From positions 124,001 through 188,000 of the forward strand of contig JAIXXF010000001.1 of assembly GCA_027490925.1 (NCBI GenBank): DNA of 64,000 nt, in the 5' to 3' direction. The first letter of the stretch is position 1; each line of letters opens with the position of its first letter. The stretch comes from Comamonadaceae bacterium (GTDB lineage: Bacteria; Pseudomonadota; Gammaproteobacteria; Burkholderiales; Burkholderiaceae_C). The position numbers were made by a program, and so were the translations under genes. A model generated the notes under the pieces. The model searched no databases. It worked only from the letters and a program-made list of their open reading frames with translations, and had not been told where the DNA came from. Below, piece after piece: positions 1-64,000 of the stretch.

Positions 1-1
1 C

Positions 2-859
2 TGCCGCCCTTTCGTGAAGGTGGCCGGGTTGATGGCCGCCGCCCAGCTGCGGGTGCCTGAAGTGCTGGCCTGGGACGAGGGCCAAGGCTTCATGCTGCTG
101 ACCGACTTGGGCCACCAGACCCTGCTGGACGTGATCGACCCCGCCCGCCCCAGCGCCAACCTGCCGCGCTACCTGCAAGCCATCGACGCCCTGGTGGCTT
201 GGCAACTGGCGTCCCGACCGGGGGTGTTGCCTGCCTACGACCAGACCCTGCTGCAGAGGGAATTGCGGCTGTTTCCCGACTGGTACCTCGGCCAATACCG
301 TGGCCTCACGCTCACAGCCGACCAGCAGACGCTGATGGACAGCACCTTCGAGCAATTGGTGGCCCACAACCTGAGCGCGCCCAGCGTGTTCGTGCACCGC
401 GACTTCATGCCGCGCAACCTCATGGTCCACCCCGACGGGCCTGGCCAGCCGCTGGGCGTGCTCGATTTCCAAGACGCCGTCTACGGCCCCATCAGTTACG
501 ACATCGCCAGCCTGATGCGCGACGCGTTCCTGAGCTGGGAAGAAGACGTCGTGCTCGACATCACCGTGCGTTACTGGCAGAAAGCCAGCAAAGCGGGCCT
601 GCCGGTGGACAGCGACTTCGGCGAGTTCTACCGCCGGGTGGAGTGGATGGGGCTGCAGCGCCACCTCAAGGTCGCGGGCATCTTCGCCCGCCTCAGCCTG
701 CGCGACGGCAAGCCCAAGTACCTGGCCGACACGCCACGTTTCATCGGCTACATCCGCGCCACCGCTGGGCGCTACCGCGAGCTGCTCCCCTTCATGCGCC
801 TGCTCGACACGCTGGAAGGCGTGCCCACCGAAAGCGGCTACGTTTTTGGCCGGATTTGA
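2..859 (+). CDS. amgK: AmgK-like sugar kinase / aminoglycoside phosphotransferase family (5' end missing)
   Basis: The reading frame is open to the left edge, so the N-terminus is missing. The protein carries the APH-fold kinase signature: a catalytic loop HRDFMPRNLM and a metal-binding LDFQD about 25 residues later. It resembles the anomeric MurNAc/GlcNAc kinase AmgK, which phosphorylates recycled cell-wall sugars for MurU and bypasses part of UDP-MurNAc synthesis. The neighbouring murU would lie outside the window if the usual gene order holds. A generic phosphotransferase of the same fold cannot be excluded. The stop is followed by a copy of the dispersed intergenic repeat. Confidence 0.75.
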   Translation, partial: CRPFVKVAGLMAAAQLRVPEVLAWDEGQGFMLLTDLGHQTLLDVIDPARPSANLPRYLQAIDALVAWQLASRPGVLPAYDQTLLQRELRLFPDWYLGQYRGLTLTADQQTLMDSTFEQLVAHNLSAPSVFVHRDFMPRNLMVHPDGPGQPLGVLDFQDAVYGPISYDIASLMRDAFLSWEEDVVLDITVRYWQKASKAGLPVDSDFGEFYRRVEWMGLQRHLKVAGIFARLSLRDGKPKYLADTPRFIGYIRATAGRYRELLPFMRLLDTLEGVPTESGYVFGRI

Positions 860-880
860 CCCATGGCACGCATTTCAAGG

Positions 881-939
881 TCAATTCGGCAGCTGGCCCC
901 CGAAATCGCTTGCTAAACAGCTATTGAATTCATAGCAAA
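881..939 (+). repeat. Dispersed Comamonadaceae-type intergenic repeat, copy 1
   Basis: This 58-bp element starts TCAATTCGGC, has a central GGCCC and ends in a GCTATTGAATTCATAGC palindrome. It aligns without gaps to the copy at 38701-38758, and related copies lie near 6798, 21582, 43570 and 56557. It fills the gap between the kinase stop and the rsmE start, ending 8 bp before that start codon. Confidence 0.65.
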
Positions 940-946
940 CCATGCC

Positions 947-1693
947 ATGAGCTTGCCCCGCATCCACTGTGCATTGCGACTGTCCCCCGGGGCGGTGGTC
1001 GACCTGCCGCCCGGCGCGGCGCGCCACGTGCAGGTGCTGCGCCTGCAACCGGGCGACGCCATCGCGTTGTTTGGCGACCCCACCCTGGGCGGTGAACACC
1101 GCGCCACGGTGCAGCACATGGGCCGCAGCGAGGTGCGCGTGGCGGTGGGTGAACACCATGCCATCGAGCGCGAGGCGGCGCGCGCCGTCCACCTGGTGCT
1201 CGGCATGCCCGCCAACGACCGCATGGACTGGCTGGTGGAAAAAGCCACCGAACTCGGCGTCGCCAGCCTGCAGCCGGTGGTGACCGAGCGCAGCGTGTTG
1301 CGCCTGAGCGGTGAGCGGGCGCAGAAAAAGCGCGACCACTGGCAGGCCGTGGCCGTGGCGGCGTGCGAGCAGTCGGGCCGCAACCGGGTGCCCACCGTCC
1401 ACCCGGTGCGCGCCTTGGCGGACTGGCTGGCCGCGTCGGCCGCAGACAAAGCCACCCCCGCCCTGAGCGGGCCGCGCTGGCTGCTGTCGCTGCGCCCCGA
1501 CGCGCTGCCGCTGCGCGCCGCTGGCGACGCGGTGGCCGGGCCCGTCACTTTCTTGTCCGGGCCCGAAGGCGGGTTGAGCCCCGGGGAAGAGGCCGCGGCC
1601 CTGGCCGCTGGTTTTGTGCCGGTCACGCTCGGCCCGCGCGTGTTGCGCGCCGAAACCGCCCCGCTGGCCGCGTTGGCCGTGCTGACCGTTTGA
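947..1693 (+). CDS. rsmE: 16S rRNA (uracil1498-N3)-methyltransferase RsmE
   Basis: RsmE methylates N3 of U1498 in 16S rRNA of the small ribosomal subunit, using SAM. The 248-residue length is normal. An N-terminal PUA-like part (residues 1-70) precedes the knotted SPOUT domain, whose hallmarks are visible: KATELGV near residue 98, GPEGGLS near 208 and the C-terminal LGPRVLRAETA that builds the SAM-binding knot. The ATG at 947 is chosen over an out-of-frame ATG 5 bp upstream. The gene is convergent with the lipase gene downstream, with a 16-bp gap. Confidence 0.95.
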   Translation: MSLPRIHCALRLSPGAVVDLPPGAARHVQVLRLQPGDAIALFGDPTLGGEHRATVQHMGRSEVRVAVGEHHAIEREAARAVHLVLGMPANDRMDWLVEKATELGVASLQPVVTERSVLRLSGERAQKKRDHWQAVAVAACEQSGRNRVPTVHPVRALADWLAASAADKATPALSGPRWLLSLRPDALPLRAAGDAVAGPVTFLSGPEGGLSPGEEAAALAAGFVPVTLGPRVLRAETAPLAALAVLTV

Positions 1694-1709
1694 AGGGCAG
1701 CGCCCGGGC

Positions 1710-2549
1710 TCAGGCCTGGGCGTTCAGCCAATCGCGCAGCCGCGCCAACACCTGTGCCCGCTCGGGTTCATGGAAGACCTCGTGGTACATCGCCTCGAAC
1801 GCGGCGGTGGTGACGACCTTGGGCGGCGCGGCGGCGGCAAAACGGCGGCTGCCGTCGGGGTTCACCAAACGGTCGGCGCCCGCGTACAGCAGCAGCGTGG
1901 GCACCACCCAGCCCGGCGCGGCCGCCAGCGTGGCTTCCCCGTCTTCGGCCAGAAAACGGGCCAGGGCCACGCCGATGCGGTTGTGCACCAGCGGGTCGCG
2001 CCGGTAGGCGGGCGCCACCGCCGGGTTACGCGACAGGTAGCGCAGCTTCAGGCCATTGCCGACCCGCAGCTGCGGCGCCACTTTGGGCAGCCAGGCCAGC
2101 AACCACCTCTGAAAACCGCTCATGCCGGGGTCGAGCGCGGGCGACGACAGCACCAGCCCGTTCACCGGCCGCAGGCCCAGTGACACGAAACGCGCCGCCA
2201 CCGCACCGCCCAAGCTGTGGCCCAGCAACACCACCGGACGGTCGGGTTCGCTGGTGCGGGTGTGGTCCAGCACCTCGGCCAGGTCGTGCAGCAGCGTGTG
2301 GGGCTGGGGCGCGGCCCCGCGCGCGCCGCCGGACTGCCCGTGGCCGCGCTGGTCGTAGGCGCGCACCGCATGGCCCCAGGCGTTGAGCTCGGCGGCGAGC
2401 TCGGCGTAACGGCCCGCGTGTTCGCCCAGCCCGTGGACGATCAGCACCCGCGCGCGGGGCGGCTGCCCCGGGGGCAACGGCCAATCGAACAACGCCAGTC
2501 GCGTGCCGTCGGCGGTGGTGAGGTGGTGGCCAGGCGTGGCGCGGTTCAT
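1710..2549 (-). CDS. Alpha/beta hydrolase, monoacylglycerol lipase / lysophospholipase type
   Basis: This 279-residue serine hydrolase has the HGLGEHAGRY oxyanion motif, the nucleophile elbow GHSLGG, an acidic residue in YAGADRLV and a C-terminal histidine in MYHEVFHE. That arrangement is typical of bacterial monoglyceride lipases and PldB-like lysophospholipases, which hydrolyse monoacyl lipids. The chosen ATG overlaps the stop of the upstream peptidase gene as ATGA. The frame stays open further upstream, but that would run deep into the peptidase gene. No signal peptide is visible, so it is probably cytoplasmic. The substrate is inferred from the family only. Confidence 0.85.
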   Translation of the reverse strand: MNRATPGHHLTTADGTRLALFDWPLPPGQPPRARVLIVHGLGEHAGRYAELAAELNAWGHAVRAYDQRGHGQSGGARGAAPQPHTLLHDLAEVLDHTRTSEPDRPVVLLGHSLGGAVAARFVSLGLRPVNGLVLSSPALDPGMSGFQRWLLAWLPKVAPQLRVGNGLKLRYLSRNPAVAPAYRRDPLVHNRIGVALARFLAEDGEATLAAAPGWVVPTLLLYAGADRLVNPDGSRRFAAAAPPKVVTTAAFEAMYHEVFHEPERAQVLARLRDWLNAQA

Positions 2550-4015
2550 GGGCACTGCGCCATCACGTGGGCCACCGCGGCGGTGAGTTTCTTGGCGTAG
2601 GGCAGGTGCAAAAACTCGTTGGGCCCGTGGGCATTGCTTTTGGGGCCGAGCACGCCACAGACCATCATTTGCGCTTGGGGGAAGCCCGCGCTCAGCATGT
2701 TCATCAGCGGGATGGTGCCGCCCTGGCCGATGGTGCCGCACGGCTCGCCAAAGTGCGCGAGCGACGCGCTGTTCAGCGCCTGTTCGAACCACGGCACGGT
2801 GCTGGGGGCGTTCCAGCCGGTGGCGCCGCTCCCGCCTTCGAAGGTGACCTTGGCTTGATAGGGCGCGTTGTCTTCCAGCAGGGTTTTGAGCTGCTGCACG
2901 GCCTGGACCGCGTCCACCAGCGGGGGCAGACGCAAGGACAGCTTGAACGCGGTGTAGGGCCGCAACACGTTGCCCGCGTCCTTGAACGCGGGCAGGCCTT
3001 CGGCACCGGTGACGCTTAGGGTGGGGCGCCAGGTGCGGTTGAGCAGCGCCTCCACCGGGTCGGTGGTGGTGGGGAGGGTGAAGTTGGTGGCGCCGCCACA
3101 GTCGTGGTGGGCCCAGGGGAAGCGCTTGTGGAGCTCGTCACCCAAGATGGCGGCGGTGGCTTTGGCCTGGGCCAGCCGTTCGGCCGGGATCTCGCAATGG
3201 AAGCTGGCGGGCAGCAGGCGACCGGTCGCGCTGTCTTCCAGGCGGTCCAGCACCTGGCGCATGATGCGAAAGCTCGACGGCACCACGCCCGAGGCGTCGC
3301 CCGAGTGCACGCCTTCGGTCAGCACCTCCACCTTCAGCACGCCGCCAGCGAGGCCGCGCAGCGAAGTGGTGAGCCAGAGCTGGTCGTAGTTTCCCGCGCC
3401 GGAGTCCAGGCAGACCACCAGGCCCACATCGCCCAGGCGCGGGCGAAGCGCGTCCACGTAGGGCAGCAGGTCGTATGAGCCGGACTCTTCGCAGGTTTCG
3501 ATCAGCCCGACGATGCGCGGGTGCGGCGTGTTCTGGGCTTTGAGCGCCTGCACCGCGGCGATGCTGGCGTAGACCGCGTAGCCGTCGTCGGCGCTGCCAC
3601 GGCCGTAGAGCTTGCCGTCTTCGAGTTTGGGCGTCCAGGGGCCGAGGTCGTGGCGCCAGCCGGTGAACTCGGGCTGTTTGTCGAGGTGGCCGTACATCAG
3701 CACGGTGGTGGCACTGGGGCCGGTGGCCGGGATTTCAAAAAACAGCACCGGTGTGCGCTGGCCCAGCCGCACCACCTCCAGCGTGAGGCCGGGCACCTTT
3801 TGGGCCTCGATCCATTGCGCGGCGTTGCGTACCACGGTCTCGATGTGGCCGTGGGTCGCCCAGTCGGCGTCGAACCCGGGGGACTTGGCGGGGATGGCGA
3901 TGTAGTCGGTGATCTGCCGCACGATGTCGCCGTCCCACTGGCGGCTCACATCGGACAGCACGCGCGCGGCGTCCAGGGTGTTGGCAGGCATGTCATGGTG
4001 CAGGGCGGTGGTCAT
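2546..4015 (-). CDS. M20 family metallopeptidase (dipeptidase-like)
   Basis: This 489-residue zinc peptidase of the M20 family belongs to the CNDP-like branch that cleaves dipeptides or short peptides. The metal and catalytic motifs are in order: YGHLDKQPE, GRGSADDG, the catalytic ETCEESGS, VCLDSG, and a late histidine in NAHGPNEF. The lid (dimerisation) domain sits in the middle. There is no signal peptide. It is translationally coupled (ATGA) to the downstream alpha/beta hydrolase, so both are probably expressed together from the region near 4020-4100, divergent from the small ORF at 4129. Confidence 0.92.
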   Translation of the reverse strand: MTTALHHDMPANTLDAARVLSDVSRQWDGDIVRQITDYIAIPAKSPGFDADWATHGHIETVVRNAAQWIEAQKVPGLTLEVVRLGQRTPVLFFEIPATGPSATTVLMYGHLDKQPEFTGWRHDLGPWTPKLEDGKLYGRGSADDGYAVYASIAAVQALKAQNTPHPRIVGLIETCEESGSYDLLPYVDALRPRLGDVGLVVCLDSGAGNYDQLWLTTSLRGLAGGVLKVEVLTEGVHSGDASGVVPSSFRIMRQVLDRLEDSATGRLLPASFHCEIPAERLAQAKATAAILGDELHKRFPWAHHDCGGATNFTLPTTTDPVEALLNRTWRPTLSVTGAEGLPAFKDAGNVLRPYTAFKLSLRLPPLVDAVQAVQQLKTLLEDNAPYQAKVTFEGGSGATGWNAPSTVPWFEQALNSASLAHFGEPCGTIGQGGTIPLMNMLSAGFPQAQMMVCGVLGPKSNAHGPNEFLHLPYAKKLTAAVAHVMAQCP

Positions 4016-4128
4016 GGGTGGGCTCCGTTTGGGTCAAATGTCACTGTAACTTTGCCGAGGCAGGGCAGGTGAAGCCGGTTGCCAAAAGCCCTCGGCCGCC
4101 CGACACTGCACCCGCACAGGAGACACCC

Positions 4129-4257
4129 ATGACGCCCAAACCACCCGCCCCTGTCCCGCCTACCCTCACCGCAGTGGCGGCCCGTGGCGACGCTGGCCAG
4201 CGGATCGCCACAGCACCGGGTGCGCTGCGTCTGAGCCGCCTGAGCGCGGCGGCCTGA
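4129..4257 (+). CDS. Short hypothetical protein (42 aa)
   Basis: This is a short reading frame with a good ribosome-binding site (AGGAGA, about 5 bases before the ATG) and proline/alanine-rich content. It ends 11 bp before the membrane-protein gene at 4269. I do not recognise a family. It could be a leader peptide for the next gene or a chance ORF in high-GC DNA. The main support is the Shine-Dalgarno sequence and the tight spacing to the next gene. Confidence 0.35.
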   Translation: MTPKPPAPVPPTLTAVAARGDAGQRIATAPGALRLSRLSAAA

Positions 4258-4268
4258 GGTGCACACCC

Positions 4269-4745
4269 ATGCGGCCCGTGCTCAAGTGTCTGCACCTGCT
4301 GGGGGTGGTGGCTTTCATGGGCGCTTTGGCCGCCCAGTTGGTGCTGGCGGTCGGCGCGGGCAACGACGCAGGGCAGTGGCCCTGGCGTCACGCCGCCGCC
4401 CAAGTCAGCCAGTGGGTGGTGATGCCGGGGCTGCTGCTTGCCACGCTCACAGGCTTGGGGCTCATGATGGTGCACGCGCCATTCATGGCCGCCCGCTGGG
4501 TGTGGGTGAAGGCGCTGCTGGGCATGGTGGTGGGCGTGGTGCTGTGGCTGGGCGTGCACACCGCGGTGCGGCGCGCCGAGTGGCTGGCCGCCACACCGCC
4601 CGATGCCGACCCCGCCGCCCATGCCTGGGCCTTGCAACAGGCGCTGCGCACTGAATGGGTGGGCGGCTGGGCGGGGTTGGCGTTGTCGGTGCTGGCAGTG
4701 GGCGTGGCGGTGTGGCGCCCGCGCTGGGGCGACACCGGGGGCTGA
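4269..4745 (+). CDS. Four-helix integral membrane protein, CopD/DUF2269-like
   Basis: This 158-residue protein has about four hydrophobic segments near residues 5-28, 43-65, 75-97 and 133-152. It has a histidine at the start of the first helix (KCLHLLGVV) and others in MMVHAP and LGVHTAV. The layout resembles CopD-like/DUF2269 inner-membrane proteins, some of which bind haem or copper, but no function can be proved from sequence. It follows the 42-aa ORF closely and converges with the EAL-HDOD gene (37-bp gap). Confidence 0.7.
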   Translation: MRPVLKCLHLLGVVAFMGALAAQLVLAVGAGNDAGQWPWRHAAAQVSQWVVMPGLLLATLTGLGLMMVHAPFMAARWVWVKALLGMVVGVVLWLGVHTAVRRAEWLAATPPDADPAAHAWALQQALRTEWVGGWAGLALSVLAVGVAVWRPRWGDTGG

Positions 4746-4782
4746 GCCCGACCCGGGCCCGTTGTGAATGCGCGCCGGGACT

Positions 4783-6048
4783 TTAGGGCGCCAGCGCGTC
4801 GGCCCAGGTGAGGGCTTGCAGGTGGGCCCAATTGATTTGGTGGTTGGAGAGTTGCAGCGACTGGGCGGTCTTGGCAAAGCCCTCGTCGTCACCGCGTTCG
4901 CAGGCAACGGCAAGTTGCAAAAACGGCGCATAAGGCCCGCTCTGCTCCAACAACGCATCCGTGACGGTTTCGGGCAACGGCAGTTCTTGCAGCGCACGCG
5001 CCATGGGCACGCCCAACATCGCGTCGAGCAATGAAAACACACCGACGATGAAGGCGTTGTCGCATTCCTCGGGTGGCAGCAGCTCGGCGGCCAACAGCTC
5101 GGTCAGGCGGCAGCGCACGATGGCGGTGGTGCCCACGGCAGGGGGCGTGCTGCCGTCGGCTGGGACGGTCAGCAGCAGCGCCGCCCAGCGAAACAGGTTC
5201 TTCTGGCCAATGATCATGGCCGCGTGCCGAAACGAGGTGATCTCACAACTCAGACCAAAGCCCGACGAATTGATGTACCGCAGCAGGTTGAACGACAGCG
5301 TGGGGTCGCGCTTGAGCACCTCTTCGATGTCGGCGATGTCGCCGTCGTCGCGCAGCAGGTGGATGAGTTGCAGGATGGTGGCTTGTGAGGGGCGCAGGGT
5401 GCGCGCGCTGGTCGGCACCGGTTGGTTCAGCCAGTCGCCTTCGAACAGGTGGACGCCCAACTCATGCACGTGGTTGAACTGCGCCACCGTGTGGACGCCG
5501 CGGGCGATCAGGTGGAGGTGCGGGAATGGCCGGGCGCGCTGCACCAGCGGGCCCAGTGCGGCGGGTTGCAGCTGCGCCAGGTCCAGCATCACGTAGCTGG
5601 CCAACGGCAGCCAGGCGGCGAAGGGGTCGCCCAGCACAGCGTGTTCAAAGGCCAGGCAGAAGCCGCGTTGGCGCAGTGCGGCCAGCAGCGGGGCGCGTTG
5701 GTCGATCCCGCTGGCGCTCAGGCCTGGCGGGGGCTGGACCATCAGCACCACGCCTTCGGCTGGGCAGTGGGCCCAGCGCTCGTCGTGCAGGGCCTGGTCG
5801 CTGCACGGCACGAACACCGCTTTGCGGCCGACCAGCGCGACTTTGCCGCCGTTGGCCAGCGCGTTGATCAGGGTGTGGTCGGTGCCCAGCGGCGTGGCTT
5901 TTGGCGTGGCCCTGGGGTAGAGCTCGTAGCCCACCAGGCGGCGCTTGCGGTCCAGCAACGCCCGGCGCCCCACCGGGGTGTCGTGGTCTTCGGGGCCCAG
6001 GCACAAGGGGTCCATCGGCGTGGGATGGGTGGGCAGCGCGGGGTGCAT
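4783..6048 (-). CDS. EAL-HDOD domain signalling protein (degenerate EAL)
   Basis: This 421-residue protein combines an N-terminal EAL-like domain with a C-terminal HDOD domain. The EAL signature is degenerate (GYELYPRA in place of an EAL/ELL motif), so it probably lacks c-di-GMP phosphodiesterase activity. The HDOD part contains VLKRDPTLSFNLLRYINSS and a HAAMIIGQ stretch typical of YuxH/CdgJ-like proteins, which act as protein-interaction hubs in motility and virulence regulation. The ATG at 6048 is preferred because the residues before it are arginine/proline-rich and look like non-coding translation. It could also start at a later ATG (MDPLCLG). Confidence 0.85.
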   Translation of the reverse strand: MHPALPTHPTPMDPLCLGPEDHDTPVGRRALLDRKRRLVGYELYPRATPKATPLGTDHTLINALANGGKVALVGRKAVFVPCSDQALHDERWAHCPAEGVVLMVQPPPGLSASGIDQRAPLLAALRQRGFCLAFEHAVLGDPFAAWLPLASYVMLDLAQLQPAALGPLVQRARPFPHLHLIARGVHTVAQFNHVHELGVHLFEGDWLNQPVPTSARTLRPSQATILQLIHLLRDDGDIADIEEVLKRDPTLSFNLLRYINSSGFGLSCEITSFRHAAMIIGQKNLFRWAALLLTVPADGSTPPAVGTTAIVRCRLTELLAAELLPPEECDNAFIVGVFSLLDAMLGVPMARALQELPLPETVTDALLEQSGPYAPFLQLAVACERGDDEGFAKTAQSLQLSNHQINWAHLQALTWADALAP

Positions 6049-6235
6049 GGCGGGGGCAGGCGCGGGTCGCCTGAAGCCCGATTGTCTGCTGCCATCGCGG
6101 GGCGCATCGGGTGGAAATGCCGGGTGGTTCCGCCCTTGTTTCGCGGACCGCACCGCGTGGCCCAGCGGGCCAATGCCGCCAGTTCGGGTGGGGAGCGGCG
6201 GTGGTCAGGCGCTGCCGCGGCGGGCGAGCCGGGGC

Positions 6236-6457
6236 TCAGTAGCGGTAGGGGTCGTGGGGGCGTCGGTCGCGGCGGTTGGGCACGCCGTCGCCGTCCCAGT
6301 CGCGGCGGTGGCCATCGCCCCGATATACGGGGGCCGCTTCGTACACCGGCCCGGCCTCTTGGAAGTGGCTGTGGTGTCTGTGGCCATAGGGGTAGACCAC
6401 GCAGCCCGACAACAGGGCGCTGGCCGCCAGGGTGGCCGCTAAGGCAATGGGTTTCAT
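6236..6457 (-). CDS. Small lipoprotein with EF-hand-like DxDxDG motif
   Basis: This 73-residue precursor has a clear lipoprotein signal: a charged start, a hydrophobic run and a lipobox LLSGC with the cysteine near residue 19. The mature part is rich in His, Tyr and Arg and ends with DWDGDGVPNRRD, a calcium-binding loop of the thrombospondin type-3/EF-hand-like kind. A strong GGAGAC ribosome-binding site precedes the ATG. It probably sits at the outer membrane. A 34-bp palindrome lies about 45 bp upstream. Confidence 0.75.
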   Translation of the reverse strand: MKPIALAATLAASALLSGCVVYPYGHRHHSHFQEAGPVYEAAPVYRGDGHRRDWDGDGVPNRRDRRPHDPYRY

Positions 6458-6499
6458 GTCGTCTCCTGCGGTGCGGGTGGCATCAACAGGGTGCCGCCC

Positions 6500-6533
6500 G
6501 ACACACCGTGGCATTGCAATGCCACAGGGTGTC
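6500..6533. repeat. Large palindrome upstream of the lipoprotein gene
   Basis: An 18-bp perfect palindrome (GTGGCATTG-CAATGCCAC, 6508-6525) is flanked by further complementary bases (GACAC on the left, GTGTC on the right), giving an almost perfect 34-bp inverted repeat. It lies 43-76 bp before the lipoprotein start. There is no T-tract, so an operator or cruciform is more likely than a terminator. The rest of 6458-6797 shows no gene that I can support. Confidence 0.6.
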
Positions 6534-6797
6534 GCGCCGGTGTCTGCCCTTGCGGCGGGATGCAACAGTCGTAACCGGGTGTGTGGGGCTGCGGGTGCCC
6601 CCTGCCGGTCAGCGCCCGTGGGTTGGCACCCTGCGCGCTGCAGCGCCTTGGCCGGTGGTGTGGGCCGCTGCTTGATCGGCGGTGGTTGTCGAACCATGCT
6701 GTTCCCATCCATCCTTCACATGGGCCCCGGTTCTGGGCAGTGGTTTTGCAAAAAGGCCGATTCAGGGGTTTGGGGCTCATGGCGGCTGTTGTGCAGG

Positions 6798-6850
6798 CCA
6801 AAAACGGCTGTCAGCCCATGCGTGAATTGAAGTTTTTGCTATGAAAAACA
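6798..6850 (+). repeat. Dispersed Comamonadaceae-type intergenic repeat, copy 2
   Basis: The element reads AAAACGGCTGTCAGCCCATG followed by a TTTTTGCTATGAAAAA hairpin. It matches the minus-strand copy at 56557-56602 closely in both halves. It abuts the 3' end of the hydroxypyruvate isomerase gene and may serve as its transcription end. Confidence 0.55.
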
Positions 6851-6856
6851 GAGCGA

Positions 6857-7702
6857 CTAGCGGGCGTGTCGGTCCCAGGCGGTGCGCCAACCCAGCCCGG
6901 CCGTGGTGCCGCCCGGCTGGGTGCCGAGGCGGGGGCGGTATTCGCAGCCGACCCAGCCGGTGTAGCCCAGCTCGTCCAGCAGCGCGAACAAGTAGGGCAG
7001 GTGCAGTTCGCCGCTGTCGGGCTCTTGCCGTTCCGGCACGCTGGCGATCTGCACATGCGCGACGTCGCTGGGCTGGCCGGGCGCGAGGTATTTGCGCAGC
7101 TTCATGGCCACGTCGCCCTCGACGATTTGGCAGTGGTAGAGGTCCATCTGCACTTTCAGGTGCGGCGACGGCAGGGCGGCCATGATCTCGTGGGCGTGGT
7201 CTTGCCGGTTCAAAAAGTAGCGCGGCATGTCGCGCAGGTTGATCGGCTCGATCAGCAGGCGCACCCCGGCGGCGGCCGCCTGGCCCACGGCCCAGCGCAG
7301 GTTGTCGAGGTAGGTGGGCTGCAACCGCTCGCGCTCCAGCCCGGGCGGTACCCGGCCCGCCAGCACGTGCACCTGCTGGCAACCCAGCTGTTGTGAGCAC
7401 GCCAGCGCGTGTGTCAGGCCCGCGCGGAACTCGGCTTCGCGGCCAGGTAACGCGGCCACGCCGCGCTCGCCGTCGTCCCAGGCGGACCGCATGGCGGCCA
7501 GGTCGGCGCCTGCGGGCGGCGCGTTGAACAGCACCAGCTGCAGGCCGTGGTCGTTCAGCCGGGCGCGGATGTCCTGCATCGGCCAGGCATACGGAAACAT
7601 GCACTCCACGGCGCGAAAACCGTCGCGCGCGGCCAGGGCGAAGCGATCGAGGAATGGCGCCTCGGTGTACATCAGGCTCAGGTTGGCAGCGAACTTCGGC
7701 AT
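6857..7702 (-). CDS. hyi: Hydroxypyruvate isomerase family protein
   Basis: This is a 281-residue TIM-barrel protein of the AP-endonuclease-2/Hyi family. The start [14 protein letters not shown], a glutamate in LIEPINLRD, the metal-side QMDLYHCQ and the late GCEYRP are all characteristic. Hydroxypyruvate isomerase interconverts hydroxypyruvate and tartronate semialdehyde in glyoxylate metabolism. No gcl or glxR is adjacent, so the exact substrate is inferred from the family. The ATG at 7702 is chosen from homology; the frame extends upstream without family character. Confidence 0.88.
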
Positions 7703-7904
7703 GGCGAAATTCTGGCACGGTGGCCGGCCTGCGGGGAGAGGCGGGCAGGCTGCACCCGGTGGTGCCGCGCGCGTGCGTCGAGCCGTACATTGAAGTGGGT
7801 GGCGCCCACCGATGGGCGCATGAGTTGGCGGGCAAGGCAGCGGCCCACCGCTTTCGCCGCAGCGCCAATCGGCGGACAATGGGTGCAACCCAACCCACAC
7901 CGTT

Positions 7905-9602
7905 TTGCCGCCCGACCCATCACCACCGTTGCCCGCAATCGCCACCCGCAGCTTTCGGGTGCAGGTGGCGCTCGCGTTCGGCGCGCTGATCGCCATCGCT
8001 GTGGTCGGGCTGTCGTTGGCAGGCAGCGATGTGTTGACCCGGCAGGTGCAGAAGCGGGTGGCGTTCTCGCTCAGCATGGTGGCGGGCAATGTCGCGCGCA
8101 CCTTGGCGTCGGAGTTGTTCAACGGCAGCGTGCAGGTTCAGCAAATGGCCGGGCTCCAGGCCCTCTGGTCGGACGGCCTCGCCTCTCCTCGGGTGAGCCA
8201 AATGCTGGCGCTGAGCCGGGCCACCTCCCCCGACAGCGCGTGGATCGGCGTGGCCGATCTCGATGGCGTGGTGCGCGCCGCCACCGACGGCGTGTTGGTG
8301 GGCCAGCGGGTGGGCGACCGGCCCTGGTTCGTCGCCGGCCGCTCAGCGCAGGTCGTGGGCGATGTCCACCCCGCCCAATTGCTCGCCAGTGTGTTGCCGC
8401 CCTCGGCGTCCGGCGAGCCACTGCGCTTTGTGGACTTCGCTGCCCCGGTGCTGGTGGGTCAGCAGGTGGTGGGTGTGTTGGGCATCCACGGCAGCATCGA
8501 CGCTTTGGTGAACGCCATCGCGCAGCTCCTGCCTGCCAACGCCGCCGAGCGGCAGATCGAGGTGTTTGTCTTCAACCGCGACGGCGCCTTGGTGTTTGGC
8601 CCCGGTGGCAAGCTCGCGCCCTACGCCGCTCTGGGCCAGACCGCGCCGCTGGCTCTCGCGGCGGCGGCGGGCGAGCCGCAACTGGCCGTGGTGACCTGGG
8701 CCGACGGCCAGGCCCACCTCACCGCCCAAACCCGGGTGCCCGCCCGGTCCCCGGTCAGCGACCTGGGGTGGCAGGTGGCGGTGCGCGAGCCGGTGCACCT
8801 CGCCTTCCAGGAGGTGCATCAGGCCACGCGGCTGGCGCTGGGCGTGGGGGGTCTGGTGGCGGTGCTGGGCGCGGTGCTGGCGTGGTGGCTGGCCGGTCGG
8901 GTGAGCCGCAACCTTTCGTTCATTGTTCGCGCCGCGCGCGATGTGGAGGCGGGCAAGCACGGCGCCCAAATCCCGCTGTTGCACAGTAGCCGGGAACTGC
9001 AGAGCCTGTCCACCTCGCTGAACCGAATGACGCGCCGACTCCTGAGTGCGAACCAGGAAATGGAAGCCACGGTCCGCCAGCGCACCGCCGAGCTTCAGGC
9101 CGCCAACATCAAGCTCGGTCGGCTGGCCCAGACCGACCCGCTCACCCGGCTGTACAACCGGCGCGGACTGGCGGCGGTGTACCGAACCACGCGGGCGGTG
9201 GCCCTGCGCAGCGGCCGCCCGTTGGCGCTGGCGATGCTGGACATCGACCATTTCAAGCGCATCAACGACCAGCATGGCCACGACGCGGGCGACGCGGTGC
9301 TGGTGGCGCTGGCGCAGCTCATCCAGCAGCGGGTGCGCCAGGCGGACGTGGTGGCGCGCTTCGGCGGGGAAGAGTTCGTGGTGCTGCTGCCCGACACCGA
9401 CCTCGCGGGCGCAGAGGCGCTCGGCCAGCTGTTGGTGTCTGCGGTGGCCGCGCAGCCACTGTCCTCGGTGGGGGCGGTGACGGTCAGCGTCGGTGTGGCC
9501 GAAGTCGGCGGCGACGCCACCGATCTCAGCGCCTTACTGCAGCGGGCCGACGCCGCCCTCTACCGGGCCAAGGGCAAGGGCCGCAACCAGACGTCTCGCT
9601 GA
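7905..9602 (+). CDS. Membrane-bound diguanylate cyclase (extracytoplasmic sensor-HAMP-GGDEF)
   Basis: This 565-residue protein makes c-di-GMP from two GTP. A first transmembrane helix (residues 17-40) precedes an extracytoplasmic dCache-like sensor. A second helix near 310-330 is followed by a HAMP-like linker, a short coiled region and a C-terminal GGDEF domain. The active-site motif is GGEEF near residue 487. An inhibitory I-site RxxD (RQAD) lies five residues before it, so product feedback is expected. The only start in this position is a TTG with a weak ribosome-binding site; no in-frame ATG lies just upstream. Confidence 0.9.
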
Positions 9603-9850
9603 CCGTAGGGTCAACGGCCGCGCGCGACAGGGACCACGTTAGGCCCAACCCGCGCTGGGCGCGTCGGACCGCTACAGGGTTAGTCCTAGGCCTGAATGTC
9701 GTTCCAAAGACGATCTTTTGTCTCAGCTTGAAACACACTCACTCCATTGGCGTGTGACACAGTGCCACCTTGGCACCAACATGGTGCTTAAGCAGCCTGT
9801 TTCACCCCACGCCGATTCCATTAGGACTTTCTTAGTGAGGGGGCAAATCC

Positions 9851-10312
9851 ATGACCATGGGCTTCAGTGAGAATTTTCAAAGCGCGGCGGCCACGGCGCC
9901 AGACAAGCGTCGCCGCAATTGGAGCAACGCCGAGAAAGTGGCCATCGTACGCAAGACATACGAGCCGGGCGGCAGCGTGTCGGTGACCGCGCGGCAGCAC
10001 GGCATCGCCACCAGCATGCTGTTCCGCTGGCGCAAAATGGAGCGCAACGGTGAACTGAAAGACACCACCGAAATCGCCAACCTGGTGCCAGTGACGGAGC
10101 TGCTGTCGGCCCGCGAACAAATCGCAGCGCTCCAGCGCGCGCTCGGCGCCATGACGCTTGAAATCCAGTTGTGCACACTGGAAAATCAACACCTGCGGAA
10201 GGCCATGGGCGTGGGGTCATCCAAGGCCTGGTCCACCCGACCGGCCGAGGCGGCGATGGACCCTGCTGGTGCGTTGTCGCACCTGTGGAACCCCTCGCAA
10301 CGCAGCGTTTGA
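9851..10312 (+). CDS. Orphan transposase OrfA, IS3 family (IS2-like), remnant
   Basis: The first ~115 residues match the OrfA helix-turn-helix protein of IS3-family elements close to IS2. They show RRNWSNAEKVAIVR, SVSVTARQHGIATSMLFRWR and a leucine-zipper-like segment ending near ENQHLRKAMG. The last ~35 residues look unrelated. No OrfB integrase with DDE residues follows, and no pair of terminal inverted repeats could be found. It is therefore a stranded 5' fragment of an insertion sequence, unable to transpose by itself. The AT-richer leader at 9603-9850 may include the old left end. Confidence 0.75.
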   Translation: MTMGFSENFQSAAATAPDKRRRNWSNAEKVAIVRKTYEPGGSVSVTARQHGIATSMLFRWRKMERNGELKDTTEIANLVPVTELLSAREQIAALQRALGAMTLEIQLCTLENQHLRKAMGVGSSKAWSTRPAEAAMDPAGALSHLWNPSQRSV

Positions 10313-10419
10313 GGCGCAGCCTGATTGTTACGGGACGGCTTCTGTTGTTGCCACCGCCACCGCCATCGCCGTCACTTCCACCCACCGTGCACCGCACCCA
10401 CACGCTCTAAAACACCTGC

Positions 10420-11163
10420 ATGTCGGCTGTTCTTGACACCACCCCTCGCCCAGCCCGTGCGCACCACAAGCGGCCCATGACCCCTTCTGCGGACGACTTT
10501 CTCAGCCAAATGGCGTGGTACCGGTTGCTGTATGCCGAGGCGCAGGCCCGCGTGCTGGCCGATGTCTACGAGTCCCACCATGCCAAAGGCGAACTGGTGG
10601 CCCAATCGGGCGAGTATGTGCATTCCTGGATGGGTGTGGTGGAGGGCTTGGTCAAGATCCAGGCGGTGCAACGCGACGGTCGGGTGGTGGGTTTCACCGG
10701 CGTGCCCGCGGGTTCCTGGTTTGGCGAGGGCTCGGTGATCCGGCAAGACGTGCGCCGCTACGAGGTGGCAGCCATGCGGGCGTCGCGCATCCTGCACTTG
10801 CCGCGTGCCACCTTCCGCTGGCTGCTGGACGTGAGCCTGGACTTCAACCACTTCATCATCGACCATTTGAACGAGCGCCTGGCCCAGCACATGAGCCTGG
10901 TGGAGATCGACCGCGTGCTGGACCCCGACATGCGGCTGGCGCGGGTGATCAGCAACCTGTTCAATGCGGTGCTCTACCCCAAGCTTGGTCCCTTCATTCC
11001 GATCTCGCAAGAAGAGTTTGGCGACCTTGCCGGGTTGTCCCGCCAACGCACCAACTCCGCGATCAAGAACCTGGAAAAGGCCGGGCTGGTCAAGGTCGTG
11101 TACGGCGGCATTTGCGTCGACGACATCGACGGCCTGCGCCGACACATCCGCGGCGGCGACTGA
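10420..11163 (+). CDS. Crp/Fnr family transcriptional regulator
   Basis: This 247-residue regulator has a cyclic-nucleotide-binding-type beta-roll (about residues 35-145), a dimerisation helix and a C-terminal winged helix-turn-helix with ISQEEFGDLAGLSRQRTNSAI. It has no cysteine cluster for an FNR-type iron-sulphur centre, so it is more Crp-like. The effector is unknown. A start at the ATG at 10477 (MTPSADDF) would also be reasonable, since the first 19 residues are not conserved-looking and no good ribosome-binding site precedes 10420. It lies 82 bp upstream of the nitroreductase in the same direction. Confidence 0.88.
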   Translation: MSAVLDTTPRPARAHHKRPMTPSADDFLSQMAWYRLLYAEAQARVLADVYESHHAKGELVAQSGEYVHSWMGVVEGLVKIQAVQRDGRVVGFTGVPAGSWFGEGSVIRQDVRRYEVAAMRASRILHLPRATFRWLLDVSLDFNHFIIDHLNERLAQHMSLVEIDRVLDPDMRLARVISNLFNAVLYPKLGPFIPISQEEFGDLAGLSRQRTNSAIKNLEKAGLVKVVYGGICVDDIDGLRRHIRGGD

Positions 11164-11245
11164 ACCAGTGCCCCGCATGCCAGGCAGAGGGTGCGGCCTG
11201 TGCCTGGCCATCTTCCCCCGCACAACCCCTACCCATGGGCCATTT

Positions 11246-11971
11246 ATGACGACCAACTCCCCGGCCAGCGCCACGGCCGGTTTGAACTCGGCGGTGGACG
11301 CCGCCATCACCAGCCGCATGTCGGTGCGCGCCTTCACCTCACAGGCCGTGCCCCGCGAAACGCTGACCCACATCCTTCAAGTCGCCAGCCGCGCGCCCTC
11401 GGGCACCAACACCCAGCCCTGGAAGGTGTACGTGTTGCAGGGCGCCAGCCGCGACGGTTTGGTGGACAAGGTTTGCGCCGCCCACGACGCCATCCGCGCC
11501 AACCCCGAGCTGGCCGCTCAGTACCGTGAAGAGTACGACTATTACCCGGAAAAGTGGGTCAGCCCCTACATCGACCGCCGCCGTGAGAACGGTTGGGGCC
11601 TGTATGGCCTGCTGGGCATTGGCAAGGCCGACAAAGACCGCATGCACGCGCAGCACCAGCGCAACTTCCGGTTTTTTGATGCCCCTGTGGGGCTGATGTT
11701 CACCGTGGACCGGGTCATGGGTCGCGGCTCCTTGGTGGACTACGGCATGTTTTTGCAAAACATCATGATCGCCGCACGGGGCCAAGGCCTGGCAACCTGC
11801 CCGCAGGCCGCGTGGAACGGTTTCGCCAGCATCATCCTGCCGCACATCGGCGCTGGGGCCGATGAGATGCTGGTCTGCGGCATGTCCTTGGGTTACGCCG
11901 ATGAGAAAGAGCCGGTGAACACTTTCCACACGCCACGCGAGTCGGTGGAGAGCTTCACCCGCTGGCTCTGA
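11246..11971 (+). CDS. Nitroreductase family protein
   Basis: This 241-residue flavoprotein of the nitroreductase fold uses FMN and NAD(P)H to reduce nitro compounds, quinones or similar substrates. FMN-binding hallmarks are the early SRMSVRAF and SRAPSGTNTQPW, and the C-terminal CGMSLGYADEKEPVN. The ATG at 11246 fits family length. A strong intrinsic terminator follows 23 bp after the stop. The physiological substrate cannot be read from the sequence. Confidence 0.88.
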   Translation: MTTNSPASATAGLNSAVDAAITSRMSVRAFTSQAVPRETLTHILQVASRAPSGTNTQPWKVYVLQGASRDGLVDKVCAAHDAIRANPELAAQYREEYDYYPEKWVSPYIDRRRENGWGLYGLLGIGKADKDRMHAQHQRNFRFFDAPVGLMFTVDRVMGRGSLVDYGMFLQNIMIAARGQGLATCPQAAWNGFASIILPHIGAGADEMLVCGMSLGYADEKEPVNTFHTPRESVESFTRWL

Positions 11972-11994
11972 GCAGGCGAACCGCTTACTGCCAC

Positions 11995-12018
11995 GGCGAC
12001 CTGCGGGTCGCCTTTTTT
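11995..12018 (+). terminator. Rho-independent terminator after the nitroreductase gene
   Basis: A perfect 7-bp stem, GGCGACC-TGCG-GGTCGCC, is followed directly by six T residues. Confidence 0.9.
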
Positions 12019-12194
12019 GTGCCCGGTCCATGTGTGTCCCCTGCCAGCGGGTGGCGGCCATCCGGTCGGCACGCGGGCTGGCATGGGTTGCCCGAAGGGG
12101 GCGCAGTCGGGGGACTTTGAGCGAGCGCGTCAACGGCCCGTCAACGGCCCGTCCACAGCCCAATGGTCGACCTCATTCGTCGAGCGGTACAGGC

Positions 12195-12220
12195 AAAAAA
12201 ATGGGGCCCTGAGGCCCCAT
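12195..12220 (-). terminator. Rho-independent terminator after the glycine-rich protein gene
   Basis: On the minus strand an 8-bp stem, ATGGGGCC-TCAG-GGCCCCAT, is followed by a run of T. It closes the iorB-iorA-repeat-protein operon. The stretch 12019-12194 between the two terminators holds no gene; it contains a short 11-bp direct repeat near 12129-12150. Confidence 0.9.
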
Positions 12221-12245
12221 TGAATGGTCTATGAACCTGCTGAGA

Positions 12246-13502
12246 TCACATCAGCTTGCCGAGCGTGCCCAGAACGATCGGACCCGCGATCGCCACCTCT
12301 TGCAGGTTGGTGGCGATGGGGGTCAGGGCGCCGTACAGCAACTCGCCCACGGGCGCTGCTAAACCAGCGGTGTCGAGCACGTCCAGCACACCGCCCAAGG
12401 CGTTGTCAAATGGCAGCTCTTCACTCAGCGCGTCGCCGCCCAGGGCACCGGCGACCAAGTCGTCCACGTAGAGGATCTGGTCGGTCGCGTTGGTGATCAA
12501 GTCCAGCGTGGAGTTGATGTCATTGCCATCAAACACCATGTTGGCCAGTGGCAGGTTCGCGAGGACTTTCTCAATGCCATCGGCCACAGTGCCAATGGTG
12601 CCGCCGGTCGACACGAAGTTCTGCAGGAAGTCCTCTGACAGCAAACCACCCAGGTTAGACCCAATGAAGGCAGAAGAAGTAGGAAAAGAACCAGTTGCGA
12701 ATTCTCGCACCAAGTCGCCGACCACAGGGATGCCCTGGGTCAACGAAACCGCCGCTGTGGCTGGTTCGTACAGGATCAGTTCGTCGCCATAGCTGTTGCC
12801 ACCGATCAGGCTTTGAACCGGCTCGAACAGAGGCGTGCCCAACAGCAGGGTCAGCGCGATGTTTTGGACGCCACCGCCCTCGGCGCCCGAGCGAACCACC
12901 CCGTCCACCACATCGCCCAGCACGGGGACGTTGAAGGTGGCGCTTTCCAGCGCGAACATCAGGCCACCGAGCAAGCCGTCGCTGGTTCCAAAGACGCTGC
13001 CGTTGCCACCCTCGCCACCGCTCAGCCCCGGCAGGGCCAAGCCGCCGCCCAAGGCGTCGCCACCCAACAACCCGCCGAGCAGGTCGGTTGGCAGCGGCAG
13101 GCCGCCCAAAGCCGAGGCCTCCACTTGGTCCACGTCGGTCTTTGCGGCACCGCCGCCAAGAACGCCCGTGAGGCTGCCGAGCAAGTCGCCCACCAGCGGC
13201 AGGCCACCACCGCCGCCGAGCAAGCCACCCACCAGCGGCAGGCCACCGCCGCCACCGAGAAGGCCGCCAATCAGCGGCAGGCCCTCATCGCCACCGAGCA
13301 GGCCGCCGTCCAACAGGCCCCCCACCAAGGGCAAGCCACCACCGCCGCCAAGCAGGTTGGTCAGCACGCTCAAGCCGGGCAGCCCGCCACCGCCGCTGTC
13401 TTCGCTACCGCCTCCCAAACCTCCTAGGTTGGTGAGGCTGGTCAAGGCGGACAGGCCGCCAAGCCCGCCCAGCAAGTCATCAAATGGAAGTGCAATTGAC
13501 AT
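12246..13502 (-). CDS. Glycine/leucine-repeat protein, last gene of the molybdenum hydroxylase operon
   Basis: This is a 418-residue protein of unknown function. Residues ~45-115 contain about four copies of a 13-residue unit (GGGGGLPLVGGLL and variants), followed by more GGLLGG-type sequence to ~165. The C-terminal ~240 residues are non-repetitive, rich in small and hydrophobic residues and almost free of Lys, Arg and Cys. There is no classical signal peptide. It resembles proteins that automated annotation calls collagen-like, but it lacks G-X-Y triplets. A perfect GGAG ribosome-binding site precedes the ATG. It starts 20 bp after the iorA stop, so it belongs to that operon. A scaffold or surface role is conceivable but unproved. 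Confidence 0.8.
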   Translation of the reverse strand: MSIALPFDDLLGGLGGLSALTSLTNLGGLGGGSEDSGGGGLPGLSVLTNLLGGGGGLPLVGGLLDGGLLGGDEGLPLIGGLLGGGGGLPLVGGLLGGGGGLPLVGDLLGSLTGVLGGGAAKTDVDQVEASALGGLPLPTDLLGGLLGGDALGGGLALPGLSGGEGGNGSVFGTSDGLLGGLMFALESATFNVPVLGDVVDGVVRSGAEGGGVQNIALTLLLGTPLFEPVQSLIGGNSYGDELILYEPATAAVSLTQGIPVVGDLVREFATGSFPTSSAFIGSNLGGLLSEDFLQNFVSTGGTIGTVADGIEKVLANLPLANMVFDGNDINSTLDLITNATDQILYVDDLVAGALGGDALSEELPFDNALGGVLDVLDTAGLAAPVGELLYGALTPIATNLQEVAIAGPIVLGTLGKLM

Positions 13503-13522
13503 GAATATCTCCTTGGGTCACG

Positions 13523-14071
13523 TTAGCTCTGCGGGACACCGGCGGCGTCTTTGATCGCGGCACGGATGCGGGGGTAGGTGCCGCAGCGGCACAGGTTGGC
13601 CGACATGGCTGCATCAATCGCTGCGTCGGTGACGGGTTCGCCACGCTCCAGCAGGTCGTAGGCGGTGATCAGCTGGCCCGCCTGGCAGAAGCCGCACTGC
13701 GCCACGTCGAACTTTTTCCAGGCGGCTTGCAGCTTGCGCCCCAGCTCGGTTTTGCCCAGGCCTTCGATGGTGGTGATGTTGCGCTGCCCGATGTCGCTGA
13801 CCCGGGTGACGCAAGGCCGGAACTTCTTGCGCGGGGTGGTCGGCTGGGTGCCGCTGAAGCGGCTGTCATTCGCATAGGCGCTCTTGCCGTTGCCATCTGC
13901 TGCGATGATGGGCGTGTCTGCATGGCAGGTGCACGCGCCACAGACACCCACGCCGCAGCCGTACTTGGGGCCCGTGATGTCCAGCTTGTCGCGCAAGATG
14001 TACAACAGATAGTCCTTGGGATTGGCTTCGACCCTGCGGGACTCGCCGTTGATTTTGAGGTTGTATTCCAT
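13523..14071 (-). CDS. iorA: (2Fe-2S) subunit of an IorAB-type molybdenum hydroxylase
   Basis: This 182-residue electron-transfer subunit of the xanthine oxidase family carries two [2Fe-2S] centres. The plant-type N-terminal centre uses C39, C44 and C47 plus a late fourth cysteine, C87; the fourth ligand is normally only about 12 residues after the third. The C-terminal centre has C126, C129, C161 and C163. The ~28-residue insertion between the third and fourth ligands (residues ~58-84) is unusual. It passes electrons from the molybdenum subunit encoded just upstream (19-bp gap). The ribosome-binding site GGAGAA is good. Confidence 0.92.
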   Translation of the reverse strand: MEYNLKINGESRRVEANPKDYLLYILRDKLDITGPKYGCGVGVCGACTCHADTPIIAADGNGKSAYANDSRFSGTQPTTPRKKFRPCVTRVSDIGQRNITTIEGLGKTELGRKLQAAWKKFDVAQCGFCQAGQLITAYDLLERGEPVTDAAIDAAMSANLCRCGTYPRIRAAIKDAAGVPQS

Positions 14072-14090
14072 GATTCAGTTCTCCAGTTGA

Positions 14091-16475
14091 TCAGCCATCC
14101 ACCCCAGGCGCAGAAGGCGATTGGTACAGCGGGAATTCGGTCGCCATGTGTGACTTCAGGTTGGGTTGCATGAGGCTGTTCAGGTGGCCCCAGGCGTTGG
14201 CCACGGCACCGAACGACGACGGGGCGCTCAGTTCACCGGCACCACCGACCCGGGAGTCGTTGATGTTCACAAAGCGGGCGGGGTGGAACTTGTAGTTGCA
14301 CTCGCGCATGCGGTTCCAGTAGTAGTTCAGGAACGTGCTTTGCTGAGCGGCGCCTTCGATGAAGGTGATCTTGCTGAAATACACCATCGCCACCGCGTCG
14401 GCCGTGGCGCCTTCCATCATTTGTGCTGCGCCGGAAGGGTTGGTGATCTTGCCCATGTCCACGGCGGCCCACACCTCTTTCACCTGGGGCGGGGTGGTCT
14501 TGATGTCGGCCGTGCGGTCGATCTCCGACAGCACGATTTGCATGGATGCGCTGTTCCATTCGTCGTGGATGCCAAAGCCGATGCCCTTGAAGGTGGTCTT
14601 GGTGGGGTCGCTGTTCCAGGCGTCCACATCGCGCTCAAGCCTCTCCCAGGTGCTCTGGAGTTCCAGCATGCAGTTCTTGATGCGATCGGCCTTCATGTAC
14701 TTCAGGCGCAACTGGAAGCGGTTTTGCTTCGTCTGCCGCGCGATCTCGTCCATGAACATCTCTTTGCCACCCTGTGCCGCGGTGCTGTACACCGCGCGCA
14801 TGGCACCCGTTGGAAACGGCGCCACCACTTCACGGAACTGCTCGTTCGTGATGAAGGTGTAGGGCGACGGCGTGGCCAGTGGAAAATAGTCGAAACCGGT
14901 TTGGTTTGACCCCGTCAGCAGCGTTTCGGTCACCGTGTTGTCGAAACCGCTGGGGATCTCGCACAAGATGGACACGAACTTGTGGTTCAGGCTCAGGATG
15001 GACTTCCCATCGGGTCCGATGTTGGCGATGTAGCGGCTGAAGGTGGGCGGACGGCAGGGGCACAGGCGCATGTCGTCGTTGCGCGACCACATCACCTTGA
15101 CCTTGTGGGTCAGCTCCCCTTTCTTGTTGGGCAAGCCGCCCATTTTGCGAATGGCGTCGGAGATGCGGGCGGCTTCTGCGCAGGAGTCCACCAACAAGTT
15201 GCGCCCGAAGTGGCTGTAACCGGGGGTGATGCGCACCTCCACCTTGGTGGGTGTCAAGTCCAGACCAATCTGCTGAGCGACCTGCTGGCGGTTGAACTTG
15301 GGGCACTGGGAGGCCCACCACACGGTCGCGCCGGTGGCGGGGGCGTCTTTCGCGCGCGCGCCTTGCGTTTCCACCACTGCGGTTTGGGTGCCGAGCGTGC
15401 CGTGGTTGTGGAACGGCACCAAGATCTCGCCCGTGATCTGCTTGGCGGCCAGCACCTTGGCCAGCGGGGGTGGGGTGCCCACCGCGTCCTTCAACTTCTG
15501 GTTCAGGTTGTCGGAGCTGAAGCGTTGGGCGGGGCCGGGGTTCCAAGTGATCAGGTTGTTCTTCATGATCACATCGCGCGCGTCCAAGGCTTCGCCCATG
15601 GTGTCGCACACAATGCCCACACCGGTGTAAATGGTGAAAGCATTTTTGCCCGAGTTGAACGGGATCACCGCCTTGACCTGCGGGCACAGCTGCTTGATCT
15701 TTTCAACCTGCACGTCTTTGGGAGAACCGCGCACCCACAGGGAGTGCATCACCAGGCAGTTCAGCGCGTCCTGGTTGGTGTCCACCGTGTACTTGCGGGT
15801 GCCGGTGTAGATCTCGTCGCTGTCCTCGCGCGGGATGCCGGTGCCGGGCACGTACTCGGCGCGGTTGCCGTCGATGGCCATGCCTTTACCGAGCAGACCG
15901 CCGTACTTGAAGGCCGATGCGAAGGGCTTGGCCGTGAGCTGGGCGGCAGCGGCCGCAGGGGCCAACTCAGCGAAGGTCTTGGTACCGCTGGAGGTTTCCA
16001 CCTTGTTGCCGGGCAGGATCTTGGTGGCACCGGCGGCCTGCAGGCGGGCCTTCAATTCAGCGGCTGCGCGGCGGACCGGGTCGGTCAGCAGGCGGGTCGA
16101 GCCCGAACCGCCCACCAGGGTGGTGGTGAACTCGGTGGCTTGCGCGGTGGACATGCCGACCACCACGATGTCTTTCATGTCGATGCCCAGTTCCTGGGCC
16201 ACCAGAATGGCGTTGGAAGTGAAGATGCCCTGGCCCGATTCCACCCGGGGGATGGTGAGTTGCAGCTTGTTGTTGCCAAGCACGGTCAGGTAGTTATTGA
16301 TCTTGGTGTCGGTCGCAGCCACGACCTCGGCCGAGTCGGTGGCCAGTTTCACGCCCACCGCGGCGGCGGCGGGTGTGGCCACGGCCCAGGTCATGAAGTC
16401 CCGGCGGTCGACCTTGGCGGTCTGGCTGTCGTGACAGTCGCTTTCACCCTGCGGCTGGAGAAGTTCAGTGTTCAT
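14091..16475 (-). CDS. iorB: Tat-exported molybdopterin-binding subunit, isoquinoline 1-oxidoreductase/aldehyde oxidase type
   Basis: This 794-residue large subunit of a molybdenum hydroxylase has a twin-arginine signal (DRRDFMTWA, R24-R25, then an alanine-rich hydrophobic run), so the folded enzyme should be exported to the periplasm. The body has the IorB/aldehyde-oxidase arrangement, with the GQGIFTSNAILVAQELG region near the start of the mature protein and a late WAAVDMGKITNP segment. It hydroxylates an N-heterocycle or aldehyde with water-derived oxygen. The substrate is not predictable. No cytochrome subunit or XdhC-like maturation factor is adjacent, although moaC lies at 39 kb. Confidence 0.9.
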   Translation of the reverse strand: MNTELLQPQGESDCHDSQTAKVDRRDFMTWAVATPAAAAVGVKLATDSAEVVAATDTKINNYLTVLGNNKLQLTIPRVESGQGIFTSNAILVAQELGIDMKDIVVVGMSTAQATEFTTTLVGGSGSTRLLTDPVRRAAAELKARLQAAGATKILPGNKVETSSGTKTFAELAPAAAAAQLTAKPFASAFKYGGLLGKGMAIDGNRAEYVPGTGIPREDSDEIYTGTRKYTVDTNQDALNCLVMHSLWVRGSPKDVQVEKIKQLCPQVKAVIPFNSGKNAFTIYTGVGIVCDTMGEALDARDVIMKNNLITWNPGPAQRFSSDNLNQKLKDAVGTPPPLAKVLAAKQITGEILVPFHNHGTLGTQTAVVETQGARAKDAPATGATVWWASQCPKFNRQQVAQQIGLDLTPTKVEVRITPGYSHFGRNLLVDSCAEAARISDAIRKMGGLPNKKGELTHKVKVMWSRNDDMRLCPCRPPTFSRYIANIGPDGKSILSLNHKFVSILCEIPSGFDNTVTETLLTGSNQTGFDYFPLATPSPYTFITNEQFREVVAPFPTGAMRAVYSTAAQGGKEMFMDEIARQTKQNRFQLRLKYMKADRIKNCMLELQSTWERLERDVDAWNSDPTKTTFKGIGFGIHDEWNSASMQIVLSEIDRTADIKTTPPQVKEVWAAVDMGKITNPSGAAQMMEGATADAVAMVYFSKITFIEGAAQQSTFLNYYWNRMRECNYKFHPARFVNINDSRVGGAGELSAPSSFGAVANAWGHLNSLMQPNLKSHMATEFPLYQSPSAPGVDG

Positions 16476-16794
16476 GGTTCCTCACTACTGAAAAAGGTTT
16501 AGTTGGGAACACCCGAGGATAGGCACGCGAGTACCAAAGTCTGTCCATGCAACGACATTCACCGGCAGGGTTGACCCGCCTAGGGTCGGTCCTTATGACT
16601 GCGATGGAGACAGCGGTGGGGCGGGGTGTCACCAGCGCAAGGCCCGGTGGTCGGACCGCTGTACGCTTTTGTGCGGGGGTGGCGGCTTTCCCGGCATCGC
16701 CAGCGTGGTCAGTGCGATGAATGGGACGATGTCAGTCCCATGCCACCTTGGGCTAGGACTCCGGTAAAACCCCAGTCCCTTGGGGCCAGTGGGT
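16476..16794. other. Intergenic region between iorB and metW
   Basis: These 319 bp contain no gene I can support. The left part is the leader of iorB, with its Shine-Dalgarno AGTGAGGAA next to the start. A short inverted repeat GACCC-GCCTA-GGGTC lies near 16573-16587. Confidence 0.5.
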
Positions 16795-17379
16795 TCAGCC
16801 GCGTTCGAACTTGAACACCGCGGTGCCCGCCAGCGCGTTGGGCCACCAGCGCACTTCGCGCCCGCCCTGCAGGCCAAAGGCGTCGCGGATGCGCAGTTGG
16901 TTCTTCTCGGCCAGGGCCTGGAAGTCGTGGAAGGTGCCCACCCGGATGTTGGGCGTGTCGTACCACTGGTAAGGCAGGCGCTTGGTCACCGGCATGCGAC
17001 CGCCCAGCACCGCGAGCCGGTTGGGCCAATGGCCAAAGTTGGGAAAGGCCACGATGCCGATGCGGCCCACCCGGGCGGTCTCCACCAGCATGGTCTCGGC
17101 GTTGCGCAGGTGTTGCAACGTGTCGATTTGCAGCACCACGTCGAAGGAGTTGTCGTCGAACATCGCCAGCCCCTCTTCGAGGTTGAGCTGGATGACGTTC
17201 ACGCCGCGCTGCACACAGGCCAGCACGTTGGCGTCGGCGATCTCAACGCCGTAGCCGGTGCAGCCGCGCGTGGCCTGCAGGTGGGCCAGCATCTCGCCGT
17301 TGCCGCAGCCCAAGTCCAACACCCGCGAGCCAACAGGCACGAGCTTCGCCAAAGAGGCCATGGTGTGCGCTTCAGCCAT
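16795..17379 (-). CDS. metW: Methionine biosynthesis protein MetW
   Basis: MetW is a SAM-binding Rossmann-fold methyltransferase-like protein that works with MetX in methionine synthesis. The 194-residue protein has the SAM motif [12 protein letters not shown] near residue 20, [12 protein letters not shown] and the family-typical NFGHWPNRL and [11 protein letters not shown]. The ATG at 17379 overlaps the end of metX by 8 bp, which implies translational coupling. An alternative upstream start would only add six residues. Confidence 0.95.
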
Positions 17380-18490
17380 GGGCGACCTGATTTTCAAAGT
17401 AAGCGCGCACCACCTGCAGGTAGCGCGGGTCGTCCAGCAGAAAAGCGTCGTGCCCGTGGGGCGCGTCGATCTCGGCGTAGCTCACGCGGCGCCGGTTGTC
17501 CAGCAACGCCTTGACGATCTCCCGACTGCGACGCGGCGAAAACCGCCAGTCGGTGGAAAAGCTCACCAGCATGAAGCTGGCCTGCGCCCGGGCCAGCGCA
17601 CGGCTCAGGTCGCCGCCGTGGGCGCGGGCCGGGTCGAAGTAATCCAGCGCGCGGGTGATCAGCAGGTAGGTGTTGGCGTCAAAGTAGTCGCTGAACTTGT
17701 CGCCCTGGTGGCGCAGGTAACTTTCGATCTGGAACTCAATGTCCTGCGTGGAGTATTTCAGTGCCAGCCCGTCGCGCAACTGGCGGCCGAACTTGGCGTT
17801 CATCACGTCGTCGCTCAGGTAGGTGATGTGGCCCACCATGCGTGCGATGCGCAGGCCGCGCTTGGGCACCACGCCATGGCGGTAGAAGTGCCCGCCGTGG
17901 AAATCGGGGTCCGTGACGATGGCGCGGCGCGCCACTTCGTTGAAGGCGATGTTCTCGGCGTTCAGGTTGGGCGCGCTGGCCACCACCACCGCGTGGCGCA
18001 CCCGTTCCGGGTGCTGCAATGTCCAAGAGAGTGCCTGCATACCGCCCAGGCTGCCGCCCAGCACCGCGGCCAGCGTGGGAATGCCCAAACGGTCAAGCAG
18101 CCGCGCCTGTGCGTTGACCCAATCTTCCACTGTGACCACCGGAAAGTCCGCGCCGTACACCTCGCCCGTGTCGGGGTGGGTGTGCATCGGGCCGGTCGAC
18201 CCGAAGCACGAGCCAAGGTTGTTGATGCCTATGACGAAGAATCGGCGGGTGTCCACTGGCTTGCCGGGGCCAATCATGTTGTCCCACCAGCCCTCTGATT
18301 TGGGCTGGCCCGCGTAGACGCCCGCCACATGGTGCGACGCGTTCAGCGCGTGGCAGACCAGCACCGCGTTGGAGCGGTCGGCGTTGAGGGTGCCGTAGGT
18401 CTCGTACGCCAGGTCGTAGCCTCGGATGGTCCGCCCACTGGCCAGTGGCAGCGGCTCGGCAAAATGCATCGACTGTGGCGTGACAAGCAT
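17372..18490 (-). CDS. metX: Homoserine O-acyltransferase MetX (probably succinyltransferase, MetXS type)
   Basis: MetX acylates homoserine, the first step unique to methionine synthesis. It is an alpha/beta hydrolase-fold enzyme with the nucleophile in [10 protein letters not shown], an acid in FSTDWRFSP and a histidine in APHGHDAF. Related Burkholderiales enzymes are assigned as succinyl-CoA users, but specificity cannot be proved here. I chose the ATG at 18490 ([10 protein letters not shown]). An ATG at 18505 lies within a terminator-like hairpin and would add only five residues. Neither has a clear Shine-Dalgarno. A SAM-II riboswitch lies upstream and metW follows with an 8-bp overlap. 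Confidence 0.94.
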
Positions 18491-18491
18491 G

Positions 18492-18525
18492 AAAAAACCC
18501 GGCATCGCTAGAGGCGGGGCCGGGT
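18492..18525 (-). terminator. Terminator-like hairpin at the metX start (candidate attenuator)
   Basis: On the minus strand ACCCGGC (18525-18519) pairs with GCCGGGT (18503-18497) across a 15-nt loop and is followed by a T6 run that ends one base before the metX ATG. Lying directly downstream of the riboswitch, it is placed to act as the expression platform. It may stop transcription when SAM is high, or restrict ribosome access. Confidence 0.65.
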
Positions 18526-18540
18526 CTGTGACTGGAGCAA

Positions 18541-18592
18541 CCGTCTTTAGCTGTATTTCTTAAGCGCCCGCAAGCTGCAGCAAATCGGCGCG
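18541..18592 (-). ncRNA. SAM-II (SAM-alpha) riboswitch upstream of metX
   Basis: Read on the minus strand, the core has a P1 stem GCGCC (18591-18587) / GGCGC (18568-18564). Its loop starts GATTTG and ends AGCTTGC. After P1 comes the conserved TTAA-GAAAT-ACAGCTAAAG tail. The loop GCTG (18581-18578) can pair with CAGC (18553-18550) to close the H-type pseudoknot. This is the order and sequence pattern I recall for SAM-II riboswitches, which repress metX/metA genes when SAM binds. The match was made by eye, not by covariance search. Confidence 0.82.
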
Positions 18593-18673
18593 TGGGTTAA
18601 GTATAGCGAGACCGTCGACCCGGCGAAGCGTTGCACCGTGTGTGGTGCGCTGCGTTGCCAGTCAGACCGGGGC

Positions 18674-19237
18674 TCAGTGCCCCGACACCAGGGCCCAAAC
18701 GCCCAAAGCGGCGAACACCGCCGCCGACGCGCGGTGGATGGCCTTGATGGGCACCCGTCGGGTCATGCGCTCGCCCAGCCACACCACCGGCGCGTTCGCC
18801 AGCATCATGCCCAGTGTGGTCCCGGCCACCACCGCGTAGAAGGCGTGGTACTGGGCCGCCAGCATCACGGTGGCGATCTGCGTTTTGTCGCCCATTTCGG
18901 CCAGAAAGAAGGCCACCAGCGTGGTGCCAAACACCCCGAAGCGGGCCGAAGCGGGGGTGTCGGTGCTGTCCAGCTGGTCGGGCACCAGCATCCACGCCGC
19001 CATGGCCAGAAACGACAGGCCCAGCACCCAGCGCAGCACCTCCGGACCCAGCCAGCCGGTGACCCAGGCGCCCACCGCACCGGCCAGCGCATGGTTGGCC
19101 ATTGTGGCCACCAGAATGCCCCAGACGATGGGCCAGGGTCGGCGGAACCGAAGCGCCAGCACCAGGGCCAGCAGCTGGGTTTTGTCGCCCATTTCGGCCA
19201 AGGCGACGATGCCGGTCGAGATCAGGAATGCGTCCAT
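18674..19237 (-). CDS. GDT1/TMEM165 (UPF0016) family membrane transporter
   Basis: This 187-residue inner-membrane protein has six predicted helices arranged as two repeats. Each repeat carries the family signature E-x-G-D-K-T (EMGDKTQLL near residue 15 and EMGDKTQIA near 110). Family members export Mn2+ (for example MneA) or exchange Ca2+/Mn2+ for protons. The start at 19237 puts the first motif at the normal distance. I looked for a Mn-sensing yybP-ykoY riboswitch upstream and could not find its conserved loops. Confidence 0.9.
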   Translation of the reverse strand: MDAFLISTGIVALAEMGDKTQLLALVLALRFRRPWPIVWGILVATMANHALAGAVGAWVTGWLGPEVLRWVLGLSFLAMAAWMLVPDQLDSTDTPASARFGVFGTTLVAFFLAEMGDKTQIATVMLAAQYHAFYAVVAGTTLGMMLANAPVVWLGERMTRRVPIKAIHRASAAVFAALGVWALVSGH

Positions 19238-19339
19238 GTGCAGAGGGGTCGCCTTAAACAGGGGCTGCCGAGCATACCCCGCAGACAGGGCATGGTCCTT
19301 CAGCGGGCGTTCAGCCAGCGTTGGCGGTATAAGCACGCC

Positions 19340-19894
19340 ATGGACACCAATGCCACCCGCCTCGCCGCCGCCCGTGCCCAATGGCAGTGGCGCGGCCGAA
19401 GCCGCCCGCCATTCGCCGATGCGCCCGCCCCGGGACAGACCTCGGTGTGGGATTTCCCGCGCCCGCCGCAGCTCGCCCGCGAACCCCGCGAGGTGGTGGT
19501 GCGTTGGGGCGCGCTGGAGGTGGCCCGCACCCAGCGGGCGTGGCGCGTGTTGGAAACCGCCCACCCGCCGAGCTATTACCTGCCATGGGCCGACGTCGCT
19601 CGGCACCTGCTCCTGCCCGCGTCTGGCGGATCGTTTTGCGAATGGAAGGGCCCGGCGTCGTACTGGAGCCTGGTGGAGGGCGGGCGCCACCTGACCCGCG
19701 TGGCGTGGAGCTACCCCCAGCCGCTGGCCGGTGCCGAGCCGCTGGCCGACACGGTGGCGTTTTACCCCGCCGACTTGCAATGCACCGTGGGTGGCTTGCC
19801 GGTGGTGGCGCAGCCCGGCGGGTTTTACGGCGGTTGGATCACCCCCGACCTGGCGGGCCCGTTCAAGGGCGTGCCGGGCAGCCAGTCGTGGTGA
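19340..19894 (+). CDS. DUF427 domain-containing protein
   Basis: This 184-residue protein of the DUF427 family, a small beta-rich fold, has no assigned biochemical role. Typical features are the VVVRWGALEVA strand region, PPSYYLPWADV, SFCEWKGPASYWS and the C-terminal YGGWITPDLAGPFKG. It starts 102 bp from the divergent GDT1 gene. The stop overlaps the GTG start of the next gene, so the two are co-translated. Confidence 0.88.
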   Translation: MDTNATRLAAARAQWQWRGRSRPPFADAPAPGQTSVWDFPRPPQLAREPREVVVRWGALEVARTQRAWRVLETAHPPSYYLPWADVARHLLLPASGGSFCEWKGPASYWSLVEGGRHLTRVAWSYPQPLAGAEPLADTVAFYPADLQCTVGGLPVVAQPGGFYGGWITPDLAGPFKGVPGSQSW

Positions 19895-20178
19895 AGCGCG
19901 TGGCGCGGTGGCCCAGGGGGGTGGGGGAGGCGCTTGGGGAAGAGGCGGTGTCCCGCGTGATCGAGATGGCGTGGGAAGACCGGACCCCGTTCGAGTCGAT
20001 CGAGGCGCAGTTCGGCCTGAACGAGGGCGCTGTGATCGCCCTGATGCGGCGCGAGCTCAAGCCCAGCTCGTTCCGGCTGTGGCGGCAGCGGGTCACGGGC
20101 CGCGCCACCAAGCACGCGGCGCTGCGCCCACCCGGGGTCGACCGCCACCATTGCCCCACCCAGTACAAGCACCGCTGA
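19891..20178 (+). CDS. DUF2805 / TIGR03643 family protein
   Basis: This 95-residue protein has the family core RVIEMAWEDRTPFESI, followed by EGAVIALMRRELKPSSFRLWR and the basic tail TKHAALRPP. The central part looks like a small helix-turn-helix, so nucleic-acid binding is possible, but no function is established. The GTG start overlaps the DUF427 stop (GTGA), which decides the start. The family is widespread in marine and betaproteobacterial genomes. Confidence 0.85.
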   Translation: MKRVARWPRGVGEALGEEAVSRVIEMAWEDRTPFESIEAQFGLNEGAVIALMRRELKPSSFRLWRQRVTGRATKHAALRPPGVDRHHCPTQYKHR

Positions 20179-20229
20179 ACCGCACCGTGCGGCGCTGACC
20201 CGGCCGGACCGCACGGCACCGCACGGTTC

Positions 20230-20245
20230 TGGCGCATTTTTTGCT
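20230..20245 (+). promoter_or_regulatory. Sigma-54 promoter of amtB
   Basis: TGGCGCA-TTTT-TTGCT has the -24 GG and -12 GC elements at the exact sigma-54 spacing. The expected start of transcription is near 20257. RpoN/NtrC control of amtB is the usual arrangement in proteobacteria. Confidence 0.85.
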
Positions 20246-20250
20246 TGAAA

Positions 20251-20288
20251 TTGGTGCTGCAGGCAGCTTGCCTGCAAAAACGCACCAA
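20251..20288 (+). promoter_or_regulatory. Stable hairpin in the amtB 5' leader
   Basis: A perfect inner stem TGCAGGCA-GCT-TGCCTGCA (20258-20276) is enclosed by an outer stem TTGGTGC/GCACCAA (20251-20257 / 20282-20288), with a 5-nt bulge on one side. It sits at or just after the predicted start site. It might also serve as a DNA operator, since GCACC half-sites resemble NtrC sites. Confidence 0.55.
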
Positions 20289-20317
20289 ACTTAAGCAAAT
20301 CATCCAGAAGAGGGGTT

Positions 20318-21520
20318 ATGGAGGCACTAAAACAGGGCTCAGACGCGTTGTTCATCCTGCTCGGCGGCATCATGGTCTTGGCCATGCACGCCGGGTTCGC
20401 GTTCTTGGAGCTGGGCACCGTTCGCAAAAAGAACCAGGTGAACGCCCTGGTCAAGATCTTGGTGGACTTTTCGGTTTCCACCGTCGTGTACTTCGTCGTT
20501 GGCTACAGCGTGGCCTACGGCACCAGTTTTTTTGTCGGGGCCGAACAGCTCGCGCAGAAGAACGGCTACGACCTGGTGAAGTTTTTCTTCTTGCTGACCT
20601 TCGCGGCGGCCATCCCGGCGATCATTTCAGGCGGCATCGCCGAGCGCGCGCGCTTTTGGCCGCAGCTGATCGCCACGGCCGTGATCGTGGGTTTTGTGTA
20701 CCCGTTCTTTGAAGGCATTGTGTGGAACCAGCACTTTGGGGTGCAGGCCTGGATCAAGTCGCTGACCGGCGAGGAGTTCCACGACTTCGCAGGCTCCATC
20801 GTGGTCCACGCGGTGGGGGGTTGGCTGGCATTGCCCGCCGTGGTCTTGCTCGGTGCGCGCAGCAACCGCTACAAGAAAGATGGGCAGATTTCAGCCCACC
20901 CACCATCGAACATCCCGTTCCTGGCGCTGGGCGCCTGGATCCTCACGGTGGGTTGGTTCGGCTTCAATGTGATGAGCGCACAGACCATCGACAAGATTTC
21001 TGGCTTGGTCGCGGTCAACTCGCTGTTGGCCATGGTGGGCGGCACCTTGGCGGCGCTGGCGCTGGGCAAAAACGACCCCGGCTTTGTGCACAACGGGCCT
21101 TTGGCCGGTCTGGTGGCGGTCTGCGCCGGCTCTGACCTGATGCACCCGCTGGGCGCGCTGGCCGTGGGCGCGGTGGCCGGTGCCATTTTCGTGGCGATGT
21201 TCACCTTGACGCAGAACAAGTGGAAGATCGACGACGTGCTGGGCGTGTGGCCGTTGCACGGCCTGTGCGGCGCGTGGGGCGGCATCGCCTGCGGCATTTT
21301 TGGCAGCCAGGCGTTGGGCGGTTTGGGCGGTGTGTCGCTCGGCGCGCAGGCCATCGGCACCCTGATGGGCGTGGTGTGGGCGGTGCTGGCGGGCGCGGTG
21401 GTGTACGGCGTGCTCAAGGCGGTGATGGGGCTGCGCCTCAGCCAAGAAGAAGAGTTTGAAGGGGCGGACCTCGCCATCCACAAAATCAGCGCCACCGCCG
21501 AGCGCGAAACCAGCTGGTGA
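20318..21520 (+). CDS. amtB: Ammonium transporter AmtB
   Basis: This 400-residue inner-membrane channel for ammonium has about 11 helices. The two pore histidines are visible as H164 (GSIVVHAVGG) and H314 (WPLHGLCGAWGG), and the family motifs FEGIVWNQ and GWFGFNVMSA are present. The N-terminus lacks a long signal peptide, and the C-terminal tail ends with the cytosolic GlnK-docking region. Unlike the common glnK-amtB order, no PII gene is adjacent in this window. Expression is predicted to be nitrogen-controlled from the upstream sigma-54 promoter. Confidence 0.95.
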   Translation: MEALKQGSDALFILLGGIMVLAMHAGFAFLELGTVRKKNQVNALVKILVDFSVSTVVYFVVGYSVAYGTSFFVGAEQLAQKNGYDLVKFFFLLTFAAAIPAIISGGIAERARFWPQLIATAVIVGFVYPFFEGIVWNQHFGVQAWIKSLTGEEFHDFAGSIVVHAVGGWLALPAVVLLGARSNRYKKDGQISAHPPSNIPFLALGAWILTVGWFGFNVMSAQTIDKISGLVAVNSLLAMVGGTLAALALGKNDPGFVHNGPLAGLVAVCAGSDLMHPLGALAVGAVAGAIFVAMFTLTQNKWKIDDVLGVWPLHGLCGAWGGIACGIFGSQALGGLGGVSLGAQAIGTLMGVVWAVLAGAVVYGVLKAVMGLRLSQEEEFEGADLAIHKISATAERETSW

Positions 21521-21581
21521 CCACCCGGCGGCCAGTCTGCGCGTTCGCGCCGATTGGCCACTTGCCTGATGGGCGGATTTG

Positions 21582-21645
21582 TTTTGCTACGTTAACTGTA
21601 GCAAAAGATCGTTTCCGGGCGTGGGCTGGTGCCCGATTTGACTTG
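21582..21645 (-). repeat. Dispersed Comamonadaceae-type intergenic repeat, copy 3
   Basis: On the minus strand it reads TCAAATCGGGCACCAGCCCACG and ends in the hairpin TTTTGCTAC-AGTTAAC-GTAGCAAAA. That hairpin (21582-21606) has flanking A and T runs on both strands and can end transcription from both amtB and the opposite side. Confidence 0.6.
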
Positions 21646-21913
21646 ATTGGACCGGTCTGATGGCCGAAATGGCCCCCATTCGCGCGAATTCACTGAAAAG
21701 CGCTGTCGATTCGAGGGGCGTTTGCTGTGCGGGCGGGCATTACACGGCTCTGCGGCGGCTGGTCGCTGGGCAATGGGACCTGACCGAAGAGACCTGACCG
21801 ATGGGACTTGGCGCGGCCGGTGAGGTCCCGACCCGATCGGTGCGCCCACTGCTTTGGGCACAGCTGCACGCACCCATACCACCCGTGCGCCGTCGCATCG
21901 GTGTGGACCGGCG

Positions 21914-21936
21914 TAAAAAAGCCGCCCGCAGGCGGC
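21914..21936 (-). terminator. Rho-independent terminator of the subtilase gene
   Basis: Minus-strand stem GCCGCC-TGCG-GGCGGC is followed by six T residues, 41 bp after the stop codon. Confidence 0.9.
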
Positions 21937-21976
21937 TGGATGACACCGGGCAACCCAGCCCGGTGTCGCGGCGAAC

Positions 21977-23503
21977 TCAACGGGCGATGGAAATGAAGGT
22001 GGCGCTGTTTTGACCGGCCAGGTAGCGCAGGTCGGCGCCAGACAGGTTGGTCACCGTGAACCGGACGGGTGTGGTGCGGTTGTTGAACGTGCCGCTGGTG
22101 ACGCTGCAGGCGCCGTTCGCGGCGGTCACGCAGCTCAGCGCGGTGCCGTTGTTGAAGTTGCCTGTCACCGTCACGCCCGCCGGTGCCGACGAGGCGTTCG
22201 TCAGGTTCTTCACCGTCACCGTCGCGGTGGCGCGCCAGTTCAAGACGCTGCGGGCGCTGCTGCCTGCGATGTTCGCAACCGCCACGTCTTGCACAACCGG
22301 GGGCGTTACAAACGAATGCAACAGCCGGTTTGGCGAGCCGGTCCCCGCGCCGGTGACCACGTTCGGCGTGGACGCTTGGGCCAGGGCGTTGCTCACCGTG
22401 GCAGGCGACAACCCGGGTGCGCCCGACAGCAGCAACGCCACGACACCCGCCACATGGGGCGACGCCATCGACGTGCCGCTGAGCGTGGCGGTGGCGGTGT
22501 CGCTGGCAATGCCGTTCGACACGATCATGCTGCCCGGCGCAAAAAGGTCCACGCAGCTGCCGAAGTTGGAATAGCTGGCCCGAGCGTCGGTGTTGGTCGT
22601 GGCGCCCACGGTGATGGCGCCCGGCACCCGCGCAGGGGACACGTTGCACGCGTTGGCGCTGCTGTTGCCTGCCGACACCACCACGGGAATGCCTCGCGCG
22701 ATCAGGTTGGAGACTGCCATGTCCATCGCGGTGGATGCCCCGGCGCCCAGCGACATGTTGACCACCGACTTCCCCGGGGTCGCGTTCGCTGCGATCCAGT
22801 TGAGGCCTGCAATCACCCCGCTGGCAGCACCCGAGCCGGTGCAGTCCAGAACCCTGACGGGCGATAGATTCACTTTTTTGGCCACGCCATAGACGGTGCC
22901 GCCCACCGTGCCCGCGACGTGGGTGCCGTGGCCGTCGCAATCGTTGGTGCCGTTCGCGTCATTGAAGGCGTTGAAGCCTGTGGTGATGCGGCCGACAAAA
23001 TCGGCGTGCGACGCGCGGATGCCGGTGTCCACAATGTACGCGGTCACGCCCGCGCCGTCTTTGTCGTAGGTGTAGGTTTTGTCGAGAAGTAAGGCCCTCT
23101 GGTCCACGCGGTCCAAGCCCCAGGTCGCAGGCGTTTGGGTCGTCAACGATTGGTCGGCGTTGACCGTCACGTCCTCTTCCACCAACAGCACATTGGGGTG
23201 GCGGCGAATCGCGGCCACTTGGCCCGCTGGGATGTTGGCTGAGAAACCGCGCAAGGCGTTGCGGTAGCGGTTGAACACGCGGCCCCCCGAGCCGTTGAGG
23301 ACATCGTCGGCGTCGCGGTCGTTCTGGCCCACACCTTCTTTGAAAAGCACGATGTAGCGGTCGGGGATGCGTTCGGAGCGTCGCTGCTGGCCATTGTCCA
23401 GGCGCGTGCCGATCCGTTCAACCAAGGACGGTTGGGCGAATGCGCTCACGCCACACAACACGGTGGCACTCAGCAGAAACTGGGCGATCTTCAAAAGATT
23501 CAT
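21977..23503 (-). CDS. Secreted S8 subtilisin-like serine protease (proteinase K/aqualysin type)
   Basis: This 508-residue prepro-protease has a Sec signal peptide (residues 1-23, ending AFA) and an I9 inhibitor propeptide (about 45-118). The catalytic domain has the triad D159 (VDTG), H192 (HGTHVAG) and S345 (GTSMASP), and the oxyanion asparagine N280. After the catalytic domain (to ~385) is a beta-sandwich tail of ~120 residues, perhaps for secretion or substrate binding. It probably degrades extracellular protein. The ATG at 23503 is fixed by the signal peptide. The 284-bp region to argC shows no other gene. Confidence 0.93.
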
Positions 23504-23787
23504 GGTTGATCTGTCGGGTGGATGGGCGGTGGTTTGGGGCTGGCCTGTTTCCCCGGTGGCCGGGTGGGCGCAGGGCTTCAAACCGCGATTGAACCGTGGG
23601 TTGCCACACGGGTCGTGGGCCATGGACGCGGGCGGACTCCCATTGCGGAGCGGGGCGTTTGCCCTCGGCCAGCATTCACAGCGGGACGCAGGCTACCGAC
23701 GAACTGTGTCGTTGTAAAGACAGGAAATCCCGGCGCCGCCACCGGCCGTGGCGTGGGTGCGCAGTCGGTGCGGGCGCTGGGCGGCGC

Positions 23788-24717
23788 TCAGCCGCCCAGG
23801 CCGAGCATCAAGCGCAGGTTTTGCACGGCCGCGCCGCTGGCGCCCTTGCCCAGGTTGTCCAGCCGGGCGATCAGCACCGCGTGCGGGTGGTCGGGCGTGG
23901 AGAACACCCGCAGTTCCAGCCGGTTGGTGTCGTTGAGCGCGGTGGCGTCGAGCTTGCCGTCGGCGCTGGGGGTTTCGACCGTCACCCACTCGCTGCCCGC
24001 GTAGTGCTGGGCCAGCGCCTGGTGCAGGTCGCTGGCACGGGGGCGGCCGGGCAACAGGTCCAGGTGCAGCGGGAGCTGCACCAGCATGCCCTGGCGGAAA
24101 TTGCCAACCGAGGGCACAAAGATCGGCCGCCGTGTGAGGCCGGTGTACTTCATGATCTCTGGCAGGTGTTTGTGTTTGAGCGTCAGCGCATACGTTTCAA
24201 ACAGCGGCGCGGTGCCTGCCTCATAGGCCTCGATCATCGCGCGGCCGCCGCCGGAATAGCCACTGACCGAAGGCAGCGCGAGCGGGAAGTCTGCCGGAAC
24301 CAGGCCAGCGTCCACCAGCGGGCGCAGCAGCGCGATGGCGCCAGTGGCGTAGCAGCCCGGGTTGGACACCCGCTGTGCGTGGCGCACCGCCTCGCGCTGG
24401 CCCGCCGCGAGTTCCGGAAAGCCATACACCCACCCCGGCGCGGTGCGGTGTGCGGTGGAGGCGTCAATGATCTTGGGACCGGGCCGCTCGCCGCTTTGGG
24501 CCAGTGCGTCGACCATGGCGGTGGTGTCGATGGCCGCCTCGTCGTGCAGGCACAAGATGACCAGGTCCACCTGGGCCAACAGCGCGCGTTTGGCGTCCGG
24601 GTTTTTGCGTTGTTCGTGGGCGATGCTGACCAGCGTCACACCGGGCAGGTGTTGCAAGCGCTCGCGGATTTGCAAACCGGTGGTTCCGGCTTCGCCGTCG
24701 ATGAAAACTTTGGCCAT
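23788..24717 (-). CDS. argC: N-acetyl-gamma-glutamyl-phosphate reductase (short type 2)
   Basis: ArgC reduces N-acetylglutamyl phosphate with NADPH in arginine synthesis. This 309-residue form is the short type 2 enzyme. It has the nucleotide-binding start [14 protein letters not shown], the catalytic cysteine in [11 protein letters not shown] near residue 118, and the LKHKHLPEI histidine region. It is transcribed away from sucCD. The intergenic region of 194 bp contains the sucC promoter. Confidence 0.94.
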
Positions 24718-24760
24718 GGCGGGGCTGCGGGCGCAGTCAGTTTGGATTCAGGAGGGTCAA

Positions 24761-24766
24761 TATAAT
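24761..24766 (+). promoter_or_regulatory. Candidate -10 box upstream of sucC
   Basis: A perfect TATAAT in an AT-rich patch lies 146 bp before the sucC start and is the only consensus -10 in the region. The -35 at the proper distance is poor (CAGTTT), so the assignment is tentative. It implies a ~140-nt leader. Confidence 0.45.
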
Positions 24767-24911
24767 TATGCATTACGACCCAACAGCCCCGGCCGTTTGG
24801 TGCGTTGCAGCATGTTACAGTTTGCGCGCTGTCAAAGCCGCGTCGCACCCTGCATGCGGTCCGCGCAAGCGTCGCACCTCCCTTTCCATCGTTGCCACCC
24901 AAAGAGGCCCC

Positions 24912-26075
24912 ATGAAAATTCACGAATACCAGGGCAAGGACATCTTGCGCAACTTCGGCGTGCCCGTGCCGCGCGGCATCCCGGCTTTCACGGTGCAAGA
25001 GGCGGTGGAAGCCGCCCAAAAACTGGGTGGCCCCGTGTGGGTGGTGAAGGCCCAGATCCACGCCGGTGGGCGCGGCAAAGGCGGCGGCGTAAAGGTGGCC
25101 AAGAGCATCGACGACGTCAAGCGCCTGGCGACCGACATCTTGGGCATGCAGCTCAAGACCCACCAGACCGGCCCTGAAGGCCAGAAAGTGCGTCGCCTCT
25201 ACATCGAAGATGGCGCCGACATCCACAAAGAGTATTACGTGTCCATCGTGACCGACCGCGCCACGCAGAAGCTGGCGTTCATCGCATCGAGCGAAGGCGG
25301 CATGGACATCGAGGAAGTGGCCCACAGCACGCCTGAGAAGATCGTCACCGAATTCATCGATCCGCTGACCGGTCTGGGTGCCGAGCAGGCCAAAAAGATC
25401 GCGGACGCCATTGGCATGCCCGCCGACTCCACCGCACAGGCCGTGGACATCTTCCAGAAGCTCTACCGGTGCTACATGGAGACCGACGCGTCGCTGGTGG
25501 AAATCAACCCGCTGAACCGCGACAGCCAGGGCAAAGTCATGGCCTTGGACGCGAAGTTCAACTTCGACTCCAACGCGCTGTTCCGCCACCCGGAGATCGT
25601 GGCCTACCGTGACCTGGACGAAGAAGACCCGGCCGAGGTCGAGGCGTCGAAATTCGACCTGGCCTACATCAGCCTGGACGGCAACATTGGTTGCTTGGTC
25701 AACGGCGCGGGCCTGGCCATGGCGACCATGGACACCATCAAGCTGTTTGGCGCTGAGCCAGCCAACTTTCTGGACGTGGGCGGCGGCGCCACCCCTGAGA
25801 AGGTGACCGAGGCCTTCAAGATCATGTTGAAGAACCCCAAGGTGAAGGCCATTCTGGTCAACATTTTCGGCGGCATCATGCGCTGCGACACCATCGCCAC
25901 CGGCGTGATCACCGCCTGCAAAGCGGTCAACCTGAACGTGCCGCTGGTGGTGCGCATGAAGGGTACCAACGAAGACCTCGGCAAGAAGATGCTGGCCGAA
26001 AGCGGTCTGCCCATCATTTCCGTGGACACCATGGCAGAAGCCGCGCAAGCGGCAGTGAAAGCGGTGAAAGGCTAA
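24912..26075 (+). CDS. sucC: Succinyl-CoA synthetase beta subunit
   Basis: This is the beta subunit (387 residues) of the TCA-cycle enzyme that makes ATP or GTP from succinyl-CoA. It has an N-terminal ATP-grasp domain ([12 protein letters not shown], then [16 protein letters not shown]) and a CoA-ligase domain with [11 protein letters not shown] and [10 protein letters not shown]. The ATG at 24912 is fixed by the universally conserved start. sucD follows after 2 bp. Confidence 0.97.
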
Positions 26076-26077
26076 TC

Positions 26078-26971
26078 ATGTCGATCTACATCAACAAAAA
26101 CACCAAGGTCATCACGCAGGGCATCACCGGCAAGACCGGCCAGTTCCACACCGAAAAGTGCCAGGAATACGCGAACGGCAAGAACTGCTTTGTCGCGGGC
26201 GTGAACCCAAAAAAGGCCGGTGAGTCGATCTTCAACATCCCGATTTATGCGTCGGTGAAAGAAGCCGCCACCCAAACCGGTGCCACCGTGTCGGTGATCT
26301 ACGTGCCACCGGCCGGTGCGGCCGCCGCCATTTGGGAGGCTGTGGAAGCCGACCTCGATCTGGCGATCTGCATCACCGAGGGCATTCCGGTGCGCGACAT
26401 GCTGGAAGTGCGCAACCGCATGAAGGCCAAAGAAGCCGCGGGCGGCAAAAAGACGCTGTTGCTGGGCCCCAACTGCCCTGGCTTGATCACACCTGAAGAA
26501 ATCAAGATCGGCATCATGCCCGGGCACATCCACAAAAAAGGCCGCATCGGCGTGGTTTCACGCTCGGGCACGTTGACCTATGAGGCCGTCGCGCAGCTGA
26601 CGGAAATTGGCTTGGGCCAGTCCAGCGCGGTCGGCATCGGCGGTGACCCGATCAATGGCTTGAAGCACATCGACGTGATGAAGGCCTTCAACGACGATCC
26701 AGACACCGACGCCGTCATCATGATCGGTGAAATCGGTGGCCCTGACGAGGCCGAAGCCGCCCGCTGGTGCAAGGCCAACATGAAAAAGCCCATCGTCGGT
26801 TTCATCGCCGGTGTGACCGCCCCACCGGGCAAACGCATGGGCCACGCCGGTGCGCTGATCTCCGGTGGCGCCGACACCGCCGATGCCAAGCTCGCGGTGA
26901 TGGAAGAGTGCGGCTTCAAAGTCACCCGCAACCCATCGGAGATGGGCAAGTTGCTCAAAGCACTGCTGTGA
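26078..26971 (+). CDS. sucD: Succinyl-CoA synthetase alpha subunit
   Basis: This 297-residue alpha subunit binds CoA through a Rossmann domain (QGITGKTGQFH near residue 15) and carries the phosphohistidine in KRMGHAGALISGG near residue 250. It forms the heteromer with SucC. A strong terminator lies 64 bp after the stop. Confidence 0.97.
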   Translation: MSIYINKNTKVITQGITGKTGQFHTEKCQEYANGKNCFVAGVNPKKAGESIFNIPIYASVKEAATQTGATVSVIYVPPAGAAAAIWEAVEADLDLAICITEGIPVRDMLEVRNRMKAKEAAGGKKTLLLGPNCPGLITPEEIKIGIMPGHIHKKGRIGVVSRSGTLTYEAVAQLTEIGLGQSSAVGIGGDPINGLKHIDVMKAFNDDPDTDAVIMIGEIGGPDEAEAARWCKANMKKPIVGFIAGVTAPPGKRMGHAGALISGGADTADAKLAVMEECGFKVTRNPSEMGKLLKALL

Positions 26972-27034
26972 ACGTCTGGTGACGTCTCTGCCCCTCGGGG
27001 CGGGCGCGCCAGCGTTGTGGCAAACCACAAAACC

Positions 27035-27070
27035 AAGCCGGTTGTCTTGCGAGACAATCGGCTTTTGTTT
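27035..27070 (+). terminator. Terminator between sucCD and terC
   Basis: A 13-bp stem (AAGCCGGTTGTCT / AGACAATCGGCTT, one G-T pair, loop TGCG) is followed by TTGTTTTT. It ends only 17 bp before the terC start, so it could also limit terC expression. Confidence 0.85.
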
Positions 27071-27086
27071 TTGGAAGAGACGCGCC

Positions 27087-27788
27087 ATGGAAACGTTGAT
27101 GACCGCAGGGTTTTGGGTGGCCGTCGGCCAGATCATCCTGATCGACATCGTGCTCGGCGGCGACAACGCGGTCGTGATCGCGCTGGCCTGCCGCAACCTG
27201 CCCGAACGCCAGCGCAAGCTGGGCATTCTTTATGGCACTGTCGGCGCCATCGTGCTGCGGGTGATTTTGATCGCCTTTGCGCTGGCCTTGTTGTCGGTGC
27301 CGTACCTCAAGATCGGCGGGGCGCTGTTGCTGCTGTGGATTGGCGTGAAATTGATGATGCCCGAGGGGGAAGACGCCCACGACATCAGCGCCAGCGACAA
27401 GCTGTGGGGCGCGGTCAAGACGGTGATCGTGGCCGATTTGGTCATGAGCGTCGACAACGTGATCGCCATCGCCGGTGCGGCGCAAGGTGGTGGTGAGCAC
27501 CAGCTCGCGCTGGTGATTTTCGGCCTGCTGGTCAGCATTCCCATCATCGTCGCAGGCAGTCAGCTGGTGCTGAAGTTGATGACCCGCTTCCCCATCGTCA
27601 TCACGCTGGGCGCCATGCTGCTGGGCTGGATTGCCGGTCAAATGGCCTTCACCGACCCGGCCGTGAAGCCTTGGCTGCCGACCGAGAAATTCTGGGAGTA
27701 CGCCGCTGCCGCCGCAGGCGCTCTGCTGGTGCTGGCCATTGGCAAGGTGGTGCAGGCGCGCGCCAGCGCGGCCCACACCGCGGCCTGA
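27087..27788 (+). CDS. TerC family integral membrane protein (YjbE-like)
   Basis: This 233-residue protein has about seven hydrophobic helices. Two acidic motifs in the membrane (LGGDNAVVIAL near residue 25 and MSVDNVIAIAG near 130) define the two TerC repeats. Members of the family are linked to metal export, including Mn2+, or to loading of exported proteins with metal. A GDT1-type gene for the same metal class lies at 18.7 kb. The frame is open upstream, but the terminator hairpin there excludes an earlier start. Confidence 0.88.
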   Translation: METLMTAGFWVAVGQIILIDIVLGGDNAVVIALACRNLPERQRKLGILYGTVGAIVLRVILIAFALALLSVPYLKIGGALLLLWIGVKLMMPEGEDAHDISASDKLWGAVKTVIVADLVMSVDNVIAIAGAAQGGGEHQLALVIFGLLVSIPIIVAGSQLVLKLMTRFPIVITLGAMLLGWIAGQMAFTDPAVKPWLPTEKFWEYAAAAAGALLVLAIGKVVQARASAAHTAA

Positions 27789-27834
27789 ACCAGGCTTCAC
27801 ACGCCGTCCGGTACCGCACCCACCCGCCCCAGCC

Positions 27835-28587
27835 ATGCTGCGCTACCAGTTCCACAGCCAGACGCACGTGGGCCGCGTGCGCGAGAACAATGAGGACGCG
27901 GTCGCCTTCGACGCCGTGGGCCAACTGGCGTTGCTGGCCGATGGCATGGGCGGCTACAGCGCGGGGGAAGTGGCTGCCAGCATGGCCATTGGCTTGATCC
28001 AGGCCGACCTGTCACGCCACCTCAGCCCCGTGCGGCCGGGCAACGGCAGCCGCGAGTTGCGCCAGGCGCTGACCACCGCGGTGCACAACGCCAACGCGTC
28101 CATCTGGTCTTGCGCGGCCAGCCAGCCCAACTGCCGCGGCATGGGCACCACCTTGGTGGCCGCGGTGTTTCTGGACGCCAGCGTGCTGGTGGCCCACGTG
28201 GGCGACTCGCGCTGCTACCGCTGGCGTGCCGGTGAATTGGTGCGCCTGACCCGCGACCACTCGGTGGTGCAGGAGCAAATCGACGCGGGTCTGGTGACGC
28301 TGGAAGAAGCCCCGTTCGCGCCCAACCGCAACCTGGTCACACGCGCGCTGGGCGTGATGGACACGGTGGAGGTGGACCTGGCAGAACACCCCGTCGGCGC
28401 CGACGACGTGTACCTGCTGTGTTCCGACGGTCTGACCGACATGCTGACCGATGAGGCCATCGCCACTGCGCTGGCCGACCTGAATCCCCTTGCCCAGCGC
28501 GCCCAGCGCTTGGTGGACGCCGCCAATGCGGCGGGGGGCCGCGACAACGTGTCGGTGCTGCTGGTGCAGGCCGTGGCCGCCACCTGA
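27835..28587 (+). CDS. PP2C-type serine/threonine protein phosphatase
   Basis: This 250-residue metal-dependent phosphatase has the PP2C motifs in order: RENNEDAV, LADGMGGYSAGEVAA, a central HVGDSRCYRW, SDGLTDML and GGRDNVSV. It has no membrane segment. It removes phosphate from Ser/Thr residues of partner proteins. The matching Hanks-type kinase is not in the window. It lies 10 bp upstream of the cyclase gene, so the two probably form an operon. Confidence 0.93.
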   Translation: MLRYQFHSQTHVGRVRENNEDAVAFDAVGQLALLADGMGGYSAGEVAASMAIGLIQADLSRHLSPVRPGNGSRELRQALTTAVHNANASIWSCAASQPNCRGMGTTLVAAVFLDASVLVAHVGDSRCYRWRAGELVRLTRDHSVVQEQIDAGLVTLEEAPFAPNRNLVTRALGVMDTVEVDLAEHPVGADDVYLLCSDGLTDMLTDEAIATALADLNPLAQRAQRLVDAANAAGGRDNVSVLLVQAVAAT

Positions 28588-28597
28588 ACGGCTCACC

Positions 28598-30850
28598 ATG
28601 CGTGCGCTGATCCGGCACTGGCCGCGGATACTGGTCACGCTGATCCCGCTGGTGCTGGCGGTGCTGCACGTGCTGGGCTTGCAGCGCATCGAGCCCTTGT
28701 CGCGCCTCGACGACGTGCTGTACGACGCCCGCTTGCGCGCGACCAACCCGAAGACCCTGGACCAGCGCATCGTCATCGTCGACGTCGATGAAAAAAGTCT
28801 GGCCGAGGTGGGCCGCTGGCCGTGGGGCCGCCACCGCCTGGCCGCGTTGGTGGACGAACTGATCGCCCGGCAAAACGTGGCGGTGGTCGGCTTTGACGTG
28901 GTGTTCGCCGAGCCCGACGACAGCTCCGGCCTCAAGCGCTTGCGCCAGCTGGCCGACGGTCCCCTCAAAGACCAGCCCGCTTTTGTAGCCCAACTCAACA
29001 GCCTGCAAGAAGCGCTGGACCACGACGCGTTGTTCGCCAGGTCTTTGCAGAACCGCCCGGTCGTGCTGGGTTACTACTTCACCAATGACAACGGCGGCCT
29101 CACCACCGGGCAATTGCCCGCGCCCACGCTCGGCCCGGCCGTGCTGGCCGACCAGCGCATCGCCATCACCCGCTGGAGCGGCTACGGCGCCAACATTTCC
29201 CCGTTGGCGAAAGCCTCGCCCGCCGCGGGTTTCTTCAACTCCATCACCGAGAGCGACGGTGTGATCCGCGCCGTGCCCTTGATCGCCGAGTTCAAGGGCC
29301 AGTATTACGAGGCCTTGTCGCTCGCGATCTACCGGGCCCTGCGCGGCATGCCAGCCGTGGAGCCCGGTTACGCAGCCGAGGCACCTTATGTGGTTGGGCA
29401 GGCGCAGCCGCTGGACAGCATCGTGCTGCGCCAGGGCGCGACCCGCACCAAGATCCCGGTGGACGAGCGGGTCGCCACCCTTGTGCCGTTCCGTGGCCCG
29501 GGTGGGCCCCAGGGCGGCTCGTTCCGTTACGTGTCGGCGGCCGATGTGCTGGCAGGACGGCTCGCACCCGGCGCCCTCAAAGGCCAGGTGGCGTTGGTCG
29601 GCACCACGGCGCCCGGCCTGCTGGACGTTCGCGTCACCCCGGTGGGTGAGATTTTTCCGGGTGTGGAAATCCATGCCAATGTGTTGTCGGGTTTGCTGGA
29701 CGGGCGGCTGTACCTCAAGCCGGACTACGCGGCCGGCTATGAACTGCTGGTGCTTTTGGTGGCCGGGCTGACGCTTGCCATTGCGCTGCCGCTGCTGACC
29801 GCTGCCCGCGCGGTGTTGCTCAGCGTGGCGGTCATTGGTGTGCTGGTCGCGTTGAACGTGGTGCTGTTCTTTGCCTTCCGGCAGGTGTTGCCCCTGGCTT
29901 CGGCGCTGGCCATGGCCTTGACCGCGTTCGCGCTGAACATGAGCTACGGCTACTTTGTGGAGAGCCGGTCCAAGCGCGAGTTGGCCAACCTGTTCGGCAC
30001 CTACGTGCCGCCCGAGCTGGTGGACGAGATGGTCAAGCACTCGGCCCGCTACAGCATGCGCGCCACCAGCAAGGAGCTGACCGTGATGTTTTGCGATATG
30101 CGCGGGTTCACACAGATGTCGGAAACCATGGAGCCGACCCAGCTCCAGGCCTTGCTCAACGGGGTGTTCAGCCGCCTCACCAACCTGATCCGGAGCAACC
30201 GGGGCACGATCGACAAATACATGGGCGACTGCGTGATGGCGTTTTGGGGCGCGCCAGTGGACACCATCGACCACCCCCGGCTGGCGGTGAAAACCGCGAT
30301 CGAGCTGGCCAGCGAAATCGCCCAAATCAACCGGGAACGCAGCGACCGCAAGTTGCCCGGCATCAGCGTGGGCATTGGGCTGAACACCGGCAACATGTGC
30401 GTGGGCGACATGGGCTCCAACGTGCGCCGCAGTTACACGGTGATCGGCGACGCGGTCAACCTCGGCGCCCGCCTGCAGGCACTGTCAAAAATCTACGGCG
30501 TTGACTTGGTGGTGAGCGAGCACACCATGCGCCTGGTGCCCCAATACGTGTGGCAGGAGCTGGACCGGGTGCGCGTGCGGGGCAAAGCGCAGGCGGTGTC
30601 GGTCTACACCCCGCTGGGCGAGATCCGAAGCCTAGACGAGCGGCAAGAGGCCGAGTTCAGCGTGTGGAACCGGCTGTTGGCGGCCTACCGCGCGCAGGAT
30701 TGGGCCACCTGCGACGCCGCGTTGTCCACTTTGAAACAACTCAGCCCGCAAAAAACCCTCTACAAGCTCTACACTGAAAGGGTGGCGCACCTGCGGCAGC
30801 GGCCCTTAGACGCGTTGTGGGACGCCACCACCGAATTTGAGGCCACCTGA
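28598..30850 (+). CDS. CHASE2-domain class III adenylate/guanylate cyclase
   Basis: This 750-residue membrane cyclase has an N-terminal helix (residues ~8-28), a large extracytoplasmic CHASE2 sensor (to ~375), three transmembrane helices (~380-455) and a class III cyclase domain (~465-670). Metal-binding aspartates are D500 (CDMRGFT) and D544 (GDCVMAFWG). K540 is at the base-recognition position and IGDAVNLGARL supplies the transition-state Asn and Arg, so the domain looks active and more adenylate- than guanylate-type. It would convert ATP to cAMP in response to a periplasmic signal. A cyclic-nucleotide phosphodiesterase gene follows 47 bp later. Confidence 0.92.
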   Translation: MRALIRHWPRILVTLIPLVLAVLHVLGLQRIEPLSRLDDVLYDARLRATNPKTLDQRIVIVDVDEKSLAEVGRWPWGRHRLAALVDELIARQNVAVVGFDVVFAEPDDSSGLKRLRQLADGPLKDQPAFVAQLNSLQEALDHDALFARSLQNRPVVLGYYFTNDNGGLTTGQLPAPTLGPAVLADQRIAITRWSGYGANISPLAKASPAAGFFNSITESDGVIRAVPLIAEFKGQYYEALSLAIYRALRGMPAVEPGYAAEAPYVVGQAQPLDSIVLRQGATRTKIPVDERVATLVPFRGPGGPQGGSFRYVSAADVLAGRLAPGALKGQVALVGTTAPGLLDVRVTPVGEIFPGVEIHANVLSGLLDGRLYLKPDYAAGYELLVLLVAGLTLAIALPLLTAARAVLLSVAVIGVLVALNVVLFFAFRQVLPLASALAMALTAFALNMSYGYFVESRSKRELANLFGTYVPPELVDEMVKHSARYSMRATSKELTVMFCDMRGFTQMSETMEPTQLQALLNGVFSRLTNLIRSNRGTIDKYMGDCVMAFWGAPVDTIDHPRLAVKTAIELASEIAQINRERSDRKLPGISVGIGLNTGNMCVGDMGSNVRRSYTVIGDAVNLGARLQALSKIYGVDLVVSEHTMRLVPQYVWQELDRVRVRGKAQAVSVYTPLGEIRSLDERQEAEFSVWNRLLAAYRAQDWATCDAALSTLKQLSPQKTLYKLYTERVAHLRQRPLDALWDATTEFEAT

Positions 30851-30897
30851 CGCCATTTCGCGCAAGCCTCCGTCCCGTCACAGGCCTTGTCAGTCCC

Positions 30898-31704
30898 ATG
30901 AAGCTACGCGTGCTTGGTTGCTCCGGCGCCATTGCCAAAGACTGTCGCACCACCGCGTTTTTGTTGGACCACGACCTGCTGGTGGATGCGGGCACCGGCG
31001 TCGGCGACCTGACGCTGGACGCCATGCGCCAAATCGACCATGTGCTGCTCACCCATTCCCACCTGGACCACGTGGCCGCACTGCCGCTGATGGTGGACGC
31101 GGTGGCGGCGCAGCGCACCGAGCCGCTGCACATCCACGCGCTGCCCGGCACCATCGCCGCGTTGCAGACCCACATCTTCAACGACGCGATCTGGCCTGAT
31201 TTTTCCCGCATTCCCACGCCGGATCAGCCGTTCATTCGCTTCCACCCCATCGAAGTGGGCCAGGTGCTGCATTTTTCAGGCAAGTGTGTGGAGGTGCTGC
31301 CCGCGGTCCACACCGTCCCAGCGGTGGCCTACGCCGCCCGCAGCGTGGCCCCGGGCGGTTCGGGGCGGCATTGGGTGTTCTCGGGGGACACCGAGCGCAA
31401 CCCGGCCTTTTGGGACCGTGTGAACCAGCTCGACGTCGCCATGCTGGTGATCGAAACCGCTTTCAGCAACCGTGAGCGCGAGCTGGCCGAGCGCAGCCTG
31501 CACCTCTCGCCCGAGGTGTTGGCCAGCGAGCTCGGCCACATCGCCCCCGGCCACCGTTACCCCGTCTACATCACCCACACCAAGCCAGCCGAGACCGAGC
31601 TGATCATGTCGGAGATCGAGCGCTTCAACGCCGCGGCCAGTGACACGCCGGGCGGGTCGCACGACATCCGCTGGCTGCGAGCGGGCCAGGAGTTCACGCT
31701 GTGA
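30898..31704 (+). CDS. Class II 3',5'-cyclic-nucleotide phosphodiesterase (metallo-beta-lactamase fold)
   Basis: This 268-residue hydrolase has the zinc motif THSHLDHV (HxHxDH), a histidine in LPAVHTVPAVAY, the bridging aspartate in FSGDTERNP and a final histidine in THTKPAE. This is the pattern of class II cAMP phosphodiesterases. It would degrade the product of the neighbouring cyclase. The stop overlaps the GTG start of the GAF-PilB gene (GTGA), which ties cyclic-nucleotide turnover to pilus assembly. Confidence 0.88.
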   Translation: MKLRVLGCSGAIAKDCRTTAFLLDHDLLVDAGTGVGDLTLDAMRQIDHVLLTHSHLDHVAALPLMVDAVAAQRTEPLHIHALPGTIAALQTHIFNDAIWPDFSRIPTPDQPFIRFHPIEVGQVLHFSGKCVEVLPAVHTVPAVAYAARSVAPGGSGRHWVFSGDTERNPAFWDRVNQLDVAMLVIETAFSNRERELAERSLHLSPEVLASELGHIAPGHRYPVYITHTKPAETELIMSEIERFNAAASDTPGGSHDIRWLRAGQEFTL

Positions 31705-34136
31705 GCAGCCGGCCCAAGCCGCCCGCAGCGGGTGCCTTGGGCACGCCGCCCATGCCCGCCGCAGACGCTTTCGCCGCCGCGCAGACGCGGCCCAGCGCCG
31801 AGCGCGACGCCAACTACACAGCGCTGTTCTACCGCGAGCTGCAGCAGGTCACGGCCCGCATCCACGAAACCGACCACCTCGACCAGCTGATGGTGGACGT
31901 CAGCCCCGACATTTGCCGGGTGCTGAACGCCGAGCGCATCACCCTGTACGCGGTGAACGCCGACCACTCGGCCATCGTCTCCAAGGTCAAGACGGGCCTG
32001 AACGTCAGCAAAGAGCTGCGCCTGCCGATCAGTTCGCAAAGCGTTGCGGGCTTTGTGGCCATGACGCAGCAGCCGGTCAACATCGCCGACGTCTATGACG
32101 AGCAGCGCCTCAAGGCCATCCACCCCAACCTGAGTTTCTTGCAGGAGGTGGACCGCCGCACCGGCTACCGCACCCGGCAAATGATGGTGCACCCCATCGC
32201 CCACGGAACGGTGCTGCAGGGCGTGCTCCAGGTCATCAACAACCGCAGCGGCGAGCCCTTCGGGCCGCTGGAAATGGAAGGGGCGGCCGAGCTGTGCAAG
32301 ACCCTGGCCACCGCCATCCGCCAGCGGGCCGAGCGCGCGGCCGAGACGGCGCGCCGCAAAACCGGCAAGTACGATGGCTTGGTCACCGACGGTGTGCTGC
32401 TGCCTGCGGAGCTGGAACGCGCGGTGATCGCTGCGCGCGACCAGGGCACGTCGGTGGAGCAGGTGCTGCTGGCGCAATACGCGCTCAAGCCCGCCACCAT
32501 TGGCGCGGCGCTGTCGCGTTTTTTTGCTGTGCCTTATGAGCCGTTCAAGGCGGGGCGGTTGTACATCCGCGAGCTGCACAGCGTCCTGAAGCGGGAGTTT
32601 GTGGAGCGCCAGGGCTGGATGCCGCTGGAGGAGGGGCTCAACGGCTTGCAGGTCATGTGCATCGACCCCGAGGCCACCCGCAACGCGCGCCTGCTGCCCC
32701 AGGTCTACCCCCGCATCGAGCGTTTTTCTTGGTGCGTGACCACCCAGGCCGAGTTCGACCAGACGCTGGACCAGCTGTTCGCCCCTGGTGGGCCAGAAAG
32801 CTCCATCGACAAGCTGCTGTCTGACATGGCGCCGCTGGACGACGACACCCAGTTCGACGAGAACGTGGTGTCTGCCGCCGCCGACAACGAGCTGGTGAAG
32901 TTCGTCAACAAGGTGATCCTAGACGCGCACAGCGCGGGCGCATCGGACATCCACATCGAGCCGCTGCCCGGCAGAGCCAAGACGGGCATCCGCTTCCGCA
33001 TCGACGGCACGCTCATGCCCTACATCGAGGTGCCGTCGCAGTACCGGCAGGCCATGGCCACGCGCATCAAGATCATGTGCGACCTGGACATTTCCGAGCG
33101 CCGCAAACCGCAAGACGGCAAGATCAAGTTCAAGAAGTACGGCCCGCTGGACATCGAGCTGCGGGTGGCCACCATTCCTTCCACCGGCGGGGTGGAAGAC
33201 GTGGTCATGCGCATCTTGAACGCGGGTGAGCCTATTCCGCTCGACCGCCTGGGCCTGACCGACCACAACAAAACCCGCCTGCTGCAAACCGTGCACAAGC
33301 CGTATGGCCTGTTCTACGTCTGCGGCCCCACGGGCTCTGGCAAAACCACCACGGTGCATTCGGTGCTGCACCACTTGAACCGGCCCGACACCAAAATCTG
33401 GACGGTGGAAGACCCGGTGGAAATCACCCAGCGCGGGCTGCGCCAGGTGCAGGTCAACCGCAAGGCGGGCATCGACTTCGCGCTGGTCATGCGCGCGTTC
33501 TTGCGGGCCGACCCCGACATCATTTTGGTCGGCGAGTCGCGCGACAAAGAAACCGTGGCCATGGGGGTGGAAGCGTCCCTCACCGGGCACTTGGTGTTCT
33601 CCACCCTGCACACCAATTCCGCGCCCGAGAGCATCGTTCGGTTGCTGGACATGGGCATGGACCCGTTCAATTTTTCAGACGCTTTGCTGGGCATCCTGGC
33701 CCAGCGTTTGGCCAAAAAGCTGTGCGATTGCAAACAGGCCTACGAGCCCGACGCGGAAGAACTGCGCCTGTTCGTGGCCGAGTACGCTGAAGAGCTGGCT
33801 CCCACCGCCGCCTGGCGCGCCGACGCCGCGGGCGAGGCCGAAAAACTCCTCAGCCACTGGCGCAAATGCCACGGCCACGGCGGCAAGCTGTACCTGTACC
33901 GCGCGGTGGGCTGCGACAAATGCGCCAACACCGGCTACAAAGGCCGGGTGGGCCTGCACGAGCTGCTGGTGGCCGACGACGCCATCAAACGCCTGGTGCA
34001 AGAACGCGCCCGCGTCAGCACGCTGTTCGCCACCGCGGTGGAGCGCGGCATGCGCACCCTCAAGATGGACGGCATGGAAAAAATCCTGCACGGCCAGACC
34101 GATTTGAAGCAGGTTCGGGCGGTCTGCATCAAGTGA
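31701..34136 (+). CDS. GAF-domain type IV pilus/type II secretion assembly ATPase (PilB/GspE family)
   Basis: This 811-residue secretion ATPase has an extra N-terminal GAF sensor (residues ~45-205). An MshEN-like domain (~230-345), a possible c-di-GMP site, comes next, and then the AAA motor with Walker A GPTGSGKTT near 541, the Asp box and LTGHLVFSTLHTN. Zinc cysteines typical of PilB/GspE are present (CDC near 675, CDKC near 738). It should power pilin polymerisation. Standard PilB has no GAF domain. The pilin genes follow directly. The GTG start is set by overlap with the phosphodiesterase stop. Confidence 0.9.
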   Translation: MSSRPKPPAAGALGTPPMPAADAFAAAQTRPSAERDANYTALFYRELQQVTARIHETDHLDQLMVDVSPDICRVLNAERITLYAVNADHSAIVSKVKTGLNVSKELRLPISSQSVAGFVAMTQQPVNIADVYDEQRLKAIHPNLSFLQEVDRRTGYRTRQMMVHPIAHGTVLQGVLQVINNRSGEPFGPLEMEGAAELCKTLATAIRQRAERAAETARRKTGKYDGLVTDGVLLPAELERAVIAARDQGTSVEQVLLAQYALKPATIGAALSRFFAVPYEPFKAGRLYIRELHSVLKREFVERQGWMPLEEGLNGLQVMCIDPEATRNARLLPQVYPRIERFSWCVTTQAEFDQTLDQLFAPGGPESSIDKLLSDMAPLDDDTQFDENVVSAAADNELVKFVNKVILDAHSAGASDIHIEPLPGRAKTGIRFRIDGTLMPYIEVPSQYRQAMATRIKIMCDLDISERRKPQDGKIKFKKYGPLDIELRVATIPSTGGVEDVVMRILNAGEPIPLDRLGLTDHNKTRLLQTVHKPYGLFYVCGPTGSGKTTTVHSVLHHLNRPDTKIWTVEDPVEITQRGLRQVQVNRKAGIDFALVMRAFLRADPDIILVGESRDKETVAMGVEASLTGHLVFSTLHTNSAPESIVRLLDMGMDPFNFSDALLGILAQRLAKKLCDCKQAYEPDAEELRLFVAEYAEELAPTAAWRADAAGEAEKLLSHWRKCHGHGGKLYLYRAVGCDKCANTGYKGRVGLHELLVADDAIKRLVQERARVSTLFATAVERGMRTLKMDGMEKILHGQTDLKQVRAVCIK

Positions 34137-34347
34137 GGCTGACCCAGGTGCGCAGCACCGCCCACGCCACCCATGCGTTGCCAGCCAGCCTGAGCCTTCA
34201 AGCGTCACGCCTTCGGCATGGGGCCCACGCCAACGGTGTTAGGTGGCGTGCCCCCGAAAAAGACGCCCTTTTGGGCCGCACATCCACGCACTGTGGGTAC
34301 GCCAAAACGGCACCATCACCACTCCCCATTTCTAAGAGGTGTTTGTC

Positions 34348-35450
<1,103 letters not shown>

Positions 35451-35498
35451 TTAGCCTCAAGTTCAGGCTAACGAAAAAGCCCCCTCGGGGGCTTTTTT
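35451..35498 (+). terminator. Double hairpin with terminator after pilA
   Basis: A first hairpin TTAGCCT-CAAGTTC-AGGCTAA (35451-35471) is followed by the terminator AAAAAGCCCC-CTC-GGGGGC and T6 (35474-35498). The next gene starts 1 bp after it, so the ligase genes depend on read-through. Confidence 0.9.
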
Positions 35499-35499
35499 C

Positions 35500-37248
35500 A
35501 TGGCCGATTCGAACCAGCCGCCCTCCCCAATGTCACGTTTTTGGCTCGCCCTGTGGACCGCCGCCCTGTCGCTGGCGTGGCTGATCCCCAATCACTTCCC
35601 GCCTTGGTCCACTTTCCATTCCGACGCCTGGGTCGCGGCGCTCACCTTGGTGGCGGCGTGCTGGGCGGTGTGTCGGCCCTCTTGCCGCCAGGCTTCGCCC
35701 TGGCCGGTGTTGGCGTGGGTCGCTTTGGGCTTGGCCCTGGTGCCTTGGGCGCAGTGGGGCGCAGGCCTGTTGTTTTTTTCGGGGCAGGCGTGGATGTCCT
35801 CCATCTACCTGCTGGGTTTGGCCACGGCGGTGGTGGTGGGGGCCCGCTGGGAAGGGCACCAGCCCAACCAGGTGGTGGTGGCGCTGTTGGTTGCGATGGC
35901 ATTGGCCAGCGTGGCGTCGGTCGGCTTGCAACTGGCCACCTGGCTGGGGGTGGACAGCACTGAAGTGACCAGTGTGTGGTCCATGGGTCTGGTGGGCAAC
36001 CGGCCTTACGCCAACGTGGGCCAGCCCAACTTGCTGGCCACGCTGCTGGTGTGCGGTCTGCTGGGCACCTTGTTGGCTTACCAATCGCGTTGGTTGGGCG
36101 CGGCCACTTCGGTAGTCGTGGCGGTGTTTTTGCTGACGGGCTTGGCGCTCACCCAAAGCCGTACAGGGCAGTTGGAACTGCTGATGCTGTTGGGGGCGTG
36201 CTTTGTCTGGCGCGCCCACTGGCGTTCCACGTGGTTGCCTTGGGCAGGTCTTGGGCTGCTGGGGGTGTTTGTTGCGCTGTTGATGGCCCTGCCGTGGCTG
36301 TATTCATGGGTCTGGTTGGCGGAACCAGCGGACATGGTGCGCGAGATCACCACCAGCGAATTGCGTTTGCCCGCTTGGAAAATGTTTTTGCAAGCGGTGT
36401 GGGCCGCGCCGCTGTGGGGCTACGGTTGGACCGAGGTGACCCAAGCGCAACTGGCCATGGCGGACACCCAGCCCTGGCTGGGTCTGAACTTTGCCCACTC
36501 CCACAACCTGCTGTTGGACTTGGTGCTTTGGCTGGGTCTGCCCCTGGGCGGGTTGGTGGGCGGCTTCCTGGTGTGGACCTGGATCGTGCTCGCACGCGGT
36601 TTGAACACGCCCACCGAGCGGGTCGCGTTCCTGGCAGTCAGCGCCATGGGGCTGCACGCCATGCTGGAACTGCCGCTGCACCACGCCACTTTCTTGCTCC
36701 CTGCGGGGTTGTTGCTCGGATTTTTGTGCGCCCGCCGCAACGACATGTCACACACCCGCCTGAGCGCCATGCCGTTGGCGGCACTGGTGATGGTCTCGGG
36801 CGCAGCGCTCGCCGTGACGGTGCACGATTACCTGAAAGTGGAGGAGGCGTTCTACGAGCTGCGGTTCAAAAAAGCGCGCTTCGCCAAATCGCTGGAGCAA
36901 CCGGTGGCGCTGCCCGACGTGTGGGTGCTGAACCAAATGCGCGCACTGATCTGGTCCGAAGACACCGACTTCGACGACGAAGCCTCCGCCGCTGACCTGG
37001 CGACCTTGGAAGCCCTGGTCCGCCGTTACCCCAGCGCGGGTACGATTTACCGACTGGCCCGGCTACACGCACTGGCACACAACGCCACACGCGCCGATTT
37101 CTGGCTGGCCCGACTGAGAGGCTTTTCCGATGACACCACCTGGTCTGCCCTGCGCACGCGCTGGGCGGAAGAATCCCAACGCCACCCGCGCATCGCCGCC
37201 GTGCCGTGGCCCCTGGCAGGGCCTGAGCCGCGACCCCGCCGTCCCTGA
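35500..37248 (+). CDS. PglL/Wzy_C-type O-oligosaccharyltransferase (pilin glycosylation ligase), copy 1
   Basis: This 582-residue multi-spanning inner-membrane protein has about 11 helices. The family core is ALTQSRTGQLELL and the periplasmic NFAHSHNLLLDLVLWLG, with its conserved histidines. The C-terminal ~150 residues form the Wzy_C_2-like soluble part. Such enzymes transfer lipid-linked glycans to pilin (PglL, TfpO/TfpW) or to lipid A core. Its place directly behind pilA favours pilin. The ATG at 35500 lies right after the T-tract of the pilA terminator; an alternative start is MSRFW at 35530. Confidence 0.85.
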   Translation: MADSNQPPSPMSRFWLALWTAALSLAWLIPNHFPPWSTFHSDAWVAALTLVAACWAVCRPSCRQASPWPVLAWVALGLALVPWAQWGAGLLFFSGQAWMSSIYLLGLATAVVVGARWEGHQPNQVVVALLVAMALASVASVGLQLATWLGVDSTEVTSVWSMGLVGNRPYANVGQPNLLATLLVCGLLGTLLAYQSRWLGAATSVVVAVFLLTGLALTQSRTGQLELLMLLGACFVWRAHWRSTWLPWAGLGLLGVFVALLMALPWLYSWVWLAEPADMVREITTSELRLPAWKMFLQAVWAAPLWGYGWTEVTQAQLAMADTQPWLGLNFAHSHNLLLDLVLWLGLPLGGLVGGFLVWTWIVLARGLNTPTERVAFLAVSAMGLHAMLELPLHHATFLLPAGLLLGFLCARRNDMSHTRLSAMPLAALVMVSGAALAVTVHDYLKVEEAFYELRFKKARFAKSLEQPVALPDVWVLNQMRALIWSEDTDFDDEASAADLATLEALVRRYPSAGTIYRLARLHALAHNATRADFWLARLRGFSDDTTWSALRTRWAEESQRHPRIAAVPWPLAGPEPRPRRP

Positions 37249-37257
37249 TCGGCGAGT

Positions 37258-39231
37258 GTGCGTGGGGCTGTCATGGAGGTGACGTCCTCGCCACGACCCA
37301 GCGGTGGCATGCCGCCAGCCAGCGCGCACGCGGCGCTGGAAATTTCACTTGCCCGCGTCACGTGGGTGGGCCTCGCAATCACCCTCCCCTGGCTCAACCC
37401 CTTCGCCCCCGGCCCGTCGCCTGGGGTGGTGCCGTGGCTGGTGGCATTGGTGTGCGTGGCGGGCTTGCGTGCGGGGTTGCCGCTCACGCGGGCGCCGCGG
37501 GGTTGGGTGCTGGCGGCGTGGGCGTTGGCTGTTGTGGTGTGGCTCAACAGCGTGGCGGGTGCGGGGCAGAACCTGTTGACGGTGGCGGCGCTGGTCACTT
37601 TTCTGGTGGGCGCGGCGGTGGGGCGGCAGGCGGCACACCAGGAAGGGCTGCTGAAGCTGGTGATGGCGGCGTGGCTGGTGGCGGGCGGGCTCAGCGGGCT
37701 GTTGGCCCTGGTGCAATACAGCGGGTTCAGCGGGGCGTTGGCGCCGTGGGTGAACGGCACCCCGGCGGGCGAGGCGTTTGCCAACCTGCGGCAACGCAAC
37801 CAGTTCGCCACGCTGACCAGCATCGCGCTGGTGGCACTGTGTGTGGTGGTGGGGCAGGGCTGGCAGGTGGCGCCACCGCAACAGGCCGCCCAAGGCCCGC
37901 AGGCAGGCGGACAGCCAGCCTGGGGCAGGTGGGGCTTGCCCATGGGTTTGGCGGTGATGCTGGCGGTGGGCAACGCGACGTCGGCCTCGCGCACGGGGTT
38001 GGCGCAGTGGGCCTTGGTGGGCCTGCTGTTTGCGGTGTGGGGGCTGTGGCGGCAACCGGTGGTGCGGGGTGTGTGGCTGTTCGCGGCGGCGGCCTACGCG
38101 CTGGCGGTGTGGGCCCTGCCCCTGACGCTGGGCGAGGCGGCGGGCAGCCGGGGGCTGCTGGCCCGGTTGGCGGGCGAAGTGGCGGGCTGCAGCAGCCGCG
38201 CGGTGCTGTGGTCCAACGTGTGGGACCTGGTGACGCTCAGGCCGTGGTGGGGCTGGGGCTGGGGCGGGCTGGACCGCGCGCACTACCTCACCCTGTTCAG
38301 CGGCCAGCGTTTTTGCGACATCTTGGACAACGCCCACAACCTGCCCTTGCACCTGGCGGTGGAGCTGGGCCTGCCGGTCGCGGCGGCGGTGTGCGGCGCG
38401 TTCGCATGGGCGGCGTGGCGCCAGCGACCATGGCGGGCCAGCACCCCAGCTCGGCAGCTGGGCTGGGGGGTGATGGCGGTGATCGGCCTGCACAGCCTGC
38501 TGGAGTACCCGCTGTGGTACGGGCCGTTCGCGCTGGCGTTTGGTGTGGCGGTGGGGTTGGTCTGGGCCGGGCCAGCGCCGGGCATGGTGGGCCCCGCGAC
38601 GGGCACGCCTGGCGGGCCGGGCGGTGCGACCGCTGCCTTGGGGGCCGGGCAAAAAGAGGCGCTTTCAACGTTTTTTGACCGTCCTACGCCGAAATTGAAG
38701 TCAAATCGGCGTCTGGCCCTTGTCAAATCAGCCGCAACAGCTCTGTTTTTGATGGCAATGGTCGTTTGGGTCGGCTGGGACTACTGGCTGGTGAGCCAGG
38801 TGTACAAGGCCCCGGCGGAACGCCACCCGGCCTACCAGACCGACGCCCTCGCCAAAGCACGCACCACCTGGTGGTTCCGCGACCCGGTGGATTTTGCGGT
38901 GCTCACGCTCACGCCGCTGACGCGGGCCAATGCGGCCGAGGTCGCCGCGCTCGCCGACCGGCTGCTGACCTATTCGCCCGAGGCGCGGGTGATTGAAAAG
39001 CGCATCGAGGCTGCCGCGCTGTTGGGCGACGACGACGTGGCGGTGCGTCACCTGGCGCGCTACCGTGCCGCCTTCCCCGACGCCTATGCCCAATGGACAC
39101 GGGGCAACCGCGTGTTGCCCGGTCTGCTGCCAGGCCTGTTGCCCGAACAGCATCCCAACGGGCCACCCGAACAATCGCCTGATCAGGCGTCCGAACAACC
39201 GCCACCGTTCCAAGGCCCGGCACCGCGCTGA
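37258..39231 (+). CDS. PglL/Wzy_C-type O-oligosaccharyltransferase, copy 2
   Basis: This is a second 657-residue polytopic ligase. It has the same core elements (TSASRTGLAQWAL and LDNAHNLPLHLAVELGLP), a Wzy_C_2-like C-terminal region and a Pro/Gln-rich tail. It begins 10 bp after copy 1. A copy of the dispersed repeat (38701-38758) is read in frame inside the gene, giving a Lys/Arg-rich patch before a helix. A GTG at 37258 or an ATG at 37273 could be the start. Having two ligases suggests either two acceptors or two glycans. Confidence 0.83.
   Translation: MRGAVMEVTSSPRPSGGMPPASAHAALEISLARVTWVGLAITLPWLNPFAPGPSPGVVPWLVALVCVAGLRAGLPLTRAPRGWVLAAWALAVVVWLNSVAGAGQNLLTVAALVTFLVGAAVGRQAAHQEGLLKLVMAAWLVAGGLSGLLALVQYSGFSGALAPWVNGTPAGEAFANLRQRNQFATLTSIALVALCVVVGQGWQVAPPQQAAQGPQAGGQPAWGRWGLPMGLAVMLAVGNATSASRTGLAQWALVGLLFAVWGLWRQPVVRGVWLFAAAAYALAVWALPLTLGEAAGSRGLLARLAGEVAGCSSRAVLWSNVWDLVTLRPWWGWGWGGLDRAHYLTLFSGQRFCDILDNAHNLPLHLAVELGLPVAAAVCGAFAWAAWRQRPWRASTPARQLGWGVMAVIGLHSLLEYPLWYGPFALAFGVAVGLVWAGPAPGMVGPATGTPGGPGGATAALGAGQKEALSTFFDRPTPKLKSNRRLALVKSAATALFLMAMVVWVGWDYWLVSQVYKAPAERHPAYQTDALAKARTTWWFRDPVDFAVLTLTPLTRANAAEVAALADRLLTYSPEARVIEKRIEAAALLGDDDVAVRHLARYRAAFPDAYAQWTRGNRVLPGLLPGLLPEQHPNGPPEQSPDQASEQPPPFQGPAPR
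38701..38758 (+). repeat. Dispersed repeat copy 4, inside the coding sequence of ligase copy 2
   Basis: TCAAATCGGCGTCTGGCCC...CAACAGCTCTG...GATGGCAA aligns base for base over 58 positions with copy 1 at 881-939. It is the only copy within a gene, and it keeps the reading frame. Confidence 0.6.
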
Positions 39232-39273
39232 GCTGACCTGGGGTCAGGCAACGCAGGTTCTGGCCATGCAGCG

Positions 39274-39747
39274 TCAGGCGACGAAGCTGCCCGACTTGCC
39301 GCCGTGCTTTTCGGCCAGTTTCACCTCGGCCAGGGTCATGCCGCGGTCCACCGCTTTGCACATGTCGTAAATGGTCAGCAGCGCCACCGACGCGGCGGTG
39401 AGTGCCTCCATTTCCACCCCCGTCGGCCCCACGGTTTCCACCGTGGCGCTCACGTGCACGGCTGGGGGGGCGTGGTCCAGCGTGAAGTCGATCGCCACGC
39501 GGGTCAGCGCCAGCGGGTGGCACAGCGGGATCAGGTCGCTGGTTTTTTTCGCCGCCTGAATGCCTGCGATGCGGGCGATGCCCAGCACGTCGCCCTTTTT
39601 GGCGCTGCCGCCTTCGATGATGGCCAGCGTTTCTGGCAACATCTCAATGCGTCCCCGCGCGATGGCGATGCGGTGGGTGGCGGCCTTGCCCGCCACGTCC
39701 ACCATGTGGGCCAGGCCTTGGCTGTCGAAGTGGGTGAGTGCGCTCAT
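39274..39747 (-). CDS. moaC: Cyclic pyranopterin monophosphate synthase MoaC
   Basis: MoaC, with MoaA, converts GTP to cyclic pyranopterin monophosphate, the first step of molybdenum cofactor synthesis. The 157-residue protein has [35 protein letters not shown] and [10 protein letters not shown], all active-site segments. It would supply the cofactor for IorAB at 14 kb. It is inserted between the ligase and tfpX genes on the opposite strand. Confidence 0.96.
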
Positions 39748-39814
39748 GGTGTTGAAAAATCCGGTGTGAATGCAAACTGACGGGTTTGTCTTGAACTGAA
39801 AGGATCATAGGGCC

Positions 39815-40573
39815 ATGCTGCATTGGCAAGAGCGGTTGCGCGCCGCGGGCATTCACCTCCTCATCAGCCTGTTGCTGGCCGCCCTGGCGGGCGCCTTGGT
39901 GTTTGGCCTGTGGTACCCCTACCCCTACCGCGAGATCTCGGGCGGGCGCGAACTGTTCCTGCTGGTGGTGGCGGTGGACGTGGTGATGGGCCCGCTGATC
40001 ACGCTGGCCGTCTTCAACCGCGCCAAGCCCCGCCGCGAACTGCGGCGCGACCTGGCGATCGTCGGCCTGCTGCAGTTGGCGGCGTTGGTCTACGGCCTGT
40101 GGACGGTGTCGGTGGCGCGGCCGGTGCACCTGGTATTCGAGTACAAGCTGTTCCGCGTGGTGCACGCGATCGACGTCGCGCCCGACGCGCTGCCCCAGGC
40201 CCCCGCCGATTTGCGCCGCCTGCCGCTGCTTGGCCCCCGCACCGTGTCGCTGAGGCCCTTCACCAGTGGGCAAGAACAAATGGACGCGACGCTGGCCGCC
40301 CTTTCGGGGGACAGCCTGAGCGCCCAGCCGCGTTTGTGGCAACCTTACGAGGCCGCCCGGGCCGAAGTGCTGAAAGAAGCCAAGCCGATGGCGGAACTGG
40401 TGGCACGCTTCCCGGCTCAAATCGAAGCCATACAGAGCGCGGTGGCCCGCACCGGCCGCCCGTTGGACCGGCTGGTGTACCTGCCCATGGTGGGCCGCAG
40501 CGCCGCCTGGACCGTGCTGCTTGACCCCGACAACGCCCGCGTGCTGGGCTTTTTGCCCCTGGACCCATTTTGA
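39815..40573 (+). CDS. TfpX/TfpZ family type IV pilin accessory protein
   Basis: This 252-residue membrane protein has about four N-terminal helices (residues 10-30, 47-65, 85-105 and a border segment near 115). It carries the family phrases LWYPYPYREISGG, VDVVMGPLITLAVFN and EYKLFRVVHAIDV, and a C-terminal soluble part. TfpX/TfpZ-type proteins assist specific pilins in Pseudomonas and relatives. The gene lies downstream of the pilin/ligase block, interrupted by moaC on the other strand. It overlaps the next gene by 4 bp. Confidence 0.87.
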   Translation: MLHWQERLRAAGIHLLISLLLAALAGALVFGLWYPYPYREISGGRELFLLVVAVDVVMGPLITLAVFNRAKPRRELRRDLAIVGLLQLAALVYGLWTVSVARPVHLVFEYKLFRVVHAIDVAPDALPQAPADLRRLPLLGPRTVSLRPFTSGQEQMDATLAALSGDSLSAQPRLWQPYEAARAEVLKEAKPMAELVARFPAQIEAIQSAVARTGRPLDRLVYLPMVGRSAAWTVLLDPDNARVLGFLPLDPF

Positions 40574-42333
40574 CCCTGCCACCCGCGCCCCTGCCTCAAC
40601 AACGGCCCCCACGGGCCGCAGCCCTCGTCAAAAAAGGGTTGGCAGCCCTGCTGTTGGTCGCCAACGGGCTGGCGCCGCTGGGTGCGCAGTCGTCCCTGCC
40701 CGCGCTGGGCGACGGCAGCGAGATGACGGCCAGCGCCGAACGCCGTTTGGGCGACCGCATCGCCCGCGAGATCTACCGCGACCCCGACTACCTGGACGAC
40801 CCGCTGCTGGTGGAGTACCTGCAAGCGATTTGGCAGCAGCTGATGGTGGCGTCCCGCGCGCGCGGCGAGCTCAGCCCCGAGCTGGAAGAGCGCTTCGCCT
40901 GGGAGGTGTTTTTGGCGCGCGACCGCAGCGTGAACGCGTTTGCGCTGCCAGGCGGCTACTTTGGCGTGCACCTCGGGCTGATCGGCCTGGTCACCACGCG
41001 TGACGAACTGGCGTCGGTGCTGGGGCACGAGATGAGCCACGTGACGCAACGGCACATCGCCCGCTTGATCGCCCGGCAGGGCCAGCAAACGCCGTGGCTG
41101 ATTGGCGCGCTGATCTTGGGCGCGTTGGCCGCCAGCAAAAACCCCGACGCCGCCAACGCGCTGATTCTGGGCGGCCAGGGCGTGGCGATCCAGAACCAAC
41201 TCAACTTTTCTCGCGACATGGAGCGCGAGGCCGACCGCGTGGGGTACGCCGTCATGACGGCCGCCGGTTTCGAGGGCGAAGGCTTTGCCAGCATGTTCGG
41301 CAAGCTGCAGCAGGCCAACCGCATCAACGACAACGGTGCCTTCCCCTACCTGCGCAGCCACCCGCTCACCACCGAACGCATCGCCGACGTGCAGGCCCGC
41401 CAGCAGCTGGCCGCGCCCAGCCGCCGCAACGGCCCGCCCGACCTGGTGCACCCCATGATGGCCGCCCGCGCCCGCGTGCTGGCCGCGCCCGGCGTGGACG
41501 CATTGCGCAGCTGGGTCAAAGAGGCCGAACTCGCCAGCAACGGCCCCGCCGCCACCAGCAAATCCGACGCCCTGGGCGCGCACAGCGCCAGCCAGCGCCG
41601 GGTGGGTGTGCTCTACGCCGCCGCACTGGCCGCGGCCAAGCTGCGCGATGGGCCCAGCGCCCGCGCACAGGCCAACCGCCTCACGCCCCTGGTGGCGGCC
41701 GATGCCGACGCGCAGCGGGTGGTGCAACTGCTGCAGGCCGAGATCGCGCTGCTGTCTGGCCAACCGATCCAGGCGCTGCAGACCTTGCAGGCCCTGCCGG
41801 TGGACAGCGCCGTGGCCGTGGCCGGGCCAGCGTCCGCGTGGGCGAATGGGGGCGGTGCAGGTGGTGGCTCAGGTGGCGTTGGAGGCGTTGGAGGCGTGGG
41901 GGGCAGCGCATCTAACGCTGGCAGCCGCGCCGGGTGGGTGGCCTACCCCACCCGGGGCCGCGCCGAGCTCATGCTTCTGGCCCAGGCGCGCCTGGCCGCG
42001 CCCACGCCCGCTGGCTTGGGCGAGGTGGCGCAGCGGCTGCAAACCTGGGTCAGCGTTTACGCCAAAGACGCTCAGGCGTGGACGCAGCTGTCGTCGGTGC
42101 AGGCCGCGCTGGGGCAGACGGTGCAGGCGGCCCGCTCGTCGGCCGAGTCGCGCGCTGCGCAGCTCGATTACCCCGGCGCGCTGGACCGCATGAAGGCCGC
42201 GCAACAACAGCTGCGGCAGCTCCCGCAGCGCAACGGCAATGACCACATCGAGGCCAGCATCGTCGACCAGCGCACCCGCGAGTTGCAGGCGCAGGTCAAT
42301 GAGTTAGCGCGGGAAAAGGCGCTCGAGCGCTGA
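40570..42333 (+). CDS. M48 family metalloprotease with TPR-like region (BepA/YfgC-like)
   Basis: This 587-residue exported zinc protease has a signal peptide (about residues 20-40), a zinc motif HEMSH near 153 and a third ligand in EREAD near 219. The C-terminal half is helical and TPR-like, as in BepA, which handles outer-membrane assembly (LptD, BAM). A glycine-rich linker encoded by a 9-bp tandem repeat lies near residue 430. The TTG start overlaps the tfpX stop as TTGA; no better start is visible. The 3' end overlaps the holin-like gene on the other strand by 30 bp. Confidence 0.9.
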   Translation: MTLPPAPLPQQRPPRAAALVKKGLAALLLVANGLAPLGAQSSLPALGDGSEMTASAERRLGDRIAREIYRDPDYLDDPLLVEYLQAIWQQLMVASRARGELSPELEERFAWEVFLARDRSVNAFALPGGYFGVHLGLIGLVTTRDELASVLGHEMSHVTQRHIARLIARQGQQTPWLIGALILGALAASKNPDAANALILGGQGVAIQNQLNFSRDMEREADRVGYAVMTAAGFEGEGFASMFGKLQQANRINDNGAFPYLRSHPLTTERIADVQARQQLAAPSRRNGPPDLVHPMMAARARVLAAPGVDALRSWVKEAELASNGPAATSKSDALGAHSASQRRVGVLYAAALAAAKLRDGPSARAQANRLTPLVAADADAQRVVQLLQAEIALLSGQPIQALQTLQALPVDSAVAVAGPASAWANGGGAGGGSGGVGGVGGVGGSASNAGSRAGWVAYPTRGRAELMLLAQARLAAPTPAGLGEVAQRLQTWVSVYAKDAQAWTQLSSVQAALGQTVQAARSSAESRAAQLDYPGALDRMKAAQQQLRQLPQRNGNDHIEASIVDQRTRELQAQVNELAREKALER

Positions 42334-42654
42334 TTCGATCACCAGCCCCAGCACCGAGTAAACCAGCGAGCCGACCAGCGCGGCCCAAAAGCCGCTGACC
42401 TGAAAGCCATCCAACAGGCCCGAGGCGGCCCAGAACATCAGCGCGTTGATGACGAACAGGAACAGGCCCAGTGTGATCAGCGTGACCGGGAAGGTCAGCA
42501 CCACCAGCACCGGGCGCAGCACCACGTTGAACAGCCCGATCACCGCTGCGGCCAGCAGGGCCGAGGTGAAACTGGCCACCTGAACGCCGCTGAACAAGTG
42601 GGCCACGGCAAGCAGGGCGGCCGCGCTGAGCAGCCATTGGAGAATCGGTTTCAT
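42304..42654 (-). CDS. Phage holin family 4 / YvlD-like membrane protein
   Basis: This 116-residue protein has four hydrophobic helices and the family pattern FNVVLRPVLVVLTFPVTLITLG in the middle, ending with IESALERLFPR. It is the chromosomal family called phage holin 4_2 or DUF360, and no phage genes are near. Its role is unknown (envelope stress in some bacteria). The ATG at 42654 is chosen because family members start MKPIL. Confidence 0.88.
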   Translation of the reverse strand: MKPILQWLLSAAALLAVAHLFSGVQVASFTSALLAAAVIGLFNVVLRPVLVVLTFPVTLITLGLFLFVINALMFWAASGLLDGFQVSGFWAALVGSLVYSVLGLVIESALERLFPR

Positions 42655-42736
42655 GGGCGGCAAGGTCGGGACGGTGGGGTGGCATTCAGCTTACCACCCC
42701 CGCACGGCGCGGCCCCGGGGCTATCATCGAGGCCCT

Positions 42737-43144
42737 ATGCCCGGCATCCACATCACCGACATCGAGGCCGCCATCAACCACTGGCGGCAACGCTCGCCGT
42801 CGCCCGATGGCATCACCCTTGCGCCGGAGCTGCGGGCGCTGGCCGAGGTCTATGCGCTGATGATCTACCACCGCGAAGACGAGGCCGACGAGGCGAGCTT
42901 CCCCGCCCGGGCGCGCGAAGCCTGGCTGGCCTGGTACCACACCACACCCGACACCCCGTGCATCGCGATCTGCTCCACCAGCCAGGGCGACGACTGGTGC
43001 AAGGGCTGCGGCCGCAGCTTTGCCGAGGTGCAGCACTGGCCCGAAATGACCCCCGCCGCCAAGCGCGCCACCTGGCGCCGCATCACCCTCCAGGCCGACG
43101 CCTGGCGCTTCAACCGCTACGCCGAGCGCGCGGCGGAAAAATGA
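42737..43144 (+). CDS. DUF3717-DUF1289 domain protein
   Basis: This 135-residue protein has an N-terminal DUF3717 helical part (ITDIEAAINHWRQRSP) and a C-terminal DUF1289 cysteine domain with four Cys (PCIAICST...WCKGCGRSF), which probably binds a metal or an iron-sulphur cluster. The function is unknown. It is typical of Burkholderiales. The ATG is placed 83 bp from the divergent holin-like gene. Confidence 0.85.
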   Translation: MPGIHITDIEAAINHWRQRSPSPDGITLAPELRALAEVYALMIYHREDEADEASFPARAREAWLAWYHTTPDTPCIAICSTSQGDDWCKGCGRSFAEVQHWPEMTPAAKRATWRRITLQADAWRFNRYAERAAEK

Positions 43145-43250
43145 GCGGCATGCCGCCTCGCCACCGTTACTCCGCCGGGTTGTCCCAAAGAAAAATGCAG
43201 CCCGCTCGCACGGCAATGCGCAACACACCGTGCGCGCACGCGGTGGCCCC

Positions 43251-43556
43251 ATGAAACGCCTGTGCCAAGCGCCCAACCTGGCCTTGGCCATGCTGTGGGC
43301 CGACACGCTGCGCGAAGCCGGTGTAGACGTTTCTGTGCAAAGGCAGTTTCTGGTGGGTGTGGCGGGCGAGTTGCCACCCGACCAGTGCCTGCCGGAACTC
43401 TGGTTGCGCCACAGCGAGCAACTGGCCTGGGCCCAAGCCCTGCTGGACGACCTGCAGCATGTGCCGCAGCGCGACTGGCGCTGTGCCTGCGGCGAGCGGG
43501 TGGAAGGCGGCTTTGAGCAGTGCTGGTCTTGCGGGGCGCTGATGCCTGTGCCGTAG
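43251..43556 (+). CDS. DUF2007-like small protein with C-terminal zinc ribbon
   Basis: This 101-residue protein has an N-terminal alpha/beta fold similar to DUF2007/GlnB-like putative signal-transducing proteins (PNLALAMLWADTLREAGVDV) and a C-terminal zinc ribbon (WRCACGE...CWSCG). The function is unknown. The ATG at 43251 is preferred to an in-frame GTG-type start at 43230. It follows the DUF3717 gene by 106 bp. Confidence 0.75.
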   Translation: MKRLCQAPNLALAMLWADTLREAGVDVSVQRQFLVGVAGELPPDQCLPELWLRHSEQLAWAQALLDDLQHVPQRDWRCACGERVEGGFEQCWSCGALMPVP

Positions 43557-43569
43557 CGCCGAACCGCCA

Positions 43570-43627
43570 ATTTGCTATGTTGGTTGTAGCAACTCAGCAA
43601 GGACTGGCGTGGGCTATTGGCCTAAAA
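43570..43627 (-). repeat. Dispersed Comamonadaceae-type intergenic repeat, copy 5
   Basis: On the minus strand: TTTTAGGCCAATAGCCCACGCC, then GTTGCTACAACCAACATAGCAAATTG. Both halves match the other copies, especially copy 3. It separates two convergent genes. The rest of the gap to 43753 is AT-richer and empty. Confidence 0.55.
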
Positions 43628-43753
43628 GCCTCTCAATATGCAAAAAGTCGCCGCACGGCCTTAAAAAAAGCCGGAAAGTGAAAGAAAAAAGTGGATGAAC
43701 CCAAGCGCACGGTTCAGGTACGGTTCAGGGGGGGCAGGTGCGGCTCACTGGGT

Positions 43754-44314
43754 TCACAGCCATCTCACGGGCTCGATGTCCACGCTGCGTTGACCGTCGC
43801 CCAAGGTGAGGGTGTTTTCCTGTACCGTGGCCTGCAGCTGCATGCTGCGCTGGGCCAGCGCCGCCAGGGCCTGCGATGCCTCGGTGGGCACGCGCCAGAC
43901 CTGCAGGTTTTTGGGCCGGGTGAGTTTGGTCTGAATGCCGCGCCACCAGACCTCGGACGCGGACGAAAAGCAGTACAGCATCACCTCGTCGGCCTTGTTG
44001 CAGGCTTTCATCAGCGGCTTGTCTTCGGGCTGGCCGACCTCGATCCACAGCCGGTGGCGGCCGGTGAAGTCGATGAGTGACACGTCGGGGTCATCCGGGT
44101 TGGACAGGCCCGCGCCAAAGGCCAGCGTGCCGTCGCCGTTGCAGACGCTGTTCAGCTTGTGCGCGTTCAGTGCCAGCGCCACCAGCCGCACCATCATGCG
44201 CTCGTCGGTCTCGCTTGGGTGGCGGGCCAGGGTCAGGGCGTGGTCGGCGTAGTGGCCGTGGTCAATGTCGGCGATCTGCAGGTTCGCCTTGAAGATGGTG
44301 GATTTGAGGGCCAT
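43754..44314 (-). CDS. yaeQ: YaeQ family protein
   Basis: This 186-residue protein has the YaeQ pattern: MALKSTIFKANLQIADIDHGHYADH, HPSETDERMMVRLVALAL, WIEVGQPEDKPLMKAC and a nuclease-like VWWRGI segment. The fold is related to PD-(D/E)XK nucleases, but its role is unclear. The start at 44314 fits the family; the frame extends upstream into sequence without homology. It is 85 bp downstream of purB on the same strand. Confidence 0.92.
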   Translation of the reverse strand: MALKSTIFKANLQIADIDHGHYADHALTLARHPSETDERMMVRLVALALNAHKLNSVCNGDGTLAFGAGLSNPDDPDVSLIDFTGRHRLWIEVGQPEDKPLMKACNKADEVMLYCFSSASEVWWRGIQTKLTRPKNLQVWRVPTEASQALAALAQRSMQLQATVQENTLTLGDGQRSVDIEPVRWL

Positions 44315-44399
44315 CAGATTCGCCGCCGGGCCGCCCCATGGCGAATCAACCCCCCGGGGGGGCAGCGGCGACACAGCGTGCGGCGCGTGGGGGCCATGA

Positions 44400-45800
<1,401 letters not shown>

Positions 45801-45870
45801 TCATGCCCAGCCCGTGCGGCGGCGGGGCTGGCTAGAATCGTTGCGACACGCATCAGCAAGCACCCGCACC

Positions 45871-46491
45871 ATGAAATTGATCGGATCGTTGGCCAGTCCT
45901 TACGTGCGCAAAGTGCGCGTGGTGATGGCCGAGAAAAAGCTCGACTACCAGTTCGTCACCGAAGACGTGTGGGCCGCCAACACCACCATCGCCAGCGCCA
46001 ACCCGCTGGGCAAGGTGCCGTGCCTGGTGATGGAAGGGGGCGAAGCGGTGTTTGACTCGCGGGTGATCGTCGAATACCTGGACACCTTGTCGCCGGTCGG
46101 CAAGCTCATCCCGCCCAGCGGCCGCGAGCGCGCCGAAGTCAAGACCTGGGAAGCCTTGGCCGACGGGCTGGTGGACGCCGCCATCCTGGCCCGGCTGGAG
46201 GCCACCTGGCCTGGCCGCGCCCAGGGCGAGCGCAGTCAGGCCTGGATCGACCGGCACATGGCCAAGGTGGACACCGCCCTGCAGGCCATGGGCCGCGGCC
46301 TGGGCGACAAGCCGTATTGCAGCGGCATCCACCTGAGCCTGTCCGACATCGCCGTCGGCTGCGCACTGCTGTGGCTGGAATTCCGCTTTCCCCAGGTCGG
46401 CTGGCGCGCCGCCCACCCCAACCTCGACAAGCTGGTGGACAAGCTCAGCCAGCGCCCCAGCTTCACCGACACCGTGCCGGTCGTTGCCTGA
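45871..46491 (+). CDS. Glutathione S-transferase family protein
   Basis: This 206-residue protein has an N-terminal thioredoxin fold (KLIGSLASPYVRKVRVVMAEKKL, with Ser and Tyr candidates near residue 9) and the cis-proline segment NPLGKVPCLV. The glutathione-binding FDSRVIVEYL and an all-helical C-terminal domain follow. The SPYVRK start is typical of the YfcF/stringent-starvation-like bacterial GSTs. The substrate is unknown. Its stop codon runs directly into a 26-bp tandem repeat. Confidence 0.9.
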   Translation: MKLIGSLASPYVRKVRVVMAEKKLDYQFVTEDVWAANTTIASANPLGKVPCLVMEGGEAVFDSRVIVEYLDTLSPVGKLIPPSGRERAEVKTWEALADGLVDAAILARLEATWPGRAQGERSQAWIDRHMAKVDTALQAMGRGLGDKPYCSGIHLSLSDIAVGCALLWLEFRFPQVGWRAAHPNLDKLVDKLSQRPSFTDTVPVVA

Positions 46492-46594
46492 GGCACAAAG
46501 TGCCGGACGCCAAGCAAGGCACGAAGTGCCAGACGCCAAGCAAGGCACAAAGAGCCGAGCGTCAGGTAAGTCACAAAGTGCCGAACGCCATGTG
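46491..46594 (+). repeat. Tandem repeat, 4 x 26 bp, after the GST gene
   Basis: Four consecutive 26-bp units start AGGCACAAAGTGCC and differ at a few positions. All but the degenerate third and fourth units contain the small hairpin GGCAC-AAA/GAA-GTGCC. A fifth partial unit (AGGCGCACC) follows. Confidence 0.85.
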
Positions 46595-47040
46595 AGGCGC
46601 ACCGTACCGGTCACGGCCTGACGCCGCGCCGGGGCGAACCCCGGCCCACGTTGGCGGCGGGTGCGCGACCCAGCGGTTTGGCGCACCGTGGTGCGGCCGC
46701 AGCGTGCGGCACCAGCCCCCGCTGCAGGCTGCGGTCCTTTGGGTGCCCACCCTGTGCGACCCACTTCCCGCCCCAGCGGCCCCACTGCGTTCTCACCCCC
46801 CCATGCCATGGACAAAACCCGCTGGGTTGCTGGGTCACTGCCCTGGCGTGGTTTTTTGGGGTTTTCCGGCCCTTGGGGCCTTTTTGTTCTCCCGAGACCG
46901 GTTATTAACCAAATCACCTGTCAGCCCTTGCTGCGATTGACCGGGGTGCTATCGTTTTCATGCCTCAGCTGGTCTCTTAGATGCCTGTGAGCCGCTGAAA
47001 CCCGCCTCGCCGAGGCGTGAAGCGGGGCTCGATTGAAATA
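46595..47040. other. Non-coding stretch between the tandem repeat and the Rrf2 promoter
   Basis: I see no supportable gene in these 446 bp. The open frames here are short, arginine/proline-rich and have no ribosome-binding sites. The last ~100 bp are AT-richer (GGTTATTAACC near 46900) and may hold further regulation of the rrf2 gene. Confidence 0.45.
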
Positions 47041-47074
47041 TTTGTCTTGGACAAACTCGCAAACGCGGTATATT
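47041..47074 (+). promoter_or_regulatory. Promoter and operator of the Rrf2-HiPIP cluster
   Basis: A -35 TTGGAC (47047-47052), a 16-bp spacer and a -10 TATATT (47069-47074) form a good sigma-70 promoter. A perfect palindrome TTTGTC-TTG-GACAAA (47041-47055) overlaps the -35. The predicted start of transcription is at about 47081, the start codon itself. Fourteen bases of this site recur upstream of the LitR-like gene. Confidence 0.7.
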
Positions 47075-47080
47075 TTGTCC

Positions 47081-47635
47081 ATGCGAATTTCCATGAAAGC
47101 CCGAATGGCCGTGGCGGCGATGGTGGACCTGGCCGCTTACAGCGACCACACCAACATCACCATCCGGAGCATTGCCGACCGGCACCAGGTGAGCTTCGCT
47201 TACCTTGAGCAGGTGTTCTGTGTGCTGCGCCGCCAGGGCCTCGTGCGGTCAGCGCGCGGGCCAGGCGGGGGCTACACCCTCGGCCGCCCCGCCACCGACA
47301 TCACCGTGGCCGATATCCTGTCGGTGATGGAGCCGCCGCTGCCGTCGGTCCGCACGCGCCATGAAGGCGCGATCGACCGCCCCGACGCGGACGACGACCA
47401 CGGCCCCGAGCGCATGGGCGACGCCCTGTGGCAGTCGTTTGACGCCTTTGTCCAGAGCTATTTGGCCAGCGTGAGTTTGGAGTCGCTGGCCTGCAAGCTG
47501 CGGCCCGAAGCACCCCAGGTGGTGGCCAAGCCGTATTCCCTCAACAAAGGCATCGCCAAGCGCAAACCAATGGAGGTGCTGCGCCCGCGCGCGCCCAGCT
47601 TCGTTTTTGCCCTCGGTGCCGACCCGGTGGCCTGA
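47081..47635 (+). CDS. Rrf2 family transcriptional regulator without Fe-S cysteines
   Basis: This 184-residue protein has the Rrf2/IscR winged helix at the N-terminus (MRISMKARMAVAAMVDLA, SIADRHQVSFAYLEQVF, GLVRSARGPGGGYTLGR). The region that carries three cluster cysteines in IscR (after ILSVMEPP) has none here, so it cannot bind a [2Fe-2S] centre in the IscR way. The C-terminal ~60 residues are an unusual extension. It precedes the HiPIP gene by 95 bp and probably controls it. The message may be leaderless. Confidence 0.85.
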   Translation: MRISMKARMAVAAMVDLAAYSDHTNITIRSIADRHQVSFAYLEQVFCVLRRQGLVRSARGPGGGYTLGRPATDITVADILSVMEPPLPSVRTRHEGAIDRPDADDDHGPERMGDALWQSFDAFVQSYLASVSLESLACKLRPEAPQVVAKPYSLNKGIAKRKPMEVLRPRAPSFVFALGADPVA

Positions 47636-47639
47636 CGCG

Positions 47640-47710
47640 GCCCCACCGCCCCATCCCCCGATTCACCGATCCCCCACTTCCACCTCCACTTCATTCCCAT
47701 TCCATCCCCG
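47640..47710 (+). promoter_or_regulatory. C-rich, G-poor leader before the HiPIP gene (candidate rut site)
   Basis: About 70 bases on the + strand are dominated by C with T and A and very few G (CCCCAC, CATCCCCC, CACTTCCACCTCCACTTC). Such C>G stretches in RNA are loading sites for Rho, so attenuation before HiPIP is possible. Confidence 0.45.
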
Positions 47711-47730
47711 TAACTCAATAGGAGACCCCC

Positions 47731-48075
47731 ATGAACGATCGCACCCCCACCACCCTGTCTAACAGTAGCCCATCCACCCGCCGCGTGTTCATGCTGCACG
47801 CGCTGGCCGGTGCCGGTGCCGCCGTGTGGGCCACCCAAGCCGAGGCCCAAGCCGCTTTGGCCGAGACCGACGCCCAAGCCGTGGCGCTGGGCTACAAGGC
47901 CGACACCACCAAGGTGGACAAGGCCAAATACCCCAAGCATGCCGCCACCCAGCTGTGCAACAACTGCGCGCTGTACGCGGGCAAACCCACCGACGCCGCC
48001 GCGGCTTGCCCCCTGTTCCCCGGCAAGCTGGTGGCCGGTAAAGGCTGGTGCTCGGCCTGGGCCAAGAAGGGCTGA
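47731..48075 (+). CDS. High-potential iron-sulphur protein (HiPIP), Tat-exported
   Basis: This 114-residue precursor has a twin-arginine signal (STRRVFMLHALAG, R17-R18; cleavage near residue 40). The mature domain has four cysteines, C76, C79, C93 and C107, in the HiPIP pattern that holds one [4Fe-4S] cluster. HiPIPs carry electrons in the periplasm between the bc1 complex and terminal oxidases or photosynthetic reaction centres. A good AGGAGA site precedes the ATG. The stop overlaps the next gene start as TGATG. Confidence 0.94.
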   Translation: MNDRTPTTLSNSSPSTRRVFMLHALAGAGAAVWATQAEAQAALAETDAQAVALGYKADTTKVDKAKYPKHAATQLCNNCALYAGKPTDAAAACPLFPGKLVAGKGWCSAWAKKG

Positions 48076-49319
48076 TGCCCAGCTTGGGCAGCGGCCGGGC
48101 ATTGGCCCGGCCCCCAATGACCCACCCGGTGGTCGAGGTGGCGGGCGCTGGACCTGCCCGCGCCAGCAGCGCTTGGATGCCAGCGATGGCGACACCGCCA
48201 CCGTCGGACGCACCCAGTGGCACGGGTGCTGCAAGCACAGGCCGCGCCGTCGCTTCTGCGGGCAACGCCAACCCCGGCTCGACGGGTCATAACACCCCCG
48301 CGGCACGGGTCCAACTCGCTCTGCGTGATGCAACGCCCCGACCCGGTCAGGCCACACCCCGGCCGGGTGAGGCCATCTCGCCCGAGGGCGAAGCAGCCCT
48401 CACCGTGTTGTACGACGGCGCTTGCCCCCTGTGCCAGCGCGAGATCGCGTGGTACCGCGAACTGCCCGCGTCGTGCCCCGTGGCGTGGCTGGACGTCAAC
48501 GACGCACAGGCGCTGTCAGTGGACGACGCCACCCGTTCGCGCTACCTGTCGCGTTTCCATGTGCGGCGGGCCAACGGGGAAACCCTCAGCGGCGCGGCCG
48601 CTTTCGTGGCGCTGTGGCTCACGCTGCCGGGCTGGCGCTGGCTGGGCCGTGTGGGCCGCCTGCCTTGGGTGACCCCGCTGTTGGAGCTCATGTACCGCGG
48701 CTTCCTGCCCCTGCGGCCCCGCCTGCAGCGCGTGGCCCACGCGCTCGCCACACCACACATCCCGGCCGCGCTGGTGGCCGACCTGCGGTCAGACCACGCG
48801 GGCGAAACCGGCGCGGTTTACATCTACCGGGGGGTGCTGGCTCTGGCGCGCGACCCCGGTCTGCGTGCCTTTGCCACCCACCACCTCGCTACCGAGCAAC
48901 GCCACCTTGACCAAGTGGCCGCTGTGCTGCCCGCCTGGCGGCGCAGCTGGTGCCTGCCCGCCTGGCGCGTGGCCGGGTTCCTGACCGGTGCCTTGCCCGC
49001 GCTCTTTGGCCCCCGGGCGGTGTACGCCACCGTTCACGCGGTGGAAACCTTTGTCGATCGCCACTACCAACAGCAGATCGACCGCCTGGACGGGCTGGCG
49101 CACACAGCGTCGCCGCGCCCGGGCGCTGGCACGGGGGAGGGCGCGGACCGCTGGGCCGACCTGCGCGCCCTGCTGGTCGCCTGCCAGCAAGACGAACGCC
49201 AGCACCGCGACGAGGCGCTGGCATTGCAAGCCGGGCCGGTGGGCGTCTTCACGCGCGCATGGTGTGCGCTGGTCGGCACCGGCTCTGCGGCGGCGGTGCA
49301 CCTCGCCCGGCGGCTCTGA
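48075..49319 (+). CDS. Fusion of DCC/DUF393 thiol-redox domain and COQ7-type di-iron hydroxylase
   Basis: This 414-residue protein begins with a ~100-residue low-complexity Pro/Ala/Gly region. A DUF393 (DCC) domain follows, with LYDGACPLCQREIAWYR. The C-terminal half is a COQ7-like ferritin-fold hydroxylase with all di-iron ligands: DHAGETGA, EQRHLDQ, HAVETFVDRHY and DERQHRDEA. COQ7 hydroxylates demethoxyubiquinone in the last steps of ubiquinone synthesis. The start at 48075 is set by overlap with the HiPIP stop; translation could also begin later in the low-complexity part. Confidence 0.85.
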   Translation: MPSLGSGRALARPPMTHPVVEVAGAGPARASSAWMPAMATPPPSDAPSGTGAASTGRAVASAGNANPGSTGHNTPAARVQLALRDATPRPGQATPRPGEAISPEGEAALTVLYDGACPLCQREIAWYRELPASCPVAWLDVNDAQALSVDDATRSRYLSRFHVRRANGETLSGAAAFVALWLTLPGWRWLGRVGRLPWVTPLLELMYRGFLPLRPRLQRVAHALATPHIPAALVADLRSDHAGETGAVYIYRGVLALARDPGLRAFATHHLATEQRHLDQVAAVLPAWRRSWCLPAWRVAGFLTGALPALFGPRAVYATVHAVETFVDRHYQQQIDRLDGLAHTASPRPGAGTGEGADRWADLRALLVACQQDERQHRDEALALQAGPVGVFTRAWCALVGTGSAAAVHLARRL

Positions 49320-49363
49320 ACCGGGGCGTCAGCCTTTATGCTGTGGCCTCCACCACAGCGCCC

Positions 49364-49999
49364 ATGACGACCCCACTGCCCCTGCTGAGTGCCCACGGCT
49401 TGGTGTTTTCGCACGCCGACACGCCGCTGTTCACCGACTTGTCGCTGGACATTGGCCCCGGTGTGACCCTGTTGCAAGGCGATGACGGCGCCGGAAAAAC
49501 CACCTTGCTGCGCCTGCTGGCCGGAGCGCTGACACCACAGCGCGGCACGCTGCACTGCCAAGGGCGGCCACGCGCCGAGCATGGTGCCACCTGGGCACAG
49601 CAGGTGCATTGGGCCGACCCACACAGCCCCGCACACGACGCGACGGTGGTGGCCGCGTATTTCGCCGCCCAATCCGCACAACACCCCCGGCATGACGCGG
49701 CCTTGCTCGCCGAGCTGCTGCCAGCCCTGGGCCTGTCCGACCACCTGCACAAGCCGCTGCACATGCTGTCCACCGGCAGCAAACGCAAGGTGTGGCTGGC
49801 CGCGGCCTTTGCGTCGGGGGCACCGGTTACCTTGCTGGACGACCCCTGCACCGCGCTGGACGCCCGCTCCGTGGGCGTGGTGCGCGCGCTGTTGCAAGAC
49901 GCCGCCGACCACCTGCACCGCGCCTGGGTGGTGGCGGCCCATGCACCGTTGCCCGGCGTGCCCGCCACCGTGTGGCCCCTGCCGCCGCGCCAGACCTGA
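49364..49999 (+). CDS. Orphan ABC transporter ATP-binding protein
   Basis: This 211-residue ATPase has a Walker A GDDGAGKTT, a signature-like LSTGSKRKV and a Walker B ending LLDDP, where the usual catalytic glutamate is replaced by aspartate. The H-loop histidine is in VVAAHAPL. The size and motifs recall CcmA-like haem-exporter ATPases, but no permease gene is in the neighbourhood, so partner and substrate are unknown. It lies between the DCC-COQ7 and BciA-like genes, 1 bp before the latter. Confidence 0.82.
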   Translation: MTTPLPLLSAHGLVFSHADTPLFTDLSLDIGPGVTLLQGDDGAGKTTLLRLLAGALTPQRGTLHCQGRPRAEHGATWAQQVHWADPHSPAHDATVVAAYFAAQSAQHPRHDAALLAELLPALGLSDHLHKPLHMLSTGSKRKVWLAAAFASGAPVTLLDDPCTALDARSVGVVRALLQDAADHLHRAWVVAAHAPLPGVPATVWPLPPRQT

Positions 50000-50000
50000 C

Positions 50001-51062
50001 ATGGACCCCATCGCTGCCGCCGACGCCACCAACGTCATGGCCCCCCAGGCCGACGCGCTCCCGGCGCGCCGACAGCGGGTAATGTTGCTGGGCGCCACCG
50101 GCACCATCGGCCAGGCCACGCTGCAGGCCCTGCTCGCGCGCGGCCACGAGGTGGTGTGCCTGGTGCGGCCACACCCGAACGCCCAGGCCGCCGCCGACCC
50201 CGGACCGGCCGCGCTCGCCGAACGTTTTCAAGGGGCCGAGGTGCGTTTCGGTGCGGTGACCGACCCGGTCTCATTGGCGCGCGACGGTTTTCGCGGTGAG
50301 CGCTTCGACGTGCTGGTTTCGTGCCTCGCGTCGCGCACCGGTACCCCACGCGACGCGTGGGCGGTCGACCACCAAGCCCACCTGCACGCACTGGCCGCCG
50401 CCCAGCAGGCTGGGGTGCGGCACATGGTGCTGCTCTCGGCCATTTGTGTGCAAAAGCCGCTGCTGGCTTTTCAGCACGCCAAGCTCGCGTTTGAGCGTGC
50501 GCTGATCGGCTCGGGGCTGGGCTACAGCATCGTGCGGCCCACCGCGTTCTTCAAATCGCTGTCGGGTCAGGTGGAGCGGGTACGCCGAGGGCGGCCGTTC
50601 CTGGTGTTCGGCCACGGCCGCTTGACGGCCTGTCTGCCCATCAGCGATGCCGACCTCGGCGCGTTCATCGCCCGTTGTGTGGACGACCCGGCCTGCCACC
50701 AGCGGGTGTTGCCCATCGGCGGCCCGGGGCCCGCCATCACCCCACTGGCGCAGGCCGAGCGGCTGTGCGCCCTGCTGGGCCAGCCGCTGCGGGTGCGCCA
50801 TGTGCCCGTGGGCCTGCTGGACGCCATCGTGGCGGTGCTGGCGGTGTTGGGCCGGTGGTTTCCACGGCTGGCCGACAAGGCCGAGCTGGCCCGCATCGGT
50901 CGCTACTACGCGACCGAGTCCATGTTGGTGTGGGACCCGGAAACCGGTCGGTACGACGCCGACGCCACCCCGCGCACCGGCCAGGACACCCTGTGGGACC
51001 ACTACGCGGCGCTGGCCCGAGGGGCCACCCCGCCCGACCGCGGCGACCACGCCGTGTTCTGA
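50001..51062 (+). CDS. BciA-like divinyl (proto)chlorophyllide 8-vinyl-reductase / NAD(P)-binding protein
   Basis: This 353-residue NAD(P)H-binding protein of the atypical SDR type has the nucleotide motif LLGATGTIGQATLQALL near residue 28. It strongly recalls BciA, which reduces the C8 vinyl group in bacteriochlorophyll synthesis. BciA-like segments are VSCLASRTGTPRDAWAVDH, LLSAICVQKPLLAFQHAKLAFE, IVRPTAFFKSLSGQV and LPIGGPGPAITP. No other bch, crt or puf gene is in the window, so either the phototrophy cluster is elsewhere or the protein now reduces another tetrapyrrole-like or unrelated substrate. Confidence 0.82.
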   Translation: MDPIAAADATNVMAPQADALPARRQRVMLLGATGTIGQATLQALLARGHEVVCLVRPHPNAQAAADPGPAALAERFQGAEVRFGAVTDPVSLARDGFRGERFDVLVSCLASRTGTPRDAWAVDHQAHLHALAAAQQAGVRHMVLLSAICVQKPLLAFQHAKLAFERALIGSGLGYSIVRPTAFFKSLSGQVERVRRGRPFLVFGHGRLTACLPISDADLGAFIARCVDDPACHQRVLPIGGPGPAITPLAQAERLCALLGQPLRVRHVPVGLLDAIVAVLAVLGRWFPRLADKAELARIGRYYATESMLVWDPETGRYDADATPRTGQDTLWDHYAALARGATPPDRGDHAVF

Positions 51063-51209
51063 CGCGGCCCCGCCCAGGCCAGGCTGGCCCGGGGGATGGC
51101 CGGACCTCCTCCGAGTGAAAGCCAGGCTCAAGCGAGGGGCCGCCGCGCCGAAGACATGGCCTGGGTACGGCCACTTCCTGGCAGCCCCTTATCCTGACCC
51201 GCCTTCGCC

Positions 51210-53690
51210 ATGAACGACGCCAGCCCGTACCACGACCTTCAGCGCCAACTCGACGCCCAGGGCAGCCTGCCACCGGAGGCGATTCGAAGCCTCTTGAGCG
51301 TGGCGCTGGCGACCGACCGCACCCAGGCGGTGATCGAGTTCAATGTGCAGGGCGAGGTGCTGGACGCCAACGCCAACTTCTTGAAAGCCGTGGGCTACAC
51401 GCTGGCCGAGATTCAGGGCCAGCACCACCGCATGTTTTGCGAGCCGGGCTACGCCGAATCGCCGGAATACCACGCGTTCTGGGCCGCGCTGGCGGCGGGT
51501 GAACCACAGGCGGGCGAGTTCATGCGGGTCCACAAACGCGGCCAGCCGGTGTGGCTGCAGGCAACCTACACGCCCATCGTCGGTGCCGACGGCCAGCCCT
51601 ACAAGGTGGTGAAGTTCGCCAGCGACATCACCGCTGCCAAGCTCAAGTCGCTCGAAGACGATGGCAAGGTCGCCGCGATCTCGCGCGCGCAGGGGGTGAT
51701 CGAGTTCGACATGGCGGGCCACGTGCTGGCCGCGAACGAGAATTTCCTCGCGCTGATGGGATACACGCTGAACGAGGTGCTGGGCCAGCACCACCGCGTG
51801 TTCCTGGACAAAGACGAAGCGGGCAGCGCCGCCCAGCGCCTATTCTGGCAAAAGCTCGGCCGTGGGGAGTTCGACCAGGGGGAGTACCTGCGGGTGAACA
51901 AGCGCGGCGAGCGGGTGTGGCTGCAGGCCACCTACAACCCGATCATTGACCTCGAAGGGCAGCCCGTGAAGGTGGTGCAGTTTTGCTCCGACATCACCGC
52001 CAGCAAGCGGCACAGCATGGAAGTGGCCGGGCGCATGGACGCAGTGTCGGCCAGCTCTTGCTGGATGGAGATGGACCGCGACGGTCTGGTGATCGCCGCC
52101 AACGAGCGCATGCTGCGTGCACTGGGCTTGAATGCGGGCGACCTGGTCGGCAAGCACGAAGCCGTTCTGTGGTTCGACGACGCCACCGAAGCCGCCGCCC
52201 GCAAGGAGCGCTGGGCCCAGTGGCGCGACAACGCCGCCTGCAGCGCCGATCTGCGCTTGCGCGGCGCGGGGCAAACCGAGGTCTGGCTCGCGGCGACCAT
52301 GAGCCCGGTGATGGGCCTGGACGGGCGACTCGACCGGGTGGTGTGGCTGGCGCAGAACGTGACGGAGCAAAAGCTGGGTCGGCTGGAGGCCGATGGCAAG
52401 CTTGGCGCGATCGACCGGGCGCAAGCGCTGATCGAGTTCGACCTCACGGGCCGGGTGCTGTGGGCCAACAAAAACTTCCAGCAGTTGATGGACTACGGCC
52501 TGGACGACATGGTGGGGCGGCACCACCGGATGTTTGTGGGCGCGGATCAGGCGGCCTCCGCCGAGTACCAGGCGTTTTGGGAACGCCTGGGGCGCGGCGA
52601 GTACGAGTCGGGCGAGTACAAGCGCTTTGGCCGCGACGGCAAAGAGGTCTGGATACAGGCCACCTACAACCCCATCCTCGACCCGCGGGGCAACCCGGTC
52701 AAGGTGGTGAAGTTCGCCACCGATGTGACCGAAGCCAAGCTGCGCAGCGCCGAGTTCCAGGCCAAGGTGTCGGCCATCGACAAAGGCCAGGCGGTGATCG
52801 AGTTCGGGCTGGATGGCCACGTGCTGTGGGCCAACCGCAATTTCCTCAGTGCCATGGGCTACACGCTGCGCGAGATACAGGGCCAGCACCACAGCATGTT
52901 CTGCACCGACGACTACACCCAAAGCACCGAGTACCGTGACTTCTGGCTGCGCCTGAACGAGGGGCAGTTCATCACCGGCCGTTTCCACCGCAAAGGCAAG
53001 TTCGACCGCGACGTGTGGCTGCAGTCCACCTACAACCCCATCCTGGATCTGAATGGTCAGGTGACCAAGGTCGTGAAGTACGCGTTCGACGTGACCAAGG
53101 AGGTGCAGCTCGAGCGCAGCATCGCCACCCGGGCCAGCGAGATGAACAAGAACATCGCCAGCCTGGTGCACAACATCGGGCAAATCGCTGAAAGCTCGGG
53201 CGTGGCCTCGGCCATGGCCAGCGACACCGCGAGCGCCGCGCAAACCGGGTACGAGGCCATCCACCAGTCGATCGCTGCGATCGGGCGTATAGAGACCAGC
53301 TCGGCCAAGGTCGCAGAGATCGTGCGCGTGATCAGCGACATCGCCAACCAGACCAACCTGCTGGCGTTCAACGCCGCCATCGAGGCGGCGCGTGCCGGTC
53401 AACACGGCGTGGGCTTCTCGGTGGTCGCGTCCGAGGTGCGCAAGCTGGCCGAGCGCAGTGCGGTGGCCGCCAAGGAAATTGCGAACCTGATCGATGAATC
53501 CACCCGGCATGTGAGCGACGGCGCGCGGGTCAGCAAGGCCGCCGCCAGCAGCTTCGAGGGCATCCTCTCCAGCGCGCAGTCCACCGTGGTCAATGTCGGG
53601 CAGATCGCCAACGCCACCAGCGCCCAGCGCGACACCGCCCAGCAGGTGGCCCAACTGATCGAAGCATTGACGCGGTCGGCCCAGTCATGA
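51210..53690 (+). CDS. Soluble chemoreceptor with five tandem PAS domains
   Basis: This 826-residue methyl-accepting-type protein has no transmembrane segment or signal peptide. Five PAS repeats follow each other (about residues 35-150, 155-272, 275-390, 395-512 and 515-635). Most share F-x-A-x-G/Y-T-L-x-E-I-x-G-Q-H-H and WLQATYNPI, a pattern of Aer/haem-PAS-like sensors; the third repeat is the most diverged. The C-terminal signalling domain contains the CheA/CheW hairpin [21 protein letters not shown]. It probably senses a small ligand or redox state in the cytoplasm. It overlaps the CheW gene by 4 bp (ATGA). Confidence 0.92.
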
Positions 53691-55273
53691 CCCCCGGCCG
53701 CACCACGCTGCGTTACGGCGTGTTCTGGCTCGGCCCGATGCAGCTGGCCCTGCCGATCGAGGCGCTCAAAGAGGTCGTGCCCATGGGGCCGGTCAGCGCC
53801 CTGCCGAGCGAATGCGCGTGCCTGCTGGGCGGTATATCGTTGCGCGGCCTGATGATGCCGGTGGTGGATTTGCGCGCGCTGCTGCGGCCAGGTGTCGCGC
53901 CCGCCGCCACCGCAGGCGTGGTGGTGCTGGCGCACCTGGGGCGCTGGCTCGGTCTGGCGGCAGATGGCATTGTGGGCGTGTACGACCTGCCCAGCGACGA
54001 GGTGCATGCCGTCCGGCCCACCGACCCGTGGGCCTCGGTCTTGCAAGCCGCTTTCAGCCGCCCCGACGACGGCTCACTGGTCAGCGTGCTGCACCCCGAC
54101 GCCATCGTCGCCCACGCGCACGTGCCGTTGCTCACCCCGCCCGAGGGGGGCACCGGCAGTCCTTCCAGCGCTGGTCAACCCACCGACGCCCAAGCCGACG
54201 CCCACACCGACGCCTTGGCCTTCACCCCCGCCGGGGGCGATGCACACCACCGCAACGCGCGCTGTTATTTGGAAGACCCGCGCCACCTGATGCTGCTGCG
54301 GTGCGGCGGCATGCCGTTGGCCATCGCGTCGCAGGCGGTTCACACCACCGTGATCCAACCGGCGCTGGGCGAGTCGCAGCTCGCGTCCGGCTACTTCCGC
54401 GGCATGATGCGCTTTGACGACACCGACATCCCCGCGGTGGCGCTCAGCAGCCTGTGCGGCTTTGGCCCACCCGCAGAGGACCGCTCGCCCCAGGCGTTTC
54501 TGGTCCGTTACCCGGGCGGGCTGGTGGCGTTCTTGGTGGACGAAATCGTGGACGTGGTCACCGCCGACGGGCAGCGCATCGCGCCCGTGCCGCTGTACGC
54601 CCACCTGTCGCCCGGCTGGTTCAGCGGCACGCTGCCCCCAGAGGCATTGGCGCACAGCGCCGGGCCCGCCGGGGCAGCGCCGATCGCCCCGTTCCACCTG
54701 GTGGTGAACGACGCCGCCTTGCTGGCCGACGACCGGCTCATCGCGCTGGCGGACATGGGCCAGCAACACCGGCACGCGAAAGAGAAGGCCCGTTCGCCTG
54801 CGTCGGCGGGGTCGGCTGACCCCACCGACGCCGCTGGCCAAGTGTTCAAGGTGCCGCTGCAGGTACTGGCCTACCACGCCGGTGCCGACCTGGCCACCCC
54901 CATCACCCAGGTCGCCGAGATCCTGCCTTGGGAGCCAGACCGCGCGGTCGCCACCGCCGATGGCGTGGGTTTGATCATGAGCCGGGGGCGGCCCATCCCG
55001 GTGCACGCCCTCGGTGCGCTGCTGGCCCCGTCGCGCTGGCGCGCCGACGAGCCCACCGCCAACGTGCTGGTGGTCGACGATGGCGGCCACCGCATCGGTT
55101 TCCGCGTGCCCCGGCTGGTCACCATCGGCGAAGGCCGCACCGTGGCGTCCGTCGACCACAGCGCCGCGACCGACATGGTGCAGTTGTCGGTCGGTGCAGA
55201 AGACCGCTTGCTGCGTTTGGTGGACTTGGTCGCGCTGGCGCGCGGTCTGCGCCCAGCGGGCGTGCCAGCCTGA
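53687..55273 (+). CDS. Triple CheW-domain scaffold protein
   Basis: This 528-residue protein contains three CheW-like SH3-type modules: about 8-140 ([20 protein letters not shown]), 190-345 ([20 protein letters not shown]) and 385-520 ([20 protein letters not shown]). They are separated by Ala/Pro/Asp-rich linkers. CheW links receptors to the kinase CheA, and three modules in one chain could bridge several receptor trimers. It is translationally coupled to the five-PAS receptor and no cheA is in the window, so it probably feeds an existing array. Confidence 0.88.
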
Positions 55274-55283
55274 GCCGCGCTGG

Positions 55284-55730
55284 TCAGCTGTTCGCGTGGC
55301 GCGTCAGCCAACGCACCGCCCCGCCCAGCACCGGCACCTTTTGGTATAGCTCTTCGGCGGTGTCCCAGTAGTCGCGGTGGTCTTGTACCCGGCCATCGGC
55401 GGCCAGCCGGAGGTGGCAACTGCCGCGCACCGTCTGGGTCTCGCCCTTCTTGAAGTTATTGAAGCTGAACCGGAAGTTCCAGCCCAAAAAGCACTGCGCC
55501 CCTTCGGTGATGTGGGCGGTGATCTCAAAGCGTGGGTGGTCGAGTGCCACGAACATGTGGGCGAACACCCGCTTGATCTCGTCCAGACCCTGCACCTCGT
55601 TGAACGGGTCTTTGAAGCGGGCGTCTTCGGTGTAGACCGTGGCGAAGTCGGCCACCCGCTCGGGGCTCAGGGTCTCGAAGAAATCGCAAATGCGGGCCAC
55701 GGCGGGCGAACTGGGGCGGGGGATGTTCAT
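55284..55730 (-). CDS. NTF2-like/SnoaL-like protein of the photo-oxidative operon
   Basis: This 148-residue cone-fold protein has early LSPERVADFATVYTEDARFKDPF and GLDEIKRVFAHMF, then a beta-rich C-terminal half. NTF2-like proteins with this sequence are regular members of the cfa/FAD-oxidoreductase/DUF1365 cluster in Shewanella and Pseudomonas. The activity is unknown. It is the last gene of the minus-strand operon, 16 bp after the SDR gene, and converges with the CheW gene. Confidence 0.87.
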   Translation of the reverse strand: MNIPRPSSPAVARICDFFETLSPERVADFATVYTEDARFKDPFNEVQGLDEIKRVFAHMFVALDHPRFEITAHITEGAQCFLGWNFRFSFNNFKKGETQTVRGSCHLRLAADGRVQDHRDYWDTAEELYQKVPVLGGAVRWLTRHANS

Positions 55731-55746
55731 GGCGTTGGGCCCGTGG

Positions 55747-56535
55747 TCATAGGCCGGTGAACTTGCGGGTGAGCGGGAAGTACAGGCGGTAAGGCAGCAG
55801 GCGCATGAACTTCAGCCAGCGGGTGAAGCGCTTGGGGAAATGGATGTCGAAGTCGCCGTCGGCCCAGCCCTGCAAGATGGCGCTGGCGGCTTGCTCGGGC
55901 GTGAGCAGCGCGGGCATCTTGAAGTCGTTCTGCGCGGTGAGCGGGGTTTCCACAAAGCCGGGGTTGATCACGCTCACGCCCACACCGGCGTCCTGCAAAT
56001 CCATGTACAGGGTTTCGGCCAAGTTGATGAGCGCGGCCTTGGTGGGCCCGTAGGCCAGGCTCTTGGGCAGGCCGCTGAAGCCGGCCACGCTGCTCACCAG
56101 GCTGATGTGGCCCAGACCGTCGGCGCGGGTCTTGGCACGGGCCAGCAGGTGGGGCAGTACCGCGTCCAGAAGGTACAGCGCGCCGAGGTAGTTGACCTGC
56201 TGGTGCTTGACCATTTCTGCCAGGTTGTAGGCGGTGGCGCGCTGCTCGGCGTAGTGGCCCGCACAGTACATGACCCGGTCCAGCCCGTGCTGGGCGATCA
56301 GGCTGGACGCGGCGGCGGCCACCGCGGCGGGGTTCGACGCGTCCAGCCGCAGGGCGATGGCCCCTGGGTGCTGCGCGACGAAGGCGTCCAGTGCCGCCTG
56401 GTTGCGGGCCGAAACCACCACCTTGGCGCCGCGCGCGTGCAATGCCGACGCGGTGGCCCGGCCAATGCCGGTGGACGCGCCCACCAGCCAGACGGTGAGG
56501 CCGCGCCAGTCGGTCACGCCAGTGTTGAATCCCAT
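55747..56535 (-). CDS. SDR family NAD(P)-dependent oxidoreductase
   Basis: This 262-residue short-chain dehydrogenase has the cofactor motif GASTGIGRA near residue 20, the catalytic Ser in SLVSSVAGFSG and Tyr/Lys in YGPTK. Its substrate is unknown. Relatives occupy the same place in light- or singlet-oxygen-induced lipid clusters of other proteobacteria. The gap to the upstream DUF3833 gene (182 bp) holds repeat copy 6, so a separate promoter is possible. Confidence 0.92.
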   Translation of the reverse strand: MGFNTGVTDWRGLTVWLVGASTGIGRATASALHARGAKVVVSARNQAALDAFVAQHPGAIALRLDASNPAAVAAAASSLIAQHGLDRVMYCAGHYAEQRATAYNLAEMVKHQQVNYLGALYLLDAVLPHLLARAKTRADGLGHISLVSSVAGFSGLPKSLAYGPTKAALINLAETLYMDLQDAGVGVSVINPGFVETPLTAQNDFKMPALLTPEQAASAILQGWADGDFDIHFPKRFTRWLKFMRLLPYRLYFPLTRKFTGL

Positions 56536-56556
56536 GGGGTCTCCCGTTTGCTCATG

Positions 56557-56602
56557 TTTTTATAGCTAAAAATCCAGTATTGACTTGGGCTATAGCCGAA
56601 AT
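56557..56602 (-). repeat. Dispersed Comamonadaceae-type intergenic repeat, copy 6
   Basis: On the minus strand: ATTTCGGCTATAGCCCAAGTC followed by GGATTTTTAGCTATAAAAA. It is the shortest copy and closest to copy 2. It splits the operon between DUF3833 and SDR. Confidence 0.55.
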
Positions 56603-56717
56603 GGATTTCAAAAAGCCTTGGATGGCGGCCCCGACCTGCCCGGCAGGCCGTTTTGGCCCCCGATCGGTGCAGCCGGTGGATGCGGGGCCCGCGTCGCCGC
56701 GGTGCTTTCCGCGCCGG

Positions 56718-57266
56718 TCAGCGTTTGGTGAACGACAGGGTCACTTCGCCCAGCGTCACGCCGTACTTGCTCATCGTGGCTTTGTTCAGCATGACCTTGT
56801 CGGTGATGAGGTACATCCAGTCGTCGAACTGCACCTCGATCAGGCGGTCGTCCACCGGCAGCGACAAGGTGTAGTTCCAGTGCAAAGTGTTGCCGCTTTC
56901 CACGCCAACGGCTTCGCCCACCACGTCGTCGGCGCGGCCGATGTAGCGCCCCTCGCCGGTGCGCTTGAGGCGCCAGATGCGGCGCTGTTTGGTGCCATCG
57001 GAGAAGGTGAAGTCTTCGTTCAGCACGCCTTCTTCGGCGCCCGGCTCGCCTTTCCAGGTGCACGTCATCAGCACGGTGAAGCGTTTGACCACCGCGCCCG
57101 AGCGGTCGGTGAACACGCCGTAGGCGTCCAGCGTGCCGTTGAAGTACTTGCGCAGATCGAGCTTGGGTTTTTCGTTGGCGTAATCGGCCGGTTTCGGGCC
57201 AGCGCAACCGACCAGGGCCAGCGCCGAACTGGCGGCCACCACACCCAGCCATTGACGTTTGTTCAT
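56718..57266 (-). CDS. DUF3833 family lipoprotein
   Basis: This 182-residue protein has a lipoprotein signal (MNKRQWLGVVAASSALALVGC, Cys at 21) and the DUF3833 body with YFNGTLDAYGVFTDRSG, WKRTG-like repeats and DRLIEVQFDDWMYLI. It should be anchored in the membrane facing the periplasm. DUF3833 proteins are found with Cfa, DUF1365 and CHI-like genes in photo-oxidative stress clusters. The start overlaps the MFS stop (ATGA). Confidence 0.9.
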   Translation of the reverse strand: MNKRQWLGVVAASSALALVGCAGPKPADYANEKPKLDLRKYFNGTLDAYGVFTDRSGAVVKRFTVLMTCTWKGEPGAEEGVLNEDFTFSDGTKQRRIWRLKRTGEGRYIGRADDVVGEAVGVESGNTLHWNYTLSLPVDDRLIEVQFDDWMYLITDKVMLNKATMSKYGVTLGEVTLSFTKR

Positions 57267-58621
57267 GATGACTCCTTCAAAGCTTTGGGAACCGCCGTTG
57301 ACGCCGGTGCGCGGATGACCAGCCCGTACAGGGCCAGGGCCGCCGCCAGTTTAAGGGCGCAGGGCAGGCCGCAGTAGGCCCACACCAGCGCTTGCAGCGC
57401 GTCGGGATCGGTGGTGCCTGGCGAGTAGCCAAACAGCCCCAGCAACGGCAACGCCAGGCCAGCCGCCAGCGCCAGATTCAGCTTGGTGGCGAAGTTCCAC
57501 CAGCCAAAATACACCCCGGTGATGGACGGGTTGGTGGCTCGGTCGGACCCCGGCTCGCCCGGTGCGTTGGCGATCACCCCGGCCAGCATCGCGCCGGGCA
57601 ACGCCAGGTCGGTGCCGAGCGCCACGCCGGAGAGCACACACACCACCAGAAACTGCACCGCGTCGCCCGCGCCCAGTTGCGACACCCAGACGAACACCGC
57701 GATCGACTGCACCATGCCCAGCAACCAGCAACGCGCCAACCCGAGCTTGGCCACCAGCTTCAGCCACAGCGGGATGGACAGCGCCGCGACCAGAAAATAG
57801 CTGCCCAGGAAGGCCGGCTCCATGGCCTTGGGCGCTTGCAGACGGTCCTGGATGAAAAACAGCACCAGCGTGGCGGGCACGGCACTGGCAATGCCATTGA
57901 GCATGAACACCGCGAGCAGGCGTTTGAAGGCCGCGTCGCGGAATGGCAGCCAGGTGCTGGGGGCGGCGTGTCCCTCGGCCAGCTGCGGGCCACGGCTGGC
58001 GGCGCTGGGCCGCCCGGAGCGCTGCCAGGCCCACCAGCCTGCGGCCAGCGCCACCACAAACACCGCCACCGTGGCGGGCAGGCCAAAGGCCACCGGTGCG
58101 ACCGACGCGAGAACCACACCCGCCAGGCCCAGCCCTTCGCGCCAGGCCACCACCGTGCTGCGCTGGTGGTCGCTGCCGCCGTTGAGGTTTCCCAGCATCG
58201 CGCCCCAGGCCTGGTGCGCCACGCTGACCGCGCTGTAGGCGGCGTAGGTCAGCACCAGCAGTGCGCTGGCCCAGACCAGCAGCGCGTCGGGCGATCGGGT
58301 GGGTGGGAAAAACAGCAGGGTGAAGCCCCCCGCCAGGCCCACCGAGGCGATGCCCGCGAACAGCAGCACAGCGGCCAGCGCCTTGGCGAACAAGCGGTCC
58401 ACCCAGCGGCCGATCAGCGGGTCGATGAAGGCGTCGAGCAGGCGCGCGCCGAGCAGGATCGCCCCCAGCGTGGCCAGCGGCACACCGAATTCCCGCGAAT
58501 AGTGGTTGGGCAAGATCACATACAGCGGCAGCGCCACAAAGGCGAGCGGCAGGCCCATCAGCCCGTAGGCCAGACCGTTTTTCCAGCCGGGCTGCCAGCC
58601 CGCAGGCAGCTGCCCGCTCAC
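57263..58621 (-). CDS. MFS transporter, GPH/MelB-like
   Basis: This 452-residue inner-membrane transporter has 12 predicted helices. The N-terminus is NGLAYGLMGLPLAFVALPLYVILP. The loop DAFIDPLIGRWVDR is the conserved acid-rich segment of MelB-type (GPH) sugar/cation symporters. Here it is more likely to move a lipid or a small metabolite, given its lipid-operon context (inference). The GTG at 58621 overlaps the CHI stop (GTGA), which decides the start although the frame is open further upstream. Confidence 0.87.
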   Translation of the reverse strand: MSGQLPAGWQPGWKNGLAYGLMGLPLAFVALPLYVILPNHYSREFGVPLATLGAILLGARLLDAFIDPLIGRWVDRLFAKALAAVLLFAGIASVGLAGGFTLLFFPPTRSPDALLVWASALLVLTYAAYSAVSVAHQAWGAMLGNLNGGSDHQRSTVVAWREGLGLAGVVLASVAPVAFGLPATVAVFVVALAAGWWAWQRSGRPSAASRGPQLAEGHAAPSTWLPFRDAAFKRLLAVFMLNGIASAVPATLVLFFIQDRLQAPKAMEPAFLGSYFLVAALSIPLWLKLVAKLGLARCWLLGMVQSIAVFVWVSQLGAGDAVQFLVVCVLSGVALGTDLALPGAMLAGVIANAPGEPGSDRATNPSITGVYFGWWNFATKLNLALAAGLALPLLGLFGYSPGTTDPDALQALVWAYCGLPCALKLAAALALYGLVIRAPASTAVPKALKESS

Positions 58622-59250
58622 TGCGGTGCCTTGGCGAGCAGGGCGCTGCGCAGCGCAGGCTCCGAGGTGTTGGGCGACAGCCAGATGCCGAAGAAGCGGC
58701 GCGAGAACTCGGTGTCGCGCACCTCGGCCAGTGGCTGGCCGTTGTGCAAGAAGCGCGCGCCCACACCCGGGACGTGGATGCCCAGCAACTGGTCGCCCTT
58801 GCGGATGTTGGGAAACACCTCTTTCATTTTGGCCAGCCACTGCGCGCCCTGCGCGTCAGAAAACCCGCCTGCGCGCTTCATTTCGGTCAGCGACCGTTCA
58901 GCGATGTCGGCCCCGGCAAAGTCACGCTGGTAGTCCAGCGCCAGGGCGAAGGGCTGGCCGGTGAGGTCGGTCGGCTTGAACTGTGGGGACACCCACAGCC
59001 GTGCCTTGTACACGGCGAAGCCGAAATAGCGAAACAGGCTCTCACCGCTCAGTCGGGCATCGGCCACCACGGTGCTCACTGGGTGAGGCACCGCTGGGCC
59101 GGCCGCGTCTTGCGCCAGCGCGGCGGTGGTGTGCAGCGCGCCCAGCGCCACACAGGCGGCCAGGGTCAGCGCTTGCGCAGCGTGTACTGGACCACGTCGG
59201 TGCTCGATTTGGCGAACGCCGCTTCGCAATAAGCCAGGTAGAACTCCCAT
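58618..59250 (-). CDS. Chalcone isomerase-like periplasmic protein
   Basis: This protein of about 200 residues has a signal peptide (LTLAACVALGALHTTAALAQ) and a CHI-like fold: LSGESLFRYFGFAVYKARLWV, LDYQRDFAGADIAERSLTEMKR and GIWLSPNTSEPALRSALL. Bacterial CHI-like proteins may bind fatty acids rather than act as flavonoid enzymes. The start is uncertain: the ATG at 59250 lies 85 bp inside cfa, and a TTG at 59229 would give a more usual signal peptide. It overlaps cfa and the MFS gene, so coupling is tight. Confidence 0.8.
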   Translation of the reverse strand: MGVLPGLLRSGVRQIEHRRGPVHAAQALTLAACVALGALHTTAALAQDAAGPAVPHPVSTVVADARLSGESLFRYFGFAVYKARLWVSPQFKPTDLTGQPFALALDYQRDFAGADIAERSLTEMKRAGGFSDAQGAQWLAKMKEVFPNIRKGDQLLGIHVPGVGARFLHNGQPLAEVRDTEFSRRFFGIWLSPNTSEPALRSALLAKAPQ

Positions 59251-60398
59251 ATGCGCATGAACCTTTCGTCAAAACCCACTTGCAAGACCCGTTGCTTTTC
59301 GGCGAGGAACTTCTCGCGCCAGCGCTTGAGCGTCTCGGCGTAGTCCAGGCCGAAAGAAAACTCGTCCACCACGTCCAGCCCGGCCGCGTTCGCTTGCTTG
59401 CGGAACTCGCTCGGGCAGGGCAGGCAGCCCCCGGGAAAGATGTACTGCTGGATGAAGTCGGTGGACGCGATGTACTGGTCGAAGTACTTGTCGTCAATGA
59501 CGATGCTCTGAATGCAGGCCTTGCCGCCGGTCTTGAGCAGGCGCGAGATGGTCTGGAAGTAGTTGGGCCAGTACTCGCGGCCCACCGCCTCGACCATCTC
59601 GATGGAGCACACCGCATCGAAGGGGCCGTCGTTGATGTCGCGGTAGTCCTGCAAGCGCAGGTCGGCCCGCTCGGCCACGCCGAACTTGGCCATGCGGGCA
59701 TTGGCAAAGGCCAACTGCTCGTGGCTCAACGTGACCCCGGCGATGCGGGCGTTGAACTCGGTGGTGGCCATCTCGGCCAGCGCGCCCCAGCCGCAGCCGA
59801 TCTCCAGCACCCGTTCTCCTGGCTTCAGGTCCACCATGCGCAGCGCGCGGCGCACCTTGGCGTGTTGCGCGTCGCGCAGCGGTTTGTCCAAGTCGCCCTC
59901 GAACCAGGCCGACGAGTAGTTCATCGTGTCGTCCAGCCACAGCTCATAAAAGCTGTTGCCCAGGTCATAGTGGGCCTGGATGTTCTTCTGGCTGTTGGCT
60001 TTGGTGTTGCGGTTCAGCAGGTGCTTGATGCGGTAGATGAACCGGCCAATCCAGGTGCCGTAGATCACCTCTTCCACCTCGTGGCGGTTGCCCAGGAACA
60101 CCTTGAGCAGGTCGGTCAGGTTGGGTGTGGTCCAGTCGCCTGCGATGTAGGTCTCGGCAAATCCGATGTCGCCCGACTTCAGTGCCGCGCTGCAAACGTT
60201 CCAGTTCTTCAGCGTGAGGCTGGCCGCCGGGTGGTCGCCCGACAGATCGGCTTGGCCGAAGCGGTAGTGGCTGCCGTTGGGAAAGTGCACCGTCAGGCTG
60301 CCATGGCGCAGACGCTGCAGCAGCTTCACGGTGGCCCGTGCCGAGGCTGGCGCGCCTTGGATCAGGGCGATGGGGGAGGCGCTGGTGGTCGTGTTCAT
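59166..60398 (-). CDS. cfa: Cyclopropane-fatty-acyl-phospholipid synthase family methyltransferase
   Basis: This 410-residue SAM-dependent enzyme methylates double bonds of membrane phospholipid acyl chains. It has the lipid-binding N-terminal part, then QAHYDLGNSFYELWLDDTMNYSSAWF, the SAM motif VLEIGCGWGALAEMA and SIEMVEAVGREYW, all standard for Cfa. With the neighbouring FAD enzyme it may make a modified (for example methyl-branched or furan) fatty acid, as described for related operons in Rhodobacter. The start is at an ATG 43 bp after the DUF1365 stop. Confidence 0.93.
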   Translation of the reverse strand: MNTTTSASPIALIQGAPASARATVKLLQRLRHGSLTVHFPNGSHYRFGQADLSGDHPAASLTLKNWNVCSAALKSGDIGFAETYIAGDWTTPNLTDLLKVFLGNRHEVEEVIYGTWIGRFIYRIKHLLNRNTKANSQKNIQAHYDLGNSFYELWLDDTMNYSSAWFEGDLDKPLRDAQHAKVRRALRMVDLKPGERVLEIGCGWGALAEMATTEFNARIAGVTLSHEQLAFANARMAKFGVAERADLRLQDYRDINDGPFDAVCSIEMVEAVGREYWPNYFQTISRLLKTGGKACIQSIVIDDKYFDQYIASTDFIQQYIFPGGCLPCPSEFRKQANAAGLDVVDEFSFGLDYAETLKRWREKFLAEKQRVLQVGFDERFMRIWEFYLAYCEAAFAKSSTDVVQYTLRKR

Positions 60399-60441
60399 GG
60401 CGGGTGGACCTCGTCAGAAAGTGGGACGGTGAAGTATCGGG

Positions 60442-61248
60442 TCAGCGTGTGACAAAGTGCTCAGGCGGCGCTGGCTTGGAGACAAAGCGCACCCGCTTGA
60501 GCCACAGCTTGAGCGCCTGCCAGTGGATGCGGGCCATCACGCCCAGCGTCATGGCGGGGTAGCGCCACAGCGCGCGGCGCACGCTGGCAGCCGACACCGG
60601 CACCAGGTCGCCACTGACGCTGGTTTGCAGCAGCAGGCCGTTGTTGTCGTGGTAGTCGATCCGCACCACGGTTTTGCCTTGGCCATGGCGTTCGGTGCGC
60701 AAAAAGCGGAAGCGGTAGCCGCCTTCCACCTGGCAGAAGGGCGAGACGTGGAACACCTTGGTGGCTTGCAGCTCGGCGCCGTAGCGGGGCTGGTCCAGCA
60801 GGTAGCAATGGCGTTCACCGAAGGTGTTGTTCACCTCCACCACGATGCAGCGCAGGCCACCGTCGGGCCGGTGGCAGTACCAAAAACTCACCGGCTTGAA
60901 GGTGTAGCCCAGCACCCGCGGGTAGCAGTGCAGCCAGACCTCGCCGGTCGCGTCGGTCACGCCCTCGCGGGCCAGCAATTCGTCCAGCCACGCCAGTGCG
61001 CCGCCGTGTGAAGGGCCGCGGCCGTCGCCGTGGTCACAGTCAAAAAAACTCAGCCATCCTCTGCGGTTGTGGGACAGGTGGGCGTCGCCGTGCTGGGCCA
61101 ACGCCCGCATCGGCAGCATCAGGAAGTACGTGGGGTAGGCAAACGCGTTGCGTGCGGGCCGCACCCGGGTGTGCCGCACCTGGCCAAAGCCGAGCATCGC
61201 CCGCGCGGGGGCGACCGGGTTGGGGGCGTGGGTGGGCCGGTCGGGCAT
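60442..61248 (-). CDS. DUF1365 family protein
   Basis: This 268-residue protein has the DUF1365 hallmarks: VRHTRVRPARNAFAYPTYFLMLPM, YPRVLGYTFKPVSFWYCH, VVEVNNTFGERHCYLL and KVFHVSPFCQVEGGYRF. The family is always linked to Cfa and FAD amine-oxidase genes and is thought to act on lipids. There is no signal peptide. The ATG at 61248 shares one base with the stop of the upstream FAD gene (TGATG). Confidence 0.92.
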   Translation of the reverse strand: MPDRPTHAPNPVAPARAMLGFGQVRHTRVRPARNAFAYPTYFLMLPMRALAQHGDAHLSHNRRGWLSFFDCDHGDGRGPSHGGALAWLDELLAREGVTDATGEVWLHCYPRVLGYTFKPVSFWYCHRPDGGLRCIVVEVNNTFGERHCYLLDQPRYGAELQATKVFHVSPFCQVEGGYRFRFLRTERHGQGKTVVRIDYHDNNGLLLQTSVSGDLVPVSAASVRRALWRYPAMTLGVMARIHWQALKLWLKRVRFVSKPAPPEHFVTR

Positions 61249-62531
61249 CAGGTGTGGGGCAGCAGTTGCCTGGCGGCGGCCAAGCCGGACTTCAACCCGT
61301 CTTCGTGGAAGCCGTAGCCCAGCCACGCACCGCAGTAGTGGGTGTGTTGCTGGCCTTGGAGCGGGGCCATGTCGCCCTGCGCGCGGATCGCGGCGAGGTC
61401 AAAGACCGGGTGTGCGTAGTGGAATTCGCCCATCACGAATTTACGGTCGATCGGCCGCACTGGATTCAGCGACACCACCACCGGCTGTTCGAACGGAATG
61501 GGCTGCAGTTTGTTGATCAGGTAGTGCAGGCAGACCGCAGCGTGCTCGCGGTCGGTGCCTTGGGCGCGTTCGTAGTTCCAGGCCGCCCAGGCCAGTGGGC
61601 GCTCCGGCAAGACCGACGCGTCGGTGTGCAGCACGGCGGTGTTGGCGTGGTAGCGGATCGCGCCCAGCGTGGCCTGCTCTTGCGTGCTGGGGTCGCGCAG
61701 CAACGCCAGGGCCTGGTCGGAGTGGGTGGCGATCACCACTTTGTCAAAGCGCTCGGCGTGGCCATCGGTGACGATGCGCACGCCATCGGCGTCGCGCTCG
61801 ATCAGCCGCACCGGCGTGTTCAGGCGCTTGTCGGCGATCTTGGCGACGATTTTTTCCACATAGTGCTTGGCGCCGCCGCGCACGGTGAACCAGCGCGGCC
61901 GGTTGCTGACCTGGATCAGGCCGTGGTTGTGGCAGAACCGGATCATGGTGGCGATCGGGAATTGCAGCATCTGGTCGGTCGGGCAGCTCCAGATGCAACC
62001 GATCATGGGCAGGAAGTACCAGTCGCGGAACTCGTCGCTGAAGCGGTGCTGGCGCAAAAAGTCGCCCAGCGGTTGTTGCAGCTGGGCGTCTTGGTTGGCT
62101 TCAGCGATCTGCGTGGCCAGCTTGTTGAAGCGCAGCAGGTCGCGGATCATTTTCAAGAAGCGGCCGTTCAGCAGGTTGCTGCGCTGCGCGAACACGGTGT
62201 TCAGCGTGGAGCCGTTCCATTCCAGCGCCCGCCCTGGCCCAAAGGCATTGGGCACCTTGACCGAAAACGACATGTCCGAGTGCGCGGTCTCTACGCCCAG
62301 CTCAGCAAACAGGTTGATCAGGTGGGGGTAGGTGCGCTCGTTGTAGACCAGAAAGCCGGTGTCCACCCCGTGGGTTACGGGGCCACGCGGGGTGGGCAGG
62401 GTGATGTCCACCGTGTTGGTGTGGCCGCCGAAATAGCTGCCCGCTTCATACAGGGTGATGTCCGCCCGGCCGTGCAGGGTGTGGGCCACCGCGAGGCCAG
62501 AAATGCCAGAACCGACGATCGCGAGTTTCAT
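61248..62531 (-). CDS. FAD-dependent amine oxidase-like oxidoreductase, first gene of the photo-oxidative lipid operon
   Basis: This 427-residue flavoprotein has an N-terminal dinucleotide-binding motif (LAIVGSGISGLAVAHTL), the YEAGSYFGGHTNTV segment and a C-terminal FAD motif in CGAWLGYGFHEDGLKSG. It is the typical partner of DUF1365 and Cfa. The Rhodobacter relative is implicated in desaturation of methylated fatty acids (known from literature, not shown here). A 516-bp region upstream holds an ECF-type promoter and palindromes. Confidence 0.92.
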   Translation of the reverse strand: MKLAIVGSGISGLAVAHTLHGRADITLYEAGSYFGGHTNTVDITLPTPRGPVTHGVDTGFLVYNERTYPHLINLFAELGVETAHSDMSFSVKVPNAFGPGRALEWNGSTLNTVFAQRSNLLNGRFLKMIRDLLRFNKLATQIAEANQDAQLQQPLGDFLRQHRFSDEFRDWYFLPMIGCIWSCPTDQMLQFPIATMIRFCHNHGLIQVSNRPRWFTVRGGAKHYVEKIVAKIADKRLNTPVRLIERDADGVRIVTDGHAERFDKVVIATHSDQALALLRDPSTQEQATLGAIRYHANTAVLHTDASVLPERPLAWAAWNYERAQGTDREHAAVCLHYLINKLQPIPFEQPVVVSLNPVRPIDRKFVMGEFHYAHPVFDLAAIRAQGDMAPLQGQQHTHYCGAWLGYGFHEDGLKSGLAAARQLLPHT

Positions 62532-62567
62532 TGGTGACCCCGCGCGCTGGCCGTGGAGAAGAAAAAT

Positions 62568-62663
62568 GTTGCGAAGCGCCCCGACGCGAACCAGGGAGGG
62601 AGGGAGGATGAAAATGGCACCGGGATTGCATCCGGGTGAGGGTCACCCGAACGGCTTCGCAAC
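62568..62663. repeat. Nested inverted repeats in the leader of the FAD/cfa operon
   Basis: A 10-bp repeat GTTGCGAAGC (62568-62577) recurs inverted as GCTTCGCAAC (62654-62663). Between them is the palindrome CGGGTGA-GGG-TCACCCG (62633-62649). The latter looks like a regulator site or RNA hairpin. Confidence 0.55.
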
Positions 62664-62704
62664 ACAAAACCAACCACCAACGGTGCCACACCATTGGCAA
62701 CATT

Positions 62705-62733
62705 TGTGAGTCGGCGATGTGCCAAAAAGTTCC
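62705..62733 (-). promoter_or_regulatory. Candidate ECF sigma (RpoE-type) promoter of the FAD/cfa operon
   Basis: On the minus strand GGAACTT (62733-62727), a 17-bp spacer and TCACA (62709-62705) resemble the RpoE-type GGAACTT/TCnnA consensus. Transcription would start near 62698, giving a ~165-nt leader. Related operons are known to depend on ECF factors such as RpoE/ChrR or LitS. Confidence 0.55.
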
Positions 62734-63047
62734 AACGGGTGTGGGTGGGCCGGGGCGGGCGGTGCGATGGGGCGCGAACGGACATGGCAACTCGAAATTA
62801 CTGTTGAGTCACATTATGACCGAATGGTAATTTCGGCGGTGCAGTCACACAACGGCGCGTCGCAAGGGCAGAAAGAGTGGGCACAGGGCAGGCATCGGCC
62901 GTGCCATACCCTGTCTTGGCACGACCACTTTGCCCTTGTGTTTTCCGCGCCCCGCGCCCCCCGCCCCCCCCCCGCATGCGCCGGACCGCGCGTTGGGTCG
63001 GGGCAGGTGTGTTGTGTCTATATCTGCGGCTCGGGCCCCGGGGCGGT

Positions 63048-63668
63048 TCAGCGCTGGGCCAGCAGGCGCTCGACATCGGCCACGAAGGGCCGGTCTTGCG
63101 GGTTGGTTGCGCTGGGGTGGCTGAGCACGGTTTGGCCGTCGCGGCCGATGATGTATTTGTGGAAGTTCCAGCCCGGTGGTTGGCCGGTCTTGGCGGCGAG
63201 GGCTTTGTGCAGCGGGTTGGCGTCGGGGCCGACCACGCTGGTTTTGGCCAGCATCGGGAAGCGCACGCCGAAGGTGTTTTCGCAAAACGCGGCGATTTGG
63301 GCGTTGTTGCCGGGCTCCTGCGCACCGAAATTGTTCGCCGGGAACCCCAGCACCACCAGGCCCTTGTCTTTGTAACGGTCGTACAAAGCTTCCAGACCCT
63401 TGTACTGCCCGGTGTAACCGCAATAGCTTGCGGTGTTCACCACCACCACCACTTTGCCCGCGTACTGGCAGAGGTTTTGTGGCTTTTCGTCTTGCAAGCG
63501 GGCAAAGGTGTGTTGCAACACACCGCAGGCGGCGGGGGTGGCGGTGGGCGCAGCGGCCGAGCCCGTGGGGTTGGCGTGGGCGGGCACAGCCAGGCCGATC
63601 CACAAAACCAGGCCGACCCATGTGGCGGTGAGCGGGGCGGCCATCCGGGGGGGCAAGCGTCGCAGCAT
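63048..63668 (-). CDS. Exported glutathione peroxidase family protein
   Basis: This 206-residue thiol peroxidase has a signal peptide (WVGLVLWIGLAVPAHA). The catalytic cysteine is in NTASYCGYTGQYKGL, the partner glutamine in PANNFGAQEPG, and the tryptophan in WNFHKYIIG. It removes hydrogen or lipid peroxides in the periplasm, which fits the neighbouring lipid and light-stress genes. The ATG at 63668 or one eight codons later could be used. It is divergent from the LitR-like gene with a 107-bp control region. Confidence 0.93.
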   Translation of the reverse strand: MLRRLPPRMAAPLTATWVGLVLWIGLAVPAHANPTGSAAAPTATPAACGVLQHTFARLQDEKPQNLCQYAGKVVVVVNTASYCGYTGQYKGLEALYDRYKDKGLVVLGFPANNFGAQEPGNNAQIAAFCENTFGVRFPMLAKTSVVGPDANPLHKALAAKTGQPPGWNFHKYIIGRDGQTVLSHPSATNPQDRPFVADVERLLAQR

Positions 63669-63685
63669 GGTATTCGGCCCTTTCG

Positions 63686-63714
63686 TTGTGTGGGTGGTTT
63701 GTCCAAGACATAAT
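63686..63714 (+). promoter_or_regulatory. Promoter and operator of the LitR-like regulator
   Basis: A -35 TTGTGT (63686-63691), a 17-bp spacer and a -10 CATAAT (63709-63714) drive the regulator gene. The spacer contains TTTGTC-CAA-GACATA, 14 bases of which are the exact reverse complement of the operator at 47043-47056. A site in the spacer or over the -10 suits a MerR-type repressor acting on its own gene. Confidence 0.6.
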
Positions 63715-63775
63715 CTTAGGCTGTCCAGCGACGGCCCGAACCGACCCCCACAATGACCTTGCTCTCCCAGCTGCC

Positions 63776-64000
63776 ATGACCAGCGCCGCCGCCAACATCG
63801 CTGCCGTCGAGCGGGACACCGGCATTGGCAAGGACACCTTGCGGGTGTGGGAGCGCCGCTACGGTTTCCCCAAACCTGAACGCGACGCGCTGGGCGAGCG
63901 GCTGTATCCGCACGACCAGATCGAACGGCTGCGGCTGGTGCGCCGCCTCATCGACAGTGGCCACCGCCCCGGCCAGGTGGTGGGGCTGCCGCACGACGCT
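63776..64000 (+). CDS. MerR family regulator, LitR/CarH-like (3' end missing)
   Basis: Only the first 75 residues are in the window. They show a MerR DNA-binding domain with IAAVERDTGIGKDTLRVWERRYGFPKPERD and RLYPHDQIERLRLVRRLIDSG. The WERRYGFP form is typical of MerR proteins fused to a B12-binding photosensor (LitR, CarH) that release DNA in light. The B12 domain would lie beyond the edge and cannot be confirmed. Its neighbours are exactly those of LitR loci in other proteobacteria. Confidence 0.8.
   Translation, partial: MTSAAANIAAVERDTGIGKDTLRVWERRYGFPKPERDALGERLYPHDQIERLRLVRRLIDSGHRPGQVVGLPHDA

Follow-up and report, generated by a model that had tools for sequence, protein, structure and literature searches.

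The locus studied here raises the question which regulator acts on the promoter of rrf2, and which other genes share this control. In the window, by which we mean the whole stretch of 64,000 nucleotides that was analyzed, rrf2 (47081..47635, plus strand) encodes a regulator of the Rrf2 family (PF02082, 1.3e-28). A perfect 6-3-6 palindrome, TTTGTC-TTG-GACAAA (TTTGTCTTGGACAAA, 47041..47055, no strand assigned), lies over its -35 region. The -35 element TTGGAC (47047..47052, plus strand) falls inside this operator and is followed, after a 16-bp spacer, by the -10 element TATATT (47069..47074, plus strand), both being predictions from sequence. This confirms the preliminary description, in which the palindrome overlaps the -35 of a good sigma-70 promoter. 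An extra half-site TTTGTC (47074..47079, plus strand) overlaps the -10 element and begins 33 bp after the operator start. Since only 6 bp separate the end of the -10 element from the ATG at 47081, transcription is expected to start at or next to this ATG, and the rrf2 message is probably leaderless or nearly so. On the same strand, HiPIP (47731..48075; PF01355, 2.2e-24) lies 3' of rrf2, together with a DCC1-like and COQ7 fusion (48048..49319; PF04134, PF03232) and the gene of a NAD(P)-binding protein (50013..51062; PF13460, 3.4e-19), which is called BciA in the preliminary description only. For all three, a transcript shared with rrf2 is putative.

A second copy of the operator, TTTGTCCAAGACATA (63698..63712, no strand assigned), lies between two divergent genes. 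One encodes a glutathione peroxidase (GPx; 63048..63668, minus strand; PF00255, 4.8e-33) and starts 29 bp from the operator. The other is litR (63776..64000 and running past the window, plus strand; 343 amino acids in the genome), which encodes a MerR-family regulator with B12-binding domains. This copy is the sole other site of the window within one mismatch of the palindrome, and it gives the inverted identity of 14 bases that had been described for positions 63697-63710 before a LitR/CarH-like gene and was found again here. The minus strand also carries a photo-oxidative-type cluster (55747..62531), of which the SDR, chalcone-isomerase-like, CFA/CMAS, DUF1365, and flavin amine oxidoreductase members were tested. 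Control of this lipid cluster was not supported in the form proposed earlier. In the window, the second operator copy stands in the GPx-litR gap, and a matrix scan detected no comparable operator before the lipid/oxidoreductase cluster, although in several relatives the oxidoreductase gene of this cluster begins directly at the operator.

The recurrence of 14 bases had been considered improbable by chance, at about 1 in 10^8 per pair of positions. This figure fails, since exact repeats of 14 nt and longer are common in the window (maximal ones: 107 inverted, 114 direct). Loose forms of the palindrome are without clear excess as well, both in the window, where three sites within two mismatches were found against 1.27 expected, a number reached by 15 of 100 shuffles, and in the own genome, where TTTGTCNNNGACAAA, which leaves the centre free, gave 9 sites within one mismatch and its reversed control 8, and TTTGTCYNRGACAAA, the Y-N-R form, gave 30 within two mismatches against 18. 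Exact TTTGTCNNNGACAAA occurs three times in the genome (none for the reversed pattern), one copy having a different centre (C45:130541). The shorter form TGTCYWRGACA occurs four times (reversed pattern, one), namely at rrf2, at litR, at iscR, and once within a listed open reading frame. The full 15-mer is not common in this genome: two exact copies are present in 2.76 Mb, one at rrf2 and one before iscR. It is comparative evidence, rather than repeat probability, that supports a shared operator.

For this comparison, 80 genomes of the family from 79 genera were surveyed, and stretches of 400 nt upstream of litR homologues were obtained from 34 genomes and upstream of iscR from 78 (two litR stretches were shorter, 113 and 355 nt, and one genome has two iscR copies). 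Genomes were counted as litR-positive if their match to the B12 domains was no weaker than 3e-37 (34 genomes). Some match at E <= 0.001 was obtained in 47 of the 80, and the best one below the cut, G045 (7.6e-18, in the HTH part), was counted as litR-negative. With at most two mismatches and any centre, the palindrome is present in 29 of the 33 litR upstreams from other genomes, and no such site was found in the litR upstreams of G012, G030, G043, and G059 (4/33). If the Y-N-R centre is required, 27 of the 33 remain, as G053 and G070 drop out. In 10 of the 33 upstreams the palindrome is doubled, with exactly 63 bp from one start to the other. In G036, G062, and G077, where GPx follows, the paired sites flank a TAATAT- or TAGTAT-like -10 element directed at GPx.

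Similar results were obtained without presupposing the palindrome. In an unbiased count of 4+4 dyads, TGTC-N5-CAAA ranked first, with 29 of 33 litR upstreams (300 nt) against none of 45 controls, which were the iscR upstreams from litR-lacking genomes. Five shuffles in two-base blocks gave at best 7 for any dyad, and every one of the top 15 dyads upstream of litR fits TTTGTC-N3-GACAAA. A matrix of 40 sites reads TTTGTC-Y-W-R-GACAAA, with a central A or T in 39 of them, and leans to this pattern because its sites were gathered with the two-mismatch and Y-N-R filter. Scored with this matrix, built from litR sites of other genomes, the window sites at 47041 and 63698 reach 28.3 and 24.3 bits, the next one 12.1. 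Exact Y-N-R sites occur in 19 of 34 litR-positive and 1 of 46 litR-negative genomes (Fisher 2e-8, where this and all further Fisher tests take genomes of different genera as independent, which related genomes are not fully). The single litR-negative case is G035, whose site falls within a HepT-like frame. Sites that are exact but have other centres were found in 4 of 34 against 8 of 46 genomes (Fisher 0.54), the one of G053 being located before litR.

The strongest partner of the rrf2 site is iscR. The exact 15-mer is located on another contig (C10:9098), 215 bp upstream of iscR in the iscR-iscS operon, where the palindrome again lies over TTGGAC and TATAGT follows after an 18-bp spacer. A Y-N-R site before iscR was found in 7 of 33 litR-positive genomes (four exact, two with one mismatch, one with two) against 0 of 45 litR-negative ones, corresponding to Fisher values of 0.0016 and, if the own genome is left out, 0.0038. 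The litR-negative genome G029 has a two-mismatch match upstream of iscR with another centre, and counting it changes the value to 0.009. With 26 of the 33 litR-positive genomes lacking a site before iscR, this branch of the putative regulon is patchy.

The rrf2 branch comprises two species only. In a scan of genome contigs that detects close relatives only, the metagenome-assembled genome PCRC01, a congener, gave the sole close orthologue of the window rrf2 (L191, 67% identical; the other two matches of the scan are 30–31% identical). No close orthologue was found in the other 79 family genomes (best identity 45%). In PCRC01, the flanks upstream of rrf2 align poorly, but TATTTGTCTTGGACAAA and the stretch from the -10 element to the ATG are retained, and the operator matches TTTGTCTTGGACAAA exactly. 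Its whole genome contains two sites within one mismatch of TTTGTCYNRGACAAA, at rrf2 and between GPx and litR, where TTTGTCCAGGACATA stands at the equivalent position. Upstream of its iscR, 13 of the 15 palindrome bases are retained. Thus the site is present, rather than missing, in the orthologous promoters that were found. Of the HiPIP gene after rrf2, PCRC01 (L191:3520-3700) retains a frame-broken remnant that lacks the cysteine-rich middle, next to an intact rrf2 and operator. The remaining 1.9 kb of the contig gave no COQ7 homologue, and BciA, judged by the spacing in the window, would fall beyond its end. These findings lend no support to the proposal that HiPIP, COQ7, and BciA are controlled together as one cluster. 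As PCRC01 keeps operator and rrf2 beside a HiPIP remnant, the conserved target appears to be rrf2 itself (and iscR), and not demonstrably the HiPIP-COQ7-BciA cluster. In the third congener, G054, which gave no litR match, no palindrome within three mismatches was found before iscR. Further down the iscR promoter, GACTG...CTATACTTGA is conserved in all three congeners, G054 included. One might guess that this stretch 3' of the palindrome is IscR's own site.

A wider search gave exact TTTGTCYNRGACAAA in 79 of 399 family genomes, with 13 matches for the reversed control pattern, and the contexts of all 75 sites listed were examined, mostly by matches to a fixed protein set. Among them, 34 lie in the intergenic region beside litR, together with GPx or the oxidoreductase where these were matched. 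Rrf2-family promoters account for 14 of the 75: seven sites before iscR, two before rrf2-HiPIP, and five, from as many species of a single genus, before another Rrf2 gene (L048, L239, L242, L244, L248). A site after uvrB, on a contig that ends before the expected place of iscR, would bring this number to 15. Behind the second Rrf2 gene, an sdhC-type gene was matched in L048 and L242, and no such match was obtained in the available DNA of L239, L244, and L248. Further sites were found at two lipocalin genes, at one photolyase gene, before two TerC genes, at three transglutaminase-like genes (L232 scanned; L231 and L234 by position and a similar start), ahead of a short open frame at a distance of 2.2 kb from litR (L046), as well as in or near four other reading frames (L022, L227, L236, L238).

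Three groups among the 75 deserve separate mention. Five sites lie within litR at codon 89 (L018, L209, L216, L217, L249); they come from five genera and encode LSKT or LSRT within a linker that varies elsewhere, so that either a constraint on the peptide or an internal operator could be envisioned. Five others coincide with MCP gene starts or lie close to them (L029, with uncertain start; L044, L045, L049, L250) and may point to light control of taxis. Three RVT-type sites from three species of one genus (L031, scanned, which adjoins a reverse-transcriptase gene; L241 and L246 by their shared flank) are probably part of a mobile element and non-regulatory.

What, then, binds the palindrome? 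The motif follows the presence and absence of litR and not that of IscR, which was found in 78 of the 80 genomes, and LitR is thus the likely binder. Its N-terminal part matches a MerR-type HTH (PF13411, 2.3e-12), and its C-terminal part matches the four-helix B12-binding_2 (PF02607, 9.7e-8) and B12-binding (PF02310, 4e-12) domains. ExHxxG, the letter form of the CarH cobalamin motif, is present as EPHGLG, and Wx9EH as WLRGDLQIFEEH. Across the 34 genomes, own included, Wx9EH was found in 28 and ExHxxG (with E or D allowed) in 26, where five genes were not recovered in the locus DNA and G012 showed neither motif in the frame read. In the available text of two papers on CarH, Wx9EH is the motif for sensing adenosyl-B12 (PMC8156234, PMC9304148). 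On the sequence features that were tested, LitR fits class I LitR/CarH, and its B12 pocket is apparently intact.

Several likenesses to class I CarH/LitR proteins, known from Thermus, Bacillus megaterium, and Myxococcus, support this assignment: the MerR-type HTH, both B12 domains, Wx9EH, and ExHxxG are shared. CarH-type proteins are described, in the parts of the papers available, as bound to DNA in darkness, in some cases over the -35, and as released by light (PMC8156234, PMC9304148, PMC4557120). The operator studied here likewise lies on the -35, and the TnnACA core of the CarH operators is present in the palindrome as TGGACA. However, the operators reported for CarH are tandem 11-bp direct repeats with this core, as far as the accessible text describes them (PMC8156234, PMC9304148), whereas our site is a 15-bp inverted repeat. 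TnnACA occurs once in the palindrome; an unsystematic look revealed a second ACA 11 bp further on by the litR sites L024, L032, L033, and L037, but not at rrf2. Targets differ as well: the text available on CarH class I names mainly carotenoid genes (PMC9758184), while here GPx and photo-oxidative genes, iscR, and other Rrf2 regulators are found in a phototrophic host, whose genome contains two adjacent Photo_RC genes.

Two other kinds of light-responsive regulator were compared as well. The class II LitR proteins of Pseudomonas (PplR1, PmlR2) are presented, in the portion of the source consulted, as repressors in the light response that act on photolyase and fatty-acid genes and others related to them (PMC9758184). 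Unlike the LitR studied here, which has both B12 domains, they keep one of the two and, according to the same portion, they act with a LOV partner and the consensus T(G/A)TACA-N12-TGTA(C/T)A (PMC9758184). TGTACA-N12-TGTACA is absent from the rrf2 and litR promoter stretches. VCA0056 of Vibrio cholerae, a MerR-like blue-light regulator whose operon also contains a photolyase gene, controls a photo-oxidative response. The text seen of its description contains neither an operator of this form nor a link to Rrf2 (PMC5241685), and kinship to our LitR is not assumed. In a literature search, six 13-base forms of the motif matched no paper, and the titles and abstract beginnings among the matches listed reported neither this operator nor LitR control of iscR; the search did not extend to regulon databases such as RegPrecise, and an earlier description is possible.

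Conserved sites, their position on predicted promoters, and their link to the presence of litR are directly established. Based on these and on the analogy to CarH, we consider it probable that the palindrome is a LitR/CarH-type operator through which litR/GPx, rrf2, and iscR would be repressed in the dark and relieved by light. In the dark, LitR carrying adenosyl-B12 would occupy TTTGTC-YWR-GACAAA over the -35 elements of rrf2 and iscR and in the GPx-litR region, where it would block RNA polymerase. Light would break the cobalt-carbon bond of adenosyl-B12 and LitR would release the DNA, upon which litR, the glutathione peroxidase gene, rrf2, and iscR would be expressed. One might speculate that this serves to keep iron-sulfur supply and electron-transfer regulators ready for light and its oxidative damage. 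LitR binding, repression, relief by light, and physiological purpose are each steps that we infer. Against LitR stands that several sites lie by genes without obvious link to light, within coding sequence, or by an RVT gene; weak points in this respect are those at the MCP, TerC, and transglutaminase-like genes.

It is unlikely that an Rrf2 protein, be it the window Rrf2 or IscR, binds the palindrome and thereby regulates itself as well as litR/GPx. Rrf2 proteins usually regulate themselves, rrf2-family genes follow two of the own genome's three promoter-region sites, and the 14 of 75 sites at such genes across the family fit the same idea. However, the motif follows litR although IscR is nearly universal, and the window Rrf2 has a close orthologue in one other species only, yet 29 of 33 litR upstreams carry the palindrome. 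In addition, an alignment with IscR revealed that the window Rrf2 lacks the three cysteines of the IscR cluster region, and the PCRC01 orthologue has one cysteine near it. We therefore rejected Rrf2 or IscR as main binder. As working criterion, an operator of IscR or Rrf2 was taken to stand at iscR wherever IscR exists, and the Y-N-R palindrome was found within two mismatches in 0 of 45 iscR upstreams of litR-negative genomes. IscR autoregulates the isc operon. Compared to this autoregulation, the palindrome occupies the same promoter but is linked to litR, lies 5' of the conserved stretch, and is absent from iscR promoters in the 45 litR-negative genomes. Thus, from the earlier suggestion that one regulator, LitR-like or Rrf2, controls both promoters, the shared regulator is well supported and LitR is favored, while Rrf2 is not.

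Quite unlikely is also another factor that always accompanies litR clusters and binds the palindrome. Any factor distributed like litR would fit the correlation, and the neighbors were compared with a fixed protein set only; however, 34 of the 75 sites listed lie in the intergenic region beside litR itself, and the region beside its own gene is the usual site of an autoregulator. That the sites reflect chance, or a strong sigma-70 promoter (-35 TTGGAC) with an accidental palindrome, is very improbable, because in spite of the common 14-base repeats in the window and the loose palindromes without clear excess, the operator is conserved to the base in PCRC01 amid poorly alignable flanks, the motif was recovered independently from litR upstreams by matrix and dyad count, and 79 of 399 genomes have an exact Y-N-R site, against 13 matches of the reversed pattern.

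If LitR is the binder, the palindrome reaches beyond the genes for which these photoreceptors are known. LitR/CarH proteins have mainly been associated with carotenoid and photolyase genes, and with a well-defined operator the regulon of the B12-type LitR in this large family could be read out. The suggested regulon extends to regulators of iron-sulfur cluster assembly, a process that is damaged by light and singlet oxygen. Consequently, light may directly control regulators of the iron-sulfur type in these bacteria. This offers a link of light sensing to iron-sulfur metabolism that can be tested directly, also in a photosynthetic host. The operator is found in three such settings, which are iscR in several genera, the Rrf2 gene by sdhC in one genus, and rrf2-HiPIP in this phototroph. 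We see an even chance that a B12 photoreceptor repressor directly gates iron-sulfur homeostasis, as a light-to-iron-sulfur switch placed before Rrf2-type regulators in at least three settings, with the switch at rrf2 outlasting HiPIP in the genus. As a further observation on the litR locus, the own genome encodes 3' of litR (L051:2548-5633) a photolyase-related protein (DPRP) and another protein with weak similarity to desaturases.
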